IMG/VR virus record: IMGVR_UViG_3300009104_001680
Location: 1-29,429 of that record
Direction: 5' to 3' (one strand)
Length of the DNA stretch: 29,429 nt
From: a virus
How positions within the stretch are numbered: the first letter of the stretch is position 1; each line of letters begins with the position of its first letter. A program made the translations under genes and the position numbers. The notes beneath the pieces are model-generated. The model saw nothing but the letters and a program-made list of their open reading frames with translations. It searched no databases and was not told where the DNA came from. Shown piece by piece: positions 1 through 29,429 of the stretch.

Positions 1-204
1 TCACGACCTGAAGGTGTTACACTGTCAGACGATATTCTGAAAAGGAATTTTCTGATTAGCCTAAAGCGCGACATTAAAAAATCATTGGCATGGATTCGCT
101 CTCATGCGGTAATGTTTGACGATAATGCTAACGTTCGTTACACTATGCAAAACGAACTAATAAAAGCATATAATCCCGCTCAATATAATAAGAGGTTCGC
201 ATGA
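1..204 (+). CDS. C-terminal end of an unknown protein (partial)
   Basis: The frame is open from base 1 to a TGA at 202-204, giving the last 67 residues of a protein that begins outside the window. I do not recognise it. The tail is basic and mostly helical in character (around KRNFLISLKRDIKKSL), with no Cys cluster or membrane segment. The stop overlaps the ATG of the next gene (ATGA at 201-204), so the two are probably translationally coupled and share an operon with the polyphosphate kinase. Function unknown. Confidence 0.6.
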   Translation, partial: SRPEGVTLSDDILKRNFLISLKRDIKKSLAWIRSHAVMFDDNANVRYTMQNELIKAYNPAQYNKRFA

Positions 205-809
205 AAAAATTACAAGCAAAATTGAACGAATTGGCAGAAGCCAATACCCGCAAAATCGCGGTTGTGTTAGAGGGTCGAGATACTGCTGGTAAATCTCGCA
301 CAATTCGCACTGTTACGGAATACTTGAATCCGCAATGGTATTCGATTGTTCCATCCACTAAACCATCCGTTTCTGCAATGGCGAATTGGTGGCAATGGTG
401 GAATGGCAAAATGCCCGCTTTTAGTCAAATCGTTTTCTACGATAGAAGCTGGTATTCTCGTGCGATGGTTCAAAAAATCAATGGCTGGTGCTCTGAAAAC
501 CAATACAAAGCATTTTTGGACAGATACAAGCACTATGAAAACGAGGTTCACCATGATACCCGTTTTATCAAATTCTGGTTATCAATTTCTGAGGTTGAAC
601 AGAAAGCGCGAATAGAAGCGCGAAAAAAATCACCCCTAACATATTGGAAATTTTCCGAAAATGACGAAAACGCATTATCACACTATGACAGAATGACATT
701 GCTAAAAGAAAAGGTTGTTGGTGCTGACTGGATTGTGGTAGACTACAACAATAAACAAATCGGAATTGAAAACTTTTTAACTAAACTCATCGAGGAAATC
801 GAAAAATGA
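201..809 (+). CDS. PPK2-family polyphosphate kinase
   Basis: This 202-residue protein matches the polyphosphate kinase 2 family, which transfers phosphate between polyphosphate and nucleotides, usually in the direction that makes NDP/NTP from polyP. Visible motifs are a Walker A loop EGRDTAGKSRTI (about residues 24-35), a Walker B-type segment FYDRSWYSR (79-87) and a basic lid with the family's PLTYWKFSENDE-like segment (about 144-156). It is shorter than typical single-domain PPK2 proteins (about 230-300 aa), mainly at the N-terminus. The ATG overlaps the upstream stop, AAGAGG lies just upstream, and the 3' end overlaps the next ATG (ATGA, 806-809). In a phage it could recharge nucleotide pools from host polyP; that role and the class of acceptor are inference. 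Confidence 0.85.
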   Translation: MKKLQAKLNELAEANTRKIAVVLEGRDTAGKSRTIRTVTEYLNPQWYSIVPSTKPSVSAMANWWQWWNGKMPAFSQIVFYDRSWYSRAMVQKINGWCSENQYKAFLDRYKHYENEVHHDTRFIKFWLSISEVEQKARIEARKKSPLTYWKFSENDENALSHYDRMTLLKEKVVGADWIVVDYNNKQIGIENFLTKLIEEIEK

Positions 810-1369
810 AAATGCTTAAATCTACTGACTCACCAAACGAAATTGACGGCTCACCGTTTGACGATTTTGGTTTTAACTATCTTTGGAGACTTCACCATTT
901 AGAAAATTATGTACCAGCATTTTCTAACATGAATATTATCAAAAACGGCTTTGCAAAATATTGCCGCTCTGGTGGATTCTCTGGCGTTGAGGCTCGCATC
1001 ATAGAAACGCTAAAAGGTATAGAGGAATCTTTTGAAATTCCACGAGGCTCACTTGAAGCGGAATTGTTGGCGCTGACTACTGGCACGTTTAACGAGACAC
1101 TATCAAGCGAACAATTTTTTCATAAGAAAAATAAATCATGGCGGCTCGCTGGTTTGTTCCGCGATTTAAAAGCGAAAAATCAGAAACCCGTTGGCGGCCA
1201 TTCCGAATTTTTCAATATGCAAAATAAAAACGCTAAAGCGAAATTCGCAAATGCACAAAGACAGACGAACAAAAAAATCGGCTTGGACACTGTGACTTGG
1301 AAACGTGAAAACAATATTCACGGTTGCCCGACACCGTTAGAAAATCCTGACGAAATTGGGTACGCCTAA
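806..1369 (+). CDS. unknown protein of 187 aa
   Basis: Starts at an ATG overlapping the stop of the polyphosphate kinase gene and ends with TAA at 1367-1369, one base before the parS palindrome at 1370. The protein is basic in its C-terminal half (repeated Lys/Asn/Ala around residues 125-160) and acidic at the N-terminus. No family is recognised, and there is no signal peptide, membrane segment or zinc motif. The Lys-rich tail could bind nucleic acid. Being the last gene before the parS/repeat block, it may be a partner of that locus, but nothing in the sequence proves this. Confidence 0.6.
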   Translation: MKMLKSTDSPNEIDGSPFDDFGFNYLWRLHHLENYVPAFSNMNIIKNGFAKYCRSGGFSGVEARIIETLKGIEESFEIPRGSLEAELLALTTGTFNETLSSEQFFHKKNKSWRLAGLFRDLKAKNQKPVGGHSEFFNMQNKNAKAKFANAQRQTNKKIGLDTVTWKRENNIHGCPTPLENPDEIGYA

Positions 1370-1385
1370 TGTTTCACGTGAAACA
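1370..1385. promoter_or_regulatory. parS: perfect parS-type palindrome (ParB/Spo0J binding site)
   Basis: The 16-mer TGTTTCACGTGAAACA is a perfect palindrome and matches the conserved bacterial chromosomal parS consensus at every position. It begins right after the TAA of the preceding gene. parS is the loading site of the CTP-dependent clamp ParB in chromosome and plasmid segregation. No ParA or ParB gene lies in this window, so the reader protein would be the host ParB or a phage gene elsewhere. Binding itself is not shown by sequence. Confidence 0.8.
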
Positions 1386-1428
1386 CGGGCGGCACCCCAC
1401 CGCCCGCCAATTTTGGCGCGCGGGCGCC
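1386..1428. terminator. GC-rich hairpins after the parS site
   Basis: CGGGCGG (1386-1392) pairs with CCGCCCG (1400-1406) around a 7-nt loop and is followed by CCAATTTT. A second hairpin GGCGC/GCGCC spans 1415-1428. The first could terminate rightward transcription from the polyphosphate kinase operon, but its T-tract is short, so the hairpins could instead be DNA structures of the repeat block. Confidence 0.35.
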
Positions 1429-1465
1429 AGTGGGAAAGCGATGTGGTAAACCGATGGTGTTGCTC

Positions 1466-1500
1466 GCGCCATTATAAGTGCAAAACCTAAGAATGTCAAG
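1466..1500 (+). repeat. iteron-like repeat copy 1
   Basis: A 35-bp unit starting GCGCCATTATAAGTGCAAAA and ending AATGTCAAG. It matches the copies at 1549 and 1663 in the order GCGCCA, GTGCAAAA, (T/G)AAGAA-like block and GTCAAG, and is followed by a T-run as in the other copies. Confidence 0.65.
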
Positions 1501-1548
1501 TCTTTTTTTCACCATTGGAGCAAATAAATTCAAACCAACAAGTCTCCT

Positions 1549-1583
1549 GCGCCATAATAAGTGCAAAAGCTAAGAAAGTCAAG
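1549..1583 (+). repeat. iteron-like repeat copy 2
   Basis: Unit GCGCCATAATAAGTGCAAAA... ending GTCAAG. It starts 83 bp after copy 1, and homology with copy 3 continues downstream through AGTTTTTGCGGG. Confidence 0.65.
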
Positions 1584-1633
1584 AAGTTTTTGCGGGTGTG
1601 GTGCAAATTATTCCAAAACACGCAGGTCTTCCT

Positions 1634-1658
1634 GCGCCAGAGTGCAAAACCTACCCGT
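1634..1658 (+). repeat. partial iteron-like repeat
   Basis: A shortened unit, GCGCCAG followed directly by AGTGCAAAACCTA, lacking the middle ATAATA-like bases and the GTCAAG end. It is probably a degenerate copy. Confidence 0.45.
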
Positions 1659-1662
1659 CCCC

Positions 1663-1697
1663 GCGCCAGTATACGTGCAAAAGCGACGAATGTCAAG
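1663..1697 (+). repeat. iteron-like repeat copy 3
   Basis: Unit GCGCCAGTATACGTGCAAAA... ending ATGTCAAG. It continues with AAATTTTTGCGGGG, matching the downstream flank of copy 2. Confidence 0.65.
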
Positions 1698-1867
1698 AAA
1701 TTTTTGCGGGGTCGCGGGAAATTAGCGCAAATAGCGGAAGTCTCCTCATCCCCGCCGCAAATTGAAGAAAATTGCAGGAAATTAGCTAAAAATCCTTGAC
1801 ATTACGACCCCGCGCGCGGCCCCCCGGAATTCCCTTGCGTTATTTGCACGATTGGGGGCAATTTTAG

Positions 1868-1896
1868 TTGACAACGGATTTAAATGCTGATATAAT
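1868..1896 (+). promoter_or_regulatory. sigma70 promoter, leaderless output
   Basis: TTGACA (1868-1873), 17-bp spacer and TATAAT (1891-1896). The predicted start of transcription falls on the A of the ATG at 1903, so the mRNA would be leaderless. Confidence 0.8.
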
Positions 1897-1902
1897 ACAC
1901 GC

Positions 1903-2088
1903 ATGAAAAAAATGGAAAAGCAAATGACAATGAATCAGTTTGACTTGCTCCTTATGCACGGTGGCATGATGCACGACGGTTTGTCTTCGGACGAAGCTAT
2001 TGCAGCCATCATGATTATGGAAGAGCCTGCTGAGGATATTGCATGGCTCATCAAAAGAGTCAAAGGTAAAGGTAATGAAGCTAAGTAA
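1903..2088 (+). CDS. small acidic Met-rich protein, unknown
   Basis: A 61-residue protein rich in Met, Asp and Glu, with a basic end (KRVKGKGNEAK). I do not recognise a family. It is the first gene after the non-coding block and heads a transcript running through the next two genes. The ATG sits six bases after the -10 box, so translation would start on a leaderless message; internal in-frame ATGs at 1912, 1924 and 1930 are alternatives, the one at 1924 having GGAAAAG upstream. It overlaps the following gene by 14 nt. Confidence 0.65.
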   Translation: MKKMEKQMTMNQFDLLLMHGGMMHDGLSSDEAIAAIMIMEEPAEDIAWLIKRVKGKGNEAK

Positions 2089-2311
2089 AGACGAAGTAGC
2101 CTTTGCTACAGAAGTAGTACGTAAGCTAATAATATCTAACATGAAGGATGACAGCCCTTTGCATCCAAAAGTTGCACGGGCTGAACTTACAGAACTGATA
2201 CTTATTGGTGAAGATTTAATGAATGACGCAGGGTGGGATGCTACCGACAACCCTTGTGAATTTAAGGTAGGAAATATTTGGAAAGGAAGGAAAAGATTTG
2301 TACAACGCTAA
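2075..2311 (+). CDS. hypothetical phage protein, 78 aa
   Basis: The start at 2075 (MKLSKDEV...) is chosen over an earlier in-frame ATG because AAAGGTAAAGG lies just upstream and the start overlaps the end of the preceding gene. The product is a soluble, mixed-charge, mainly helical protein (KLSKDEVAFATEVVRKLI...) without recognised motifs. It belongs to the early transcript from the promoter at 1868. The 3' end overlaps the TTG start of the metallopeptidase-like gene. Function unknown. Confidence 0.65.
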   Translation: MKLSKDEVAFATEVVRKLIISNMKDDSPLHPKVARAELTELILIGEDLMNDAGWDATDNPCEFKVGNIWKGRKRFVQR

Positions 2312-2732
2312 AGTAAAAAAGGGTTATTGGCCGAAAGGTAGGCAGCGCATGGTTATGCGGGCTGTTGCCTTTGCCCTTAACGAACTAAAGCTCCATGAGG
2401 AGGTTAGGGCGTATCCTTTAGAAGTCATCATGACTAAGTTCAGTGGTGACTACTACGGCGATTCTTGGATGCACGAAACAGGCTATGAAATACGCTTGAA
2501 CAGCCGATTTAACAACAAGCGGGTAGCCCAAAGCATATTCCATGAAATGACTCATGTAAAGCAGTTTGCTTTCGATGGGTTAGAGTTAGGCAGTCGTACC
2601 GACAAGTTCCGTGGTAAGAAGTACCGACGTGTGGATTACTGGGACGCTCCATGGGAGGTAGAGGCTAGAAAAATGGAGAAAAAATTACTACGAAAATGGA
2701 AAAAAATTGTTGACACGACACCTTACTTTTGA
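2298..2732 (+). CDS. predicted zinc metallopeptidase-like protein
   Basis: A 144-residue protein with an HExxHxxQ zinc-binding motif (FHEMTHVKQ, about residues 81-89) and a downstream Glu in PWEVEARKME (about 119-128) that could be the third ligand, an arrangement like SprT-like and related phage metallopeptidases. There is no signal peptide, so it should act in the cytoplasm. TTG is the start, with GGAAGGAAAAGA as ribosome binding site. The C-terminal coding end overlaps the next promoter. The substrate is unknown, and activity is inferred from the motif alone. Confidence 0.65.
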   Translation: MYNAKVKKGYWPKGRQRMVMRAVAFALNELKLHEEVRAYPLEVIMTKFSGDYYGDSWMHETGYEIRLNSRFNNKRVAQSIFHEMTHVKQFAFDGLELGSRTDKFRGKKYRRVDYWDAPWEVEARKMEKKLLRKWKKIVDTTPYF

Positions 2733-2738
2733 TATAAT
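2710..2738 (+). promoter_or_regulatory. sigma70 promoter
   Basis: TTGACA (2710-2715), 17-bp spacer and TATAAT (2733-2738), overlapping the end of the metallopeptidase-like gene. It gives a leader of about 40 nt with GGGAGA before the ATG at 2787. Confidence 0.85.
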
Positions 2739-2786
2739 ACTTGTATTGAAATTGAGAACAACTTAAAATTTTTCGGGAGAAAAAAT

Positions 2787-3104
2787 ATGAAAGCTACAGC
2801 AACCCAGTCAAGCAACTACCCTCAGGAAGTTATTGACAGCATGGTTTCAGCTTATGAAGCCGCCCCTACTCGCACGACTGTTAATGCTTTAGCAGCCGAG
2901 TTTGACAAGACTGAGCGATCTGTTATCGCTAAACTGTCTGCCCTTGGTGTCTACGTTGCACAGCCAAAAGCTGCTAAGCGTCCGCCTCAGGTTCGCAAAG
3001 CTGACCTTGTTGCTGAAATCGAATCAGCTCTTGGTGTAGAGTTTGTAAGCCTTAACAAAGCAGGCTTTGCTGATCTACAGAAGCTGCTCGCAGCAGTATC
3101 GTAA
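2787..3104 (+). CDS. small HTH DNA-binding protein with shared C-terminal domain (paralog A)
   Basis: A 105-residue protein in two parts. Residues about 15-56 form a helix-turn-helix-like unit (APTRTTVNALAAEFDKTERS, then VIAKLSALGVYV). A basic linker follows, then a C-terminal helical domain of about 35 residues (KADLVAEIESALG..., LQKLLAAVS). The same two-part design recurs in the genes at 3910 and 15704, and the HTH unit recurs four times in the gene at 18610. Codons are less AT-rich than the neighbours, suggesting high expression. It is likely a phage regulator or DNA-coating protein; target unknown. The transcript probably continues into the structured region ending at 3440. Confidence 0.75.
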   Translation: MKATATQSSNYPQEVIDSMVSAYEAAPTRTTVNALAAEFDKTERSVIAKLSALGVYVAQPKAAKRPPQVRKADLVAEIESALGVEFVSLNKAGFADLQKLLAAVS

Positions 3105-3440
3105 TCAGAATGAGTTGGCCGTCTCGCTAATAAAACGGCCACGAGGAGGTTGGAGCGGTACCTCGTAAACAAAAAAAATCGTCCACGAGGGTTTGGGTGA
3201 CTCTCATAAAAAAAATCGCCCTAGCTAGCATCGTACTGCTAACCACAAGGACTCGGCGTATACAGCCGGGCGTCTTGTCCAAGCCCAAGACGATAAAAGG
3301 TGGCGCTTTGGGGTTGCACTCTACAGCATTCCAAAATAGGCGTAGAGGGAGTGGTTGGGACTCCGAAACTCGACCGCGTAAGTCACGTGAAGACCAGTAT
3401 GGAAACATATGCAATTAACCCTGCGTACGCGGGGTTTTTT
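3105..3440 (+). ncRNA. candidate structured RNA or long structured 3' UTR
   Basis: This gene-free stretch is visibly less AT-rich than its surroundings and is full of short inverted pairs: GGCCGT/ACGGCC (3117-3122, 3135-3140), ACGAGG/CCTCGT (3141-3146, 3161-3166), CGTCTT/AAGACG (3271-3276, 3287-3292), CTCTAC/GTAGAG (3319-3324, 3342-3347) and GGTTG/CGACC (3353-3357, 3371-3375). CCTCGT at 3161 can also pair with ACGAGG at 3185-3190, so two hairpins exclude each other. CCACGAGG occurs twice (3139, 3183) with a variant CCACAAGG at 3243. It ends in a strong terminator. It lies downstream of the 2710 promoter. An alternative is the 3197-3418 reading frame, which I think less likely. No known RNA class is recognised. 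Confidence 0.45.
3419..3440 (+). terminator. intrinsic terminator
   Basis: CCCTGCG (3419-3425) pairs with CGCGGGG (3428-3434) and is followed by six T residues (3435-3440). It closes the transcript that begins at the 2710 promoter. Confidence 0.85.
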
Positions 3441-3462
3441 GTGTGCATAATCAAAATAATTC

Positions 3463-3491
3463 TTGACATTTTTGTTGAAAGATGAGATAAT
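3463..3491 (+). promoter_or_regulatory. sigma70 promoter
   Basis: TTGACA (3463-3468), 17-bp spacer and GATAAT (3486-3491), with a leader of about 30 nt and GGAG before the ATG at 3531. Confidence 0.75.
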
Positions 3492-3530
3492 ATGTAAGGA
3501 TGAAATTTTAAGGTGAAAAAGGAGAACTTT

Positions 3531-3923
3531 ATGAGTGATAACGTGATTGAATTTCCTAAACCTTTTGATAGTAGTAGCTTAGTGGATCAGATGCATGGTT
3601 TACAGGTAGAATTAAGCGAAAACTATCAAAAGATAATGGAAAATTACATGCTTAGTAGAGCTTTAGAGCTAGAAAGCACAAATTTACAAAAAAGATACGA
3701 TTCAATACTGATGCGGTATGCTGAAATCGTAGGGCACGAAAATATCCCAGTAGGATTAATAGAGTACTCAACCCATATCGTCTCTAAAGAGGACGACGAA
3801 ATTACTATGATTAAAAAGGAGGGTTTGGACGAGCAGCTTGATATTCTTCAGGCTAATGTCAGAAAAACTATGGATGAACTAGCAACTTATTTGCAGGAAA
3901 TGAATAAAGATGAACTACAGTGA
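3531..3923 (+). CDS. hypothetical phage protein, 130 aa
   Basis: Start 3531 (MSDNVIEFPKPF) is preferred to the in-frame ATG at 3513 because AAAGGAG lies at good spacing upstream. The protein is acidic and strongly helical, with probable coiled coil over most of its length (VDQMHGLQVELSENYQKI..., ...LQANVRKTMDELATYLQEM). The N-terminal SDNVIEFP pattern is common in phage proteins of unknown role. It is co-transcribed with the HTH and MazG-like genes, overlapping the former by 14 nt. Function unknown. Confidence 0.7.
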   Translation: MSDNVIEFPKPFDSSSLVDQMHGLQVELSENYQKIMENYMLSRALELESTNLQKRYDSILMRYAEIVGHENIPVGLIEYSTHIVSKEDDEITMIKKEGLDEQLDILQANVRKTMDELATYLQEMNKDELQ

Positions 3924-4230
3924 GGTACAAACTAAGTATATAATCGAAGAATATTCTAGCGCCCCTAACCGAGAAACAGTAGAAAGGCTAGCGGGTGAAT
4001 TAGAGAAAACTATTAAATCAGTAATCGGCAAACTATCACGCGAAGGCGTGTACCGCCGAGAGGTTTATAAAACGAAAACGGGTGAGAATCCGATTACTAA
4101 AAAAGAAATTGTAATCGAAATAGCAGACGCTTTAGGGATTAACGAAGAATCGCTACTGGGTCTCGACAAAGCGCCTAAAAACACATTGAAATTACTGGAG
4201 GCAAGTATTAAGTGTTCAATATCTACGTGA
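3910..4230 (+). CDS. small HTH DNA-binding protein with shared C-terminal domain (paralog B)
   Basis: A 106-residue paralog of the 2787 gene. The HTH-like unit lies at about residues 17-50 (APNRETVERLAGELEKTIKS, VIGKLSREGVYRREVY), followed by the C-terminal domain (KKEIVIEIADALGI..., LKLLEAS) at about 67-98. It ends with an extra KCSIST because it runs 19 nt into the MazG-like gene. The start overlaps the upstream stop. It is likely a DNA-binding regulator that could compete with or dimerise with its paralogs; this is inference from shared architecture. Confidence 0.7.
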   Translation: MNYSEVQTKYIIEEYSSAPNRETVERLAGELEKTIKSVIGKLSREGVYRREVYKTKTGENPITKKEIVIEIADALGINEESLLGLDKAPKNTLKLLEASIKCSIST

Positions 4231-4445
4231 AGTTAATGGAAGAATGCGCTGAAGTGATTCACGCAAGTAGTAAAGTCTTAAAGCGGGGTCGCCACGGGGT
4301 TGAGAAGCAGTATTTATCCGAAGAAGTTGGAGACTTACAAGCAATTATTGGATTAATGATTGACCAAGGACTAATCGATATGCAGACAGCTAGAAGGAAG
4401 AAAAATTCCACTGAAAATAAATACAGGAACCTAAAAGATGGATGA
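4212..4445 (+). CDS. MazG-like nucleotide pyrophosphohydrolase (short)
   Basis: A 77-residue protein with the metal-binding helices of the all-alpha NTP pyrophosphatase family: LMEECAEVIHASSK (EExxE) and YLSEEVGDLQAI (ExxD). Such enzymes hydrolyse (d)NTPs to monophosphate and pyrophosphate; the substrate cannot be read from sequence. The start is GTG, with GGAGG ten bases upstream. It follows the HTH gene with a short overlap and itself overlaps the next tiny gene. It is one of three genes in the window related to nucleotide pyrophosphohydrolases. Confidence 0.7.
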   Translation: MFNIYVKLMEECAEVIHASSKVLKRGRHGVEKQYLSEEVGDLQAIIGLMIDQGLIDMQTARRKKNSTENKYRNLKDG

Positions 4446-4539
4446 TTTCCTACAACAATTCCTAAAAACACTGACCCTAATCACAATCTACGTGATATTT
4501 CCCTTAATTTTATGGAGTATTTTCCTTTCCTTCTTTTAA
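4438..4539 (+). CDS. 33-aa membrane peptide
   Basis: A short ORF, MDDFLQQFLKTLTLITIYVI..., with one hydrophobic segment covering nearly all of residues 11-33. Its ATG lies inside the end of the MazG-like gene, indicating translational coupling. It could be a small inner-membrane peptide; it is too short to assign, and coding status rests on the tight overlap and the hydrophobic composition. Confidence 0.45.
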   Translation: MDDFLQQFLKTLTLITIYVIFPLILWSIFLSFF

Positions 4540-4968
4540 AAAAATTTTTCAAATTGCACAAAATTAGGACGAAGTTGTACTTAAATATTTACAGACCCCT
4601 TAAGTCGTAACGGTGTTATTAAATTATCGGGGTCATTATAGTTGATCAAACTTCGTTAACAATTTAATACCTTATTTTTGGGATTATGCTTACTCTACAT
4701 CACTTTCAATAATATTATGGGTTTGGAGATGGAATCTCCTTTAATTCCGATTCCACTCCAAGCGCATAAATATTTCAAACTATTTCGTAAGCATTGAGTT
4801 GTAACAATCTTGATTGATCTCATTTATCATCAATTTGAGTATTATTTTATCACACTTTTTGGCATAACACAAGTTTTATTTTTGAGTAGGTAAATGAAAT
4901 TGCTGATTTCTACGCGTTTAAGCAAACTAAAAAATGTTCTATTTTTATAGAATAGGTGAAAAAAGTTC
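4540..4968. other. intergenic region with inverted repeats, no gene seen
   Basis: About 430 bases without a credible ORF on either strand. It holds several paired elements: ACGAAGTT near 4570 and AACTTCGT near 4650 enclose GACCCC/GGGGTC, giving a possible long-range nested stem. A near-perfect 13-bp hairpin with one bulged A lies at 4723-4761 (TTGGAG+TGGAATC with GATTCCA+CTCCAA). Further AT-rich stretches run to the promoter at 4969. It could be an RNA element or an origin. Confidence 0.4.
4723..4761. other. long imperfect hairpin
   Basis: TTGGAG (4723-4728), a bulged A, and TGGAATC (4730-4736) pair with GATTCCA (4749-4755) and CTCCAA (4756-4761) around a 12-nt loop. There is no T-tract, so it is not a typical terminator. 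Confidence 0.6.
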
Positions 4969-4998
4969 TTGACTTTTATCCTTTGGCGATGGTATAAT
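4969..4998 (+). promoter_or_regulatory. sigma70 promoter, leaderless output
   Basis: TTGACT (4969-4974), 18-bp spacer and TATAAT (4993-4998). The ATG at 5006 is seven bases after the -10, at or within one base of the predicted transcription start. Confidence 0.75.
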
Positions 4999-5005
4999 AC
5001 GCAGT

Positions 5006-5143
5006 ATGAAAAAATCAAGAAACAAAACACGCGCTCATTTTATCCTCTTTGCCGAGGACACGCCTTTTCGTTCTAGAAAAGAGGTGGATCGGAAGAAGAG
5101 AAATAAGCGTGGTTATTCTAAACACAAAGTGAGGTATGTATAA
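5006..5143 (+). CDS. 45-aa very basic protein
   Basis: The peptide begins MKKSRNKTRAHFILF and continues with Arg/Lys-rich segments (RSRKEVDRKKRNKRGYSKHK). The strong positive charge suggests nucleic acid or ribosome binding. It is translated from the first bases of its transcript with no ribosome binding site. It ends in TAATG, shared with the next start. No family is recognised. Confidence 0.55.
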   Translation: MKKSRNKTRAHFILFAEDTPFRSRKEVDRKKRNKRGYSKHKVRYV

Positions 5144-5322
5144 TGAGATTATTCGTGATACTATTTTTGCTAGGTGGCTGTGCGGGTAGTTTACCCTCAG
5201 AAGACCCTTGCATAACATGGATGCACGATGTGTGCCACTGTAGAGCGAACAACAACAAAACTGTATGGTGGCCTGAACCCACTAATTGGGAGAGAGTAGT
5301 CGAGGCTTGCAGAAGCCTGTGA
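5143..5322 (+). CDS. small lipoprotein, 59 aa
   Basis: The N-terminus MRLFVILFLLGGCAGS is a signal peptide with a clear lipobox (LGG before Cys13), so the mature protein should be lipid-anchored in the envelope. The mature part has four more Cys (CITWMHDVCHC..., ACRSL), which could form disulfides in the periplasm. The start overlaps the preceding stop (TAATG) and the end overlaps the next GTG start. It could be an accessory lysis or superinfection-exclusion lipoprotein; no family recognised. Confidence 0.65.
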   Translation: MRLFVILFLLGGCAGSLPSEDPCITWMHDVCHCRANNNKTVWWPEPTNWERVVEACRSL

Positions 5323-5522
5323 GTGCTATAGAAGGAATAACCGCCACAGCCGCTGCTATGCCTAAGTCTTATGGACAGAAGCAAGTAGTAACTCGTGTGT
5401 ACGATTCTGATAGAGATGGGATGCTCAAGGTAGTTCAAGACGTTTACTTAACGACTGTGTACGATTCTAGTGGTAAAATAAGTCAAGTTACTACCGCGCA
5501 TACTGTAGACTATTTAGTATAG
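5319..5522 (+). CDS. hypothetical protein, 67 aa
   Basis: The GTG at 5319 overlaps the TGA of the lipoprotein gene (GTGA), which decides this start over the longer frame from 5286. The protein has an Ala/Thr-rich N-terminus and then beta-strand-like segments (QKQVVTRVYDSDRDGML, QDVYLTTVYDSSGKISQVTT). The repeated VYDS hints at a small beta-hairpin repeat. Function unknown. Confidence 0.55.
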   Translation: MSAIEGITATAAAMPKSYGQKQVVTRVYDSDRDGMLKVVQDVYLTTVYDSSGKISQVTTAHTVDYLV

Positions 5523-5530
5523 GAACGAAA

Positions 5531-5746
5531 ATGAAACACAATGTCGTGATAGACGGTGATGCAGTTGATAGAATTGTAGCCAAAGAAATGGATTATGAAA
5601 TTGATAGACTAATCCGAGTCTTAAAATGGCGAAGAAAAGGTAGTCAAGGTGGAATTTTCCATCATGACGCAGATAAAGACTGTGCTGAAATTAAACGCCA
5701 CATTTCAGCATTTTCAACAGTAAAGGCGTACTTTAGTGAGGAGTAA
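5531..5746 (+). CDS. hypothetical phage protein, 71 aa
   Basis: Begins MKHNVVIDGDAVDRIVAKEM; the GDAVDRIV-type opening followed by a long helix is a pattern I associate with conserved hypothetical proteins of T4-like phages. It is soluble, with HHDADKDCAEIKRH in the C-terminal half. GGAACG lies shortly upstream. Function unknown. Confidence 0.6.
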   Translation: MKHNVVIDGDAVDRIVAKEMDYEIDRLIRVLKWRRKGSQGGIFHHDADKDCAEIKRHISAFSTVKAYFSEE

Positions 5747-5748
5747 AA

Positions 5749-5901
5749 ATGGATATAGTAGTAGCCTTAGGGTTAGCTCTATTGGTGGCAATTTATGAGC
5801 CAGGTAATAGAGAATTAAATGAAGCGTGTAGACAAGAAGTTGCCGATGGCCTTCACGAGTCTATGATCCAGTGTCGGGAATGGTATAGACCTAACCGATA
5901 A
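5749..5901 (+). CDS. 50-aa protein with N-terminal hydrophobic segment
   Basis: MDIVVALGLALLVAIYEPGN suggests a membrane anchor or uncleaved signal, followed by a short soluble part with two Cys (NEACRQEV, IQCREWY). GAGGAG of the preceding gene's end serves as ribosome binding site. Likely a small envelope protein; no family recognised. Confidence 0.5.
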   Translation: MDIVVALGLALLVAIYEPGNRELNEACRQEVADGLHESMIQCREWYRPNR

Positions 5902-5908
5902 AATTTAA

Positions 5909-5983
5909 GAGCCTGTAAGCTCAATATTCACTAGAGCTGTCTCTAGTAGATGGTTGCGGGTTGACTTCCCGTCAGGCTCACCA
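5909..5983 (+). tRNA. degenerate tRNA-like element
   Basis: GAGCCTG (5909-5915) pairs perfectly with CAGGCTC (5973-5979) and is followed by encoded ACCA. A T-arm GCGGG/CCCGT with a 7-nt loop (5956-5972) and a D-arm-like GCTC/GAGC (5919-5922, 5934-5937) are present. Between the D-arm and T-arm only 18 nt remain, four or five fewer than a normal anticodon arm plus variable loop need, and the D-loop lacks GG. No anticodon can be assigned with confidence. It is either a decayed tRNA or a tRNA mimic. Confidence 0.5.
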
Positions 5984-5996
5984 GTACAGGAGAAAT

Positions 5997-6329
5997 ATGA
6001 AATACTTAAACATCTACGAACTAGCGCAAGCGTATGGCGGCCCAGAAGAAGGTGGCTGGTGGTACACTTACGGAGAACCCGTAGAAAGCACAGCAGTTAT
6101 AAATCTACAACAATCTATAAAGACTTGTGATAACCTAAACGCTAAGTTTAGAAAGTTTAAAAGTGGTTATGCGATGGGTTTTGGCGATCACGATGGTGTA
6201 GACCCAGATGGTTTTGGGGATGACAATTATTTAATTAGAGGCGGAACGTGGGGCGACAAGAAGCTGAGAGCTCGTATAGAAGACCACCCTGCAGAAGCCT
6301 TTCCACAGGAGAGACCTCGTTATGAGTAA
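5997..6329 (+). CDS. hypothetical phage protein, 110 aa
   Basis: Start 5997 (MKYLNIYELAQAYGGPEEGG) is supported by CAGGAGA upstream, just after the tRNA-like element. The protein has an aromatic, Gly-rich N-terminal part (GGWWYTYGEP) and an acidic middle (GDHDGVDPDGFGDD). It resembles unannotated small proteins of marine phages. The end overlaps the next start. Confidence 0.6.
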   Translation: MKYLNIYELAQAYGGPEEGGWWYTYGEPVESTAVINLQQSIKTCDNLNAKFRKFKSGYAMGFGDHDGVDPDGFGDDNYLIRGGTWGDKKLRARIEDHPAEAFPQERPRYE

Positions 6330-6462
6330 GAGTTTGATAAATCCAAATTGGAAAAGAGCTGACATACTAAGAATGCGTCGTCAGGGTAAGAAAACCGTAT
6401 CACACGGTAGCTATCGTGCAAAGCGAAAGCCAAATTCCCCACGAGTACGAAACGCATCATGA
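6322..6462 (+). CDS. 46-aa basic protein
   Basis: MSKSLINPNWKRADILRMRR followed by a Lys/Arg/Ser-rich tail. The ATG lies within the end of the previous gene, with GGAGAG upstream, and the stop overlaps the next ATG. A strongly basic peptide in a run of coupled small genes; possible nucleic-acid binding, function unknown. Confidence 0.55.
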   Translation: MSKSLINPNWKRADILRMRRQGKKTVSHGSYRAKRKPNSPRVRNAS

Positions 6463-6728
6463 TGTTTGTAGCCGTTCTAGAAGGAAGATACTCTGAGCAT
6501 TCTTATGTGCTCGGAGTATTTGACTCTATGGGTAAAGCTAAAAAAGCCACAAGAATAGAAATTAGGCGCAGAAGTAAAAATAAGTATCTAAGTAAGACTG
6601 AATACAATTCAACTATAATCCCCGTTCGTATGAACATACCATTGACCGCTTGGACAGTGGAGGATTGGCCCGGTGAGGAGATTCATGATGAAGAAGATAG
6701 TACTATTGGTAATCCTTTTAATATTTAG
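6459..6728 (+). CDS. hypothetical protein, 89 aa
   Basis: Begins MMFVAVLEGRYSEHSYVLGV; alternating beta-like segments and a basic helix (KAKKATRIEIRRRSKNKY) give an alpha/beta look, followed by an acidic end (EEIHDEEDS). Reminiscent of small phage proteins sensing or binding ligands, but no family is assigned. Its end overlaps the start of the wall hydrolase by about 40 nt. Confidence 0.55.
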   Translation: MMFVAVLEGRYSEHSYVLGVFDSMGKAKKATRIEIRRRSKNKYLSKTEYNSTIIPVRMNIPLTAWTVEDWPGEEIHDEEDSTIGNPFNI

Positions 6729-7158
6729 CTCACTAGCATACGCAGACGAAGTAACCTGTCTAGCAAAGAATATTTTTTATGAAGCACAAAATCAGCCCGT
6801 ATTGGGCATGGTAGCTATAGCGGATGTGACTCTTAATAGAGTAAAAGATCCTCGATGGCCGAATACAATTTGTGCAGTAGTAGAACAACGAAGATGGATA
6901 AAAAAGAGGCTAATTTGTCAGTTTAGTTGGTTTTGTGACGGAAAGAGCGATAGTCCTAAACCGGAAGCTTTGAAGGCATTTAACTTATGTTACATGCTTG
7001 CAGAGTTGCGATTAAATAATTCAGGGATGAGTGTATTACCGAAAGATGTGTACTGGTATCATAACGATAGTGTACAGCCGTACTGGGCCTCCGCTTACAG
7101 TCCCTACGCGACAATAGGCGATCACACCTTCTATTCAGATATTAAGTACAGTTTTTAG
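6688..7158 (+). CDS. SleB/CwlJ-type cell wall hydrolase
   Basis: A 156-residue protein with a signal peptide (MKKIVLLVILLIFSSLAYA) and the Hydrolase_2 domain seen in SleB/CwlJ: NIFYEAQNQPVLGMVAIADV with the likely catalytic Glu, then TLNRVKDPRWPNTICAVVEQ and CQFSWFCDG. Family members cleave peptidoglycan as lytic transglycosylases or amidases. The signal peptide suggests Sec export rather than holin release. Start 6688 is chosen over ATG 6685 because GAGGAG is better spaced. It is a second lytic enzyme besides the lysozyme at 10990. Its last 24 nt overlap, tail to tail, the minus-strand MazG-like gene. Confidence 0.85.
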   Translation: MKKIVLLVILLIFSSLAYADEVTCLAKNIFYEAQNQPVLGMVAIADVTLNRVKDPRWPNTICAVVEQRRWIKKRLICQFSWFCDGKSDSPKPEALKAFNLCYMLAELRLNNSGMSVLPKDVYWYHNDSVQPYWASAYSPYATIGDHTFYSDIKYSF

Positions 7159-7515
7159 ATCAGGTGGGAAGAATGTGTCAGGTTTAAGTACCTTTCCATC
7201 TTCCCTTTTTATTGGCCTAAAATCAGGGCCAAGTTTGCTTAAATTACTTTTGTGAACTTCCTTAAAACAATCATCTAAGTCTATTCCAAAAGCATGCCCT
7301 GCTCCGTAAACCACATAGAGAAGATCAGTAAGTGCGTCAGCGATTTCAACCATATTCTGGTTATCAATCCCATATTGCAGTTCATCTAGTTCTTCTTCTA
7401 TCAAATCTAAACGAAGACGTTGTACAGAATCTTCAGGAAAAGAAGGTTTTATCCTTACCTCCTGCTCCATTGATTCCATAAAATCGCCTACTAATTCAAA
7501 ATTGCTTCCATCCAT
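7135..7515 (-). CDS. MazG/HisE-type nucleotide pyrophosphohydrolase
   Basis: A 126-residue all-alpha NTP pyrophosphatase. The metal-binding helix LDLIEEELDELQYGI and the second motif VEIADALTDLLYVVYG match the family, followed by the conserved tail pattern VHKSNLSKLGPDF...GKVLKP...FFPPDL seen in phosphoribosyl-ATP pyrophosphohydrolase-like proteins. It probably hydrolyses a (d)NTP, either for dNTP recycling or to shift alarmone or damaged-nucleotide levels. It is the last gene of the minus-strand operon, its ATG overlapping the bS21 stop (TAATG). Confidence 0.8.
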   Translation of the reverse strand: MDGSNFELVGDFMESMEQEVRIKPSFPEDSVQRLRLDLIEEELDELQYGIDNQNMVEIADALTDLLYVVYGAGHAFGIDLDDCFKEVHKSNLSKLGPDFRPIKREDGKVLKPDTFFPPDLKTVLNI

Positions 7516-7721
7516 TAGATTTCTTTAGTTCCTTTCTTAAGAATTTGTGCTCTTTGACGCTTACGCTCTCTAGTTTTAGCAGCTTGTTTCGCTTTGTGTC
7601 TTTTTGAGCTTCCCTTTTCAAAGTATTGTTTCTCCTTGTACTCAAAGATAGTTTCCTTTGACCTTCTACGAAGAATGCTTAGTGCACTCTCGATATTATT
7701 ATTCCTTACTTTTATTTTCAT
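7515..7721 (-). CDS. rpsU: ribosomal protein bS21 homolog
   Basis: A 68-residue basic protein matching bS21 along its length: MKIKVRNNNIESALSILRRR, then a YFEKGSSKRHKAKQAAKTRE segment corresponding to the bacterial RREFYEKPT..RKRAK region. bS21 sits on the 30S platform near the anti-Shine-Dalgarno region and affects initiation. No ribosome binding site precedes this ATG; the start overlaps the stop of the upstream membrane gene (ATGA), so coupling explains translation. The longer frame up to 7811 is rejected because it covers that membrane gene. Phage-encoded bS21 is known in some aquatic phages. Replacement of host bS21 to favour phage mRNA is inference. Confidence 0.85.
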   Translation of the reverse strand: MKIKVRNNNIESALSILRRRSKETIFEYKEKQYFEKGSSKRHKAKQAAKTRERKRQRAQILKKGTKEI

Positions 7722-7888
7722 AATTTTATTGCTAATAGTACTAATATCGCTAATTGTATAAGTATTACTATTAGTAGTTCTAATCCTAATATAGTGTGAT
7801 ACCACACCCATCGCGTTTTATACGCATTTTCAATCGTCAAGTCGTCGGGGCTTGGCTCGCTCCAAAATTTTAACTTCTTTAACTTCAT
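7718..7888 (-). CDS. 56-aa membrane protein
   Basis: MKLKKLKFWSEPSPDDLTIE followed by WYHTILGLELLIVILIQLAI, a strongly hydrophobic C-terminal segment. It overlaps the A-type carrier stop at its start (ATGA) and bS21 at its end (ATGA), filling exactly the gap between them, which is good evidence that it is real. Basic N-terminus inside, one transmembrane helix. Function unknown. Confidence 0.7.
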   Translation of the reverse strand: MKLKKLKFWSEPSPDDLTIENAYKTRWVWYHTILGLELLIVILIQLAILVLLAIKL

Positions 7889-8196
7889 ACCGTAAAACTA
7901 ACACCGCAACCACATACGTCCTTTACATTTGGATTTTTTAATTTTAGTGACGATCCAAATAGTTCACTTACATAATCCACAGTGCTTCCTGCAACCGCTA
8001 ACTGTGCACCTTCTCCATGAATTACAATTAAATTCTCAATCACCTCATCTTTAGTACCAATATTATCAGTATAATCCCAATGGTAATTAAATCCTGCACA
8101 CCCACTAGGTTTAACACTTAAACGTACATATTCTTTGTTTTGCTGAAGACATTTATACTTAAGATATGTTCGTGCATAGTCAGTTATCTTTAACAT
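7885..8196 (-). CDS. A-type Fe-S carrier (IscA/ErpA/SufA family)
   Basis: A 103-residue protein with the three conserved cysteines of A-type carriers: Cys33 in KPSGCAGF and Cys95/Cys97 in VCGCG, at family spacing. These proteins receive Fe-S clusters from scaffolds and deliver them to apo-targets. Start 8196 (MLKITDY) is chosen because AGGAAAGGA precedes it; four codons upstream is another ATG. It directly follows iscU with a 17-nt overlap. Whether it is IscA-, ErpA- or SufA-like cannot be decided by eye. All ligands are intact, so it should be functional. Confidence 0.9.
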   Translation of the reverse strand: MLKITDYARTYLKYKCLQQNKEYVRLSVKPSGCAGFNYHWDYTDNIGTKDEVIENLIVIHGEGAQLAVAGSTVDYVSELFGSSLKLKNPNVKDVCGCGVSFTV

Positions 8197-8566
8197 TCCT
8201 TTCCTCATAGTCGCGTATCGCGGCCTTTATAGCGTCTTCTGCAAGTACGCTACAATGTATTTTTACAGGAGGTAGTGCAAGTTCTTCTGCTATTTGTACA
8301 TTTTTTATTTCTTCTGCTTCCCCTAGTGTTCTTCCTTTAACCCACTCTGTGAGCAAAGAGGATGAGGCAATCGCAGAGCCACACCCATAAGTCTTAAACT
8401 TAGCGTCTTTAATGACATTACCTTCTACCTTAATTTGTAGACGCATAACATCTCCACAGGAAGGTGCTCCCACCATACCTGTACCTATATTATTTTCTTT
8501 TGGATCAAACTTCCCTACGTTACGAGGATTCTCGTAATGATCCAATACTTTTTCTGAATATGCCAT
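8180..8566 (-). CDS. iscU: Fe-S cluster scaffold IscU
   Basis: A 128-residue protein of normal IscU length. Cluster ligands are all present: Cys37 and Asp39 (APSCGDV), Cys62 (TYGCGSAIASSS), His104 and Cys105 (KIHCSV). The LPPVK chaperone-recognition motif is at 98-102, so the host HscA/HscB pair could act on it. IscU assembles 2Fe-2S clusters with sulfur from IscS. No cysteine desulfurase is in the window, so sulfur would come from host IscS. Its start immediately follows the stop of the Cys-rich protein gene. Confidence 0.93.
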   Translation of the reverse strand: MAYSEKVLDHYENPRNVGKFDPKENNIGTGMVGAPSCGDVMRLQIKVEGNVIKDAKFKTYGCGSAIASSSLLTEWVKGRTLGEAEEIKNVQIAEELALPPVKIHCSVLAEDAIKAAIRDYEERNVKDN

Positions 8567-8746
8567 TTAATGGTACGCACACGGATCGTCTTTGCTGTAC
8601 CACATTCCGCATACGTCGCAGAAATAACAACAATTATTTTGATATTCACAATCTGGATTATTACATATTTCGCTATATTGTTCCATCATGCGAGCAAGTC
8701 TAACAATGTAGGGAGTACTCGCAGATACTTTTCTTGTTATACTCAT
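8567..8746 (-). CDS. 59-aa Cys-rich, probable metal-binding protein
   Basis: Begins MSITRKVSASTPYIVRLARM; the second half carries clustered cysteines (EICNNPDCEY, NCCYFCDVCGMWY, DDPCAYH), a plausible zinc ribbon or Fe-S binding site. It abuts iscU (its TAA directly precedes the iscU ATG), so it may be a dedicated client or partner of the Fe-S genes. GGAG with AAAGG precedes the start. No family recognised. Confidence 0.7.
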   Translation of the reverse strand: MSITRKVSASTPYIVRLARMMEQYSEICNNPDCEYQNNCCYFCDVCGMWYSKDDPCAYH

Positions 8747-8749
8747 CCT

Positions 8750-8989
8750 TTATCTCCAAGGTAACATAGTCATACCAAACATATTTAGTATAACTTCTAT
8801 TAAAATAAAAACTATTAGACACGGCCCTAACTGCCATGCCCACCACTTCCAACCTTCTAAATTACCGGCCCAAGTAGCTAATTTACTTTCTCTAGCTTTA
8901 TCATAGGCTCCACTCTTTTCACCTATTCTTTCCGCCCAATAGTTTGGATTAAGTGCATTTTTGAAACCTTTAAGTATCTTAACTAGCAT
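8750..8989 (-). CDS. 79-aa membrane protein
   Basis: Amphipathic N-terminal part (MLVKILKGFKNALNPNYWAE), then Trp-rich GNLEGWKWWAWQLGPCLIVF and a C-terminal transmembrane helix ending FGMTMLPWR. Its start overlaps the end of the SANT-like gene. It could be a small holin-like or envelope protein, but position in the Fe-S/bS21 operon gives no clear clue. Function unknown. Confidence 0.65.
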   Translation of the reverse strand: MLVKILKGFKNALNPNYWAERIGEKSGAYDKARESKLATWAGNLEGWKWWAWQLGPCLIVFILIEVILNMFGMTMLPWR

Positions 8990-9161
8990 GTTTTTTAAAT
9001 CTCCATCCTTTGGACTTTAAGTACAATACTTGTTTACGTATCGAGTTTGTTGTTCTATCTGGAAACAGCACCTCTAATTCTTCCATTGGGATCTTATAGT
9101 AGTATTGGGCTAACAGTCCTTTCTCTTTCGTCGTCCAAGGTTTTTTCTTATAATTTCTCAT
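8979..9161 (-). CDS. SANT/Myb-like DNA-binding protein, first gene of the minus-strand operon
   Basis: A 60-residue protein, MRNYKKKPWTTKEKGLLAQY... with EELEVLFPDRTTNSIRKQVL, the pattern of a single SANT/Myb-type three-helix domain (WT.E...L...Y, RT..SI..K). The ATG at 9161 lies exactly where transcription should start from the promoter at 9168-9196, so the mRNA is leaderless; the more upstream in-frame ATG at 9176 lies inside the promoter. It may autoregulate the divergent promoter pair beside it, which is inference. Confidence 0.75.
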   Translation of the reverse strand: MRNYKKKPWTTKEKGLLAQYYYKIPMEELEVLFPDRTTNSIRKQVLYLKSKGWRFKKHAS

Positions 9162-9167
9162 GCACAC

Positions 9168-9196
9168 ATTATACAATAAACAACATCATTTGTCAA
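9168..9196 (-). promoter_or_regulatory. leftward sigma70 promoter, leaderless output
   Basis: On the minus strand: TTGACA (9196-9191), 17-bp spacer and TATAAT (9173-9168), then six bases to the ATG at 9161. It drives the whole Fe-S/bS21 operon. The 32-bp core matches the rightward promoter at 9232 at 29 positions. Confidence 0.85.
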
Positions 9197-9231
9197 GAAT
9201 TATTTTTAACTGCACATTCTAAAAATGTTTC

Positions 9232-9260
9232 TTGACAAGTGATGTTATTTCTTGTATAAT
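9232..9260 (+). promoter_or_regulatory. rightward sigma70 promoter
   Basis: TTGACA (9232-9237), 17-bp spacer and TATAAT (9255-9260). It stands back to back with the leftward promoter, the -35 boxes 35 bp apart, as an inverted repeat. Its leader has CTAAGGAG before the TTG start at 9299. Confidence 0.85.
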
Positions 9261-9298
9261 ATACACAACTGAGAAATCTACACCTAAGGAGACGTAAC

Positions 9299-9445
9299 TT
9301 GATAACTACAGTTGGTGCTTTTATTATATTTTCTGTATGCTTAGCAGGGTGCGGTATGCACGCGTACTTTGTAGGTAGACGAGTAGGAATTGAACAAGCC
9401 GTGGACTATATGGCAGACAATGGACATATTGACGTAGAAGATTAA
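9299..9445 (+). CDS. 48-aa membrane or lipoprotein
   Basis: TTG start with AAGGAG upstream. The sequence opens MITTVGAFIIFSVCLAGCGM, a hydrophobic segment with a lipobox-like LAG before Cys, then YFVGRRVGIEQAVDYMADNG and an acidic end. It could be an inner-membrane protein or a lipoprotein. The GIEQAVDY(M/L) tail type occurs in small phage proteins of unknown role. First gene of the rightward envelope/lysis cluster. Confidence 0.65.
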   Translation: MITTVGAFIIFSVCLAGCGMHAYFVGRRVGIEQAVDYMADNGHIDVED

Positions 9446-9548
9446 AGTTTGGAAGTCATGCTTAATCCCCACTATCGGGCAAATGGATGGGTTGCATGGC
9501 TAAATCGTAACAGGCATTGCCATGCCAAGCAAAGGAGGAGAAAACCTT

Positions 9549-9821
9549 ATGAAAAAAACAATCCTAGTCGGATTGCTAGCCCTAATAATAGCCCCAGAAA
9601 CGCTCGGTGCTACGACTATCTCAAAGAGTGAAGCGTATACACTGTGCAAACAAAAAGTAATTAACGAGCAAAATGCGAGTCGTGTAAAGCTGAAGAAGAT
9701 TAGAGAATCTGCGGATGCTTATAATATTCAACTTATGCATTATACGCCTGCCGGTAGGCAAAGAACTTTGTGCACAATAAATAAGAAAGAATATGAAGTT
9801 CTATTATCTGCCATGCTCTAG
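9549..9821 (+). CDS. small secreted protein, 90 aa
   Basis: Start 9549 is set by AAAGGAGG upstream. A signal peptide (MKKTILVGLLALIIAPETLG, then Ala-Thr) precedes a mature part with SKSEAYTLCKQKVINE and RTLCTINKKEYEVLL; the two cysteines could form a periplasmic disulfide. The 100-nt leader contains a GCATGGC/GCCATGC hairpin (9494-9500, 9519-9525). It sits between the lipoprotein and spanin genes, so a role in lysis or exclusion is possible but unproven. Confidence 0.65.
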   Translation: MKKTILVGLLALIIAPETLGATTISKSEAYTLCKQKVINEQNASRVKLKKIRESADAYNIQLMHYTPAGRQRTLCTINKKEYEVLLSAML

Positions 9822-9836
9822 TAATGGAAAAATAGT

Positions 9837-10289
9837 ATGTTTGGAATGATTAAAATGCTTCCGATCATCCTAATTGTTGGTGGTGCGGGATACGCGTATC
9901 ATAAAGTAGTAATAAATGAGAAGGATAACCGCATCACTCAACAACAAATGGAATTAGCATCGGCACAACAGCATAATGTAGCTCTTCAAACCGCAGCAGC
10001 GACGAATGAGGCTACAATTAAGAATATGCGGGAAAAGATGAAAGTCCAGCAGGAGGCTTTCACTTTGCTTACAAAAAAGCATAACAATCTTGAAAGAGAA
10101 AAGACAGAGTACCTTAGTGTATTTAAAAGACATAATCTCACTAAGAGTGCTAGAGCGAAACCAGATTTTATGGAACCAAAGATTAACAACGGGACGAAAA
10201 AAGTATTTCGTCAAGTAGAAGCAGATAGTAGGGAATTAGATGAAGCCGATGATACTGAAAGCGAGCGTGCTTTCGATAATCCTGAGTAG
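9837..10289 (+). CDS. inner-membrane spanin-like protein (i-spanin, Rz-like)
   Basis: A 150-residue protein with an N-terminal membrane anchor (MFGMIKMLPIILIVGGAGYA) and a long periplasmic coiled coil (about residues 28-100), then a polar tail. Together with the overlapping downstream lipoprotein gene in another frame (50-nt overlap), this is the Rz/Rz1 arrangement of two-component spanins that fuse inner and outer membrane at lysis. The call rests on topology and overlap; sequence similarity of spanins is generally weak. Confidence 0.65.
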   Translation: MFGMIKMLPIILIVGGAGYAYHKVVINEKDNRITQQQMELASAQQHNVALQTAAATNEATIKNMREKMKVQQEAFTLLTKKHNNLEREKTEYLSVFKRHNLTKSARAKPDFMEPKINNGTKKVFRQVEADSRELDEADDTESERAFDNPE

Positions 10290-10665
10290 TGGATGTGCGA
10301 GTTTACCAAAATTTGATTTTACACCACCACCTCCGGTAAAAGTAATAACTGAAGAAATCCCAATAGAGATTTATCAGCCTCCCTTACCTCAACAAATAAC
10401 CTTGCAAGATGTTACTTGGTTCATTATTACTAAGGAAAACTGGGAAGAATCAATAGCAAAAGTAGAAAAATTATTAGGTGGAGAGTTTGTAATATTTGGA
10501 CTAACTCCCCCAGATTATGAAAGTATGGCGTATAACTTACAAGAGATTCGTAGATTTATACGACAACAAAAAGAAATTATTTTATACTATAGACAAGCAA
10601 CTGAAGTAGCAGATGAAGCAGAGGAGTGGTTAGAGAAGAACGAAGAGCTTCAAAATGAAGATTGA
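10240..10665 (+). CDS. outer-membrane lipoprotein, candidate o-spanin (Rz1-like)
   Basis: Begins MKPMILKASVLSIILSSGCA: signal peptide and lipobox-like end before Cys19, followed by a Pro-rich stretch (FTPPPPVKVI, YQPPLPQQ) typical of Rz1-type proteins. The C-terminal half has the motif FGLTPPDYESMAYNLQEIRR...RQQKEIILYYR, which I associate with a family common in marine phages. It is longer (141 aa) than classical Rz1. The start lies inside the preceding gene. A second ATG at 10249 is an alternative start. Confidence 0.65.
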   Translation: MKPMILKASVLSIILSSGCASLPKFDFTPPPPVKVITEEIPIEIYQPPLPQQITLQDVTWFIITKENWEESIAKVEKLLGGEFVIFGLTPPDYESMAYNLQEIRRFIRQQKEIILYYRQATEVADEAEEWLEKNEELQNED

Positions 10666-10927
10666 GAATGAAGTAAAAGAAAATAGATTTATTAACTGGC
10701 TTAAAAAGTTATGGTATGAAGAATACGCGCTTACGATATGGTTTGTAGGGCGCAAAGTAATAGATGAAAAAGGAAGGGAGGAATACGAACGCACCCCTAA
10801 AAAGTACGAAGTTAAAGACATTAAAACTTTAAAACCCCATCTTATTAAATTCGAAGACATGGACGGTCAAGAAGTTGAAATAAGATCAGAAGAGCCCATG
10901 AACTGGGATCTAGTAAAGAGATATTAA
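10655..10927 (+). CDS. hypothetical phage protein, 90 aa
   Basis: Starts with MKIENEVKENRFINWLKKLW, overlapping the end of the spanin-like gene. Residues 26-60 look like a beta-rich segment (ALTIWFVGRKVIDEKGREEY), with HLIKFEDMDGQEVEIRSEEP after it. Soluble, no signal peptide. It lies between spanin and lysozyme genes; function unknown. Confidence 0.6.
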   Translation: MKIENEVKENRFINWLKKLWYEEYALTIWFVGRKVIDEKGREEYERTPKKYEVKDIKTLKPHLIKFEDMDGQEVEIRSEEPMNWDLVKRY

Positions 10928-10928
10928 C

Positions 10929-10997
10929 ATGGATAAATGTGAATGCCCAGAATGTTTATGCAACCCCTGCGTGTGTAGGAAAGGAGAAAATGAATAG
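10929..10997 (+). CDS. 22-aa Cys-rich microprotein
   Basis: The complete product is 22 residues with six cysteines at positions 4, 6, 9, 11, 14 and 16 (MDKCECPECLCNPCVCRKGE...), the regular pattern CxCxxCxCxxCxC. This is metallothionein-like in spacing. The ATG follows the previous stop by one base and the end overlaps the lysozyme start, so it could also serve as a translated leader. No separate ribosome binding site is clear; AGAGATATTAAC precedes it. Confidence 0.5.
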   Translation: MDKCECPECLCNPCVCRKGENE

Positions 10998-11439
10998 AGA
11001 ATCGGTATATAAGCAATTAGTAATTGATGAAGGAGTAAAGTATGAAGTCTACAAAGACCATTTGGGATATGCTACTCTTGGAATTGGCCATCTAATTACA
11101 GAGTATGATGAAGAAAAAGGACAGCCGTTAGGTACTCCTGTTTCAAAAGAAAGAGTACAGTCTTGTTTCGAAAAGGATCTTGATATTGCTATCAATGAGT
11201 GTAAGATGCTCTATGATCCTTATTACGAGGACTTCCCTGAGGAAGTACAAGAAATACTTGTAAATATGATATTTAACATGGGGCGTCCTAGACTGTCCCA
11301 GTTCAAAAACTTCAAAGCAGCTCTTGAAAGATCAAATTGGAAAATTGCTGCCTTTGAAGGACGTAATTCAAAATGGTATCGACAAGTAACAAATCGAGCC
11401 GAAAGATTAATGACTAGAATGGAGAACGTCAATACGTGA
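10990..11439 (+). CDS. T4-type lysozyme (endolysin, GH24)
   Basis: A 149-residue muramidase. The catalytic triad region is clear: Glu in VIDEGVKYEVYKDHLGY, Asp of the YKD and Thr of ATLGIGHLI, as in T4 lysozyme Glu11/Asp20/Thr26. C-terminal NMGRPRLSQFKNF and WYRQVTNRAERLM match the family's second half. No signal peptide, so it needs a holin. Start 10990 has AAAGGAG upstream, rejecting the longer frame from 10939. The stop overlaps the GTG of the next small gene. Confidence 0.92.
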   Translation: MNRESVYKQLVIDEGVKYEVYKDHLGYATLGIGHLITEYDEEKGQPLGTPVSKERVQSCFEKDLDIAINECKMLYDPYYEDFPEEVQEILVNMIFNMGRPRLSQFKNFKAALERSNWKIAAFEGRNSKWYRQVTNRAERLMTRMENVNT

Positions 11440-11585
11440 GCTGGGATTGGCATTGGATAAGTTGGTTTAAAGGAACACCTTTTCAATGGGGTGAATTTAG
11501 ATTTAATAGTGGTAATCCATATAAAAGTTATAGATGTGGACCATTACTTATTCGTGTGTTTATAGTGGAGGCATCGTCGCTATGA
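11436..11585 (+). CDS. 49-aa Trp-rich protein, copy 1 of a duplicated gene
   Basis: GTG start overlapping the lysozyme stop. The product begins MSWDWHWISWFKGTPFQWGE and is rich in Trp, Gly and aromatic residues, ending in FIVEASSL. It differs from the second copy (12250) at one residue besides the last few. The final codons overlap the thyX ATG (ATGA). Function unknown; the Trp-rich amphipathic N-terminus could contact a membrane. Confidence 0.65.
   Translation: MSWDWHWISWFKGTPFQWGEFRFNSGNPYKSYRCGPLLIRVFIVEASSL
11437..11573 (+). repeat. 137-bp direct repeat, left copy
   Basis: Runs from TGAGCTGGGATTGG to GTGGAGGCA and matches 12251-12387 with only two substitutions by my alignment. It encodes nearly all of the duplicated small protein. 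Confidence 0.9.
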
Positions 11586-11588
11586 GCT
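11565..11588 (+). repeat. 24-bp repeat at the left edge of thyX
   Basis: GTGGAGGCATCGTCGCTATG plus AGCT is identical at 12233-12256. It contains the ribosome binding site and ATG of thyX here, and the end of thyX plus the start of the next small gene there. Confidence 0.9.
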
Positions 11589-12253
11589 CTGTAAATATTG
11601 TTGCCTATACCCAAGCAAAGGTAGAGGCAGAGGATTTTATCGCTTATTGCGCTAGAGTCAGTAATCCAGAAAATCAAAATAATAGTAAGACAGCTCCCAA
11701 GCTGTTAGCTTACTTAATAAAAAACCAACACTGGAGCCCGTTCGAGATGGCTTCAGTAACTATGGAAATAGTAACTACACGTGATATTTCCCGTCAAATA
11801 CTGCGTCATCGCAGCTTTTCTTTTCAAGAGTTTTCTCAACGGTATGCTGTGTCAGAAGACTTTAGTTTGCGAGAAGCCAGGCTTCAAGATAAAAAGAATC
11901 GACAAAACTCTGTCCACCTTAACCCTGACTCTACTAAAGAGAGTGCTATTGAAGGACACTGGTATCTTCAACAAGCAGAGATTATAAAAAGAGCTAAAGA
12001 AGTTTATAAGTGGGCTTTAGAAGAAGGTATTGCAAAAGAACAAGCCAGAGCTATACTACCCGAAGGAAACACAGAAACAACCGTATATATGGCAGGTACT
12101 TTACGTAGCTGGATTCATTATTGCCAATTACGTAGAGCTAATGGTACTCAGCTAGAGCATCAAGAAATAGCTGAGATGTGTTGGAAAAAATTAGAAAGTA
12201 TATATCCTAATGTAATTGAAGCATGTGAATCGGTGGAGGCATCGTCGCTATGA
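11582..12253 (+). CDS. thyX: flavin-dependent thymidylate synthase ThyX
   Basis: A 223-residue enzyme converting dUMP to dTMP with methylene-tetrahydrofolate, FAD and NADPH. The signature RHRxxSxxxxSxR is present as RHRSFSFQEFSQR (75-87), and further conserved segments include QHWSPFEMASVTMEI and the C-terminal LPEGNTETTVYMAGTLRSWI. Start 11582 (MSSVNIVAYTQAKV) has GTGGAGG upstream and overlaps the stop of the small gene. The last residues (VEASSL) are encoded by the same 24 bases that end copy 1 of the duplicated gene, evidence that this gene was joined in by recombination at those repeats. Confidence 0.95.
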   Translation: MSSVNIVAYTQAKVEAEDFIAYCARVSNPENQNNSKTAPKLLAYLIKNQHWSPFEMASVTMEIVTTRDISRQILRHRSFSFQEFSQRYAVSEDFSLREARLQDKKNRQNSVHLNPDSTKESAIEGHWYLQQAEIIKRAKEVYKWALEEGIAKEQARAILPEGNTETTVYMAGTLRSWIHYCQLRRANGTQLEHQEIAEMCWKKLESIYPNVIEACESVEASSL

Positions 12254-12256
12254 GCT
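12233..12256 (+). repeat. 24-bp repeat at the right edge of thyX
   Basis: Identical to 11565-11588. It encodes the C-terminal VEASSL of ThyX and the first codons of small-gene copy 2. Confidence 0.9.
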
Positions 12257-12396
12257 GGGATTGGCATTGGATAAGTTGGTTTAAAGGAACACCTTTTCAA
12301 TGGGGTGAATTTAGATTTAATAGCGGTAATCCATATAAAAGTTATAGATGTGGACCATTACTTATTCGTGTGTTTATGGTGGAGGCAAATGGTTGA
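12250..12396 (+). CDS. 48-aa Trp-rich protein, copy 2 of a duplicated gene
   Basis: ATG start overlapping the thyX stop. Same sequence as the copy at 11436 (MSWDWHWISWFKGTPFQWGE...) up to residue 42, one change there (Ile to Met), and ending in VEANG instead of VEASSL. It overlaps the purM start by 8 nt, with GGTGGAGGC serving as the purM ribosome binding site. This copy is probably in the ancestral place next to purM or equally derived; direction cannot be told from one genome. Confidence 0.65.
   Translation: MSWDWHWISWFKGTPFQWGEFRFNSGNPYKSYRCGPLLIRVFMVEANG
12251..12387 (+). repeat. 137-bp direct repeat, right copy
   Basis: Matches 11437-11573 with two substitutions, offset 814 bp. Recombination between copies would delete thyX and one small gene cleanly. 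Confidence 0.9.
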
Positions 12397-13219
12397 TCAA
12401 TTAAAAGCAGATGAATTTGCAAAGTACCTAGGTTTTAGTGAGTTTGCTGCGCGTCTTCCAAGAGGTAATAAGGATATTTATATAACCTGCGACGGGGTCG
12501 GAACAAAACTATATGTAGCAAACTGGTATAAAAAATGGGATACTATAGGTATAGATTTGGTTGCTATGTGTGCAAATGACCTTCTAGCTTGCGGAGCAAC
12601 GCCTTCAGCTTTCATGGACTACTATGCGGTAGATACTTTAAACCTTGATAAAAGTAAAGAAATTATTAAAGGTATTAAAAAGGGCTGTGAATTAGCAGGA
12701 TGTGAATTAGTAGGAGGAGAAACTGCCCAATTAGAAGGAGTCTTTGGATCCCCTCAGGGTTTTGATCTCTGTGGGTTTGCCATCGGAGAAGTACACCAAC
12801 GAACTAGAATACATTCTAAATTACAAACTCCTAAGGCAGGGGATTATCTTGTAGGAATTCCAAGTAGTGGATTACATAGTAATGGTTTTACTCAAATTAA
12901 AAATACATTAGGGCGAGCAGAGTGGATGCTAGAACCTACTCGTATTTATACTAAAGAAATAATTAGTAATTTAGCTAGGATTAAAAGGTGCGCCCATATA
13001 ACAGGAGGGGGTATAGTTAGAAATCTAAAACGTATTTTGAATGGAAGAACTTATCACTTATTTAACAGACCTTTTGAAGGTATATGGGAAATTGTATCCA
13101 GTAAATTTGATCGTGATGAAATGTTAAATACTTTTAATTGCGGTTGGGGTATGATTTTAATTACAGATACCTTAGACCTAAACCTTGAAGATGCAGAACA
13201 TATAGGAAATGTAATATGA
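12389..13219 (+). CDS. purM: phosphoribosylformylglycinamidine cyclo-ligase PurM (AIR synthetase), shortened
   Basis: A 276-residue version of the ATP-dependent enzyme that closes the imidazole ring in purine synthesis (usual bacterial length about 345). Conserved blocks are in order: CDGVGTKLYVANWY, IGIDLVAMCANDLLACGATP, ELVGGETAQLEGVF, VGIPSSGLHSNGF, HITGGGIVRNL. It lacks part of the normal N-terminus and C-terminal region. Start 12389 (MVDQLKADEF) follows GGTGGAGGC; the longer frame from 12305 overlaps the small duplicated gene. purM is known as an auxiliary gene in cyanophages. It would raise purine nucleotide supply if active. Confidence 0.9.
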   Translation: MVDQLKADEFAKYLGFSEFAARLPRGNKDIYITCDGVGTKLYVANWYKKWDTIGIDLVAMCANDLLACGATPSAFMDYYAVDTLNLDKSKEIIKGIKKGCELAGCELVGGETAQLEGVFGSPQGFDLCGFAIGEVHQRTRIHSKLQTPKAGDYLVGIPSSGLHSNGFTQIKNTLGRAEWMLEPTRIYTKEIISNLARIKRCAHITGGGIVRNLKRILNGRTYHLFNRPFEGIWEIVSSKFDRDEMLNTFNCGWGMILITDTLDLNLEDAEHIGNVI

Positions 13220-13656
13220 AACCAGGAAATCTTACACCAGGTAAAAAATTTGATCAAGAAAAGCCAATGCTATACTTACTGCCTCCCAAATCTCTAATAG
13301 AGATAGGGAGGGTTCTTACACATGGAGCAGAGAAGTACGGCCCAGAAAATTGGCGTAAAGTAGATGATCTACAGAATAGGTACACAAGCGCAGCATTAAG
13401 ACATATTGTTGCACACATGGAAGGTGAAAAGTATGATGAAGAGACATACTTATCTCACTTAGCCCATGCTATGTGCTGTTTACTATTTAAATTGGAGGAT
13501 GAATTAATTGAAGAGAGTGAAGAAGCAAGAACACGAGAAACTAACGCCCAGCAATATTACTCACGTCATAGAGCTGCTGTCGAAGGAACGCCCGATAACG
13601 AAAAAAGAAGCATGCGAGATTTTGAACATATCGTACAATACAACCCGATTAGCTAA
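13216..13656 (+). CDS. dATP/dGTP diphosphohydrolase N-domain-like protein (DUF5664/MazZ-like)
   Basis: Residues about 11-95 match the domain found in phage MazZ-like proteins: KFDQEKPMLYLLPPKSLIEI, VLTHGAEKYGPENWR, RYTSAALRHIVAHMEGE and LSHLAHAMCCLLFKLEDE. MazZ of phage S-2L hydrolyses dGTP/dATP-type nucleotides, but the substrate here is unknown. The start overlaps the purM stop (ATGA). The last 49 codons overlap the next HTH gene in another frame and look unlike the domain, so the real functional part probably ends near residue 97. Confidence 0.75.
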   Translation: MKPGNLTPGKKFDQEKPMLYLLPPKSLIEIGRVLTHGAEKYGPENWRKVDDLQNRYTSAALRHIVAHMEGEKYDEETYLSHLAHAMCCLLFKLEDELIEESEEARTRETNAQQYYSRHRAAVEGTPDNEKRSMRDFEHIVQYNPIS

Positions 13657-14149
13657 GATAATAGAAGAGCACCACGAAAAGGTAGAATATAGTACTAAAC
13701 GCAGGAGCATGAACAAGGGCAAGAAAGCCCAACCGCATGAAATTCAAACAGCAGTATTAGAATATCTCCAAGGAGATAATATTTCTGAAATAGCTAAAAG
13801 CATGTATCGCTCTGCGGGATTTGTAAAAGGAATATTAGAAAGAATAGGAGTACCACAACGACCCCCTTCAGCAGAAGAACGGGGTAGTCCTGCTTTTTTA
13901 CCTGAAAATTGTGTAGCAGAAGAATTTGTGCCTGGCGAAAAAGTATGGTCTGCAACGTACCATTCTCCTGCTATTGTGGACAAAGAAATAGAAGTAGCAA
14001 ACAAGTATGAAAGCAAAGGATACTCAGTATACGTTTTAGAAAAAACAGAAACTTTTAGTGTCGGAGGATTTTATGCTTATGCATTAGCATGTGAATTAGG
14101 GAAATTGACACACTTGGAAGAGTACGGAGTAAACCTTACAAAAATCTAG
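13508..14149 (+). CDS. HTH DNA-binding phage protein, 213 aa
   Basis: TTG start with GGAGG nine bases upstream. It contains two HTH-like regions: PITKKEACEILNISYNTTRL (about 29-48) and an ISEIAKSMYRSAGFVKGILE segment (about 93-112), typical of a resolvase/sigma-type DNA-reading helix pair. Then comes RPPSAEERGSPAFLPENCVA and a C-terminal alpha/beta part (KVWSATYHSPAIVDKEIEVA). The N-terminal 50 codons overlap the MazZ-like gene. I associate this layout with conserved HTH proteins of T4-like marine phages. Likely a regulator; target unknown. Confidence 0.7.
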   Translation: MKRVKKQEHEKLTPSNITHVIELLSKERPITKKEACEILNISYNTTRLAKIIEEHHEKVEYSTKRRSMNKGKKAQPHEIQTAVLEYLQGDNISEIAKSMYRSAGFVKGILERIGVPQRPPSAEERGSPAFLPENCVAEEFVPGEKVWSATYHSPAIVDKEIEVANKYESKGYSVYVLEKTETFSVGGFYAYALACELGKLTHLEEYGVNLTKI

Positions 14150-14168
14150 GGGAAGCCAAAAATAGTTC

Positions 14169-14198
14169 TTGACAAGAGAGGTAAATTTCAAATATAAT
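14169..14198 (+). promoter_or_regulatory. sigma70 promoter for the nuclease/methylase pair
   Basis: TTGACA (14169-14174), 18-bp spacer and TATAAT (14193-14198), preceded by AAATAGTTC as in several other promoters here. The leader carries GAGGAAAG before ATG 14225. Confidence 0.8.
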
Positions 14199-14224
14199 AG
14201 TAGTCTAAAAATGAGGAAAGAATA

Positions 14225-14710
14225 ATGTTACATATTTTAGAAGAGTTGTTAGATACAATTAAGCCAAAGAAAACAAGTTCAAAATTATTGTTGGCTGCAG
14301 GAATTACTTCATCGCAACAGTCTGTATTAATACAAGCAGGTAATAGATTAGAAGATTTTTGGAATCATTGTACGGATACTCTTGATGATAGTGCATCAAG
14401 TCGTCAAGTGGATTTTTTCTTTGAAAAAGGAGGGAAAAAATATTACTTTGAATTAAAGTCAAATACTAACTTAGATTCTGAAAAAGCTCCCGCCACTATA
14501 GAAAAAGTGAAAAAAGTAGCTAAAGAATTAGAAGCAGATATATTTGGTATCCTTAACCCAGTACGATTTGATGATTACTATGAATCTAAGTTGTCCCAAA
14601 CAATATTTGGTGTTCAAAGTATGATTGACCTTTTGGAACTACCTTTCACTGTAGAACAATATCAAGCTGTATTAGCAAAAAAATTAAAAGAGAAGTTAGT
14701 AGGATGTTAA
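14225..14710 (+). CDS. PD-(D/E)XK nuclease-like protein, candidate restriction endonuclease
   Basis: A 161-residue protein with a PD-(D/E)XK signature: Asp63 in SRQVDFFFEKGG, then YYFELKSN giving Glu76 and Lys78, on consecutive predicted strands. A helical N-terminal part precedes it, and a helical region (ATIEKVKKVAKELEAD) follows. Type II restriction enzymes often have just this layout. Its stop codon overlaps the ATG of a DNA adenine methylase, and both share one promoter, supporting a restriction-modification pair. It could instead be a recombination or DNA-degrading nuclease whose cut is blocked by the methylase. No recognised family name; specificity unknown. Confidence 0.6.
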   Translation: MLHILEELLDTIKPKKTSSKLLLAAGITSSQQSVLIQAGNRLEDFWNHCTDTLDDSASSRQVDFFFEKGGKKYYFELKSNTNLDSEKAPATIEKVKKVAKELEADIFGILNPVRFDDYYESKLSQTIFGVQSMIDLLELPFTVEQYQAVLAKKLKEKLVGC

Positions 14711-15639
14711 AACCAATAGTTAAGTACCAAGGGGGTAAATCAAAAGAAATTCCTGTTATTAAACAATACGCTAAGAATGCTACTAGGATTGTTGAGCCGT
14801 TTGCAGGAGGCGCTGCAGCAGCTTTTTATTTAGGTAAGCCTTCTGTATTATGTGACGTATATCACAATGTAATAAATCTATATCAAGTAGTGGCTAACCC
14901 AGATCATTTTACACAACTTCTGCAAGATGTAGAAACGTTAAAGGATGCAGAACATGATGACTTAGAGGCAGAGTATTATGTTGCTCGAGATTATATAAAT
15001 GAGCATAAAAATTCTACAGACTACGACCCTCAAAAAGCATACTATTATATAGTACTTCGTCAACTTTGTTTCTCTGGAATGGAGAGATACAATGCTGATG
15101 GAGATTTTAATGTGCCTTTTGGGCACTATAAAAGTTTTTCATGTAATTTAGAATCAAAGCATCACGAGTTTTTACAAATCTGTGAGCTTATTCATGGAAG
15201 CTTTGAAGAAGTACAAGTATTGGAAGGAGATTTTGTGTTTATAGATCCCCCATATTTAGATAGACTGGGTTATACAAAAGGGGACGGCTCTTTAGAGCTA
15301 CATAAAAATTTACTAAAATGGACACAAAAGTTAACAACAAATTGGCTTTTAATACATTCAGATCATGAATTTTACTTTGAAAATTACTCACATATTTTAA
15401 CTAATGAGTTTGGCTATTCTCAACGTTTTGGTAAAGACAAAGATCACTCAAATGCTAAAACGTATCATTTATATATAAGTAATGAGCCGAAAGAAATTAA
15501 ATTTTCTTCAGGCACAAAAGAAGGATTACAAATAGAATTAACAGATTTAATTAGAGATGCAGGGTTAGAAGTGGACAGTTCGATAATCTCTAAACTAACT
15601 GGCAAAGCTGCTCAGTATTTTATTAATGTACTATCTTAA
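14704..15639 (+). CDS. DNA adenine methylase (Dam/D12 class) with extra C-terminal domain
   Basis: A 311-residue N6-adenine methyltransferase. Visible motifs: VKYQGGKSKEI (motif X, 6-16), VEPFAGGAAAAF (motif I, 30-41), CDVYHNVINLY (50-60) and VFIDPPYLDR (motif IV, DPPY 181-184). The residues from about 275 to the end are not part of the D12 fold; they match the C-terminal domain of the HTH protein at 15704, including 13 identical residues starting IISKLTGKAAQ. The target site cannot be read from sequence (GATC is typical for the class). It overlaps the nuclease-like gene by 7 nt. Confidence 0.9.
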   Translation: MLKPIVKYQGGKSKEIPVIKQYAKNATRIVEPFAGGAAAAFYLGKPSVLCDVYHNVINLYQVVANPDHFTQLLQDVETLKDAEHDDLEAEYYVARDYINEHKNSTDYDPQKAYYYIVLRQLCFSGMERYNADGDFNVPFGHYKSFSCNLESKHHEFLQICELIHGSFEEVQVLEGDFVFIDPPYLDRLGYTKGDGSLELHKNLLKWTQKLTTNWLLIHSDHEFYFENYSHILTNEFGYSQRFGKDKDHSNAKTYHLYISNEPKEIKFSSGTKEGLQIELTDLIRDAGLEVDSSIISKLTGKAAQYFINVLS

Positions 15640-15648
15640 AAAAAGTTC

Positions 15649-15677
15649 TTGACACAAATGTTAAATAGAAGTATAAT
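15649..15677 (+). promoter_or_regulatory. sigma70 promoter
   Basis: TTGACA (15649-15654), 17-bp spacer and TATAAT (15672-15677), with GAGGAAAC before the ATG at 15704. Confidence 0.85.
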
Positions 15678-15703
15678 ATGTATTATAAAAATGAGGAAAC
15701 CAA

Positions 15704-16099
15704 ATGGGCGACCGATTTTATTTTCAACAACAACAAGCAAGAGGAAAACGCAGAATGGCGTGGGACGATGACAAAAAAGCTCAAGCGGTAGAAATGTACG
15801 AAGAGCAAAACCCAACTCCAGAAACTTCAATGGAGATTGTGGCAGAAATAGCAGATGAGCTAGGAGAAAGCCCCAACGGGGTTAGGATGATTTTAACAAA
15901 AGCTGGAGTCTACATAAAAAAGGCTCAAGCGAATGGGAATGGGGGTGCTTCTGGTGGTGGTACTCGCGTTTCTAAACAAGCTGCACAAGACGCTCTTATT
16001 GCGGCTATAAATGATAAGGGTCTTCCTATCGATGAAGATATTATATCTAAATTGACTGGTAAGGCAGCTCAATATTTTACAGGGCTATTGACCGACTAG
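15704..16099 (+). CDS. HTH DNA-binding protein with shared C-terminal domain (paralog C)
   Basis: A 131-residue protein. After a short lead (MGDRFYFQQQQARGKRRM) comes the HTH-like unit at about 20-70 (TSMEIVAEIADELGESPNGV, RMILTKAGVYIKK), then a flexible Gly/Asn linker (76-86) and the C-terminal domain (ALIAAINDKGLPIDEDIISK...). The latter is nearly the same as the tail of the adjacent methylase and resembles those of the 2787 and 3910 proteins. ATG 15755 with GAGGAAAAC is an alternative start. It has its own promoter and terminator, suggesting heavy or separately timed expression. Confidence 0.75.
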   Translation: MGDRFYFQQQQARGKRRMAWDDDKKAQAVEMYEEQNPTPETSMEIVAEIADELGESPNGVRMILTKAGVYIKKAQANGNGGASGGGTRVSKQAAQDALIAAINDKGLPIDEDIISKLTGKAAQYFTGLLTD

Positions 16100-16105
16100 G
16101 ATCAA

Positions 16106-16134
16106 CCTCGGGTGAGATTCCCGAGGCCCTTTTT
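16106..16134 (+). terminator. intrinsic terminator
   Basis: CCTCGGG (16106-16112) and CCCGAGG (16120-16126) form a 7-bp stem with a 7-nt loop, followed by CCCTTTTT. It ends the 15649 transcript. Confidence 0.85.
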
Positions 16135-16194
16135 AGGCTACATTTAGGTGTAGGGTAGTAAAAGATTTTACCAACCTGACCTATAAGGAGCCTT

Positions 16195-16461
16195 GTGAAA
16201 AAGGACGAACTAGCTTCTCTTGTAAATGAGTATGGTGATGCAATCATCACTTTTCGTAGTGAGAATTCAAGAAAGTTAAAGTACAATGTATGTACCGCCG
16301 ACTTTAGCACACCTTACATCCAGAGTAAAAAGAATAGAGCGAAAGAATCTGATGAAACCCTACTACTTTTTTGTTGGGACACAGATTCTTATCGCTTATT
16401 AAAACCTAAGAATGTAACGAGTGTTGTTCCCTTGGCTTCTGTATTGAGGAACGACAAATGA
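16195..16461 (+). CDS. hypothetical phage protein, 88 aa
   Basis: GTG start with AAGGAG upstream. The product begins MKKDELASLVNEYGDAIITF and carries a conserved-looking end (LLLFCWDTDSYRLLKPKNVT, SVVPLASVLRN), a motif I associate with proteins of T4-like marine phages. A small beta-rich domain is likely. The stop overlaps the start of the PC4-like gene, so the two are coupled. No promoter is seen right upstream; the short gap after the terminator holds a GTAAAA/TTTTAC hairpin. Confidence 0.65.
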   Translation: MKKDELASLVNEYGDAIITFRSENSRKLKYNVCTADFSTPYIQSKKNRAKESDETLLLFCWDTDSYRLLKPKNVTSVVPLASVLRNDK

Positions 16462-16763
16462 TTCAACTATATGAAGCACCTGCAGTTTATGAGCATATAA
16501 TTCATTATGATTACCAAAAAGAAACCCAAATTCGAGTGGTCGTTAGTACTTTTCGTGGTATTGAGTACCTTCATCTTCGGAGGTACTATCTTGATTTTGA
16601 CGAAGAGTGGAAGCCCTCACCAGAAGGAATTGCTATGCCCCTCGACTTCGACAACTCTAGAGAACTGTTTCGTGCCCTTACCGAAATTCTATCCTTAGCA
16701 GAGTCTAAGGCTATTATAGAGGAAAACTTTAAAGACTTACTGGATTCAATTTATTTGGAGTAG
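16458..16763 (+). CDS. PC4-like ssDNA-binding/transcription cofactor protein
   Basis: A 101-residue protein whose middle (about 24-75) reads like the PC4/p15 C-terminal domain: IRVVVSTFRGIEYLHLRRYY, DFDEEWKPSPEGIAMPLD, followed by a helix (SRELFRALTEILSL). PC4 proteins are dimeric and bind single-stranded DNA, with roles in transcription and repair; bacterial and phage versions exist. The start overlaps the stop of the preceding gene. In a phage it could stabilise ssDNA at replication forks or promoters. The assignment is by motif reading only. Confidence 0.65.
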   Translation: MIQLYEAPAVYEHIIHYDYQKETQIRVVVSTFRGIEYLHLRRYYLDFDEEWKPSPEGIAMPLDFDNSRELFRALTEILSLAESKAIIEENFKDLLDSIYLE

Positions 16764-16778
16764 TAGCCCTAATTATTC

Positions 16779-16807
16779 TTGACATTTTCAATTCTTTCAA
16801 GTATAAT
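16779..16807 (+). promoter_or_regulatory. sigma70 promoter, leaderless output
   Basis: TTGACA (16779-16784), 17-bp spacer and TATAAT (16802-16807). The ligase ATG at 16814 falls on the predicted +1. Confidence 0.85.
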
Positions 16808-16813
16808 ATCTTT

Positions 16814-17797
16814 ATGAATGAGAGAACTACGCAAAAAATAAAGAAGCAATACTACGAGGAAGGTACCAGTCCTTTGACTGATACTGAGTGGGATGCTTTG
16901 TATGAGGATAACAAAACCGTTGGATATAAGTCCAGTGGTGATGTTAAACATCTTTTCAGGTTACTTTCTTTACAGAAAACCTTTTCCTTAGAAGAATTGG
17001 AAATGTGGAGAAAACAATTTGATAGTATCTGTGTCAGAACCCCTAAACTGGATGGCAGCGCTATCTCAGTTCAATATAAGGGTGGTAGACTAGACATTGC
17101 TGCAACTCGTGGCGATGGTAAAGTAGGTATAGATATTACTGAAAAAGCACGGTTCCTCGTTCCAGAGGAAATCTGTATTGCTGGTGCAGTACAGATTGAT
17201 GGGGAGGTAGTAGTACCTAAAGGTTTTGCCAATGCTCGCAACTATGCAGCGGGGTCGCTAAACCTTAAAGATATTAATGTCTATAGAGAGCGTCTATATG
17301 ATTTATGCTTTATAGCATACGATCTTAAACAATATGAGCTTGGCTACAACCCCTGGAGAATATTTCCAGGGCATTCAAATACTTGGACGCAACTAATGGG
17401 TACTCTTTCTAGGGAAGGTTTTAAAACCGTAACTGATGAAGGGCTTTCAGACGTTTACCCTACAGACGGAGAAGTTTACAGAGTAAACAATCTAGCTGAA
17501 TGGCAAGCACACGGAAGCACCGCTCATCACCCTAGAGGCTCTATGGCTTTTAAAATTCAAAAACAAGGCGTAGAGACTACATTACTAGATGTTGTGTGGC
17601 AAGTCGGGAAGTCAGGCGTTGTTAGTCCCGTAGCTGTGCTCGACCCTGTGGAAATTGATGGAGCTAACGTATCAAAAGCCACGCTACACAATATCCAGTA
17701 TATTCGTGACCTAAATTTAGAACTTGGGTGTAGAGTTGAAGTAATAAGAAGCGGAGAAATTATCCCTCGTGTTGTACGACGACTTGACGAAAAATAA
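16814..17797 (+). CDS. ligA: NAD-dependent DNA ligase, N-terminal subunit (adenylation and OB domains)
   Basis: 327 residues covering the nucleotidyltransferase and OB parts of bacterial LigA. The adenylated Lys is in PKLDGSAISVQY (Lys78), followed by TRGDG (98-102), QIDGEVVVP, NARNYAAGSLN, YPTDGEVYRV and AFKIQKQGVETTL, then the OB-fold pattern WQVGKSGVVSPVAVLDPV and VIRSGEIIPRVV. The N-terminal Ia domain is short. The zinc finger, HhH and BRCT domains are missing here and lie in the next gene. T5 phage also has a two-gene NAD ligase. Translation starts at the first base of the transcript, with no ribosome binding site. Confidence 0.92.
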   Translation: MNERTTQKIKKQYYEEGTSPLTDTEWDALYEDNKTVGYKSSGDVKHLFRLLSLQKTFSLEELEMWRKQFDSICVRTPKLDGSAISVQYKGGRLDIAATRGDGKVGIDITEKARFLVPEEICIAGAVQIDGEVVVPKGFANARNYAAGSLNLKDINVYRERLYDLCFIAYDLKQYELGYNPWRIFPGHSNTWTQLMGTLSREGFKTVTDEGLSDVYPTDGEVYRVNNLAEWQAHGSTAHHPRGSMAFKIQKQGVETTLLDVVWQVGKSGVVSPVAVLDPVEIDGANVSKATLHNIQYIRDLNLELGCRVEVIRSGEIIPRVVRRLDEK

Positions 17798-17800
17798 ATC

Positions 17801-17829
17801 TTGACAAAAAACCTGAATTAAAATATAAT
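17801..17829 (+). promoter_or_regulatory. sigma70 promoter between ligase subunit genes
   Basis: TTGACA (17801-17806), 17-bp spacer and TATAAT (17824-17829), three bases after the first ligase stop. The leader has AGAGGA before ATG 17856. Confidence 0.85.
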
Positions 17830-17855
17830 ATACTTTCAAATTTAGAGGAATATCT

Positions 17856-18626
17856 ATGCAAGCTATAATTGCTCCTGAGAGTTGCCCTTCTTGTAGGACA
17901 GCTTTGGAGTGGCGGTCTGACTTACTCTACTGTAATAATGACTTATGCGGAGCACAGGTATCCAAACGGCTTGAACACTGGGGCAAGACCTTAAAGATTA
18001 AAGGACTTGGACCTCGTACGATAGAAAAGTTGGAAGTAGAAAATCTCTATGAGTTATACGATTTAACCGAAGAGATGATTATAGAAAGACTTTCCTCTGA
18101 AAAATTGGGTGAGAAGCTCTATATGGAACTTCAAAACTCTAAAACCGCATCTATGAATGCGGTGTTACCGGCTTTCAGTATACCTTTGATCGGAAAGTCT
18201 GCAACTGAGAAACTATCAAAGTATCTTACATATATATTTGAACTAAGAACTGATAAGTGTCAAAAGGCAGGACTAGGACCAAAGGCAACTGAAAATTTAA
18301 TGCATTGGTATGAGTTAGAATTTATTCCTTTTTTACAAGATTTACCTTTTGATTGGAAATTCGAAGAGGCACAAACTGTGAGATATAGTAGAGGAACAAT
18401 TTGTATTAGTGGTAAACTTACAAGTTTTAAAACTAAAGCACAAGCAGAAGATGTTTTAACTCGAAAAGGATATATAGTAAAAAATAGTCTTACCAAGGAT
18501 GTATCCATTTTAGTGAATGAATCCGGTATAGAGTCTGCAAAGACAAAACAAGCCCGAGAAAAGGGCATTAAAATTATAACTAATCTACTAGATTTTATAG
18601 GAGAAATCAATGGCGACGTTGCCTAA
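17856..18626 (+). CDS. NAD-dependent DNA ligase, C-terminal subunit (Zn finger, HhH, BRCT)
   Basis: 256 residues supplying what the upstream gene lacks: a four-Cys zinc finger (Cys10, 13, 26, 31: ESCPSCRTALEW, YCNNDLCGAQV), helix-hairpin-helix DNA-binding repeats (LKIKGLGPRTIEKLE, about 47-61; further units to about 165) and a C-terminal BRCT domain (about 175-250: GTICISGKLTSFKTKAQAED...). Together the two proteins should reconstitute a full ligase. Its own promoter allows independent dosage of the DNA-binding half. It overlaps the next gene by 17 nt. Confidence 0.9.
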   Translation: MQAIIAPESCPSCRTALEWRSDLLYCNNDLCGAQVSKRLEHWGKTLKIKGLGPRTIEKLEVENLYELYDLTEEMIIERLSSEKLGEKLYMELQNSKTASMNAVLPAFSIPLIGKSATEKLSKYLTYIFELRTDKCQKAGLGPKATENLMHWYELEFIPFLQDLPFDWKFEEAQTVRYSRGTICISGKLTSFKTKAQAEDVLTRKGYIVKNSLTKDVSILVNESGIESAKTKQAREKGIKIITNLLDFIGEINGDVA

Positions 18627-19341
18627 GTGGACAGATGAGCGTACCGACGAGCTCACTAATTTTGTCGGTGATGAATCCCCAGTATCACAAGCTACTGTAG
18701 CAGAAGCTGCAGACCAGCTTGAGACTACTACACGGTCAGTTTCTAGCAAACTGCGAAAGATGGGCTTTGATGTAGAGCTTGCCTCTTCCAAAGCTACTAG
18801 CAAATTTACAGCAGATCAAGAAGCTACTCTTTCTGCTTTTGTCACAGACAATAGCGGTGAGTACACTTATGCTCAAATTGCATCTCATTTTGAAGACGGC
18901 GCTTTTAGTGCTAAGTCTATTCAAGGTAAGATTCTTTCCATGGAACTTACTGACCATGTTAAGCCTGCACCTAAGGTTGAAACTGTAAGGACTTATACTC
19001 CTGCAGAAGAAGATACCTTTGTGTCTATGGTTAATGATGGTGCTTATGTAGAAGCCATCGCTGAAGCTCTCGGCAAGTCCGTGAACAGCGTGCGTGGTAA
19101 GGCTATGAGCCTTCTGCGTTCTGGCGACATCGACGCTATCCCCCGTCAGGAGCACACGAAGAGCTCTGCGAAGGAAGACCCTCTTGCAGAACTTGGTGAT
19201 GTTTCCGATATGACAGTTGAAGCAATCGCTGAGACGATTGGCAAGACTGCTCGTGGCGTAAAAACCATGTTGACTCGTCGTGGTCTGACAGCATCAGATT
19301 ATGATGGAGCTGCAAAGAAGGAGAAAGCTGCCGCATCGTAA
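18610..19341 (+). CDS. tandem helix-turn-helix repeat protein
   Basis: 243 residues built of about four HTH-like units related to those at 2787, 3910 and 15704: ATVAEAADQLETTTRSVSSK (about 29-48), YTYAQIASHFEDG..SIQGK (about 80-100), AYVEAIAEALGKSVNSVRGK (about 139-158) and MTVEAIAETIGKTARGVKTM (about 198-217). Linkers are Lys/Thr/Ser-rich. Codons are richer in G+C than the neighbours, as for an abundant protein. Such an array could coat DNA as a nucleoid-like protein or read a long operator. It sits between the ligase and helicase genes and is followed by a terminator. Confidence 0.7.
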   Translation: MATLPKWTDERTDELTNFVGDESPVSQATVAEAADQLETTTRSVSSKLRKMGFDVELASSKATSKFTADQEATLSAFVTDNSGEYTYAQIASHFEDGAFSAKSIQGKILSMELTDHVKPAPKVETVRTYTPAEEDTFVSMVNDGAYVEAIAEALGKSVNSVRGKAMSLLRSGDIDAIPRQEHTKSSAKEDPLAELGDVSDMTVEAIAETIGKTARGVKTMLTRRGLTASDYDGAAKKEKAAAS

Positions 19342-19355
19342 GCAGTAATCTTTCT

Positions 19356-19395
19356 ATATAGCCGTGATGAGGGGTCATTGCGGCTATATTTTTAT
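19356..19395 (+). terminator. intrinsic terminator or attenuator before the helicase gene
   Basis: ATATAGCCG (19356-19364) pairs with CGGCTATAT (19381-19389), with an inner TGA/TCA pair in the 16-nt loop, followed by TTTTTAT. The helicase gene starts just after it with no promoter seen, so read-through or anti-termination is needed. Confidence 0.75.
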
Positions 19396-19406
19396 CGGGG
19401 GACTCA

Positions 19407-20759
19407 TTGAACTTAGCAAGTGCTTTTCTTAAGCAGGTATTAGAGCTGCAAGATTTTGAATCTTGGGCATCTGTGCGAAAGCAGTATCTACCCAGTGAAT
19501 ATCATAAGTTATTCACAGAAATAGATAAGCATTGTGAAAAGTTCCATAAGCTCCCGACCTTTGAGGATCTCAAGTACGAACTACGTGATAGTTCTACCAA
19601 AGAATTACTGTTCGCAGTAAATTCAATAGATACAGATGCTGATGCATATATGTTGCTTCAGTACCTAAAAAATGAGTACACTCAAAAAGAAATCCTTAAC
19701 TCGCTTGAGGATTATGTAGATAATTCTATGTCTTTTGAAGACGCAGAAGAATCTGTTGGTCATCTTCATCAGATAGTCTTGGACATCGAAGATAAAGTAG
19801 ACCTTCAAGACCCACAGGAGAGTATGCAACGTATTCCCCTGTTTGAGTCAGATGACGAAATCGGAAAGTACCTGCCTTTAGGGTTAAATACGGACCACGA
19901 CTTCGAAATCTCATTCTCCCCCCGAGATTTGATTTTGGTTGGTGGCCGCCGTGGGGCAGGGAAATCCATTACCTGTGCTAACATTGCTAATAATGTATAT
20001 GCTTCTGGGAAATCAGCTATTTATTTCACTATTGAAATGGATAGCCGTGCAATACTGCAACGGTGTTGTGCGATAGCTACCGAGATCCCGTTCTCTAGGC
20101 TAAAGAGTAAAAATCTTAGCATAGTAGAGTGGGAGAAGGTAGCGACCTGGTGGGCCAATAGGTACCAAGATAGTCAAGATAAGTTAACAGAGTATCGAGA
20201 ACATCGAGACTTTGAAAAACTCCATGATAATTTACGTTCTAACTGTGAGCTTCTCCCGACTCAACAGTTGGATGTAATTTATGACCCCTCTCTTACTATC
20301 TCAAAAATAAGAGCCGAACTTGATAAAAAAGTAAAAGGAAAAATGGATGTAGGCGTTATTATTGTCGACTATATCAATCAAGTTAAGCGCTCTTCTATGC
20401 CTTCAAGAAGTGGGCAGTACGATTGGACAGAACAGATAGAAGTTAGTAAAGCACTTAAGAGTATGGCTCAAGAATACGAAACCCCAGTATTTGCGCCTTA
20501 CCAAACGGACGCTAGCGGCGAAGCTCGATTTGCCAAGGGTATATTAGATGCTGCGGATGCGGCATATAGTATGGAACCTTGGTCACAAGAGGATCATTGT
20601 ATGACCTTTAACTGTGTAAAAATGAGAGCAGCCGCTATGCGTTCTTTTACCTCGACCATGAACTGGGAGACGCTAAAGATAGGACCTGATACCGCTTTAA
20701 ATCCGAAAGAAAGTGCAGATAATGACTTAAAAACGGGCGAAGAAATAGACGACATCTAA
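19407..20759 (+). CDS. DnaB-like replicative DNA helicase
   Basis: A 450-residue RecA-type helicase of the DnaB/gp41 class that unwinds the fork 5' to 3'. An N-terminal helical region (1-130, primase-interaction type) precedes the ATPase core: Walker A GGRRGAGKSITC (179-190), the TIEMDSRAILQR segment, and Walker B VIIVDYINQV (317-326) with Asp321. A conserved Gln in FAPYQTDASGEAR matches motif H3. TTG start with GGGGGA upstream. The nearby primase, polymerase and SSB genes complete the replisome. Confidence 0.88.
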   Translation: MNLASAFLKQVLELQDFESWASVRKQYLPSEYHKLFTEIDKHCEKFHKLPTFEDLKYELRDSSTKELLFAVNSIDTDADAYMLLQYLKNEYTQKEILNSLEDYVDNSMSFEDAEESVGHLHQIVLDIEDKVDLQDPQESMQRIPLFESDDEIGKYLPLGLNTDHDFEISFSPRDLILVGGRRGAGKSITCANIANNVYASGKSAIYFTIEMDSRAILQRCCAIATEIPFSRLKSKNLSIVEWEKVATWWANRYQDSQDKLTEYREHRDFEKLHDNLRSNCELLPTQQLDVIYDPSLTISKIRAELDKKVKGKMDVGVIIVDYINQVKRSSMPSRSGQYDWTEQIEVSKALKSMAQEYETPVFAPYQTDASGEARFAKGILDAADAAYSMEPWSQEDHCMTFNCVKMRAAAMRSFTSTMNWETLKIGPDTALNPKESADNDLKTGEEIDDI

Positions 20760-20768
20760 AAATAGTTC

Positions 20769-20797
20769 TTGACATTTTACGTTATTTTTAGTATAAT
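20769..20797 (+). promoter_or_regulatory. sigma70 promoter of the primase/polymerase transcript
   Basis: TTGACA (20769-20774), 17-bp spacer and TATAAT (20792-20797), with AAAATAGTTC upstream and GGAGG before ATG 20821. Confidence 0.87.
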
Positions 20798-20820
20798 ATA
20801 TGTAATTTCGTGGAGGCTTT

Positions 20821-21102
20821 ATGATTATAAAGGGAAGTATGAGGTATACTATGAGTGGCAGGAAAAGAACAACCATACGAGCGAAAAAAAGGCAGGTGGA
20901 GTTTATGCAGCTTCATTCCAAGAAAGAGCCTGTTCGTAGGGAAACTATAGACTACCCCTCAGTACCTTTGACCCCTTATAGACCACAGCCCAGAAACGAT
21001 TGGAAGTCAGAAGCTAGTTCTGAATATACCATTGCACCTGCATACAACAAGGGTGCATATCAAGTAATAAGCAAGGAAAATATAAAGGATATAGGTAAGT
21101 AA
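20821..21102 (+). CDS. conserved hypothetical phage protein, 93 aa
   Basis: Strongly basic N-terminal half (MSGRKRTTIRAKKRQVEF) followed by RRETIDYPSVPLTPYR and a C-terminal AYNKGAYQVISKENIKDIGK, a tail I associate with a conserved protein of T4-like marine phages. GTGGAGG upstream fixes the start; ATG 20851 is an internal alternative. The last segment suggests a nucleic-acid or helicase-associated role, but this is not established. Confidence 0.6.
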   Translation: MIIKGSMRYTMSGRKRTTIRAKKRQVEFMQLHSKKEPVRRETIDYPSVPLTPYRPQPRNDWKSEASSEYTIAPAYNKGAYQVISKENIKDIGK

Positions 21103-21110
21103 ATGTGATA

Positions 21111-21314
21111 ATGGCATTTTTACTTATTGTAATCATAGATGGAGAACCGGAAGATACCGCTAATATGTATTTCAGAGATATAAATAGGTGTAACTATTTT
21201 TCAGATAGGATTGAACGTGGCAGATACGGTCGATTTAGACGGGAGTCACAATATAAAGTAACGGCGTATTGTACGCCACGGATGGTAGCAGTGGGGACAC
21301 AATTTTGGGACTAG
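21111..21314 (+). CDS. hypothetical protein, 67 aa
   Basis: MAFLLIVIIDGEPEDTANMYF... has a short hydrophobic start and then an aromatic and Arg-rich part (FRDINRCNYFSDRIERGRYG) with two Cys. The start may be the GTG at 21105 or the ATG at 21111. It could be secreted or simply a small beta protein. Function unknown. Confidence 0.5.
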   Translation: MAFLLIVIIDGEPEDTANMYFRDINRCNYFSDRIERGRYGRFRRESQYKVTAYCTPRMVAVGTQFWD

Positions 21315-21481
21315 CAAGCGCAGAACAATTAGTAGTAAACTATAGGGAAATTCAACAGGATCTCACCGAATTAAATGGAGATGGAAATAGAGATAACAAT
21401 CTTGATTATGGGGAAGGTGAAAGCCCTAAAAAAGACTCTGGTTTGGAGCATATAGAAATTGACTCAGACCAAGGTTGTTGA
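21305..21481 (+). CDS. hypothetical acidic protein, 58 aa
   Basis: Chosen start is TTG 21305 (MGLASAEQLVVNYREIQQDL), after GTGGGGACA, since the codons upstream overlap the previous gene. Acidic low-complexity C-terminus rich in Asp, Glu, Gly and Asn. It ends directly against the primase ATG, so it is probably coupled. Function unknown. Confidence 0.5.
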   Translation: MGLASAEQLVVNYREIQQDLTELNGDGNRDNNLDYGEGESPKKDSGLEHIEIDSDQGC

Positions 21482-22309
21482 ATGAATGTAGAAACCTTAC
21501 TAGAGGATAGAAAAATTCCCTTCATGCCTAAAGCAGGAGACTTCGTTATACAATGTATAAATCCTGACCATGAAGATAAGAATCCTAGTATGAGAGTAGA
21601 CCAGATTACTGGTATATTCCATTGTTTTGCGTGTGGTTATAAAGGAAATTTGTTTCACCATTTTGGGGAAAGAACAAATCATTTACAACAAAAGCGAGAC
21701 TTTTTCAAGAAGAAAATTATACAGAAGCGCTCTGAAAATCTTGATTTGTCCTTTCCTCAAAATTCCATGCCTTATGTGGGTAATTGGAGAAATATTAAGC
21801 CTGAAATTTATAAAAAGTTTGAGGCTTTCCTTCACCACGGAGTAGATTATATAGGAAGAATAAATTTTCCTATAAGAGATATTTCGGGTAATATAGTTGC
21901 GTTTCAAGGGCGGCATACAGCAGACGGAAGGCCTAAGTATAAGTTTACGCCACCAGGGGCAAAGCTCCCTCTTTTTCCAGTTGTTGAGTGCATTAAAGGT
22001 TCAGTCATTGTAGTGGAAGGAATATTTGATATGATAAATCTTCATGACAAAGGACTTACGAACACTGTGTGTTGCTTTGGAACAAATAACTATAATGAGT
22101 CTAAGCTATCTCTGCTTAGAGCTCAAGGAGTAGAATATATAGAAGTATTTTTTGATGGGGATGAAGCGGGACAGAAAGCCGCAGAACCTTTAATAAGTAT
22201 GTGTGAGAAAGTTGGTCTCGTAGCTAGGAATATTCATTTAAAGAATACTGATCCTGGTGCACTTACGCAACCTTCAGTAGATAAATTGAGGAAAACATTA
22301 TATGGCTAA
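21482..22309 (+). CDS. DNA primase (CHC2 zinc finger plus TOPRIM)
   Basis: A 275-residue DnaG/gp61-type primase. The zinc finger is CHC2-like: Cys25 (IQCINPDHEDKNPSM, with His30) and Cys48/Cys51 (IFHCFACGYKGN). The TOPRIM domain has VIVVEGIFDMINLH (Glu178) and FFDGDEAGQKAAE (Asp224, Asp226) as metal ligands. It is shorter than bacterial DnaG and lacks the helicase-binding domain. It makes RNA primers for the lagging strand together with the DnaB-like helicase encoded upstream. Overlaps the polymerase gene by 8 nt. Confidence 0.9.
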   Translation: MNVETLLEDRKIPFMPKAGDFVIQCINPDHEDKNPSMRVDQITGIFHCFACGYKGNLFHHFGERTNHLQQKRDFFKKKIIQKRSENLDLSFPQNSMPYVGNWRNIKPEIYKKFEAFLHHGVDYIGRINFPIRDISGNIVAFQGRHTADGRPKYKFTPPGAKLPLFPVVECIKGSVIVVEGIFDMINLHDKGLTNTVCCFGTNNYNESKLSLLRAQGVEYIEVFFDGDEAGQKAAEPLISMCEKVGLVARNIHLKNTDPGALTQPSVDKLRKTLYG

Positions 22310-24575
22310 AGTTGCCTTAGTAGAAACTAAACCGAGTAGGACGGATTACAGAAAAGAGTTTGATGGTGCATTTGAGTTTGACCAATATCAACTCTGCTCT
22401 GATCCTTCAATTAAAAAAGTATTAAAAAGAGATTGTGATATTAGTTTAGATACTAATAGCTATGACTGGGTAATCCTAGTAGGTAGTGAATCTTTTAAAT
22501 ACTTTGTAAAGGGTGCTACATCTATAACCGAGTCGTCAGGCTCAAAAGTAGATAAAAAATTCTTACCTGTGATTAACCCTGCAATGCTTAAATTTAAGCC
22601 AGAAGTAAGAAAAACATGGGAAGCCTCTAAAAGTAATATAATTAAGCATATCGGTGGCGAAATCGAAGATGTAGTTATTGATGAAACCATTGCTTTCGGA
22701 ATTAAAAATACGGAAGGGTGCAATAAATATATTATGAAGGCTCTTCATAGTCCAAATCCGATAATTGCTCTTGACTCTGAGACTACTGGCTTATACCCTA
22801 GAGATGGGCATATGTTAGGAATTTCTTTATGTTTTGACGGGGTAAGTGCCGCATATTTAGACACGGACTGTTTTACAGATACAACCGAAAGGCTGCTTCA
22901 AGAGCTTTTTAATAGAAAAACAGTAGTATTCCATAATGCTAAATTTGATATGGCTTTCTTTGAGTATCATTTCAACTTTAAGTTCCCTAATTTTGAAGAT
23001 ACAATGTTACTTTCTTATCTTATTGATGAGAATCCTGGCAATCATGGACTAAAAGCACTAGCAATTAAGTACACTCCCTATGGCGATTATGAAAAGCCTA
23101 TGCACGAGTGGATGGACGTTTACCGCAAAGAACACGGTATACTTAAAAACGAATTTGATTGGGCATGCATTCCTTTTGACATAATGAAGACTTATGCAGC
23201 TATGGATGCCTTATGTACTTATTTATTGTTTGAAAAACTTAAAAAGATTAAAGAAAACCCCAAATTAAAGTGGGTATATGATAATATTCTTATTCCTGGC
23301 ACTCGATTTTTAACTGATGCACAGGATAATGGTGTGCCTTTTGACAAAAAAAGATTATATATGGCACAAGAAATAATGCAAAAAAATATTGATACAGCAG
23401 TAGACAAGCTGTATCAAAATCCGCGAATAACAGAATGGGAAAAAATTAATGGAAAAGACTTTAATCCTGCTTCTACTGTTCAGCTACGTTCCCTTCTTTT
23501 TGATACATTGGGTCTCAAGCCTACTGGAAAGAAAACAGGCACAGGTGCAAACTCAACGGACGCAGAAGTACTCGGAGAGCTTAGCCGACAATCTGAAGTT
23601 CCTGGACTTATCCTTGACATACGTCAACGATCCAAAATTAAAAATACTTATTTGGACAAAATCATACCGCAACTGGATAGAGATGGGCGGTTACGCACAT
23701 CGTTTAATCTTCATAGTACAACTAGCGGTCGCCTCAGTTCTTCTGGTAAACTTAATATGCAGCAGCTTCCTAGGGATAACCCTTCTGTAAAAGGATGTAT
23801 TAGGGCTGGATGGGGCAAAAGAATTGTTGCAATGGACTTAACAACAGCAGAAGTGTATGTTGCTGCAGTTCTTGCAGAAGATAAAGCACTGATGGAAGTA
23901 TTTCGTTCAGGAGGAAACTTTCATAGTAGTATTGCTAAAACAGTATTTAAACTACCATGTGAGGTAGAAGATGTAGATGCACTCTACAAAGATAAAAGAC
24001 AAGCCGCCAAAGCTGTTACTTTCGGTATCATGTACGGTGCGGGGCCAAAGAAAATTAGTGAACAAGTTACTAAAGATTCTGGCAATTATTTTAGTCCACA
24101 AGAGGCTAAGGAAGTAATTGATGATTACTTTCAAACTTTTCACAAATTACGTTCTTGGATTGATAACAATCAACGTTATATAGAACAGAACGGTTTTATT
24201 TATAGTTTCTTTGGTAGAAAGAGGAGGTTGCCAAATGTCAAATCTTCGGACGCGGGCATCAAGAGTCATAGCGTTAGGTCTGGTCTTAATTTTTTGGTGC
24301 AGTCTACTGCTTCTGATATTAATCTCTTGGGGGCTATAGATATGCATAGTTATATACTGGCAAATAATATGAAGGCTAGAATATTTGCTCTTGTACATGA
24401 TTCTATTCTGGCAGAAGTTCCAGATGAAGAAATTGATCATTATTCAGAACAGCTACAAAAATGTGTGCAGTTAGATAGAGGTATTAAAATTCCAGGTGCT
24501 CCTATTGGATGTGACTTTGAAATAGGAGGTGACTATTCAATGGGTAAATTTGAGAAACTGTATAATGATATTTAA
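22302..24575 (+). CDS. family A DNA polymerase with 3'-5' exonuclease
   Basis: 757 residues. The exonuclease domain shows ExoI ALDSETTGL (Asp158, Glu160), ExoII VFHNAKFDMAFF (Asp216) and ExoIII YAAMDALCTYLL (Tyr298, Asp302), so proofreading should be active. The polymerase has motif A IVAMDLTTAEVYVAA (Asp512, Glu517; the usual YSQI is changed to LTTA), motif B RQAAKAVTFGIMYG (Lys570, Phe574, Tyr578) and motif C FALVHDSILAEV (His699-Asp700). No 5'-3' exonuclease domain. Residues about 54-115 (VILVGSESFKYFVKGATSIT..., PVINPAMLKFKPEV) resemble the C-terminal half of a family 4/5 uracil-DNA glycosylase fold. Confidence 0.93.
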   Translation: MAKVALVETKPSRTDYRKEFDGAFEFDQYQLCSDPSIKKVLKRDCDISLDTNSYDWVILVGSESFKYFVKGATSITESSGSKVDKKFLPVINPAMLKFKPEVRKTWEASKSNIIKHIGGEIEDVVIDETIAFGIKNTEGCNKYIMKALHSPNPIIALDSETTGLYPRDGHMLGISLCFDGVSAAYLDTDCFTDTTERLLQELFNRKTVVFHNAKFDMAFFEYHFNFKFPNFEDTMLLSYLIDENPGNHGLKALAIKYTPYGDYEKPMHEWMDVYRKEHGILKNEFDWACIPFDIMKTYAAMDALCTYLLFEKLKKIKENPKLKWVYDNILIPGTRFLTDAQDNGVPFDKKRLYMAQEIMQKNIDTAVDKLYQNPRITEWEKINGKDFNPASTVQLRSLLFDTLGLKPTGKKTGTGANSTDAEVLGELSRQSEVPGLILDIRQRSKIKNTYLDKIIPQLDRDGRLRTSFNLHSTTSGRLSSSGKLNMQQLPRDNPSVKGCIRAGWGKRIVAMDLTTAEVYVAAVLAEDKALMEVFRSGGNFHSSIAKTVFKLPCEVEDVDALYKDKRQAAKAVTFGIMYGAGPKKISEQVTKDSGNYFSPQEAKEVIDDYFQTFHKLRSWIDNNQRYIEQNGFIYSFFGRKRRLPNVKSSDAGIKSHSVRSGLNFLVQSTASDINLLGAIDMHSYILANNMKARIFALVHDSILAEVPDEEIDHYSEQLQKCVQLDRGIKIPGAPIGCDFEIGGDYSMGKFEKLYNDI

Positions 24576-24792
24576 AAAAGTTAAATTCGTTAAAGATAAC
24601 GAAGAATATACATTAGATTGTCTCCCTAATACTGATATATACAAGTTGTGTAAATTATTGGACAAGGGCGGGGCAGAAAATATAAGAACATGCACAGTTT
24701 ACGAGACGGTCGATGATTTGTACATACAAGGACGTTCTACGCGTAACCTTTCCAGTGTTCCACCTACCCAGCGACAACTGGAGCTGTTCTGA
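24565..24792 (+). CDS. hypothetical phage protein, 75 aa
   Basis: MIFKKVKFVKDNEEYTLDCL followed by a mixed alpha/beta segment (NTDIYKLCKLLDKGGAENIR, TVYETVDDLYIQG). The ATG lies inside the end of the polymerase gene. The 3' end overlaps the next reading frame by up to 80 nt. It ends in PPTQRQLELF, which resembles the C-terminal QLxLF sliding-clamp-binding motif (Gln-x-x-Leu-x-Phe type). If real, this small protein would bind a beta clamp or its phage equivalent. Confidence 0.6.
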   Translation: MIFKKVKFVKDNEEYTLDCLPNTDIYKLCKLLDKGGAENIRTCTVYETVDDLYIQGRSTRNLSSVPPTQRQLELF

Positions 24793-25207
24793 TGGATTAC
24801 TACTTATAGAAAATCAAATAGTAGATGATCGAAATATGTCGGGAGATTCTTTAGGGCTAAGAAGAATACAGACTCCTCATAAGAATTTGTTACCTCTTCG
24901 AAGGTCTGTGTTGAATCTTACCGGCATAATTAAACAAAATACTTCTACTTTTATTGATTCAAAAGGCAGTCCGTTTATCTATGAAAAAACTGAATGGTTT
25001 AAATTGAGGTACTATAAAATTAAGAAAGTAGAAAAGAAAGGGATTGCTTCATTACTGTGGTTACATGGAGTTAGTAAATCTAGTGTTATACCTCGCCCAC
25101 CTCATACAGACATGAAGTGGGCAGGTATGTTATTATATAACGAGGCTCCCTGGCTTTTATACCAGTACGCGGAAGAAAAACAAAAAGACAGTAAACGGAA
25201 AGTATGA
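24713..25207 (+). CDS. hypothetical phage protein, start uncertain
   Basis: The conserved-looking part is DGLLLIENQIVDDRNMSGDS, SLGLRRIQTPHKNLLPLRRS and KWAGMLLYNEAPWLLYQYAE; I associate it with hypothetical proteins of T4-like marine phages. The frame opens at ATG 24713, but that start lies 80 nt inside the previous gene and encodes unlikely residues. GTG 24755 and ATG 24836 are other options, the last removing conserved-looking residues. A frameshift joining it to the preceding gene is possible. The 3' end overlaps the helicase ATG. Confidence 0.55.
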   Translation: MICTYKDVLRVTFPVFHLPSDNWSCSDGLLLIENQIVDDRNMSGDSLGLRRIQTPHKNLLPLRRSVLNLTGIIKQNTSTFIDSKGSPFIYEKTEWFKLRYYKIKKVEKKGIASLLWLHGVSKSSVIPRPPHTDMKWAGMLLYNEAPWLLYQYAEEKQKDSKRKV

Positions 25208-26490
25208 AAGCTGTAATAAGTAACCGTATTTATTTACAAGTAACGGATGAGTATAAAGAGGTTTTAAGTAAAGAACTTACTTATACAATTCCTTCATACA
25301 ATCCAAAAGACCCGCCTATAGTGATAAAGAATATGGCTCGTATTCGTGGCGGGTTGGTTACTATACCTGTAGGAAGAACGGATTTAATACCAGACGGCTA
25401 CGAAATAGTAGATAGTCGAATTAACATGCCTGTCAAACTTCCTGAATTTAAGCATGATTTACGGCCTAGTCAAAAAGATGTTTATGATGAGGTCGAAGAC
25501 AACTGTATAATAAACGCTTGGGTAAGTTGGGGAAAGACTTTCACGGGGTTGGCAATCACAGGAAAACTCGGACAGAAAACTCTTGTTGTTGTACATACAG
25601 TACCCCTACGAAACCAGTGGGCAAAAGAAGTAGAAAAAGTATTTGGTTTTAAACCTGGCATTATTGGCAGCGGGAAATTTGATATATCCCCTCCTATCGT
25701 GATAGGGAATACCCAGAGTTTATACCGAAATATTCAAAAAGTTTCAAAAGAATTTGGAACAGTTATATTAGATGAGATGCACCATGTAAGTAGTCCAACT
25801 TTTTCCAAAGTTATTGACGCAAGTTACGCAAGATATAAGGTTGGATTATCGGGCACTATTGAAAGAAAAGATGGGAAACATGTAGTATTTCGAGATTATT
25901 TTGGAAGCAAAGTAATAAAACCACCGAAAGAAAACTATATGACTCCTAAAGTTCATATCTATCGTTCAGATATACGATTTATGGATGGAGCTAAAACCCC
26001 GTGGGCTACAAAAGTCACAGAGCTTTCTTATAATGAGGACTACTTACATAGCGTATCTATGCTGGCCGCTTTTTATGCTGAAAAGAACGGGCACAAAGTT
26101 TTAGTAGTAAGTGACCGAGTTCATTTTCTACAAACTTGTGCCGAACTTGCAGGAGACAAAGCAATATGTATTACAGGCGAGATACCGCATGAAGAAAGAG
26201 AAACACTTATGTCTAAAATTACAAGAGGAGAGGCGAATATATTGTTTGGTACTCAAGCAATATTTTCAGAAGGTATCTCCTTGGACGACCTTAGTTGTCT
26301 AATTTTAGGCACACCAGTAAATAACGAACCCTTATTAACACAGTTAATAGGACGAGTAATAAGAAAAAAGGAGGGGAAAAAGGATCCTGTAGTAATCGAC
26401 ATACATCTAAAAGGGAATACTGCAAGAAGGCAGGCTTCCAACAGGATGGGGTACTACATGAAACAGGGTTACAAGATACAGGAACTTTAA
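25204..26490 (+). CDS. superfamily II DNA helicase (UvsW/T5 D10-type)
   Basis: 428 residues. Motif I is WVSWGKTFTGLA (GKT 110-112), Ia VVVHTVPLRNQW, II VILDEMHHV (DEMH 190-193), III GLSGTIERKDG, and the second RecA domain ends in LLTQLIGRVIRKKEG (motif VI, 377-391). About 85 N-terminal residues precede motif I, as in UvsW-like enzymes. Such helicases promote fork regression and branch migration in recombination-dependent replication. Position between polymerase and SbcCD genes fits that role. The start overlaps the preceding stop. Confidence 0.88.
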   Translation: MKAVISNRIYLQVTDEYKEVLSKELTYTIPSYNPKDPPIVIKNMARIRGGLVTIPVGRTDLIPDGYEIVDSRINMPVKLPEFKHDLRPSQKDVYDEVEDNCIINAWVSWGKTFTGLAITGKLGQKTLVVVHTVPLRNQWAKEVEKVFGFKPGIIGSGKFDISPPIVIGNTQSLYRNIQKVSKEFGTVILDEMHHVSSPTFSKVIDASYARYKVGLSGTIERKDGKHVVFRDYFGSKVIKPPKENYMTPKVHIYRSDIRFMDGAKTPWATKVTELSYNEDYLHSVSMLAAFYAEKNGHKVLVVSDRVHFLQTCAELAGDKAICITGEIPHEERETLMSKITRGEANILFGTQAIFSEGISLDDLSCLILGTPVNNEPLLTQLIGRVIRKKEGKKDPVVIDIHLKGNTARRQASNRMGYYMKQGYKIQEL

Positions 26491-26501
26491 AAAAATAGTT
26501 C

Positions 26502-26530
26502 TTGACATCAATCCCTTTTTTTGATATAAT
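26502..26530 (+). promoter_or_regulatory. sigma70 promoter, leaderless output
   Basis: TTGACA (26502-26507), 17-bp spacer and TATAAT (26525-26530), with AAAATAGTTC upstream. The predicted +1 is 26537, an in-frame TTG. Confidence 0.85.
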
Positions 26531-26536
26531 ATGCTC

Positions 26537-26929
26537 TTGTATAATTGGAATAAAATCTTTACACAGTGTGAATCTAATCCTGTGGAGATTGTTAGAGTTC
26601 TTAAGATGTTAGTGGAAAAGCAAATTCCCTCTAATAGATACGATAAGATATATAAATATTCTGACGTTGATTTTAGTGGAGATTGTTTTCTAATACATCC
26701 TGATGTACTTTTATTTAATTCATACAAATATACCTATAGAGACGTATGTATATACGTAGCTTTAGCTAGCAGACGTTCTTACGCTGAGTACAGAGCGTTT
26801 GGCAAACGAACTCTGGATATGATACATTTACCAGAGGAACCAATACTTATGGAAGACTACAGTCTACTTTATGTAGAAAATGAAGAAATTCATTTTGTAT
26901 ACGAAGAAGACCCCACGGAGAAACATTAA
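26537..26929 (+). CDS. hypothetical phage protein, 130 aa
   Basis: The frame also has an ATG at 26531, but that codon lies between the -10 box and the predicted transcription start, so the first translatable codon is the TTG at 26537, on a leaderless mRNA. The protein has a helical N-terminal part (IFTQCESNPVEIVRVLKMLV), an alpha/beta middle (GDCFLIHPDVLLFNSYKYTY) and an acidic end (YVENEEIHFVYEEDPTEKH). No family recognised; it resembles conserved unannotated proteins next to phage SSB genes. Confidence 0.65.
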   Translation: MYNWNKIFTQCESNPVEIVRVLKMLVEKQIPSNRYDKIYKYSDVDFSGDCFLIHPDVLLFNSYKYTYRDVCIYVALASRRSYAEYRAFGKRTLDMIHLPEEPILMEDYSLLYVENEEIHFVYEEDPTEKH

Positions 26930-26930
26930 A

Positions 26931-27557
26931 ATGGCTATATCATTTAACCAGCAGAAGGGGTCTGCTCAAAAAACCTCTATTTCAAGCTACCAGTACAAAG
27001 ATGGGGATAATGCCATCCGCATCGTAGGCGACATTCTTGCTCGCTATGTTTACTGGATTAAGGGCGAAAATGACAAGAATATTCCTTTGGAATGTCTGTC
27101 TTTCGACCGCAATGCTGAATCCTTTAATAACAAGGAAAAAGATTGGGTTCGTGAATTCTACCCTGATCTTAAGTGTGGCTGGAGCTATGCCACTCAGTGT
27201 ATTCATAACGGCGAAGTAAAAGTTGTGAATCTAAAGAAAAAGCTCTGGGAGCAGGTTATTACTGCTGCTGAAGATTTAGGCGATCCTACAGATCCAAAAA
27301 CTGGATGGGATATAAAATTCAAGCGTGTTAAAACTGGCCCTCTACCTTATAATGTAGAGTACCAGCTTCAGCCGCTAAAGTGCAAGCCTAGTGCACTAAA
27401 TGATGCGGAGATGGAGCTTGTAGCTGAGCTTAAGTCTATGGATGAAGTAATGCCTCGTCCTACCCCCGACGCTCAGAAAGAGCTGCTTGACCGAGTACGT
27501 GAAGCAAGCACTTCTGAAATTGATGAATCTATTGAAGAAGAGTTTAAAGTTGGATGA
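26931..27557 (+). CDS. single-stranded DNA-binding protein (gp32-like)
   Basis: Start 26931 (MAISFNQQKGSAQKTSISSY) with GGAG upstream; the longer frame from 26880 overlaps the previous gene. 208 residues: a beta-rich core (NAIRIVGDILARYVYWIKGE..., EVKVVNLKKKLWEQVITAAE..., GPLPYNVEYQLQPLKCKPS) in keeping with an OB fold, and an acidic C-terminal tail (SEIDESIEEEFKVG) typical of SSBs for partner binding. Codons are less AT-rich than neighbours, as expected for an abundant protein. Context (primase, polymerase, helicase, SbcCD) supports the call, which is by architecture rather than a clear signature. Confidence 0.7.
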   Translation: MAISFNQQKGSAQKTSISSYQYKDGDNAIRIVGDILARYVYWIKGENDKNIPLECLSFDRNAESFNNKEKDWVREFYPDLKCGWSYATQCIHNGEVKVVNLKKKLWEQVITAAEDLGDPTDPKTGWDIKFKRVKTGPLPYNVEYQLQPLKCKPSALNDAEMELVAELKSMDEVMPRPTPDAQKELLDRVREASTSEIDESIEEEFKVG

Positions 27558-28513
27558 TTTTATTTACGGCCGATTGGCATCTAAAGTTGGGACAGAAAAA
27601 TGTCCCTTTAGAATGGGCTGAAGCTCGCTATAAAAATTTCTTTAATCAAATAAGTGAATTAGAGAAAGAATGTAACATGCACATAATAGGGGGCGATCTT
27701 TTTGACCGCCTTCCTAGCATGGAAGAGTTAAGGCTTTATTTTTCTTTCATTAGACAAGTTAGAATTCCTACCTTGATTTATGACGGAAACCATGAGGCTA
27801 CAAAGAAGCATAAGACCTTTTTTACGCATTTAAAGCAAGTATCTAGGGATATAAATCCACTAATAAATATTGTGGATATATCTTATATAGATAATGATTT
27901 GGGCTATGGTGTTTTACCCTATGCAGAGTTGCACAGGAAAAACGCTTTAGCCCATTTTAATAAGGCTCAACCCTTATTTACACATGTTAGAGGAGAGATC
28001 CCTCCTCATGTAAAACCTGAGATTGACTTAAAATTATTGGAAGATTTCCCTATCGTATTTGCTGGAGATTTACACGCTCATAGCAATACTCAGGGAAATA
28101 TAGTATATCCAGGAAGTCCTATGACAACTTCTTTTCATAGAAATGAAGTTGAAACAGGATATTTACTTATTGATAGCAAGGATTGGTTTTGGACATGGCA
28201 CAAATTTGAATTGCCACAACTGTTAAGAAAAACAGTATCAAGTCCAGAAGAAATGCTTCCAACTGATTATCATCATACAATTTATGAATTAGAAGGCGAT
28301 ATTCAAGACCTCTCAAAAGTAAAAAATACAGAACTACTAGATAAGAAAGTAGTAAAAAGAAGTAGTGAAGCAACTCTTATTTTGGACAAAGAAATGAGTA
28401 TTGCAGACGAGCTGTCAGAGTATTTAGAATATATTCTAGAGCTGCCTAAAAACAAAATATCTAGCATATTGGGAACTTATAATGATTACGCTAAAACGGC
28501 TACAGTGGAATAA
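27554..28513 (+). CDS. SbcD/gp47-like recombination endonuclease subunit
   Basis: A 319-residue calcineurin-like phosphoesterase of the Mre11/SbcD/gp47 type. Metal ligands appear in order: ADWHL (Asp7, His9), IGGDLFDR (Asp48), YDGNHEA (Asn79, His80), LFTHVRGE and FAGDLHAHS. The C-terminal part beyond 230 is helical and should dock the SbcC partner encoded next. It processes DNA ends for recombination-dependent replication. The ATG overlaps the SSB stop. Confidence 0.92.
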   Translation: MILFTADWHLKLGQKNVPLEWAEARYKNFFNQISELEKECNMHIIGGDLFDRLPSMEELRLYFSFIRQVRIPTLIYDGNHEATKKHKTFFTHLKQVSRDINPLINIVDISYIDNDLGYGVLPYAELHRKNALAHFNKAQPLFTHVRGEIPPHVKPEIDLKLLEDFPIVFAGDLHAHSNTQGNIVYPGSPMTTSFHRNEVETGYLLIDSKDWFWTWHKFELPQLLRKTVSSPEEMLPTDYHHTIYELEGDIQDLSKVKNTELLDKKVVKRSSEATLILDKEMSIADELSEYLEYILELPKNKISSILGTYNDYAKTATVE

Positions 28514-29429
28514 CTGTTTTAGTTATGGATCAAATAATGAATTATTACTTGACGATAACACAGTAACCCAGATAATAGGAACAAATGGTACAGGTAAGTC
28601 CTCTATTCCTTTAATAATAGAAGAGGCTCTATACAACAAAAACTCAAAAGGAATTAAAAAAGCCGATATTCCAAATCGGTACGTTGGTAAAGGTTATAAC
28701 ATAACCCTTGCTTTCACAAAAGATGAAGATATTTATATAGTAAGTATTGATAGAAAAAATTCTATTAAAGTAAAACTTGAGAAGAACGGGGCAGATATTT
28801 CTAGTCACACTTCTACAAATACTTATAAAACAATCCAAGAGATAATTGGGGTGGACTTTAAAACATTTTCGCAGTTAGTATACCAAAACACAAATAAAAG
28901 TTTGCAGTTTTTGACAGCTACAGATACGAATAGAAAGAAGTTTTTAATTGACTTATTACACCTAGAAAATTATGTAGAATTGTTTGATATTTTCAAGGAA
29001 GAAGCTCGAATAATTACTCTTGAGATAAATGGTATACAATCAAAAATTGCTACCATAGAAAAATGGTTAGTAGATAATAAATTGAGTGATACTACCATAC
29101 TACCGATGCTAAAATTAGAAATTTCTACGGTTGCGGAAGAGAAGGAGTTCCGTCATCTCACGAAAGAAATTGAAAATATTTCGGAAAAAAATAAAAAAAT
29201 TGCAAAAAATAATCACTTCTTGCACTTATTAAGAAAAATTAATTTACAGGAAGCACAAGATTGTAAAATAACTGAAAAGAAGTCGTATGACTCTCTTCAG
29301 TCACAAAAAGGTACTCATTCTCAAGTCGCAGCGGGGTCTCAACGCCTTTTAACAAAGTTAGAAAAATTAGGAGATGTCTGCCCTACTTGCGAACAGGAAG
29401 TTGATTCAGATTTTATAAAGTCTTTAATC
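28482..29429 (+). CDS. SbcC/gp46-like ATPase, partial (N-terminal 316 residues)
   Basis: Begins MITLKRLQWNNCFSYGSNNE inside the end of the sbcD-like gene and stays open to the window end. Walker A is IIGTNGTGKSSIP (about 31-43). A Rad50-like LVYQNTNKSLQFL segment follows, then coiled coil from about 195, and CPTC (VCPTCEQEV, about residue 305) as the zinc-hook CxxC. With SbcD it forms the end-processing nuclease complex. The C-terminal ABC half (signature, Walker B) lies beyond the window. Confidence 0.92.
   Translation, partial: MITLKRLQWNNCFSYGSNNELLLDDNTVTQIIGTNGTGKSSIPLIIEEALYNKNSKGIKKADIPNRYVGKGYNITLAFTKDEDIYIVSIDRKNSIKVKLEKNGADISSHTSTNTYKTIQEIIGVDFKTFSQLVYQNTNKSLQFLTATDTNRKKFLIDLLHLENYVELFDIFKEEARIITLEINGIQSKIATIEKWLVDNKLSDTTILPMLKLEISTVAEEKEFRHLTKEIENISEKNKKIAKNNHFLHLLRKINLQEAQDCKITEKKSYDSLQSQKGTHSQVAAGSQRLLTKLEKLGDVCPTCEQEVDSDFIKSLI

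Follow-up and report, generated by a model that had tools for sequence, protein, structure and literature searches.

Chromosomal ParABS systems, plasmid parasites and extrachromosomal prophages provide the closest described counterparts of the site analysed here. In the chromosomal systems, parS (consensus TGTTTCACGTGAAACA; PMC10197239, PMC7022226) tolerates variation at positions 1 and 5 in one published consensus (PMC7022226), and PMC9242446 describes ParB as loading at parS, forming clamps with CTP and redistributing over up to ~15 kb; excess ParB silences neighbouring genes (PMC7022226). The integrative element SGI1 (PMC10954446) proves the principle of a genetic parasite that carries parS mimics but no matching ParB and exploits the ParABS system of another replicon, the IncC plasmid. 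Extrachromosomal prophages such as mycobacteriophage RedRock (PMC7157519) likewise have a centromere-like site on a phage genome, served by their own ParA and ParB and composed of 8-bp repeat arrays.

The site described here shares with chromosomal parS the identical 16-mer and the tolerated variants, and it may likewise lie beside a replication origin, but its carrier is a phage genome in which neither parA nor parB is recognisable, and it is usually present in single copy. SGI1 has two copies of its site, relies on a plasmid-encoded ParB and has been demonstrated experimentally, whereas here the carrier is a T5-like phage, the site is of chromosomal type and we infer the use of a host ParB. 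In contrast to the RedRock-type prophages, neither par proteins nor 8-bp arrays were found. No paper on phages with an orphan chromosomal parS was found in a literature search that covered mainly open-access journal papers.

The window is the whole 29,429-bp stretch of IMGVR_UViG_3300009104_001680, a viral contig that is an incomplete record and a metagenomic fragment. A sequence-only reading had reported an exact parS match in it, and the match is indeed 16/16 to the chromosomal consensus; taking as parS any 16-bp palindrome that fits TGTTNCACGTGAAACA or the consensus, the site belongs to this class at all 16 positions. That reading also held a chance match to be very improbable, which agrees with the 1.1e-5 exact copies expected in the window from base composition. 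The window contains no second site at ≤3 mismatches to TGTTTCACGTGAAACA, and dinucleotide shuffles give a mean of 0.12 sites per window at that threshold. The placement that it described, directly after a stop codon and at the edge of a repeat-bearing non-coding block, is likewise accurate: the codon is the TAA at 1367–1369 of the 187-aa ORF at 806–1369, and the block runs for ~0.5 kb to ~1900 without convincing genes. The features of the region are as follows.

201–809, plus strand: gene for a PPK2-family polyphosphate kinase (PF03976, E 1.2e-43; synteny)
806–1369, plus strand: gene for a 187-aa lineage-specific protein, whose stop codon abuts parS in the window
1370–1385, no strand: parS-type palindrome TGTTTCACGTGAAACA, exact, single-copy and kept in relatives
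1386–1406, no strand: GC-rich stem-loop CGGGCGG-CACCCCA-CCGCCCG, seen in the sequence and not conserved in the alignment of relatives
1415–1428, no strand: GGCGCGCGGGCGCC inverted repeat (GGCGCG..GCGCC), from the alignment across the lineage
1463–1743, no strand: three imperfect 84-bp direct repeats (1463–1546, 1546–1629, 1660–1743)
1471–1499, minus strand: leftward sigma70-type promoter-like site (12/12; consensus match only)
1582–1554 and 1696–1668, minus strand: leftward promoter-like sites (10/12 and 11/12; consensus match only)
1808–1831, no strand: highly conserved CCCCGCGCGCGGCCCCCCGGAATT element, a handle for fetching relatives
1868–1896, plus strand: rightward sigma70-type promoter-like site, for early genes (12/12; consensus match only)
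2298–2732, plus strand: HExxH metallopeptidase-like early gene (alignment, scan), which marks the control block in relatives

The palindrome closes the PPK2/187-aa gene block, and the GGCGCG..GCGCC inverted repeat, the best-conserved stretch after parS at this end, stands at the start of a control block rich in promoter-like sites and repeats; the usual spacing across the lineage places parS ~40–90 bp ahead of the inverted repeat. Each 84-bp repeat holds one promoter-like site on the minus strand, and these three tandem near-consensus sigma70-type sites (1471–1696), which are repeated in relatives, face the PPK2 and 187-aa genes in antisense orientation. The 187-aa protein has no match in Pfam, PHROG or NCBIfam; its relatives are 73–80% identical, and its structure model, of low confidence (mean pLDDT 56.5), was left unused. 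A PPK2-type polyphosphate kinase is encoded by these phages and its gene adjoins the parS site in most relatives checked; in several of them the PPK2 stop codon can fall inside the site (TGT TCC ACG TGA). Coding constraint was considered as the cause of the palindrome and rejected, because the site lies outside both genes in the window and in L131, L138 and L139, so that protein constraint cannot explain it. The HExxH early protein belongs to no named family and is widespread in viral contigs, with 309 relatives.

Relatives were gathered in three ways independent of the palindrome, through the 187-aa protein, the conserved CCCCGCGCGCGGCCCCCCGRAATT element and the HExxH early protein, some contigs being counted under more than one locus id. 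Conservation in related phages, on which the sequence-only reading had staked its claim, extends across a diverse lineage in both position and core sequence: a parS-type site with the GTTYCACGTGRAAC core recurs at one place in relatives down to 59% polymerase identity. Among relatives found by the 187-aa protein, every contig reaching far enough has the site (TGTTCCACGTGAAACA in six, GGTTCCACGTGAAACA in L123). The CCCCGCGCGCGGCCCCCCGRAATT element retrieved it in L131 (GGTTTCACGTGAAACA), L133, L135, L136, L137, L138 (in two copies), L139 and L142; L140 ends too early, and L132, L134 and L141, a divergent subclade with the same control block, have no site, possibly because their host could lack ParB. 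Of the contigs found through the HExxH protein, 20 contain the GGCGCG..GCGCC element, and the core is intact in 18 of these, the other two being L230, where the site is degenerate (TGTTCCATGTGAAACA), and L200, where there is none; the remaining homologs of this protein have no core site within 1.7 kb. In a nine-sequence alignment of the block the 16-mer of the site has a mean pairwise identity of 93% versus 40% for the average 16-mer, and the sequence directly upstream is unrelated. Variation falls mainly at positions 1, 5, 12 and 16, and several lineages carry the fully symmetric TGTTCCACGTGGAACA. The search for further copies that had been proposed found one site each in a complete 77.9-kb relative and in two near-complete ones.

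That complete relative, G010 (IMGVR_UViG_3300020370_000002), is an 82,805-bp record with a perfect 4,911-bp terminal overlap, which makes it a complete genome of 77,894 bp. The two others, G027 (94.6 kb) and G028 (91.8 kb), are termed near-complete because the adjoining replication genes D5 and DnaB lie at opposite contig ends. By gene homology these marine siphoviruses are kin of the Demerecviridae (T5, Vibrio phage pVp-1 and others), with a homologous polymerase, terminase and D5-like regulator together with siphovirus tape-measure and head proteins: the window polymerase is ~44% identical to those of Vibrio, Aeromonas and enteric Demerecviridae, a 243-aa protein at 18610 in the window matches the D5-like regulator family, and G010 encodes a terminase ~50% identical to those of T5-like phages as well as portal, head and tape-measure proteins. 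The differences are the polymerase identity, which is only that ~44%, and genome size, 78–95 kb here versus 110–128 kb in Demerecviridae. The GTTNCACGTGNAAC core is absent from ten of ten cultured Demerecviridae, each searched whole, and the site is thus not general in T5-like phages. The window also holds auxiliary genes at 7885–8566 (minus strand), 11534–12253, 12305–13219 and 14704–15639; the products encoded in these four regions are IscU and an IscA/SufA-type Fe-S protein, ThyX, PurM and a Dam-family methyltransferase.

The sequence-only reading had seen no parAB in view and had offered, among other uses, a ParB encoded elsewhere in the genome or stable maintenance as a prophage-plasmid. 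The first observation is correct for the window and for complete G010; since the window is an incomplete 29.4-kb record, the absence of Par domains from it alone would prove little. Profile searches, in which control genomes matched as expected, found no ParB_N (PF02195) in the window, in complete G010, in near-complete G027 and G028 or in other relatives, and neither HTH_ParB (PF17762) nor ParA-type AAA_31 (PF13614) in seven records including the window and G010. An own ParB or ParA elsewhere was accordingly rejected as the partner of the site, and an own ParB is unlikely given complete and near-complete relatives devoid of ParB domains, with the proviso that the profiles could miss a ParB-like protein that has diverged far enough. 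No complete ParABS system, with a cognate ParB and a ParA ATPase in the same genome, was recognised. Maintenance as a prophage-plasmid finds no support either: tyrosine integrase (PF00589) is absent from 12 records, the phages are T5-like, and neither mark of a phage-plasmid or plasmid-prophage, par genes or an integrase, was found.

The site lies close to a switch in strand and GC skew. In G010 (circle rotated) the GC-skew minimum is at 69,571, coinciding with the CCCCGCGCGCGGCCCCCCGGAATT element, and the site is at 69,947, 376 bp away; in G009 the two are 430 bp apart (22,885 and 23,315). The distance is 2.4–6.1 kb in G033, G030 and G027, and in G028 the global minimum is ~17 kb from the site, which marks only a local minimum. 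Gene orientation switches in the same region; because GC skew follows gene orientation here, the skew minimum is no independent proof of an origin, and a replication origin beside the site is plausible.

With respect to the host, a close polymerase (73% identical) occurs on a single contig from cellular genomes, which is binned in Halieaceae MAG MED611, a weak host assignment that could reflect a binning error. MED611 encodes ParB and has two chromosomal TGTTCCACGTGGAACA sites 624 bp apart. Among this MAG and its relatives, 32 of 38 genomes carry parS sites, mostly TGTTCCACGTGGAACA, some TGTTTCACGTGAAACA or a mixed form. Positions 5 and 12, the only ones allowed to vary in the search pattern for chromosomal sites, vary there as they do in the phage sites. 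As the letters are the same as in those chromosomal sites, the phage sites use host-type letters.

Taken together, the conservation of the site and the missing ParB domains favour the core of the original idea, a host-type parS that rides on host ParB, the use of that ParB being the part that we infer. The palindrome is very probably a ParB-binding site under selection at which host ParB would load, and the best reading overall, which we consider probable, is that a phage with no recognisable ParB of its own has retained a loading site for host ParB. On phage DNA that is entering the cell or being replicated, the palindrome would be recognised by host ParB, which would load at it as a clamp dependent on CTP and then spread across the control block and the probable origin. 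The phage origin region might then be treated like a host centromere, ParA-bound on the nucleoid and positioned, and host condensin may be delivered to it; phage replication would add ever more sites, which would also take ParB away from the host chromosome. The likeliest main benefit to the phage would be positioning or condensin loading at its origin, a suggestion that we make tentatively, with somewhat less than even confidence.

Among the alternatives, the site may act mainly by dose as a decoy, many phage copies stripping ParB from the chromosome and upsetting segregation in the host, while phage DNA would not be positioned. The parS-like sites of SGI1 do this to plasmid ParB, producing dose-dependent incompatibility (PMC10954446), and the phage sites would multiply with replication; however, a pure decoy would be free to sit anywhere and would be expected in arrays, whereas in most genomes only one copy occurs, in a constant position next to the control block, and we regard titration as the main function as improbable. 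Equally improbable is a role in transcription control, in which loaded ParB would cover or block the leftward promoters and the early rightward promoter and so tune phage transcription. The closest leftward promoter-like sequence has its -10 hexamer ~86 bp before the parS site, and ~480 bp separate the site from the rightward promoter-like sequence, distances to be set beside the up to ~15 kb of redistribution described in PMC9242446 and the silencing of neighbouring genes by ParB excess (PMC7022226). The promoters are, however, consensus matches only, and a lytic phage would gain little if the host silenced its early genes.

It is less likely still that a regulator or replication protein encoded by the phage binds the palindrome and that the identity with parS is convergent. 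The lineage does encode several small DNA-binding proteins, but convergence does not readily account for an exact bacterial consensus with chromosomal-type variation, or for the same 16-mer in unrelated phages such as the HTVC023P/HTVC027P-like podovirus cluster. An RNA hairpin or terminator, in which the symmetry would serve an RNA stem and not protein binding, has very little probability: UGUUUC-ACGU-GAAACA folds within the leftward transcript, but the stem is weak and is followed by no U-run, there is no Rfam match, all core letters are conserved beyond mere pairing, and in the common TGTTCCACGTGAAACA variant one pair becomes a C-A mismatch or G-U wobble. That chance, or contamination of the assembly with bacterial DNA, produced the palindrome is conceivable for a window that is a metagenomic fragment but is contradicted by its recurrence at the same place, between phage genes, in contigs of the lineage that were assembled independently and include a complete one, and has a negligible probability.

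Across IMG/VR, each of two parS palindromes occurs in at least 120 stretches, versus 1 and 6 for two control palindromes, an enrichment that is a lower bound. Among the matches listed, no ORF of ≥100 aa covers 86 of 146 sites, which holds for 22% of random positions; because the site was the basis on which these loci were picked, and some of them may be cellular DNA, they indicate enrichment and not function. One shared protein motif behind the at least 120 matches was rejected, the in-frame peptides being diverse. ParB_N was absent from 46 of 50 further parS-bearing contigs and was above the cut-off in three of the other four. Among 120 listed exact-consensus loci, 44 share proteins and resemble HTVC023P/HTVC027P-type podoviruses, and in about a dozen podovirus-like loci the frame for the terminase large subunit starts within ~130 bp of the site. 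Members of this HTVC023P/HTVC027P-like cluster with an exact parS, which are unrelated to the T5-like lineage, include L007, L027, L042, L066, L088, L097, L101, L111, L119 and L120. Support from an isolate, Pelagibacter phage HTVC027P (CGTTTCACGTGAAACA, 16412–16427), was set aside because that site falls in an apparent nuclease frame and is missing from five further records of the group (two of them searched only in part). Two further loci, L017 and L044, have five exact parS copies within ~0.8–0.9 kb, which makes them resemble centromere arrays; the sequence retrieved for these two loci showed no ParB homolog. It is a nearly even proposition that unrelated phage lineages, many of them marine, have independently kept chromosomal parS without a recognisable ParB, as a widespread and undescribed "centromere piracy" that would use host ParB and possibly condensin.

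The conserved control module points to a probable origin in a marine phage group of wide distribution. Few segregation machines of bacteria are as conserved as ParB-parS, and if host ParB loads at the phage origin, the chromosome segregation system would be a host factor in infection. Should this be true, existing ParB tools could serve the study of phage DNA positioning, and the type of parS that a phage carries could hint at the host range of uncultured phages.

What the first reader, a model, noticed from the sequence alone, without database searches (positions are those of the whole stretch)
14225..15639. Candidate phage-encoded restriction-modification pair of unknown family
A 161-aa protein with Asp63...Glu76-x-Lys78 overlaps a Dam-class methylase by 7 nt under one promoter. 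The pair could protect phage DNA while cutting host or rival DNA, or license only methylated phage DNA for packaging. I cannot place the nuclease in a named family.
Basis: partly seen in the sequence, partly recalled or inferred. Interest (0 to 1): 0.7.

Follow-up and report, generated by a model that had tools for sequence, protein, structure and literature searches.

The report
Phage-borne restriction–modification cassette, new nuclease family
A marine T5-like phage carries a two-gene cassette, a DNA-cutting enzyme of a family not described before plus a DNA-marking methylase, which very likely cuts unmarked DNA in the infected cell while sparing the phage; such complete systems are common in bacteria but rarely reported in bacteriophages.

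Summary
A 161-aa ORF (14225-14710) with D63...E76-x-K78 overlaps a Dam-family methylase ORF (14704-15639) by 7 nt, behind a perfect sigma-70 promoter. The R-M reading is well supported by comparison; activity is untested. The 161-aa protein belongs to a family (phrog_26553) with no recorded function. Across 35 representatives D63, E76 and K78 are invariant. AlphaFold models (pLDDT 85 and 96) give a PD-(D/E)XK core, and the nearest solved structures are nucleases of that fold, including EcoO109I. Divergent members hit the HinfI/HpyAIV profiles at 1e-7 to 8e-7, far below the family cut-offs. In 27 of 35 sequence clusters a DNA methylase is directly adjacent, in four arrangements: downstream, upstream, convergent, or two beta-class methylases flanking. 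In two of the other eight the matching methylase type lies elsewhere in the genome. dN/dS is 0.04-0.28. In the window the pair sits between T5-like genes D2 and D3, a variable cargo site. A phage 98% identical on both flanks has an HNH gene there instead, and its D3 promoter is the window's R-M promoter. Best reading: a mobile Type II-like R-M cassette used against unmodified host or competitor DNA. GATC is the likeliest target (inferred).

The parts
14158..14219 (+). Promoter and leader of the cassette (TTGACA 14169-14174, 18-nt spacer, TATAAT 14193-14198, AAAATGAGGAAA 14208-14219)
   Evidence: Perfect consensus; 60 of 62 nt identical to the leader that drives D3 directly in the sister phage L099
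14225..14710 (+). PD-(D/E)XK nuclease (putative Type II-like restriction endonuclease), phrog_26553 family; catalytic E43, D63, E76-x-K78
   Evidence: phrog_26553 1.3e-20; invariant catalytic residues; AlphaFold and structure comparison; dN/dS 0.17 against L003
14704..15639 (+). Dam-family (D12, alpha-class) DNA adenine-N6 methyltransferase, overlapping the nuclease gene by 7 nt
   Evidence: PF02086 7.8e-34; TIGR00571 above its cut-off; PDB relatives M.DpnII-1, T4Dam, EcoDam
15514..15636 (+). C-terminal extension of the methylase, homologous to the last ~41 residues of the downstream gene D3
   Evidence: Alignment score 103 against a shuffle maximum of 44; also in L003; absent from ORFs of the other loci searched
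15649..15677 (+). Second perfect sigma-70 promoter, drives the next gene (D3)
   Evidence: about 79% identical to the cassette's own leader
13508..14149 (+). Left flank: T5-type D2 homolog (phrog_3611); ORF called from a TTG, true start not checked
15704..16099 (+). Right flank: T5-type D3 homolog (phrog_1725, DNA-binding)

Best explanation
The pair is a Type II-like restriction-modification cassette carried by a T5-like marine phage and by many other phages. Shown by computation: the first gene encodes a PD-(D/E)XK nuclease of a family so far found only in viral sequence, remotely related to HinfI/HpyAIV; the second is a Dam-family adenine methylase; the two are co-conserved, under purifying selection, and sit as exchangeable cargo between early genes D2 and D3 behind a strong host-type promoter. 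Inferred: virion DNA arrives already methylated, so the nuclease made early in infection spares it and cuts unmethylated sites in other DNA, namely co-infecting phages and/or the host chromosome; the methylase then marks new phage DNA. GATC is the likeliest target, because the recognition hairpin F-S-x-M-x-R matches T4Dam. Between uses, exclusion of competing phages is favoured slightly over breakdown of host DNA, because the cassette swaps with an HNH endonuclease gene in a near-identical phage and because classical T5 (general knowledge) already destroys host DNA before its early genes act.
For: Fold: pLDDT 85.3 for the window protein and 95.7 for a relative. Structure comparison lists are dominated by PD-(D/E)XK nucleases: EcoO109I Z 7.2 with 156 aligned, then for the relative EcoO109I 7.2, PspGI 6.5, EcoRII 6.3, HindIII 5.9. 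Invariant D, E-x-K. HinfI 1e-7 (L082) and HpyAIV 8.3e-7 (L081); HinfI is the most frequent NCBIfam match, 12 of 28 members. Methylase adjacent in 27 of 35 clusters at 90% identity: 22 downstream same strand, 3 convergent, 1 upstream (L033), 1 between two beta-class methylases (L021) (L021 methylases). Unlinked methylases in the genomes of L020 and L057 fall in the paired clade, not with the ordinary cyanophage Dam. The sister methylase clade in KP179/STML-198 is preceded by a different, Hjc-like nuclease. Purifying selection. Empty or alternative D2-D3 junctions. Precedent in chloroviruses and marseilleviruses: PMC7253447.
Against: No cleavage, methylation or infection data. Eight of 35 clusters lack an adjacent methylase, six of them in contigs where none was found (fragments). 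The target is inferred from few residues only. Structure Z-scores are below 8, so no single solved nuclease is a close relative. HinfI/HpyAIV matches are far below those models' cut-offs. Nuclease first and methylase second on one transcript is a risky order unless incoming DNA is already methylated.
Confidence: 0.82

Rival explanations
1. The R-M pair acts mainly on the host chromosome: it cuts unmethylated host DNA to stop host expression and feed nucleotides to replication, as reported for chloroviruses.
For: Consensus host-type promoter; neighbours are nucleotide-metabolism genes such as dATP/dGTP diphosphohydrolase, AIR synthase and thymidylate synthase; chlorovirus precedent (PMC7253447).
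Against: Classical T5 degrades host DNA before early genes act (general knowledge; the corresponding gene is outside the window). Patchy presence and exchange with an HNH gene suggest a dispensable competitive trait.
Confidence: 0.35
2. The cassette is chiefly a selfish mobile element: it spreads between phages by cutting genomes that lack the methylase, and has little benefit for its carrier.
For: Same junction holds an HNH gene in a phage about 98% identical on both flanks; family members sit in different phage groups and gene orders.
Against: Strong purifying selection on both genes over long distances and retention of both genes even when unlinked suit a maintained function; this rival overlaps with the main reading rather than excluding it.
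Confidence: 0.25
3. The nuclease is not restrictive but processes phage DNA (resolvase-like, repair or packaging licence), with methylation as a licensing mark.
For: Structure lists include Holliday-junction resolvases and repair nucleases; nothing here measures activity.
Against: Pairing with different methylase classes and gene orders, the HinfI/HpyAIV affinity, and absence of the cassette from most close relatives, which must process and package DNA without it.
Confidence: 0.08
4. The nuclease is methylation-dependent (Type IV-like) and cuts DNA methylated by others, with the methylase serving separately as self-protection against host restriction.
For: Phages often carry Dam-type methylases.
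Against: A nuclease that cuts its partner's product would be self-destructive; tight pairing argues for a shared target.
Confidence: 0.04

Closest known systems
HinfI and HpyAIV type II restriction enzymes (GANTC; NCBIfam NF045831, NF045832)
   Same: Catalytic stretch of divergent family members matches these profiles (L082 1e-7; L081 8.3e-7 over 109 residues); restriction-type nucleases
   Different: Scores 14-32 bits against cut-offs of 160-175; family proteins are shorter (161-239 aa against model lengths 264-269) and mostly paired with a Dam-family methylase; target unknown
EcoO109I (PDB 1WTD, 1WTE)
   Same: Type II restriction enzyme with the best whole-length structural alignment of the window protein (Z 7.2, rmsd 4.1, 156 aligned)
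   Different: 10% identity; weak Pfam match (0.1); larger
Marseillevirus GATC R-M system (mel_015/mel_016) and chlorovirus R-M systems
   Same: Virus-encoded nuclease next to an adenine methylase; nuclease transcribed before methylase in melbournevirus; proposed use against competing viruses or host DNA (PMC7253447)
   Different: Eukaryotic viruses; whether their nucleases are related to this family was not tested
T4Dam, EcoDam and M.DpnII-1 methylases
   Same: D12/Dam family, DPPY motif, F-S-x-M-x-R recognition hairpin as in T4Dam
   Different: About 50 extra C-terminal residues, ending in a segment copied from D3; linked to a nuclease; forms a clade apart from the ordinary cyanophage and T4-type Dam
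KP179/KP182/STML-198 nuclease-methylase gene pair (T4-like phages)
   Same: Related methylase gene overlapped by an upstream nuclease-like gene
   Different: Their upstream gene is Hjc-like and not detectably related (hhalign probability 0.1%)

Membership tests
PD-(D/E)XK nuclease superfamily | Conserved D ... (E/D)-x-K catalytic residues | tested here: met
   D63, E76, K78 invariant in 28 and in 35 sequences; E43 invariant in 28 and at least 90% in 35
PD-(D/E)XK nuclease superfamily | alpha-beta-beta-beta-alpha-beta core fold | tested here: met
   Models at pLDDT 85.3 and 95.7; hits dominated by nucleases of this fold. Predicted, not solved
Type II restriction-modification system | Separate nuclease and methylase genes, closely linked | tested here: met
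   27 of 35 clusters adjacent
Type II restriction-modification system | Nuclease cuts a specific unmodified site | not testable with these tools
   Needs enzyme assay
Type II restriction-modification system | Methylase protects the same site | not testable with these tools
   Needs methylome or protection assay
HinfI / HpyAIV restriction enzyme families | NCBIfam score above curated cut-off (175 / 160 bits) | tested here: not met
   Window protein: no hit; best relatives 31.6 and 28.7 bits. Relative, not member
phrog_26553 | Match to the family profile | tested here: met
   1.3e-20 over residues 7-151
Dam family adenine-N6 methyltransferase (TIGR00571 / PF02086) | Score above curated cut-off | tested here: met
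   145.8 against 114.85 bits; 118 against 22 bits
Dam family adenine-N6 methyltransferase (TIGR00571 / PF02086) | Methylates adenine in GATC | not testable with these tools
   Hairpin residues as in T4Dam only

The most novel reading that the evidence does not exclude
Phages of at least two unrelated groups (T5-like and T4-like cyanophages) share a virus-only family of restriction enzymes that, with exchangeable methylases, forms an offensive R-M weapon against competing phages. The D2-D3 junction of marine T5-like phages is then a dedicated site where such weapons (R-M pairs, a second unrelated nuclease-methylase pair, HNH nucleases) are swapped.
Probability: 0.4. Interest if true: 0.78.

Novelty: new variant of a known kind. 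Interest (0 to 1): 0.6.

Why it matters
Restriction enzymes are usually seen as bacterial weapons against phages; the 2014 Type II review states that their genes rarely occur on bacteriophages (PMC4081073). Here a restriction-type nuclease family recurs in marine phages, including cultured cyanophages S-CAM8 and S-WAM2 where it is annotated as hypothetical. If active, it gives phages a DNA-marking weapon against rivals or host, makes that idea testable in a cultured phage, and adds a possible source of new restriction enzymes.

Tried and rejected
Cellular relatives: two scans of bacterial and archaeal genomes by short conserved peptides found none, nor did plasmids (one search gave one E=8 match). 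The scans need exact peptide patterns, so distant cellular members are not excluded. Sequence searches of the PDB with single and profile queries gave only chance hits. Weak matches of single members to PD-Lambda-3_A, KwaA, leucyl aminopeptidase and others were treated as chance, being scattered. A search for the HinfI model in three viral records gave nothing. Site avoidance: GATC is mildly low in the window (53 against 81 expected, second-lowest of 75 motifs), but CCGG is lower and pooled relatives show other motifs, so no target was inferred. Relation of the KP179 upstream nuclease to this family was rejected.

Full report
Observation. Both ORFs, their 7-nt overlap, the D63...E76-x-K78 motif and the promoter are real. 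The window lies in a 29,429-base virus record with no DNA-level match in the phage collection for its central 10 kb.

What phage this is. The right half is a T5-type early block: D5-like regulator, two-part NAD ligase, DnaB-like helicase, primase, polymerase A (44% identical to Vibrio phage pVp-1 and relatives), helicase, single-strand binding protein and SbcD-like nuclease. Gene order matches Vibrio phages VF16 and pVp-1, except that in those D2 and D3 are neighbours about 80 bp apart. In the window the nuclease-methylase pair lies between them.

The nuclease. It matches phrog_26553 (1.3e-20, no recorded function). Relatives: S-CAM8 and S-WAM2 cyanophages, L003 at 61%, and some 65 IMG/VR loci. 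In 28 sequences I12, G39, E43, F45, D63, Y74, E76, K78, D84, E86, K87 and K94 are invariant. In 35 cluster representatives D, E-x-K and the following D-x-E-K remain invariant. AlphaFold gives pLDDT 85.3 / pTM 0.81 for the window protein and 95.7 / 0.90 for relative L028, with helix, strands carrying D and E-x-K, helix, strand. Comparison with solved structures lists nearly only PD-(D/E)XK nucleases. EcoO109I is first for the window model (Z 7.2, rmsd 4.1, 156 aligned). For L028, AF1548 (7.8), Upx (7.3), EcoO109I (7.2), PspGI (6.5), EcoRII (6.3) and HindIII (5.9) appear. These Z values are middling; they support the fold, not close kinship. By sequence, divergent members L082 and L081 hit HinfI (1e-7) and HpyAIV (8.3e-7) profiles, and 12 of 28 members hit HinfI weakly; all are far below the cut-offs.

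The methylase. Dam family by Pfam and NCBIfam cut-offs. Closest solved relatives are M.DpnII-1, T4Dam and EcoDam; its hairpin FSGMERYN aligns with T4Dam FSNMIRIN. From general knowledge of Dam structures this hairpin reads the target, so GATC is the likeliest site, with other GA-TC type sites possible. This is inference.

Pairing. Clustering 73 nuclease ORFs at 90% identity gives 35 clusters. A methylase is adjacent in 27: D12 downstream on the same strand in 22, convergent D12 in 3, D12 upstream in 1 (L033), and two beta-class methylases flanking in 1 (L021). Of the eight others, the genomes of L020 and L057 hold a methylase that falls in the paired clade and not with ordinary cyanophage Dam; in L020's genome it is about 8 kb away on the same strand. 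The rest are fragments without a detected methylase. Conversely, a sister methylase clade in Klebsiella KP179/KP182 and Salmonella STML-198 phages follows a different, Hjc-like nuclease gene. Mutual partner change with retained pairing is what a functional R-M link predicts. Both genes are under purifying selection (dN/dS 0.04-0.28 and 0.05-0.17).

Insertion history. Around D3 in 80 related contigs, D2 and D3 are at most 160 bp apart in 48; 19 carry more than 400 bp between them, 2 carry 161-400 bp, and 11 lack D2. Cargo includes HNH (L099), a 2OG-oxygenase-like gene (L102), a PDDEXK_11 nuclease beside a methylase-like gene (L142; L139 similar), and others. L099 is 98% identical to the window on both sides but has the HNH gene instead of the pair. 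Its D3 leader is 60/62 identical to the window's nuclease leader, so the pair has taken over the D3 promoter, and D3 is now served by a second promoter. The methylase carries a C-terminal copy of the D3 end. A simple reading is capture of the cassette inside a duplicated D3 gene (inference).

How it most likely works. Shown: fold, conservation, pairing, selection, promoter, exchange at the junction. Inferred: early expression, methylated incoming phage DNA, cutting of unmethylated DNA, renewed marking of progeny. Competitor exclusion and host DNA attack cannot be separated here; the swap with HNH and the known early host-DNA destruction by classical T5 (general knowledge) favour the former slightly.

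Known context. [quoted passage not shown] Type II enzyme genes are said to occur rarely on bacteriophages (PMC4081073). Paper searches found no description of this family or of the S-CAM8/S-WAM2 pair, though subscription papers are mostly not held. I rate it a new variant of a known kind.

Noticed in passing
window 14149-15704 and L098-L177: D2-D3 junction of marine T5-like phages is a variable cargo site: empty in most, otherwise HNH, 2OG-oxygenase-like, PDDEXK_11 plus methylase-like, and other genes.
   Followed up: partly
L142:2002-2950, L139:464-2950: A second nuclease-methylase-like pair at the same junction: PDDEXK_11 nuclease (6.2e-13) and an NPPF-motif Dam-like protein; L139 has a 517-aa protein without Pfam match between them.
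   Followed up: partly
L005:3385-4837, L007:3387-4846: T4-like Klebsiella and Salmonella phages carry an Hjc-like nuclease gene overlapping a Dam-family methylase gene, in KP179 followed by a second, T4-type Dam.
   Followed up: partly
L017:1241-2752: Two tandem copies of the nuclease family in one fragment with no methylase seen.
   Followed up: no
window 1471-26530: Eleven perfect TTGACA-N17/18-TATAAT promoters (0.05 expected), suggesting broad use of unmodified host sigma-70 polymerase.
   Followed up: partly
window 15514-15636: The methylase's C-terminal segment is a copy of the end of D3, a gene-fusion scar.
   Followed up: yes
window, whole: CCGG (11 against 31 expected), GATC (53 against 81) and GATATC (0 against 6) are under-represented.
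   Followed up: no
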